Positions 1 to 20,695 of a stretch of 20,695 nt of DNA are shown here, one piece after another. How positions within the stretch are numbered: position 1 is the stretch's first letter; every line of letters begins with the position of its first letter. The notes below the pieces were generated by a model, which saw nothing but the letters and a program-made list of their open reading frames with translations, was not told the origin of the DNA and made no database searches. The DNA is from a virus, in IMG/VR virus record IMGVR_UViG_3300042475_005677, positions 1 through 20,695 of that record, one strand, 5' to 3'. Position numbers and translations under genes: made by a program.

Positions 1-1055
1 TAACAAGTTAGAGAGGGATAAAATACCGGATAGGTATCGGAATTTCTTTTAAGGGTATATATAAAATCATAATTTCGAGGGTCATTAGTATCACTGAAAT
101 ATATATTATTATAAACAAAGTAACCACTGTCAGGTGTAGTATATCTTGTTGCTGTTTTAATAGAGGATCCATCACCTGGGTCCCAATCAATACGATCTAT
201 TGGAAAGCTACCGGTTTTTATCTGAGCAGGGGATAGTTTATATGTGAAAGGTGAATAACCTGTTAAAGGATAACTTTCACAAGTAATTATAGCAGTTGGC
301 TTAACTTCTAAAACTTCAACTATAAAAGGTTTTAAAGCTACTTGCTCAGTTACATCTACTGTTACTTTTGGAATATCGCGCGGATTACATGCAATGTTAT
401 TAGCTTCATATTTCCATCGTTTATAGTAATCCCCGTATTCGTAGGTCTCATACCAAAAAACAGGGTTTCTACCTACACAATTTAAATCTTTCCAAGTCCA
501 GTTTTTACAATATCTTTGAAAACATTTTCCTTCATCGTCCCATTTTTTTGGTTTTCGCTTTTTAAGATCAGCTACTTGGGGTAAAGTACAGTTAGTTTCA
601 TCCCATGTAGTAGCTTGTAAATCCCCGCAATCGAGATTATCCCAATACCAGCCAATTTTATGTCTACCACCACAGGGTATATCACTTGATGGTAATTCAG
701 GCTGATCTTCTTTTGATTGAATATTGGTTAGAGAGACACTGTACTTTCCGGGAAGTATATATGTATGTTCAACAGTTGAGTCTACACAATTTAAAGTTAT
801 TGTGTTATCAACAGAATTATAATAATCCCCAAAATTCCAAATATAGTTTGCTGAAACATCCGGAAAACCGGCATAGATTAAATCTTTAATATCAGATTTA
901 AATACGACTTTAAGCCCCGGGGCATACCCGGATATGTATGTTGTAGTACTATCTGCAACAATATATGTGGGTGTTGTTTCTAACGGGTTACCAATATCCC
1001 AAAAATAATCTTTGGGAACAGTACTGCCTGACACTATATAAAAATCTGTTGTCAT
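1..1055 (-). CDS. Tail/baseplate structural protein with PKD-like domains and a Trp/Cys-rich insert (C-terminus beyond left edge)
   Basis: The frame from ATG at 1055 is open for 351 codons to the window edge, so the protein's C-terminus is missing. The start is well supported: ATG overlaps the TGA of the upstream 1658-aa gene as ATGA, a typical translational-coupling junction. Residues about 69-112 look like a PKD/Ig-like beta-sandwich (IWNFGDYY, then HTYILPGKYSVSLTN). A second PKD-like signature, IDWDPGDGS, starts near residue 289. Between them, residues 128-223 hold seven Cys and many Trp, with four W-x(4,5)-C units. There is no signal peptide or membrane segment. PKD domains are common in phage tail and surface-binding proteins, so a role in the distal tail or baseplate periphery and host contact is inferred from domains and operon position. 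I cannot assign a T4 homologue. Isoleucine is ATA in 11 of 22 codons, unlike the plus-strand genes. Confidence 0.8.
   Translation of the reverse strand, partial: MTTDFYIVSGSTVPKDYFWDIGNPLETTPTYIVADSTTTYISGYAPGLKVVFKSDIKDLIYAGFPDVSANYIWNFGDYYNSVDNTITLNCVDSTVEHTYILPGKYSVSLTNIQSKEDQPELPSSDIPCGGRHKIGWYWDNLDCGDLQATTWDETNCTLPQVADLKKRKPKKWDDEGKCFQRYCKNWTWKDLNCVGRNPVFWYETYEYGDYYKRWKYEANNIACNPRDIPKVTVDVTEQVALKPFIVEVLEVKPTAIITCESYPLTGYSPFTYKLSPAQIKTGSFPIDRIDWDPGDGSSIKTATRYTTPDSGYFVYNNIYFSDTNDPRNYDFIYTLKRNSDTYPVFYPSLTC
477..650 (-). repeat. Four W-x(4,5)-C repeat units within the left-edge structural gene
   Basis: Counting from the ATG at 1055, the units are WDNLDC (138-143), WDETNC (151-156), WDDEGKC (172-178) and WKDLNC (188-193). 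The first and last share a longer form, W-x-W-[DK]-[ND]-L-[DN]-C. Spacings are 13, 21 and 16 residues. The repeat is visible at protein level, and the DNA has diverged. It may be a disulphide- or metal-stabilised mini-domain repeat. I do not recognise it as a named family. Confidence 0.6.
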
Positions 1056-4000
1056 GTAATAGTAATATTTAGAGATGCATATACCGGGCCTGCATCATTA
1101 GTTACTTTAAACGGTAAATTATAAGTTTGCACTGTCTCCGGAGCTAAAATAACTGTAAATTTACCATCTTTAGAAAGCTCAGCCCAATTTGGAAAATTAA
1201 TTGGTTCAAAAATTGAATTTGAGGAAGAAGTTATTAGTTGCTCAAAATATGTTGAACTAACCGGAAGAGTTATATTTAAATTAGACAATAGTGTGGGGGG
1301 TAATGATGGTTGTGTTTGAGGTGTATATATTTTTATTTTATCTACTTCAAACTGTAAAAAGTTATTAATATATAGGGACACTATAGTATTTTTGTTTTCA
1401 ATATTTTTACCAACAAATGAATATAAGAATTGCTTTTTAGAAGAATTATATGATAGAACAGGTTTTGTAACTTCGGTAATATTTAAACTACTAAATGTAG
1501 GGGTAATAGAGGCGATGTTTAGTTCTTGTTTTAGAATATTAGTATTTAAATTTAAGGAATAAAGAGATACTGTAACATTATAATTTTGTAATTCTATTGA
1601 ACTAATAATAACTTTTCTATCTTTAGCAAAAAACCAAGTATCTCCAATTTTTGCTAAAGGTTGATTGGTAGGTAATGTATTTGTAATTTCTCTATTAAGA
1701 TTTGTTTGTACAGGTAAAGTTAATGATATGCTACGAGACAAGTCCGCAATACTGAATAGACGGGCTTGAGAATAGTCATAATTAATTTTTTCAAATATTA
1801 AAGCACCACTTGTCTCTATATACAAAGTATCATAAAAAACATCTATATTAAAAATTCCTGTACCGGTTAATTCGGAATATATACTTAAATTTTTATATGT
1901 GTCAAAAACATCTACTAAAGCAAGGCGACTTGGCTCTGTTTGTTGAGAGTTTTTACGAATCCAAATTTGTCCGGGTCTTGTTTGTCTTACTTTTGGGGTT
2001 GTATTTTTAATATCCTTGTATAATCCGTACTGGTTTCCATATATATCACTACACCATTTATCTAGTTGTAAAGTAGTATTTTTAAGTACTTGATCCTCTA
2101 CCCAACGATTGACGTTTATTTGACCAGTGAAATTAATAGGTTGATTGGACGAATCAGCCCATTCTGTATTTTGAGCGCCTCCCCAAGGGTGTTGTCTACT
2201 AACTGGGGTGGTAAGCCCTATTCTTACAGTCGGGTTACTTTCATAGGTTGATTGATAAGGTATAAATTTTTGATATTTTTTAAATATACTCTTTTTAATA
2301 GTGCCGGCTAAAGATCCGGTTGTATATGGTTCTTTCAACCAAATATTATTATCTTTTACAAGGGAATAAGGGGTAGGTTGTTGTTCTCGGGTTAAACCTC
2401 TGTTGTTAATTTTTTGAGCTGGTGATCCGTATTGATTAGCTAAATTAATTGAACTTAAAGCTAAATCAAAAGTGTAGTCCTTATCAATATATGTTAATAA
2501 CCCTAAATTCTGAGGTTTAAAATAATGACTTAGTTGTTTTGTACTATGTAAAGAATCTAAAGTTGGAAAAGTTGCTACAGTTGGGAAAAATTGATTGGTT
2601 AAATTAGCCCATGGATAATTACCTGTAATAGATGTAGAAGAAATCAATGAAGAAAATATCGTTTCTGCTATTTGAGGTTCGGCAGTAATAGGCCAAGTAA
2701 AAGAGTTTATAGCATTGTAATGTATTTCAACAGGTTCGTTTTCTACAAAGTTTTCTAAAAGAATAGATGATGGTGTTGTTGTAGCTTTTGTAATTAAGGT
2801 GTTTTTAGGACTAAAAATTGTTGGAGTTGTAGTGCTTGAAAATTCAAGTTTACACCATTCATTAATATCTACTGTATTATTAAGAACTATATTTTGATTC
2901 CAAATGATTTGTGTTTGCGGGGTACGTCTATATTCAATATATTCTCCTCCTTTTAATATAATATTTGAAGGCTCGTAGAAGGGTATAGGGTTAAAGGTAT
3001 CAAAAAAGACTCGAGCTGGGGCCCAACTTTCTACAGATTTATAATTTGTACTTTCAGTTTTATTTACATAACTTTTTACCCATACTGGTTTTGCGCCAGA
3101 GTTATTATTTTTAATATTGGATTGCGTATTAGTTGAATAATCCCATCCTCTAAGATCAGTTGTAAGGGCAAATCCTGGTACAGGTGTATAAAACGTGGAA
3201 ACAGTAGGCACGATTGTTGTATTAGGTAATGCAGTTAATTGAGGTATTGCAGAAAAATAAAAACATCCTGTTTGACCATTAGCAGCACTAAGACCTGTTA
3301 ATTCAATTGTAAATGTTCCGGTTAGTATAGGTTTAAAAGTTACTGATTGTTGATCAGGAAAATTTTGACTTATACCTTTTGGTGTTGTTATTTTCCAATT
3401 TAAAACCCGCTGAAAAGAGTTAGGTGGTATTTTTGGTAGTTGATCATACGCGTTTAAACCACCGGTTTGAGTTATAATATTACCTTGAGAGTAAATTATA
3501 GGGTAACTAACAGTTACAAATGTACTTGGATGATTAACTGTAATATAATCAAAATTGCACCATATACTGCCACGATTTTCCGCTATTGTTTGTTCAGCAA
3601 TATAACTACCCGTTATATTATATGATGTTGTGTTAGCACGAGAATATATAATTAAATCATTAGGGTTCAAAACCATTTTTGATGGGGTGTTTGTTGGTTC
3701 CCATCTGTTTATGTTAAACACTGCATTCATCCATACCCCGGGGGTTGTATTCAGATTATTTTGTCTAACTGCAAAAGCAGGGAAGTTACTATCATTAGTA
3801 TTTTTAGTTTTTGTGTTTGCACGATAATAAGCATATCTTTTACCTCTTCTAAGATAAAAACGATTACCTGTATTTTGTGCGCCAGAATACCATGTACCGT
3901 AACCCCAACCAATACTCTTACCAGTCTTGTACCAACTTGCAGCAGGACTATTTGTAAGGTCATTGCCACTTTCATCTCTCCATGAACTAATATCCATGGA

Positions 4001-6028
4001 TGAGAGAGGTATGGTATTAAAATCTTCAACTATAAAATCACAGAGACCGTTATAGTCATAGTAGTTTTCTCCGGGGTGTCCTAATGGTGCAAAATTAACA
4101 AACCTACACGTACAAAGTTCATGGTCATTATAAGTTGTATTTGGTGTAGTTACATATTTGCAGTCTGCGGCATGAGTTGTTGGTAAATTAAAAATATCAT
4201 TAATATCGGTAGTATTATAATCCCATACAAAGTGGGTGAAGGTTCCTGGTGTTAATAAAATATTAAAATTGTTATTTTTAGAGCCGTGAGTGTTGTGTTG
4301 AGGGTATTGAAATGTAGAGGTTGCTGATAGCCATGCACATTCTACAGCTTGACTCGGGCCTTCATATACGTTTTTAATTTTATAAATTACATCAGAAGAA
4401 GAAAGATGATTAGATGCAACAGCAAATGGTATTGTTAGATCAGATACAGATTCAGGTAGACATATGTTATTAGGGGTATATGGTAAATTGTCTAATTGAG
4501 TTGGATCAATTAATTTAAAAAATGGCCATAGAATTGTATTATTTGAATTAGTGCCAATTGAAATATTGGCTTGTGTGAATTTATAAAGCCATGTTTCTTC
4601 GACAGTATCGCTATAACTTAGATCACTATACTGAGGCGGCGTTGCCCAGATACGAATTTTGTCAGCGTTATTATAGTTACTATTTGAATAGGCACCATTA
4701 AAAATTAAAGAAGTTTCATTAATGGGTAAAGGAGCAATACCTGATAGGGAAAAAGAAGAGTTCCAGTAAATTTGCTCAATACCTTTTTTTGTTGTATCGT
4801 CGAGATAAAAATAGCGCGGATCTGTTTCTAGGCCATAACCTGTCCATTTAATATCTTCAGCGGATACTCCATATCCAGGGTAAGGAAAGCGAAATATAGT
4901 AGTGGTGTTACCTTCAAGAGTGGCTTTCATTGTTTTTTCACCTGTATCTAAAATCTTTTTTCGGAACCAAGCGCCTTCAATACCTTTTTTTGTTTTTATA
5001 AAAATTGTATCGGCGTTTTCAATACTAGATCCAGCTGTACCTAAAGCCTGTAAACCTGTTGCACTTAAAGGGGTGGGCACATAACGAGGCAGATTAGCAA
5101 CGTTAATTTTATACGGGCTACCTGGATAATAAAAAAAGTTATTACCGGGTATTATATTAATATTATAAAAATCTTTTTTGGCACTAGATTGTACAATAAG
5201 GGAAGAATAAAAATTTTGTCCTAAGTATTTTTGAGCTAAATCAAAATAAAGACTTGATGACTCAGGACTAGTAGTTCCTTGTAAAGAAGCGTCATTTAAA
5301 GATGATAATGTAAAGGTGCCTAAACGGTAAACCCAATCAATACTTGATAGATTTATACCTTTAGTTAAAAAGTATTTTTCAGTCTCATCTTCTATTGGAA
5401 AATATGCCGACGCCGGTAATGTATAAGAACGATCAAAATAAGAAGCAGTATCGTATAGTTCCTCCACCTCTATTGTAAAACTGTTTTGTATTGAGCTAAG
5501 TAAGGGTACTCGAGACCATAATGTACTTGGTAGGGTTATAACTCCATCTCCTTTTTTTGTATAATTTTGTAAAATAATATCTTGTATTTGTTTTACAACA
5601 CTTTTATTAGATCCAGCTAAGTTATATTTAATTTTAGATCTTTTTATTTGCTCTCTTAACTGTAAATAATACAGCGAGATATTTTTTAACTTTCGAGCAA
5701 AATAAGGTATTGCTAGTAAAACTTCTTTTTCATTATCAATATCAATACCTGAATACCAATTTTCTTTTTCTTCGTCAGTAAAAAAAACTTGTATTTGTTT
5801 TAGTAAATTTAAGAAATTAAGCTTTGTTTGTAATGTAAGATCGTTTTTAGTATTTTCTTTATTTTTATACCAACTGACTAGGTAATCGTTATATTGAGCA
5901 TAGGCTTGTTCAGGTATAATAATTTCAAAGCGGTTTTTCCAAACTCGAAACGAAAGAGGTTTATCCTTATCTGATATATTAGATATAGGAAGTAAATTAT
6001 AGTTGGATTCCGGTACAATATTATTCAC
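1052..6028 (-). CDS. Giant virion structural (baseplate/tail) protein, 1658 aa
   Basis: This is the largest gene in the window, third gene downstream of the gp25-like gene. The start is GTG at 6028, 9 nt after the stop of the upstream gene. No Met occurs in the first part of the protein, so GTG is the best start. The N-terminal third begins with a helical, charged region (about 27-160; for example IPYFARKLKNISLYY and SKIKYNLAGSN). I recall similar segments in large structural proteins of marine T4-like phages, but cannot name the family securely. The rest is Asn/Thr/Ser/Tyr-rich beta-type sequence, as in fibres and adhesins. Residues 619-663 hold a Cys/His cluster (C623, H636, C639, C641, H651, C663). 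PKD/Ig-like patches occur at about 930-990 and at the C-terminus (VTNDAGPVYASLNITIT). It has no transmembrane segment or signal peptide. Operon position after gp25-gp6 and an intermediate gene suggests a baseplate wedge or peripheral tail component. The precise role is unknown. Confidence 0.8.
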   Translation of the reverse strand: MNNIVPESNYNLLPISNISDKDKPLSFRVWKNRFEIIIPEQAYAQYNDYLVSWYKNKENTKNDLTLQTKLNFLNLLKQIQVFFTDEEKENWYSGIDIDNEKEVLLAIPYFARKLKNISLYYLQLREQIKRSKIKYNLAGSNKSVVKQIQDIILQNYTKKGDGVITLPSTLWSRVPLLSSIQNSFTIEVEELYDTASYFDRSYTLPASAYFPIEDETEKYFLTKGINLSSIDWVYRLGTFTLSSLNDASLQGTTSPESSSLYFDLAQKYLGQNFYSSLIVQSSAKKDFYNINIIPGNNFFYYPGSPYKINVANLPRYVPTPLSATGLQALGTAGSSIENADTIFIKTKKGIEGAWFRKKILDTGEKTMKATLEGNTTTIFRFPYPGYGVSAEDIKWTGYGLETDPRYFYLDDTTKKGIEQIYWNSSFSLSGIAPLPINETSLIFNGAYSNSNYNNADKIRIWATPPQYSDLSYSDTVEETWLYKFTQANISIGTNSNNTILWPFFKLIDPTQLDNLPYTPNNICLPESVSDLTIPFAVASNHLSSSDVIYKIKNVYEGPSQAVECAWLSATSTFQYPQHNTHGSKNNNFNILLTPGTFTHFVWDYNTTDINDIFNLPTTHAADCKYVTTPNTTYNDHELCTCRFVNFAPLGHPGENYYDYNGLCDFIVEDFNTIPLSSMDISSWRDESGNDLTNSPAASWYKTGKSIGWGYGTWYSGAQNTGNRFYLRRGKRYAYYRANTKTKNTNDSNFPAFAVRQNNLNTTPGVWMNAVFNINRWEPTNTPSKMVLNPNDLIIYSRANTTSYNITGSYIAEQTIAENRGSIWCNFDYITVNHPSTFVTVSYPIIYSQGNIITQTGGLNAYDQLPKIPPNSFQRVLNWKITTPKGISQNFPDQQSVTFKPILTGTFTIELTGLSAANGQTGCFYFSAIPQLTALPNTTIVPTVSTFYTPVPGFALTTDLRGWDYSTNTQSNIKNNNSGAKPVWVKSYVNKTESTNYKSVESWAPARVFFDTFNPIPFYEPSNIILKGGEYIEYRRTPQTQIIWNQNIVLNNTVDINEWCKLEFSSTTTPTIFSPKNTLITKATTTPSSILLENFVENEPVEIHYNAINSFTWPITAEPQIAETIFSSLISSTSITGNYPWANLTNQFFPTVATFPTLDSLHSTKQLSHYFKPQNLGLLTYIDKDYTFDLALSSINLANQYGSPAQKINNRGLTREQQPTPYSLVKDNNIWLKEPYTTGSLAGTIKKSIFKKYQKFIPYQSTYESNPTVRIGLTTPVSRQHPWGGAQNTEWADSSNQPINFTGQINVNRWVEDQVLKNTTLQLDKWCSDIYGNQYGLYKDIKNTTPKVRQTRPGQIWIRKNSQQTEPSRLALVDVFDTYKNLSIYSELTGTGIFNIDVFYDTLYIETSGALIFEKINYDYSQARLFSIADLSRSISLTLPVQTNLNREITNTLPTNQPLAKIGDTWFFAKDRKVIISSIELQNYNVTVSLYSLNLNTNILKQELNIASITPTFSSLNITEVTKPVLSYNSSKKQFLYSFVGKNIENKNTIVSLYINNFLQFEVDKIKIYTPQTQPSLPPTLLSNLNITLPVSSTYFEQLITSSSNSIFEPINFPNWAELSKDGKFTVILAPETVQTYNLPFKVTNDAGPVYASLNITIT

Positions 6029-6037
6029 TGTAATTAT

Positions 6038-9000
6038 TTAACTAAAAATTCTTTTGGTCAATATATAGTTAAAAGAATTTTCTATTGCTCCATTATCTCC
6101 GTACCAATCACTAAATGTTGATAAATTGCGAGATAATGTTGTATGTGGATCATTCCAATCGATTTGATTTTCTATATATGCTCCAGTGTATTTAGGAATA
6201 AAGTTATAAAATTCATAAATGACTGTTACTGGTTGTTCTAAACCATAACCTAGAAATTCTGATAATGGATAAACAAAGGTAGACGATAAAGTAGGTACCT
6301 GTATAACCGTGTATTTACCATCAAATTTATTACGTAATGCTAATTTAGTTCCTGCTGTTAATAAAGAGGTTTGAACATTAAGACGATTTTCAATATCTAA
6401 GCTTTGTTCTAGTAATGGTATTTCATCAGGTAATCCCCAAAGTTTTGCTTTAGGTATAGAAGCAATATCTAAAAAGTCTCGAACTTCAGGTGGTAGTTCG
6501 GCACCATAATTAACAAAAGGGGTTTGTGTGAGTTGAGCATAAGCTTGTAACTGTTGGGTACCGCATGTATCGATATCAGCATGATAATCCGCAAAATTCG
6601 CAATTTTTTCATAAATGGTTTTTCCGATATCTTGATAATTACTTGCTTGATTATTACCTGCAGCAGCTCCTAAAAAGTCTTTAAAAAGTATATTATTGTT
6701 ATTTAAATTTTCAGGTAATGCCAATGATTGCAAATAATTAGCCATATCAAAAGAGTTATTGACTCTGTGTACTTGATAGTTATTAATAAAAGGTTCAATA
6801 TCAAAAGTATTAGATACACCTGAGATCGGAAATGCTCTGGAACTTTCAGATATTGCATATTTTTGATACCAACAATTACCTGTCCAGTCTCCGTTTGCAT
6901 ATAGACTTTGTTGCCGACTACTAGTTGAAACAACGGTTGTATAATTGTTTATATCAATATAAAAACCTATCGGGGTATTAGGTATAACTTTAATTTTTTT
7001 TATGAAATGTTCATTAAAAGAGGGAGTAGCTGAAAGTACCCAAACGTTACTATTAAAAGAATCAACCACCCAAACCCGATTATAGACATCTATAGCTAAC
7101 CCGGTTATTGTAGGATCTTTTTGTTTCTCTTCTTTCGTTATTATTGTTTCGGATCCAAAAGGATTGGACAGAGTATCATCGGTTGATAGTTCCCATGTCC
7201 GTCTTGCACTAGTTTGAACATTATAAAAACCGAAACGGCGATCCCCAAACGTAAACCACAGATTGCTTTGACGATCTAGAGAAACATTATTAGGTCTAAA
7301 AGTATCAATCGTGCTTAATCGCGTAAAGTTCGTTCCATCATATAAATCAATACTACCTAATTCATCTTCAACGTTAAAAGATTTAGCTACCCAAATATTG
7401 TTTTGAGGAGTAATTGCTAAACTACACGGCATAGAATATTTTTCAAGCTCGATCTGACCAAGGATTTGACCATCAGAACTATACTTTACTAAATAACACC
7501 CAGCAGGGGAAGCATACGTAGCCCAACAATTATTATCAGAATCAGTTTCTACATACGGGGGCTTATATATAAAGTCTCCATCAAGTACTTCTTCATGGTT
7601 ATAACCAGACGGAGCAACACTAAAAAGTAAATTAAAATCTCTATCAAGTTTTAATACAGATACAGAATTAAAAAGAGATACCCAAATATTACAATCTCTA
7701 TCTAAGCTTACATTACTTGGAGTATGTGCATTACGAATAGGGTCTAGTCCTGAAATGCTTGACAGAGGCAGTGTACTTAATAATATACCTTCTGTTGAAT
7801 AGCGATATAAGCAATCGAGTTCAGCATCAGCACAAATAACATCATAATTTCTAGGATCAACAGCTATACTAAAAATACCTGAAAACCCAGACATAGTGTA
7901 ATTGTATGTTGAGGTAGTTGAAAGTGAAGGTACTTCTATATCTTTAATAAACCCTTCAACTAAAATATTTTTATCTATAAAATAGTCAATAGTGGTGTTA
8001 TTAACAGAGTGTGGTATTAAAGTAATTTTGTTGAGTGTTTTATGTCCTGGGTTTGAAACCCAAGCTATACACCCTGGAGCATAACCATAGGGATATTCAA
8101 ATTGATCTATATAAGATACTCTTGTATTAAACGCTGTTGTCTGAGCTATAATTGCAGTATTTGTTGCTGTAGTATTACAAGTTAAAGTTGTAAATAAATA
8201 ACCACCTGTCTGAAAGCCGTCTTTATCTGTTGTTTGAAAGTAGAGAGGGGCTTCATCGATAGTATAGTCCCCGGGGTTTAATCCGCACAAACTTATATTA
8301 ATAGTGCCTAATTGACCTGTTGCGTTGTCATCAGGGTATGAAAATAAAATTTCACTAATAGTATCATCTCCGCCTGTAATTCGAAAAGCTCTATTTCCAT
8401 GACATGAAACAATAAAAGGTATTTTTATACCTTTCCATTTTTGTTTTGGAATACCGTCAAGATAGTTACTAGTTATTTTTAATAAATGTGGTGAAAGATC
8501 ATTTACATGCCATAATATACCTGTTCGCACAGTTTCATTATTACTAAAACTAGGGTAATCAAAATTTTTAGAATCATTATAATTTACAAACCCTGAAGTT
8601 TGTAAAGTTGCAGTTATTAAAATTGGTGTATTTTGGCTTAAATCGCCGTTGCTTATACTATCAGCAAAATAAAATTCTGTTTCACCAGAAATAGCAACTA
8701 CCCGGCCATCAGCATTATAAATCGGGGATGATAGGACAGGTAAGGTAGTTACAATATTATTATTTTTATCGAGAAATTTCCAAGTCGGGTTTAAAAAGTT
8801 CCACCGGGAAGAAACAAATTGACTTGGTATAGATTTAGAATTTGCTACATGTAAGTCAACATATAAGGGTTTATTAATTTGGGAACAAAGAACACTAATT
8901 TTAAAAGGTGTAGCCGTTGATATACCAGGGTCAGCAAACGTATCAGGTATTTGATTTACTAACAAAAAGTCTCGATACAAATATTCTGTAGAGATAGTTG

Positions 9001-9229
9001 TACTAAAAGTGCTTGTTTCGCCGTTTAAACCAATAGCTGTTAAAGTTATTGTTTTAGTGCCGTTTGTATTATAAATGAATGTTGGATTTTTTGTGTTGTA
9101 AATTAAATTACCTTCACCAAAATCCCATACATAAGTGTACAAATTACCTGTTGATATATTTGTGGCAGAAAATTCAGTTCCATAAACATCACCTGATAAT
9201 GGAGATATGGTAAAGTTTGCTGTAACCAT
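6038..9229 (-). CDS. Baseplate-associated structural protein with N-terminal PKD domain and NHL/Vgb-type beta-propeller, 1063 aa
   Basis: The ATG at 9229 follows the gp6-like stop by 5 nt. Residues 1-82 form a classic PKD domain (YVWDFGEGN, then TKTITLTAIG). Residues about 450-735 contain repeated propeller-blade signatures: NVSLDRDCNIWVSL, VETDSDNNCWATY, LAITPQNNIWVAKS, NVSLDRQSNLWFTF and LAIDVYNRVWVVDS. Each is a strand, then D-x-x-[GN]-N-x-W, then a strand, as in NHL or virginiamycin-B-lyase-like propellers. The C-terminal ~270 residues are non-repetitive (LRNKFDGKYTVIQVP and neighbours) and may be the particle-anchoring part. In T4 the gene after 25-6 is 7 (1032 aa), so the length and position match gp7. 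I see no sequence proof of homology. Propeller plus PKD suggests a surface or carbohydrate-binding role at the baseplate rim (inference). No lyase active site could be recognised. Confidence 0.8.
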   Translation of the reverse strand: MVTANFTISPLSGDVYGTEFSATNISTGNLYTYVWDFGEGNLIYNTKNPTFIYNTNGTKTITLTAIGLNGETSTFSTTISTEYLYRDFLLVNQIPDTFADPGISTATPFKISVLCSQINKPLYVDLHVANSKSIPSQFVSSRWNFLNPTWKFLDKNNNIVTTLPVLSSPIYNADGRVVAISGETEFYFADSISNGDLSQNTPILITATLQTSGFVNYNDSKNFDYPSFSNNETVRTGILWHVNDLSPHLLKITSNYLDGIPKQKWKGIKIPFIVSCHGNRAFRITGGDDTISEILFSYPDDNATGQLGTINISLCGLNPGDYTIDEAPLYFQTTDKDGFQTGGYLFTTLTCNTTATNTAIIAQTTAFNTRVSYIDQFEYPYGYAPGCIAWVSNPGHKTLNKITLIPHSVNNTTIDYFIDKNILVEGFIKDIEVPSLSTTSTYNYTMSGFSGIFSIAVDPRNYDVICADAELDCLYRYSTEGILLSTLPLSSISGLDPIRNAHTPSNVSLDRDCNIWVSLFNSVSVLKLDRDFNLLFSVAPSGYNHEEVLDGDFIYKPPYVETDSDNNCWATYASPAGCYLVKYSSDGQILGQIELEKYSMPCSLAITPQNNIWVAKSFNVEDELGSIDLYDGTNFTRLSTIDTFRPNNVSLDRQSNLWFTFGDRRFGFYNVQTSARRTWELSTDDTLSNPFGSETIITKEEKQKDPTITGLAIDVYNRVWVVDSFNSNVWVLSATPSFNEHFIKKIKVIPNTPIGFYIDINNYTTVVSTSSRQQSLYANGDWTGNCWYQKYAISESSRAFPISGVSNTFDIEPFINNYQVHRVNNSFDMANYLQSLALPENLNNNNILFKDFLGAAAGNNQASNYQDIGKTIYEKIANFADYHADIDTCGTQQLQAYAQLTQTPFVNYGAELPPEVRDFLDIASIPKAKLWGLPDEIPLLEQSLDIENRLNVQTSLLTAGTKLALRNKFDGKYTVIQVPTLSSTFVYPLSEFLGYGLEQPVTVIYEFYNFIPKYTGAYIENQIDWNDPHTTLSRNLSTFSDWYGDNGAIENSFNYILTKRIFS

Positions 9230-9234
9230 AATAT

Positions 9235-11088
9235 TTATCTAAACAAATTACTAGCAATAACATCTATGTTGTTTGCAAGTGTATCTATATTGTTGAAATA
9301 CGGATATTGAAATGGAAGTAAAGCTACATTATTTGTTGTTACTGTTTTATCATTTTCAGGGTAAACCGGGTTCCATGAAAATAGTGATAAACCTTTAATT
9401 CTAATATTAGGGTTATCTACTCTTATAGTATAAAAATCAACCACTCCTTCAACATCTAAAATATTCTGTGCTAATTGTTGTATTTCGACAATTTGACCCA
9501 TCTTAGTTTGTTTTTGAGAGAAGTAACTTTTAATTATATTAACAATATCTTGTTTTATAGCAGTATCACTTCGGCGAGAAGTAGGTTGTTTTATTATACG
9601 GAGACGACATGAATTTTGTTCAACAACAGGATCAAAATTACTAATAGTTTCTGCTATTCCAAGATTGAAAGCCATATACACAGGATCAATAAAAACTGTT
9701 TCTGATGTAAGAACTTTATTTTCTTGTAACGTGTTACTAATAAGTTCTTTTTGTACAGGTAACAGGTATGTCAAAGTTTGAGAGGAACGCGGAACTGCTA
9801 TCAAATATACATTATTAAAGTTACAACTATCAGCTAGTAAAACTTGATTGAAAAGAGCCCGTGTGGTTTTTTCTGGTTCATTAATACCTATATCATAAAA
9901 ATAACGCAAATAATTAAAAACATATTCATTATTATTATAAACTTTAATATCGGAAATTAAATTTGCAAAGTTTGATCTTAAAAATACTTCATAATCTTTA
10001 GCGGTTACTAAACGATACTGCCCTCGATATGTAATAGGGGCATTTTCCCGAATTTGGTTAGTGGTTTCGGCAGGAGCAAAATCTGTTGAGCCTACATCAT
10101 TTACAAATCTTAACGTACTTGTTTGATTGTTGCTAATTAACTGGTAGCTATCTTGAAGAGTATCTTGAAGTATTTGATTAAAACGAATAGTGTCAAATAT
10201 TCTTGGTCGTGCTTCAGTTTGTACATTAGGCGTTGTTTGAGGTGAAATATTAGCACTATATTGTAAACTACCTGCTGCTACTACACCCTTATCCCCTAAA
10301 GACTGTAAATAATATATACCTACTTCATCTCCTGTTTGAAGTTTATAACCATTTATATTATCCCCAAATTTTATTTCGTAGTATTGATTCGCATTTAAAC
10401 GAATTTCGTATTTTTTATTACCTGTATCTTCGAGATATAAATTTGGAGTTTTTGCAAAAAGTTCCCATTTACCTGTTAAAGCAGGTTTAACATAAACATC
10501 AATGTTAAAATGATCTACTATATAAGGACCTGGGTTTAATATTATTGTTTCGTAATTATCTCCAGCTGCTGTATAAGTAGGGTATTCTTGGTAGATGCCT
10601 TGATATAAAAGTTTTTGTTCACTAATTTCTTGTAAATACTCTGCAGAACTATTTAAAGTTTTATTAAAAGTTATATCTTCATTAAAAGAGAACGGAATAT
10701 TACCTGATGCTAGTAGATAGCTATATCTCGGTAAAGTGTATAATCCTTGGGAAAGACTAACTGCAGAACATTTAAAAGAAAGAGTTGAGGTTTGAGCACC
10801 TTGTGGAGAATAGTCAATTAGTTTAACAATACGATTTATGTTTTCATATAATTGAGCCTCTGTAAACATCGATTCAGAAGATGTACGATTAAGATAATAA
10901 ATTAACGTATTGTACGCATAAGCAACTATATCTATAATTGCTGCTAAATTTGACCCGACATAATTTTGGTCAGTGAATGTACCTTGTTCATTAAGTCGGT
11001 TAATGATTAGCTGTCTTAAAGATGTAGCATCAAAAGCAGCATATCCGCCTTTTGGTATATCGAAGGGATTGTAATTTGTAGTGGCCAT
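9235..11088 (-). CDS. 6: Baseplate wedge protein, T4 gp6-like (baseplate J-like)
   Basis: This 617-aa protein is close in size to T4 gp6 (660 aa), which forms the inner ring of the contractile-tail baseplate wedge and holds neighbouring wedges together. Residues 19-95 carry the family's conserved N-terminus (SLRQLIINRLNEQGTFTDQN, SNLAAIIDIVAYAYNTLIYY, SESMFTEAQLYENINRIVKL). Two motifs typical of baseplate J/gp6 proteins follow: FGDNINGYKLQTGDEVGIYY at 241-260 and RGQYRLVTAKDYEVF at 355-369. The ATG at 11088 comes 2 nt after the gp25-like stop, so the two are almost certainly co-transcribed and made together. In T4 the order is also 25 then 6. It has no signal peptide or membrane segment, and the protein acts in virion assembly in the cytoplasm. 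This is one of the firmest assignments here. Confidence 0.93.
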   Translation of the reverse strand: MATTNYNPFDIPKGGYAAFDATSLRQLIINRLNEQGTFTDQNYVGSNLAAIIDIVAYAYNTLIYYLNRTSSESMFTEAQLYENINRIVKLIDYSPQGAQTSTLSFKCSAVSLSQGLYTLPRYSYLLASGNIPFSFNEDITFNKTLNSSAEYLQEISEQKLLYQGIYQEYPTYTAAGDNYETIILNPGPYIVDHFNIDVYVKPALTGKWELFAKTPNLYLEDTGNKKYEIRLNANQYYEIKFGDNINGYKLQTGDEVGIYYLQSLGDKGVVAAGSLQYSANISPQTTPNVQTEARPRIFDTIRFNQILQDTLQDSYQLISNNQTSTLRFVNDVGSTDFAPAETTNQIRENAPITYRGQYRLVTAKDYEVFLRSNFANLISDIKVYNNNEYVFNYLRYFYDIGINEPEKTTRALFNQVLLADSCNFNNVYLIAVPRSSQTLTYLLPVQKELISNTLQENKVLTSETVFIDPVYMAFNLGIAETISNFDPVVEQNSCRLRIIKQPTSRRSDTAIKQDIVNIIKSYFSQKQTKMGQIVEIQQLAQNILDVEGVVDFYTIRVDNPNIRIKGLSLFSWNPVYPENDKTVTTNNVALLPFQYPYFNNIDTLANNIDVIASNLFR

Positions 11089-11090
11089 AA

Positions 11091-11588
11091 TTAGGTATTT
11101 TTAACTGGTAGGGAAATAAATGTTTCTTTTCGAAGATCAAATACAAAATTTAATTCTGTGGTTTGATTTATAAGAGGTAGTTTGATAACGATTGTAATTT
11201 CGTACTGATTCTCATCCGGTATAGCAACTACATTTACATTTAATGGTTCTACTCTTATTTCATAAGTTTTTATGCCGTTAAAAATTGTATTACCAATTGC
11301 TTGAGCGTTATTAACAGTAACAGGGGAAAATAAATAACGTTTAAGATTAAGGCCATATTCAGGGAATAAAAATCTCTGGCCAGGGGTTGTATTAAAAAGG
11401 TTTATGAGGGAGTTGCTTATAGCATCTAAATCAAAACTAGCTTTAATATCTGTACTTGGGGCGGGTAATAAGAGCCCGGGGGTTTCTACTTTTGATTGAG
11501 TTAAATCTAAGCTTAAATCTTTATACACGTATTTATTAGTAGTATATTGATCTGCTAAAGTTTCTAGATCTTTAATCTTAATAGCCAT
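11091..11588 (-). CDS. 25: Baseplate wedge protein, T4 gp25-like (GPW/gp25 family)
   Basis: This 165-aa protein carries the gp25/GpW signature at residues 69-87 (PGQRFLFPEYGLNLKRYLF). It continues into the family's beta-alpha-beta region (IFNGIKTYEIRVEPLNVNV, then ITIVIKLPL). T4 gp25 is 132 aa, so this copy has an N-terminal extension of roughly 30-40 residues. gp25 sits in the baseplate wedge core, contacts gp6 and the sheath, and helps start sheath polymerisation. It is the first gene of the leftward baseplate operon: the next gene on its right is divergent, so its promoter must lie in 11589-11638 or within the neighbouring 181-aa gene. The ATG at 11588 has no Shine-Dalgarno sequence upstream. 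Ile codons are ATA in 6 of 15 cases. Confidence 0.93.
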   Translation of the reverse strand: MAIKIKDLETLADQYTTNKYVYKDLSLDLTQSKVETPGLLLPAPSTDIKASFDLDAISNSLINLFNTTPGQRFLFPEYGLNLKRYLFSPVTVNNAQAIGNTIFNGIKTYEIRVEPLNVNVVAIPDENQYEITIVIKLPLINQTTELNFVFDLRKETFISLPVKNT

Positions 11589-11638
11589 ATTACACTATTA
11601 TTTAGAGCAAGAGTTGCATAAATAATATCAGAATTATT
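11589..11638. promoter_or_regulatory. 50-bp divergent intergenic region between the gp25-like and 181-aa genes
   Basis: The region is almost entirely A+T and must contain, or be close to, the start points for both flanking genes. On the minus strand there is TCTAAATA (11599-11606), and on the plus strand CATAAATA (11617-11624). Each is one base off the T4 late-promoter core TATAAATA. Neither is exact, and in sequence this AT-rich such near-matches are expected by chance, so this is only a candidate. There is no Shine-Dalgarno sequence for either gene. Confidence 0.25.
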
Positions 11639-12184
11639 ATGGAAACTAAATTTGATGTCTTATTCGAAAATCTATTAGAGCGTTATCAACAGGGCGGCTT
11701 TTTAATTGGGGACCGTGTTCGTTTTAAAAAGGATGCTTTAAAATCAGATTTTATGAAAGATAAAGGTCAAAACTTTATCGATGTTGTAAAATCTTGTATG
11801 GATCCAGGTTTTGATCTTAACTTAAGAATTTCCGCAATTAAATCAATCTATCCAACAACAACTCAAAACTATCGTGGAGGTACTGAATCTCCTGATAGCA
11901 TTTATGCTGATGTTATTGTAGAGTATGCTCCAGGTCTTTATCGTACACCAATGACAGTGCCTATTGAGATATTGGAGCTTCAAGATGACGGCATTAATAC
12001 AGGGCCGGTTCCTGATTCGGTTCGTCGTAAATCAAAAATTAACATTAAACCTAAAAAGGTAGAAGCTGAACAAAAAGCTGACTTTGATATTAACCTGCAA
12101 AACAAAAACGTACAACTTCCTGGCGGAACAAAGTGGAATGATAAAGAGCCAGGTGCAGGTAATTCGCCAAAGAGAAAATACTAA
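11639..12184 (+). CDS. Uncharacterised 181-aa phage protein, possible SH3-like fold
   Basis: I do not recognise this family. Residues 18-112 look like one compact domain that opens with QGGFLIGDRVRFKKDAL and closes with ADVIVEYAPGLYRTPMTVPI. A 'GDRVRF' opening with a terminal strand pair is reminiscent of SH3/KOW-like barrels, but that is only a visual impression. The C-terminal ~60 residues are low in hydrophobics and rich in Lys, Asp, Asn and Gly (RRKSKINIKPKKVEAEQK, ending SPKRKY), probably a disordered basic tail. There is no signal peptide or membrane segment. It lies upstream of the ribonucleotide reductase on the same strand, but a terminator-like hairpin and a 65-nt gap separate them, so they may not share an mRNA. 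Codon choice resembles the other plus-strand genes. The ATG at 11639 is the first start in frame. Its presence between virion and nucleotide genes does not reveal a role. Confidence 0.8.
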   Translation: METKFDVLFENLLERYQQGGFLIGDRVRFKKDALKSDFMKDKGQNFIDVVKSCMDPGFDLNLRISAIKSIYPTTTQNYRGGTESPDSIYADVIVEYAPGLYRTPMTVPIEILELQDDGINTGPVPDSVRRKSKINIKPKKVEAEQKADFDINLQNKNVQLPGGTKWNDKEPGAGNSPKRKY

Positions 12185-12203
12185 GTAGATTTACTAGTTT
12201 TTT
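12181..12203 (+). terminator. Candidate intrinsic terminator after the 181-aa gene
   Basis: CTA-(A)-GTA (12181-12187) can pair with TAC-TAG (12192-12197) around a GATT loop with one bulged A. Six T residues (12198-12203) follow at once. The left arm overlaps the stop codon at 12182-12184. The stem is short and AT-rich, so termination is likely to be weak. Placement right after the gene and the T-run are the supporting features. Confidence 0.35.
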
Positions 12204-12209
12204 GGCGTA

Positions 12210-12227
12210 GAATAGCTTAAGTTATTC
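12210..12227. promoter_or_regulatory. 18-bp palindrome upstream of the ribonucleotide reductase gene
   Basis: GAATAGCTTAAGTTATTC is a perfect inverted repeat apart from one symmetric base pair (positions 6/13, which would form G-U in RNA). It is centred on CTTAAG and lies 22 bp before the RTPR start. It overlaps a weak -10-like TAGAAT (12208-12213), so it is placed like an operator. It does not resemble an NrdR box. It could instead be an mRNA hairpin in the leader. Confidence 0.35.
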
Positions 12228-12249
12228 GCACACATTCTTTGTCAAATTT

Positions 12250-14241
12250 ATGATTACAAACTATACCTCTGAGCTGTTACCGGAAAAGTTTTTACAAAAA
12301 TATATCAATAAAGAAGTACCTTGGGGCTTCAATGGTTTAGGATATATTGTCTATAAAAGAACCTATGCTAGAAAGATAGAAGGTACAGACAATACTGAGG
12401 AGTGGTGGCAGACGGTGGCGCGCTGTATTAATGGTGCACAAGAAATTGGTGCAGATTATACACCAGAAGAAGCTCAGCGTTTGTATGATTTAGTCTTTAA
12501 TCTTAAGTGTAACTTTGCCGGAAGAATGCTCTGGCAGTTAGGTACTGAAACTGTTAAGAAGTTTGGTGCTAACTCTTTATTAAACTGTTGGTATTGTAGT
12601 ATCAATGATCCTAAGACCTTTCTCTTTATCTTTGAGAACTTAATGCTTGGAGGTGGTGTTGGTTTCTCTATTCGCAGAGAAGACATTCACGAACTTCCTA
12701 AGATTAAAAAGAGTGTATCTATTGAACATCAATGTACAAAGGATGCTGACTTTATTGTACCTGATTCTCGTTCAGGTTGGGTTGAATTACTTCGTAAGGT
12801 TTTAGATGCTTATTATGTAACCGGTAAATCGTTTAGTTACTCTACTATCCTTGTAAGAGGTTCGGGTGAACGTATTTCAGGCTTTGGTGGTACAGCTTCT
12901 GGTCCTGGTATTCTTATTGAAGGTATTGAAAAGATTTCTAAGATCTTACAATCAAGAGAAGGAAAGAAGCTCCGTTCTACAGATGTTCTTGATATCTGTA
13001 ATATCATTGGTTCAATTGTTGTAGCAGGTAACGTTCGTCGTTCAGCTCAAATTGCTCTCGGAGACCCTGATGACTATCTCTATCTCAGAGCTAAGAACTG
13101 GTCGTTAGGTAATATCCCTAACTGGAGAGCAATGTCTAATAATACAATTTACGCTGATGACTTTTCTCATATTTCTAGTGAGATCTGGACAAACGGCTAT
13201 ATTGTAGATAAAGAAACCGGTTTTGCTAAAGGTGAACCATATGGTTTCTTTAATCTTCCTTTATCTCAAAAGTTTGGTCGTCTTAAAGACGGGGCTATGA
13301 AATCATCTAAGCTCTATCCTACAAATGAAGATAACGTGCTTGGAACTAATCCTTGTGCTGAAATCTCATTAACGTCTTATGAGTGCTGCAATCTTTCTGA
13401 GTTGTATCTTAATAATATTACTTCTGTTGAAGAATTAACTGACTGTGCTACTTTGCTTTATAAAACACAAAAAGCAACAGCAGCAATGCCCTTTATCCAT
13501 GATGAGACCAATAAAATTGTTCATAAAAATATGCGCTTAGGTCTCGGTGTTACCGGTATTTGTCAATGTTCAGATGAGAAGATTCAATGGCTTGATAAGG
13601 CCTATGAGGCTCTTCGTAAATTTGATAAAGAGTGGTCAAAACATAAAGGTTATCCTGAATCAATTAAGTTAACTACAGTTAAACCGTCTGGTACTCTTTC
13701 ATTACTCGCAGGTTCAACACCCGGGGTACACCCTGCTTATTCACCCTTCTATATTCGTAGAGTAAGAATGGGTTCAGGAGATAAGCTAGTTAACATTTGC
13801 CGAGAACTTGGTTATCATGTAGAATATGTTCGAGGGTTTGATGGTAAAGACGATCATTCAACTGTGGTTGTTTCATTCCCTTGTTCAGCAGGTAATGAGT
13901 GTGTAGTAGCTAAATCAATGTCAGCTGTTCAGCAGCTTGACTTAGTTAAGAAGCTTCAAACTTATTGGTCAGATAATGCTGTATCAGTTACTGTTTATTA
14001 TAAGCAAGAAGAGCTAGAAGAAATCAAAGCTTGGCTTGAATATAACTACGAGACATCTATTAAGTCTGTATCGTTCCTGCTTCACAATGAGCATGGTTTT
14101 GCTCAAGCACCTTACGAAGAGATTTCTGAAGAAGAATATAAAAAGCTCTCTGAGAAAGTGAAATCAATTACCACAATTAATATCGGTCAAGGTGATATTG
14201 AGAGTATGGAGTGTGAGGGTGGAGCTTGCCCTATTAAGTAA
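12250..14241 (+). CDS. nrdJ: Adenosylcobalamin-dependent ribonucleoside-triphosphate reductase (class II, monomeric RTPR type)
   Basis: This enzyme reduces NTPs to dNTPs using a cobalamin-generated thiyl radical, supplying precursors for phage DNA. All catalytic residues known from the Lactobacillus leichmannii enzyme can be placed: radical Cys in NPCAEI (C369, with N367 and E371), active-site disulphide pair C113 (LNCWYC) and C380 (YECCNLSE, 11 residues after C369, the same spacing as C408-C419), and the C-terminal shuttle pair C655/C660 in ECEGGACPIK, spaced like C731/C736. Other family motifs are GGGVGFSIRRED (133-144), NVRRSAQIALGDPDD (261-275), PSGTLSLLAGSTPGVHPAYS (479-498) and YIRRVRM. 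The 663-aa length is shorter than the 739-aa L. leichmannii enzyme. There is no intein or intron interruption. The start ATG at 12250 lacks a Shine-Dalgarno sequence. It does not fit class I, as no NrdB partner or class I tyrosines are present. Only 1 of 47 Ile codons is ATA. Confidence 0.95.
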   Translation: MITNYTSELLPEKFLQKYINKEVPWGFNGLGYIVYKRTYARKIEGTDNTEEWWQTVARCINGAQEIGADYTPEEAQRLYDLVFNLKCNFAGRMLWQLGTETVKKFGANSLLNCWYCSINDPKTFLFIFENLMLGGGVGFSIRREDIHELPKIKKSVSIEHQCTKDADFIVPDSRSGWVELLRKVLDAYYVTGKSFSYSTILVRGSGERISGFGGTASGPGILIEGIEKISKILQSREGKKLRSTDVLDICNIIGSIVVAGNVRRSAQIALGDPDDYLYLRAKNWSLGNIPNWRAMSNNTIYADDFSHISSEIWTNGYIVDKETGFAKGEPYGFFNLPLSQKFGRLKDGAMKSSKLYPTNEDNVLGTNPCAEISLTSYECCNLSELYLNNITSVEELTDCATLLYKTQKATAAMPFIHDETNKIVHKNMRLGLGVTGICQCSDEKIQWLDKAYEALRKFDKEWSKHKGYPESIKLTTVKPSGTLSLLAGSTPGVHPAYSPFYIRRVRMGSGDKLVNICRELGYHVEYVRGFDGKDDHSTVVVSFPCSAGNECVVAKSMSAVQQLDLVKKLQTYWSDNAVSVTVYYKQEELEEIKAWLEYNYETSIKSVSFLLHNEHGFAQAPYEEISEEEYKKLSEKVKSITTINIGQGDIESMECEGGACPIK

Positions 14242-14262
14242 GTTTATTCTTTAATCTTACTT
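14236..14262. terminator. Weak candidate bidirectional terminator at the RTPR/tail-fibre convergence
   Basis: AAGTAAG (14236-14242) and CTTACTT (14256-14262) form a 7-bp inverted repeat around a 13-nt AT loop, followed on the plus strand by two further T (14263-14264). The repeat spans both stop codons of the convergent genes, which are only 2 bp apart, and there is no other room for a terminator. The stem has just two G-C pairs and a large loop, so its efficiency is doubtful. Confidence 0.25.
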
Positions 14263-16526
14263 TTAAGCTCTTGTACTTCTTGTGAAAGTTCTTTAATTGC
14301 CTCAATTAACAAAGGAATAATTTTTTCGTATTTTACAGCTAAATATCCATTCTCTCTTTCAGCAACAACTTCTGGTAATACCGCTTGTAGCTCTTGAGCA
14401 ATAACACCGACATCATGCTTACGTAAAAGGTATTTGTTTTCACCTCCATGAGCTTCAATATATTCTTTTGTCCAATCATATTCTATACCTGTAATTTTAT
14501 TAACCTTTTCCAGTGCTGCGTTAAGAGGTTTAATATTTTCTTTTAAACGAATATCTGATGCACTAAAAGCCGTTATATCACCAGTTGCATTAATAGTTCC
14601 ATTAGCTGTAATATTAGCAAACGCTACATTATCGTTTGTAGCTAAACCGAAAGCCGTTCTCGCTGCAGCGGCGGTGTTAGCACCGGTGCCGCCGTTGGCA
14701 ATAGCTAGAGTACCTGTAATTTTACCGGCGCCCAGAGTAAAATCAGCGTGAGGTGCTTTTGCCTCTTTAGCTGTAATTGTGGTTGCTGGATCTTTCCAAG
14801 CCGGTGCTGTAAGTGAGCCAGTAGAAACAAGTACATCACCGCCGGCGGGAGTGATTGTTAAGCCAATATCTGACTTAGTTGTATCTGTCCCTGAGTTATA
14901 AAGAAGTCCGCGTTCGCCGATAACATTAGTTGCTTTAGTTGCGGTGGTGGCGTTTGTAGCGGAGCCAACAGAGAGATTAGACTGAAGTGTCCAGGTTGGT
15001 GCAGTAGTACCGCCAGATACCAATACACGATTAGCATCCGCGGTATATGCTACCCCTATAGTACCGGTATCGTCTGTCAAGTGAACAACACCATTTCTTC
15101 TAACTGCTGTAGTGGTAAAGCTCAGACCTCGTGCAGTGCCTGCTGTTAAATCTGTTTGATTTACCCATGTGGGTATTTTTAAAACATTAGTCCTTAATAC
15201 ATAATTTTCACTTACAGGTTGATCTGTAAAAGATGTTGCATTTAAGCCTGAAACATAAGGTATACGACCTACAACGTTTATACTAGTTGCACCTGTAATA
15301 TTTGCTGTACCTATATTAGGTACAAAATTTAATTCTACGCTCTTCCAAGCAGGGGCCCAACGATTTGTAAATGGAGCGGCTTGCTGTACTAATCCCAAAA
15401 ACATAGTGCTTTGAGAAGATGTTGGAGTGGCTAAAAGAGCAGTATTGCTTTTATCTATTTGATAAATTAACCGGTTGAAGTAAGATCCGTCACTATTTTC
15501 TAACCACGGCATGTCACCGGTATTTCCTGCTACAAGCTCAAATCTTGTTGAATAAACTGATGAAGTTGCAGCATTGACTGTTAAACCTACTACATCGCTC
15601 CAGGATGGTGCAGAACTCCCATTACTTCTTAAAAATTGACCGGCTGTACCTGTAGGTAAAAATGCAGTAACATTAGCCCCGCTTTGGTATGCTATTTGGC
15701 CTATTGTGCCCCCTGTTAAGTTACCAGCTCTTGTTGAAAGAGCTATTTCATTAAAATTACCCAATATAGTGCCTGAAGCGCTTATACCCCCAAAAACAGT
15801 TAATCTTGACGGATTATTCGGTACCGATCCACCAATTGCAACATTACTATTAATATCCCAAACCGGTCTTCCCGGTGATAGTTTAACAGGTGTTACATTA
15901 TTATCTGCAATTTTGGAAGTATTAACTGCACTTTCTTTAATAGTTAAGGCTTGATAAGTTGTTTGAAAAACGGGGTTAGGGGGATTTACAGTAATATCAA
16001 ACCCCCGAGTAAATTGATCTGATCCTGTATAATTAAAATAAGCAGGATCTAAAAACCCTGTTGTAGTTGTTCCTCCTCCGCCACCTCCACCTAGGCTTAC
16101 TGTTGCATTAACCCAATTGGTACCATTCCATTGTAGAAGTTGACCATTAATAGGTGTAGTAATTAAAACATCCTGTAGAGCAGATAAGTTTGCGGCTGTT
16201 AATAGCGTTTTACCAGCTTGTAATATATTGCCGCCTAATTTAGCAGTATTAATAGAGCCGTCAATTACATCTGCAGATATACGGTTTAAACTTGTACTAT
16301 AATTTAAATTAATGGTCGGGGTATTTACGACATTAAATTTAAAAACATGAGAGGATAAACCTGCAAAAAGATTTGTAGAAACACTATCGAGGCGAGTATC
16401 TAGATTTGTAAAATTATTATTAAATACTTTTAAAGTGTCTCCCATACACCACTCTCTACCAATTTTGTAGAGAAGTGTTCCGGCTTCTGTTTGAGGCGGA
16501 TCATTAGGCGGACTTAATATAGGCAT
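14244..16526 (-). CDS. Tail fibre protein with C-terminal intramolecular chaperone (peptidase S74 domain)
   Basis: This 760-aa protein is a trimeric-type fibre. The short N-terminal region (1-60, ending in a heptad-like stretch NNNFTNLDTRLDSVS) is likely to attach to the virion. A shaft follows with a seven-Gly run at 146-152. It holds five diverged copies of the fibre motif L-x-S-x-G-x-x-A-P-x-W (near 126, 294, 439, 497 and 561) and a classic AIANGGTGANTAAAARTAFG segment (608-627). The C-terminus is an S74 chaperone that trimerises the fibre and cuts itself off: ASDIRLKENI places the catalytic dyad at S657/K662. GVIAQELQAVLPEVV and a terminal coiled coil (IEAIKELSQEVQELKSKI) follow. The chaperone would be about 104 residues after cleavage. 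The fibre presumably binds the host surface. The ATG at 16526 is 5 nt after the gp16-like stop. DNA near the 3' end (about 14660-14850) is visibly more GC-rich than its surroundings, suggesting a mosaic origin. Confidence 0.92.
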   Translation of the reverse strand: MPILSPPNDPPQTEAGTLLYKIGREWCMGDTLKVFNNNFTNLDTRLDSVSTNLFAGLSSHVFKFNVVNTPTINLNYSTSLNRISADVIDGSINTAKLGGNILQAGKTLLTAANLSALQDVLITTPINGQLLQWNGTNWVNATVSLGGGGGGGTTTTGFLDPAYFNYTGSDQFTRGFDITVNPPNPVFQTTYQALTIKESAVNTSKIADNNVTPVKLSPGRPVWDINSNVAIGGSVPNNPSRLTVFGGISASGTILGNFNEIALSTRAGNLTGGTIGQIAYQSGANVTAFLPTGTAGQFLRSNGSSAPSWSDVVGLTVNAATSSVYSTRFELVAGNTGDMPWLENSDGSYFNRLIYQIDKSNTALLATPTSSQSTMFLGLVQQAAPFTNRWAPAWKSVELNFVPNIGTANITGATSINVVGRIPYVSGLNATSFTDQPVSENYVLRTNVLKIPTWVNQTDLTAGTARGLSFTTTAVRRNGVVHLTDDTGTIGVAYTADANRVLVSGGTTAPTWTLQSNLSVGSATNATTATKATNVIGERGLLYNSGTDTTKSDIGLTITPAGGDVLVSTGSLTAPAWKDPATTITAKEAKAPHADFTLGAGKITGTLAIANGGTGANTAAAARTAFGLATNDNVAFANITANGTINATGDITAFSASDIRLKENIKPLNAALEKVNKITGIEYDWTKEYIEAHGGENKYLLRKHDVGVIAQELQAVLPEVVAERENGYLAVKYEKIIPLLIEAIKELSQEVQELKSKIKE

Positions 16527-16531
16527 ATCGA

Positions 16532-17035
16532 TTATTTATCTTCTTTTTCTTCTAGAACCACAGATTCAATAACTTCTATAGCTTCTTCTTCTTGAACGTT
16601 ATTTAAAAGCTGTTTAAAGATCTCTTCTCTAGAAGCTACTAAATTAACAGTATTATTAGTGACATTTCCGGGTAAAGAACCGGCAATAGCTTTCTTACCT
16701 TCAATATCAATAGCTTTAAGTTCTTTATCAATTTTAGCTTTTTTATTCTGTAAATTAATTTTATTAAGAGCTTCAATAGCTTTTGTAGTGGAAGAAATAA
16801 GTTCAGAGAGAGCGGCTATTTCATCCGGGTTTTGACCCTGTACGATGAAATCTTTTAAATCACTAACTGCACCGAGACCAGCATCAATTAAGTTACCAGT
16901 TTTCTGTAGAATATAATCGTTAATATTTTCTTCGGTAATATGAGTCGGTGTACCTCTAGGAACAGACTTAGCTGTTGTAGGTTGAGGGAACGAAAAAGAA
17001 GACAGTTCATCTAAAAGAGTATCTAAATTTGACAT
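16532..17035 (-). CDS. 16: Small terminase subunit, T4 gp16-like
   Basis: The ATG at 17035 is preferred over an in-frame TTG one codon earlier, giving 167 aa (T4 gp16 is 164). The middle (about 66-115) is a long helix/coiled coil ([20 protein letters not shown]) that lines up by eye with the T4 gp16 stretch around [34 protein letters not shown] (131-143) matches the gp16 tail motif ATVFMGSPTELMDE in pattern and spacing. The N-terminus is polar and Pro-containing, and the C-terminus is acidic (EEEAIEVIE, then EEKEDK). gp16 forms rings that regulate the gp17 packaging motor and concatemer cutting. The T4 neighbour gene 17 does not follow here. A tail fibre does, so the packaging pair is split. 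The gene is probably driven by the minus-strand promoter at 17079-17106, leaving a ~36-nt leader. The assignment rests on remembered sequence and should be treated as likely, not certain. Confidence 0.68.
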   Translation of the reverse strand: [167 protein letters not shown]

Positions 17036-17055
17036 CAAATTAATTAAGCTGCTAG

Positions 17056-17083
17056 TTGCTTTTTATAAACTTCATAGTATTAT
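17056..17083 (+). promoter_or_regulatory. Candidate sigma70-type promoter for the 54-aa gene and dUTPase (near-leaderless)
   Basis: TTGCTT (17056-17061), a 16-bp spacer and TATTAT (17078-17083) resemble -35/-10 boxes. The -10 ends 6 nt before the ATG at 17090, so initiation about 7 nt downstream would fall on the A of the start codon. The same -10 to ATG distance occurs at the clamp-loader gene. It overlaps the -10 of a divergent promoter on the other strand. Confidence 0.45.
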
Positions 17084-17106
17084 ATCAAGATGGAAACTAT
17101 TGTTAA
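17079..17106 (-). promoter_or_regulatory. Candidate sigma70-type promoter driving the gp16-like gene and tail fibre
   Basis: On the minus strand TTAACA (17106-17101), a 16-bp spacer and TATAAT (17084-17079) are present, with an extended -10 (TGATATAAT). The -10 is a perfect consensus hexamer and the -35 matches 5 of 6. Expected initiation near 17072 leaves a leader of about 36 nt to the ATG at 17035. Its -35 lies inside the 54-aa gene on the opposite strand. Confidence 0.5.
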
Positions 17107-17254
17107 CACAATTAATGGGACTTATATCGTTCCTGCTGACAAACAAGATCAATTAATTCAGTGGCTAGAAATTAATGCCGTTAGACCTGGTCAAAGACCA
17201 ATTGGAGAAATCAAAGAGGGTCAGTATACTGGACGTCAATTAATCAATGAATAA
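17090..17254 (+). CDS. Small uncharacterised protein, 54 aa
   Basis: ATG at 17090 to TAA at 17254 encodes a compact 54-residue protein starting METIVNTINGTYIVPADKQD and ending GQYTGRQLINE. It is read as a real gene for four reasons: a promoter-like pair sits immediately upstream, it fills the gap before dUTPase, it overlaps the dUTPase start by 8 nt (17247-17254) as coupled phage genes do, and its codon use (ATT/ATC, no ATA) is that of the plus-strand genes. The sequence suggests a small alpha/beta fold (strand TYIVP, helix DQLIQWLEIN), with no Cys, signal or membrane segment. I do not recognise a family, and position suggests early expression with dUTPase. Confidence 0.7.
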   Translation: METIVNTINGTYIVPADKQDQLIQWLEINAVRPGQRPIGEIKEGQYTGRQLINE

Positions 17255-17729
17255 TACATTTTCATATACAATGCTAAGTTATAATACAAATTCAGGAGTA
17301 AAGTTTCTTAAAACTCATCCTGATGCAGTTCTACCTGAACGCAACCATAAAGACTCTTTTACAGGAGATTCTGGCTATGATGTAACAGCCGTTGAAGATA
17401 CGATAATTCCTGCGCGAGGGGCTGCTACTGTACCGGTTGGTCTTAAATTAGCTTATTTACCACAAGGTGTTTGGATTAGAGTGGAGTCTCGTTCTGGTTT
17501 ACAATTTAAATATGGTCTTCAGGCTTTTAATGGCATTATTGATAATCAATATAGAGGGGATTTAGGTATTCGTATTCTTAATCATTCTGATAACGATTAC
17601 ACAGTTAAGAAAGGTGACAGAGTTGCACAATTTGTTCTCTATCCTCTTGTTACTTTAGATTCGTTCTGGTCTGAAACCGTACATGAAACTGAACGAGGTG
17701 AAAAAGGGTTTGGCAGTTCCGGTCATTGA
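17247..17729 (+). CDS. dut: dUTP diphosphatase (trimeric dUTPase)
   Basis: This enzyme hydrolyses dUTP to dUMP and pyrophosphate, keeping uracil out of phage DNA and feeding dTMP synthesis. All five motifs of the homotrimeric family are present in order: motif 1 DSGYDVTA (41-48), motif 2 SRSGL (81-85), motif 3 GIIDNQYRG (96-104) with catalytic Asp99, motif 4 GDRVAQF (123-129) and C-terminal motif 5 RGEKGFGSS (150-158). The length, 160 aa, is normal. The start at 17247 overlaps the 54-aa gene by 8 nt. An alternative ATG at 17271 would drop eight residues and still leave every motif, so the exact start is uncertain. The last ~20 codons contain the -35 box of the clamp-loader promoter. It sits with the clamp loader and, further away, RTPR, forming the phage's DNA-precursor and replication set. 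Confidence 0.96.
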   Translation: MNNTFSYTMLSYNTNSGVKFLKTHPDAVLPERNHKDSFTGDSGYDVTAVEDTIIPARGAATVPVGLKLAYLPQGVWIRVESRSGLQFKYGLQAFNGIIDNQYRGDLGIRILNHSDNDYTVKKGDRVAQFVLYPLVTLDSFWSETVHETERGEKGFGSSGH

Positions 17730-17738
17730 TAGTATAAT
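17710..17738 (+). promoter_or_regulatory. Near-consensus sigma70-type promoter giving a leaderless clamp-loader mRNA
   Basis: TTGGCA (17710-17715), a 17-bp spacer and TATAAT (17733-17738) match the sigma70 consensus at 11 of 12 positions with ideal spacing. The ATG of the clamp loader begins at 17745, 6 nt after the -10, exactly where transcription would be expected to start. There is no room for a ribosome binding site. The -35 lies within the end of dut. Confidence 0.65.
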
Positions 17739-17744
17739 CAATAC

Positions 17745-18650
17745 ATGTTTAATAATCTATACGTAGAGCGTTATAGGCCTAAAAAGCTCGAAGATATTGT
17801 TCTTACTAACGAAGAGCGTCAGTACTTTGAGTCTTTAAAGTCAAAAGAAGAAATTCCTAATCTTCTGTTTGCAGGTAATCCGGGTACTGGTAAGACTACA
17901 CTCTCTAAAATTATCGCAACTGATATCTTAGACTGTCAGTATCTTTATATTAATGCCTCTGATGAAAACGGTATTGATACTATTCGTTCTAAAGTTATCG
18001 GGTTTGCTTCTACGAAATCCTTAGATGGTAAGTTAAAGATAGTACTCTTTGATGAATGTGATGCTCTTACTTTAGATTCACAGAAAGCTCTTCGTAATGT
18101 TATTGAAGAGTATTCACATAATACGAGATTTATCTTTACTTGTAACTATCTGTTCAAGGTCATTCCTGCTCTGCAATCTCGCTGTCAGATCTTTAATCTA
18201 ACACCTCCTCTTGATGGAGTATTGAACAGAGTAGTAGCTATACTTAAACATGAGGGAATCACCGTTCCTGACACCGAGAAACCTAAGCTAGTAGAGCTTG
18301 TTCGCTCTGGTTATCCCGATTTACGGCGTATTATTAACGATATTCAGAAGTTCTCTTATACGGGAACTTTAACGATCAAGGATAACCAAGTTAAAGGGGT
18401 TGCTAATAAAGTAGTAGACAAGATTAGAGGTAAGGTTACACCTCATGAACTTCGTAAGTATGTTATTGAAAGGGAGCAGGAATTTTCTGGAGACTATCTT
18501 CAGCTTCTTAAAGAGATGTTTGAGGTAATGTTTGAAGCCAATTCAGATGCTAATACCTTGCTTGTAATCTCAGAAGGCATGTACAAGGATGCCATTGTAA
18601 TTGATAAAGAGATTAACTGGTTTAGTACTTGCTTGAAACTCTACAATTAA
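17745..18650 (+). CDS. 44: Sliding-clamp loader large subunit, T4 gp44 / RFC-small-subunit type AAA+ ATPase
   Basis: This 301-aa protein (T4 gp44 is 319) opens the phage sliding clamp and loads it on primed DNA. The RFC-type N-terminus VERYRPKKLEDIV (7-19) is followed by Walker A GNPGTGKT (44-51), the DExx box IVLFDECDA (99-107) and a sensor-1 region FTCNYLFKVIPALQSRC (131-147), which contains the SRC arginine-finger motif of clamp loaders (145-147). Sensor 2 is GYPDLRRIINDIQ (189-201). A helical C-terminal collar domain follows. The partner genes of T4 (62 small subunit, 45 clamp) are not in the window. The start ATG at 17745 sits immediately behind a strong promoter-like element, with no Shine-Dalgarno sequence. 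The gene ends in a TTAA shared with the stop of the convergent 93-aa gene. Host-type RuvB or DnaX is excluded by size and the SRC motif order. Confidence 0.93.
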   Translation: MFNNLYVERYRPKKLEDIVLTNEERQYFESLKSKEEIPNLLFAGNPGTGKTTLSKIIATDILDCQYLYINASDENGIDTIRSKVIGFASTKSLDGKLKIVLFDECDALTLDSQKALRNVIEEYSHNTRFIFTCNYLFKVIPALQSRCQIFNLTPPLDGVLNRVVAILKHEGITVPDTEKPKLVELVRSGYPDLRRIINDIQKFSYTGTLTIKDNQVKGVANKVVDKIRGKVTPHELRKYVIEREQEFSGDYLQLLKEMFEVMFEANSDANTLLVISEGMYKDAIVIDKEINWFSTCLKLYN

Positions 18651-18928
18651 CGACCACAGCAGCGACCAGAAGTTCTTGTCGGGCTTGATCTATATGTTGC
18701 AATACTTGTTATAATATTAGATGTACTAATCGGCTCACTACTATTTGTACCGGTGTTTTGTATGTTTGAGGGTGCAGCTTTTATTATGTAATCTCTAGCA
18801 TCTTTTGCGGCTTGATCTTGAGAATAATACCCTCTTGAAGTGTATATAAGTTGATTTGTATTTGCTTGAAACACCTGACCGAAATATCGTTCATTTTCAA
18901 AAATAACGGCAGTGAAGTAATTACTCAT
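18647..18928 (-). CDS. Small uncharacterised protein, 93 aa
   Basis: ATG at 18928 is chosen because it lies 4 nt after the stop of the upstream structural gene. A start further upstream (18970) would overlap that gene by 38 nt. Residues 1-50 look folded (YFTAVIFENERYFGQVFQAN, then strand and helix LIYTSRGYYSQDQAAKDARD), an arrangement like a small beta-beta-alpha module. Residues 51-93 are Ser/Thr/Asn-rich and end in GRCCGR, with two adjacent Cys. It has no signal peptide or membrane segment. I do not recognise the family. It probably shares an mRNA with the large virion protein upstream, so a structural or assembly role is possible but unproven. Its TAA overlaps the clamp-loader TAA on the other strand. 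Confidence 0.7.
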   Translation of the reverse strand: MSNYFTAVIFENERYFGQVFQANTNQLIYTSRGYYSQDQAAKDARDYIIKAAPSNIQNTGTNSSEPISTSNIITSIATYRSSPTRTSGRCCGR

Positions 18929-18932
18929 AAAA

Positions 18933-20695
18933 TTATATAGTACCTGTAAGGTTAATAGGCAATGTATCAAAACGATGTATTTTAACAGCTGTTATGTCGT
19001 TATAATAAATTTCAGCTTCAAAGATATGTTTAATATCTATAATGAACCACTGTCCGTAAAATTTATCTTCAAACTCTCCCGACTCCGAGCCTTGAATTTT
19101 ATCTATTGCAATAAACCGTCCGGTTTCTCGAAATGGTAGACCAAGAGTACGAAAATTGATTGCAGCGTTTTCAAATACACCAAGTTTTAAAAGTTTTTGC
19201 AAACCAATACTTTGACGAATATTAGGGTTATCCCCATCCGGGGAATATATAGGTTTAAAGTTTCTATCTTTTTTTTCTGATTCTAGAGTTACTAAAAATA
19301 ATTTTTCATTATCTCCGCCTTTTTTGTAGACTTTGTTTATATATTTGTCAGCAATAAATTTTCTAGCAGTTAAAACACTATTATTACCATATTCAATATT
19401 GAGTGTTCGGGCACGGAAATCAAAAGAATGGACAGGGCGATTACAAAATTCTTTTGAGTTTATTAACGCAGCTATATCTACAAAGCGATAATTGGATATA
19501 TAACTATAACCCGGACTAGACAAATCAACAGTGCCACCTGTACCTGGTCCTTTTGGTGCTTTGTACGTAGCACTTATACTTTCTTGATCAAAATAACTCT
19601 GTAAAAAGAAATGTTCAATTTGATATTCTCCAGGAGAAGTTTCGCCGTTACCCGCTTTTTCAAAAAAAGTAGACATAGGCTTTAACGTTAATTGTCCTAC
19701 ACTTTCTGGATCGGGCCCTTTTTCTTTATTTAAAATACAAAAATCAAATATCTGATTACTAAAAGCCCGGCCTCCTCTGGGTGGCTGAGCCCCGGAACTA
19801 CTCGCAATCTGTGCGCTACTAACGTGTTTATGATATAGGTACATTAAACTGTCGTATGCAGTTGTATTAGCAGGAGCAGTATAAAAAATATTTGCTGAAC
19901 CTATATCGAAATCAGCACCAATATTTTTTGTTACATTATATTGTAAATTAACACCAGCAGGGGAAATTGAAGAGTCAGGAAAACTATTACCGGTATATGA
20001 TGCTTGATTTGGATTTTCGCTCAAACCTAAATCAATAATTTGTTTTATAGCATGCCCGGTTCTTAATACACCCTGTGTACCATTATCCATGGTGGGGTCA
20101 ATTGTCGGGGCAGGAGAAACAGATAGGGCTGTTGAAAACTGTACTATTCTTGTGCTTAATCTTTGAAACCAACAGTCCCAAAAATGTAATTTTAATGCTT
20201 TAACTTTATTTGAAGCAGCATTTTCAGTACCTTGAGGCATGTCTATTTCCTCTCTATCATAAATTGAAAAAAGATAAGATAGTGTCCAAAATTTTTCATC
20301 ATCAACTGAATAACCTAAACCGTTTTTTGGACTTAAAAGCGGCTTCATTCTAATACGAAGAAGATCTAAACCATCATTACGAAATACATAACTTTTATAA
20401 CTATCTACACCAGCTGCTGTACTTTCATTTATACCTGCATTACCTTCTGGAGAATGCATTAAAGTTAAAGTTCCAGTAGTAGTCCAATCTGCTAACGTAT
20501 CCCCTATAGTTAAATTGATAACAGCGTTAGGGTTTACATATAAACGAGAACTAGTAGAATCGCCTCCACCTCCATCTAACCAGAGTTCTACTTCATACTG
20601 TACCTGATTAAACTTTGTTTGAAAAATAGTTCTATCGGATAAGCTTGTTGCTGTTGGGTTAGGATCAGCTGAAGTCCCTGTAAATAGATCGATTG
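18933..20695 (-). CDS. Large virion structural protein, possible baseplate hub component (N-terminus beyond right edge)
   Basis: The frame has no stop from 18933 through the right edge, so at least 586 codons are present and the start is outside the window. The ATG at 20459 is internal, because coding sequence continues upstream (for example FQTKFNQVQYEVELWLDGGG and NPNAVINLTIGDTLADW, which reads as a beta-sandwich). Downstream are a conserved-looking block with DGLDLLRIRMKPLL and KFWTLSYLFSIYDREE. A C-terminal section, LPFRETGRFIAIDKIQ then EDKFYGQWFIIDIKHIF and YYNDITAVKIHRF, has the 'low-pH-like barrel then H-x-F-x-x-x-x-Y-x-N' rhythm seen in hub proteins such as gp27 or late-control D. 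That comparison is weak. No catalytic motif, signal or membrane segment is seen. It is likely a tail or baseplate component, co-transcribed with the 93-aa gene 4 nt downstream. Confidence 0.75.
   Translation of the reverse strand, partial: IDLFTGTSADPNPTATSLSDRTIFQTKFNQVQYEVELWLDGGGGDSTSSRLYVNPNAVINLTIGDTLADWTTTGTLTLMHSPEGNAGINESTAAGVDSYKSYVFRNDGLDLLRIRMKPLLSPKNGLGYSVDDEKFWTLSYLFSIYDREEIDMPQGTENAASNKVKALKLHFWDCWFQRLSTRIVQFSTALSVSPAPTIDPTMDNGTQGVLRTGHAIKQIIDLGLSENPNQASYTGNSFPDSSISPAGVNLQYNVTKNIGADFDIGSANIFYTAPANTTAYDSLMYLYHKHVSSAQIASSSGAQPPRGGRAFSNQIFDFCILNKEKGPDPESVGQLTLKPMSTFFEKAGNGETSPGEYQIEHFFLQSYFDQESISATYKAPKGPGTGGTVDLSSPGYSYISNYRFVDIAALINSKEFCNRPVHSFDFRARTLNIEYGNNSVLTARKFIADKYINKVYKKGGDNEKLFLVTLESEKKDRNFKPIYSPDGDNPNIRQSIGLQKLLKLGVFENAAINFRTLGLPFRETGRFIAIDKIQGSESGEFEDKFYGQWFIIDIKHIFEAEIYYNDITAVKIHRFDTLPINLTGTI

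Follow-up and report, generated by a model that had tools for sequence, protein, structure and literature searches.

A removable seven-bladed beta-propeller predicted in a protein at the gp7 position of T4-type baseplate wedge operons from uncultured viruses

The window, that is the whole stretch of DNA analysed here, is a 20.7-kb virus record (20,695 nucleotides). Its minus strand carries an operon that begins with a gene for a gp25-like baseplate wedge protein of 165 aa (positions 11091 to 11588; Pfam PF04965, E 9e-12; phrog_261, E 3e-21) and continues with that of a gp6-like baseplate wedge protein of 617 aa (positions 9235 to 11088; phrog_219, 'baseplate wedge subunit', E 3e-41), for which the match to PF21379 (Gp6-like_1st, E 5e-4) stayed below the cut-off. 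The third gene (positions 6038 to 9229) encodes a PKD and beta-propeller protein of 1063 aa, hereafter X. Its ATG start codon lies 5 bases past the stop of the gp6-like gene, and X is thus the gene following 25 and 6, as a preliminary description of the window had stated. The gp25 and gp6 homologues adjoin X and are co-directional with it, as in a T4-type wedge operon. The fourth gene, ORF1658 (positions 1052 to 6028), encodes a large conserved protein outside the named families, with no Pfam, PHROG or phage-record match; its N-terminal part of about 200 aa is kept even in distant clades. As to the type of phage, gp23, the T4-type major capsid protein, was found in 9 of 12 related contigs and is about 33% identical to cyanophage gp23; the window fragment does not cover that region. 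No psbA gene was seen in the 12 related contigs, which gives no support to a cyanobacterial host.

The search with gp6 yielded 26 loci; all those that reached far enough show the order gp25, gp6, X. The next gene was an ORF1658 homologue in most of them; in two loci whose X has no propeller, L094 (positions 9909 to 13741) and L097 (positions 9912 to 13814), four smaller genes (247-256, 191, 357 and 440-444 aa) occupy its place. Alignments of X, used as queries, brought further loci, so that 143 distinct X sequences were collected, counting fragments. The gp25-gp6-X slot, which holds an X homologue in all related loci mapped, recurs in more than 100 distinct uncultured viral relatives, so that the search for the same architecture in viral genomes, suggested in the preliminary description, had a positive outcome; the linkage is strict down to gp6 identities of about 36-40%. 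When X, a distant X, a propeller-less X and ORF1658 were used as queries, no match was obtained in 50,697 phage records, and thus no cultured member. No relative of X was found in the sample of 84,980 prokaryote genomes scanned, which therefore gave no clue to the host. Foldseek returned a full-length match to X in BFVD, A0A6J7XER1 from an uncultured Caudovirales phage (E 4e-66, 22% identity). This protein is a deposited member of the X family, annotated only as 'PKD domain containing protein', with neither propeller nor baseplate context named.

We modelled X with AlphaFold2 from a deep alignment of 87 aligned relatives (mean pLDDT 87.6, pTM 0.74); this model supersedes an earlier one, made from 19 alignment rows, that was poor outside the PKD domain and the propeller. 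The N-terminal PKD domain noticed at the outset was borne out: it spans residues 1-84 (positions 8978 to 9229, minus strand, as for all parts of X), Pfam PKD_4 matches residues 18-74 with an E-value of 8e-8 and 32.6 bits against a gathering cut-off of 27, the profile comparison with the PKD domain of ColH gave an E-value of 1.3e-22, and pLDDT is about 90. The domain was found in 19/19 relatives scanned. The N-terminal beta-rich part of the scaffold comes next (residues 85-369, positions 8123 to 8977), as read from the model and kept in propeller-less members, followed by a unit that is missing from propeller-less orthologues (residues ~370-798, positions 6836 to 8122). The propeller lies within this unit (residues 386-785, positions 6875 to 8074; model m1770480d4edb, block pLDDT mostly 80-96). 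The last part of the scaffold (residues 799-1063, positions 6041 to 6835) is predicted to be helical (helices at residues 829-931) and then beta, and its helical part is the best-conserved region among distant relatives, as judged from region identities. X had been said to have the length of T4 gp7, but 1063 aa is not diagnostic, as relatives range from 620 to more than 1700 aa.

Evidence for the propeller from the single sequence was marginal (Pfam NHL, E 0.06; Vgb_lyase, E 0.1), the NHL score of the window protein being 13.9 bits against a cut-off of 20; the NHL-type assignment is thus drawn from the family profile and the fold. The profile of the 87 relatives matched NHL-type propellers of known structure, namely the designed Pizza6 (E 1.7e-30), PknD (1.5e-16) and virginiamycin B lyase (2e-5). 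For the modelled propeller (residues ~384-785), the structure comparison by VIA-align gave a Z-score of 30.3 to 1l0q (rmsd 2.4 over 283 residues), of about 27-28 to seven-bladed proteins, including 27.9 to the designed 7-bladed 7bid, and of 27 to Vgb lyase; these lists contain propellers only and inform on the propeller, not on the fold of the scaffold. In the strand list we read six NHL-like blades (~450-750) and a seventh made of strands 388-432 and 754-781, that is from both ends of the domain, which closes the ring. Model and profile together indicate that X carries a closed seven-bladed NHL-type beta-propeller at residues ~386-785. The full-structure prediction proposed in the preliminary description thus gave a closed propeller around residues 450-735, in agreement with the expected propeller of at least five blades; only the limits were too narrow, since the domain covers 386-785 and the insert ~370-798.

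In two separate groups of relatives, residues ~370-798 are precisely what is missing from X, the rest of which is intact (620-780 aa). In L094-L097, X has 620-621 aa (L095 is shortened by the contig end), and by BLASTP these proteins align to residues 1-367 and ~786/789-1063 of the window protein with 42-50% identity and nothing between; taken over the whole remainder of the protein, identity is ~46-50%. In L221-L251, X has ~690-780 aa and aligns to the stretches on either side of the propeller in a distant member, usually leaving a few residues between the two. Across the seam the same two scaffold segments are joined, the sequence reading '...TTIIAQTSALSG | SSVTELSGQSNEFSV...' in propeller-less and '...TAIIAQTTAFN[propeller]PISGVSNTFDIEPF...' in propeller-bearing proteins. 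With a profile of the propeller, members of the propeller class reached 40.8 bits or more, and the propeller-less members listed had either no score or 1.8 bits. We then compared the distribution of the propeller with two trees. The gp6 tree (98 rows) requires the propeller to be gained or lost three times, each time because of well-supported branches, and places L094-L097 as sister to the propeller-bearing L007/L081/L085. The tree of X without the propeller columns also requires three changes, again imposed by supported branches, and puts the window in a supported set of 21 rows that includes three propeller-less members. In both trees L094-L097 lie within clades of propeller-bearing members. 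Since three gains or losses are forced in each of the two trees, the propeller is a removable insert in a wedge-operon scaffold. By parsimony, the state of L094-L097 is a loss, and the window's own clade contains a loss. The existence of natural propeller-less orthologues, which keep the rest of the scaffold and the same seam, also argues for a module grafted into another protein, as had been proposed for this wedge-slot protein. The propeller, about 430 residues, would interrupt a beta-hairpin of the scaffold past residue ~369. As the fold and the seam suggest, a closed propeller begins and ends at neighbouring points, so that phages could keep, acquire or drop it while leaving the wedge intact.

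Other domains were found in the scaffold. At residues 346-456, X of L017 contains an inserted domain with a match to phrog_677 (E 1e-22; baseplate wedge tail fiber protein connector). The L007/L009/L064 group has about 250-300 additional aa between blades, and in L203 (E 2e-8) and L205 (E 5e-7) an RCC1-like propeller is present in a C-terminal extension of X. In L203 (positions 4980 to 10581) and in L205/L206/L210, where X is extended at its C-terminus, a separate downstream ORF holds the final ~90 aa of the scaffold. The scaffold of the X family accepts more than one kind of guest domain. One may go further and speculate that, in a whole lineage of the T4 superfamily, gp7 gave way to a PKD-based plug-in wedge platform, or was deeply remodelled into one, in which NHL-type and RCC1-like propellers and fibre-connector domains were inserted, swapped and deleted, host contact being read directly by the wedge; we put this forward as a tentative idea.

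Looking at the place of X in the operon, directly after gp6, it was natural to compare it with gp7. T4 gp7 resembles X in that its gene lies directly downstream of gp6, in its size of ~1000 aa, in its N-terminal Ig/FN3-like domain (fn3, E 0.002, residues 7-89) and in a helical domain in the C-terminal half. In contrast, the helical, V and VI domains of gp7 were not found in X (no match to PF21428, PF21427 and PF21456, respectively), the PKD domain and the propeller are features of X, and profile homology is not detectable: hhalign of each domain of X against the T4 gp7 family alignment and the marine gp7 core gave nothing significant (probability at most ~5%), which includes the C-terminal region that the preliminary description had proposed to compare with gp7. 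ORF1658 gave nothing significant against the same two targets. The gp7-slot proteins of cyanophages and of pelagiphage HTVC008M share with X the position after gp25-gp6 and an enlargement by extra domains, the annotated coordinates giving 3,274 aa in S-RIM44, 4,446 in P-HM1 and 6,603 in P-RSM4. They differ from X by a gp7-type core, 'FY..KGT..S..FLFR', near the N-terminus (a weak match to T4 gp7, E 8e-4), which X does not have; no propeller was seen in them, and no homology to X was detectable by sequence or profile in the gp7-slot proteins of cultured marine T4-like phages. In some relatives, the C-terminal beta domain gave a BLAST similarity to gp55 of HTVC008M (best E 8e-4 in a set of 13 proteins), which was judged to be due to chance, given its low identity, the many queries and profile scores that were not significant. 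In nine related contigs we found no gp7 helical domain, no pelagiphage gp7 core (a protein query run without positive control) and no gp8 match; divergence past detection is a plain alternative reading of these blanks. With no homology detected between the scaffold and T4 gp7, the label 'gp7' is a positional one for X: the gp7 position announced for this gene stands, in that the slot after gp25-gp6 is kept in every related locus mapped, but gp7 identity does not follow from any profile or Pfam match. From the invariant synteny we infer that X is a wedge subunit.

What the propeller does can be approached from its evolution. Because some relatives cleanly lost it, it is probably accessory and not a core part of the machine. 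It is not hypervariable and does not evolve faster than the whole of X (0.71 against 0.70 and 0.45 against 0.47). A fast-evolving host-range tip is therefore not supported, and the equal pace, which differs from that of a typical tip of this kind and so counts against the contact reading given next, points to a conserved ligand or partner rather than to rapid host-range switching. The reading we favour, at roughly even chances, is that X is a wedge subunit at the place of T4 gp7 in an uncultured lineage of T4-superfamily phages and that its propeller is an accessory device by which the tail tip makes contact, its most likely ligand being on the host surface; this presumes that X is part of the virion wedge, that the propeller faces outward and that it adheres. 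The conserved wedge part (N-terminal PKD domain, beta-rich middle, C-terminal helical and beta domain) would form the scaffold, from which the propeller would stand out to contact its ligand at the tail tip, acting as a secondary adhesin or as a contact sensor on the host surface. The host-recognition module evoked in the preliminary description may be retained as a possibility. The main rival starts from the same wedge subunit and makes the propeller a docking platform for virion proteins, either the short or long fibres or the ORF1658 product, instead of a host-binding device. Propellers are often platforms for protein-protein contacts, the propeller and the scaffold evolve at equal pace, and the large conserved ORF1658, in most loci the gene next to X, has given way to other genes in the propeller-less L094 and L097. 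Propeller and ORF1658 are not strictly linked, however, since a homologue of ORF1658 is still found in the propeller-less L096 and, in shorter form, in the distant clades without propeller. We consider docking a lesser, though serious, possibility.

It is unlikely, in our opinion, that X is a peripheral tail or fibre protein that sits in the gp7 slot while another, unrecognised gene provides the gp7 function. X indeed has no gp7 signature, fibre or adhesin proteins often carry PKD domains and propellers, and a PKD fold is found in receptor-binding proteins of Herelleviridae (PMC11406892). Against this, the gp25-gp6-X linkage holds at long distance, the whole scaffold is kept in propeller-less members with its C-terminal helical part most conserved among distant ones, the nine related contigs contain no other gp7 candidate, and the same slot holds a gp7-type protein in cyanophages and HTVC008M. 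An enzyme of the virginiamycin B lyase type, acting on a compound of the host surface, is highly improbable. Vgb_lyase is the best named Pfam similarity in many relatives (15/19 at E<=0.1) and is among the fold matches, yet the scores seen are far below the curated cut-off and the strongly conserved positions of the propeller are the structural W/D/N/P/G of NHL blades. The only column with a histidine in more than half of the members is 661 (37/66), and the window protein lacks it; the enzyme module envisaged at the outset is thus weakly disfavoured, no strongly conserved histidine having been seen in the propeller.

As for a propeller carried by a wedge subunit, several known proteins can be compared with X. 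The sensor domain of PknD, Pizza6, Vgb lyase and the S-layer protein 1l0q are likewise closed propellers of NHL-type repeats, and 1l0q, a PKD/YVTN surface-layer protein, also pairs PKD with a propeller; unlike these NHL, Vgb and YVTN propellers, that of X is inserted in a phage wedge-operon scaffold and is closed by strands from both ends. The receptor-binding protein of phage phi11 reportedly binds teichoic acid through a beta-propeller; it is like X in having a propeller in a baseplate protein, and unlike it in being the receptor-binding protein of a siphophage. In phage Vp4, the wedge protein gp119 carries carbohydrate-binding modules (PMC11406892) and thus resembles X by its ligand-binding domains in a baseplate protein, and differs from it by the nature of these domains and by having no propeller. 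In the open-access literature, the scope of our search, we found no paper joining baseplate wedge, beta-propeller and phage, and nothing related on NHL repeat, phage and baseplate.

In contractile injection machines, the baseplate wedge is seen as the conserved core, while recognition is left to the fibres. Natural pairs with and without the propeller, such as L007/L081 and L094/L096, would allow a direct test of a contact module borne by the wedge. Moreover, an architecture and a name are now available for more than 100 distinct environmental sequences that are unannotated in current phage libraries.

Finally, we compared the window with its relatives L006 and L009. Nucleotide identity is 0.86-0.96 over positions 11,501-14,250 (RNR and a 181-aa gene) and mostly 0.6-0.79 from gp25 onward. 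The level changes abruptly close to the divergent intergenic region at 11,590-11,640, from about 0.9 or more over RNR and the 181-aa gene to about 0.65-0.73 over gp25-gp6-X. It thus seems that the wedge operon is exchanged, or diverges, as one unit. A second island of divergence is the fibre gene ending in an S74 chaperone (positions 14244 to 16526), between the conserved RNR and dUTPase/clamp-loader blocks; the length of this fibre gene in relatives ranges from 155 to 760 aa.
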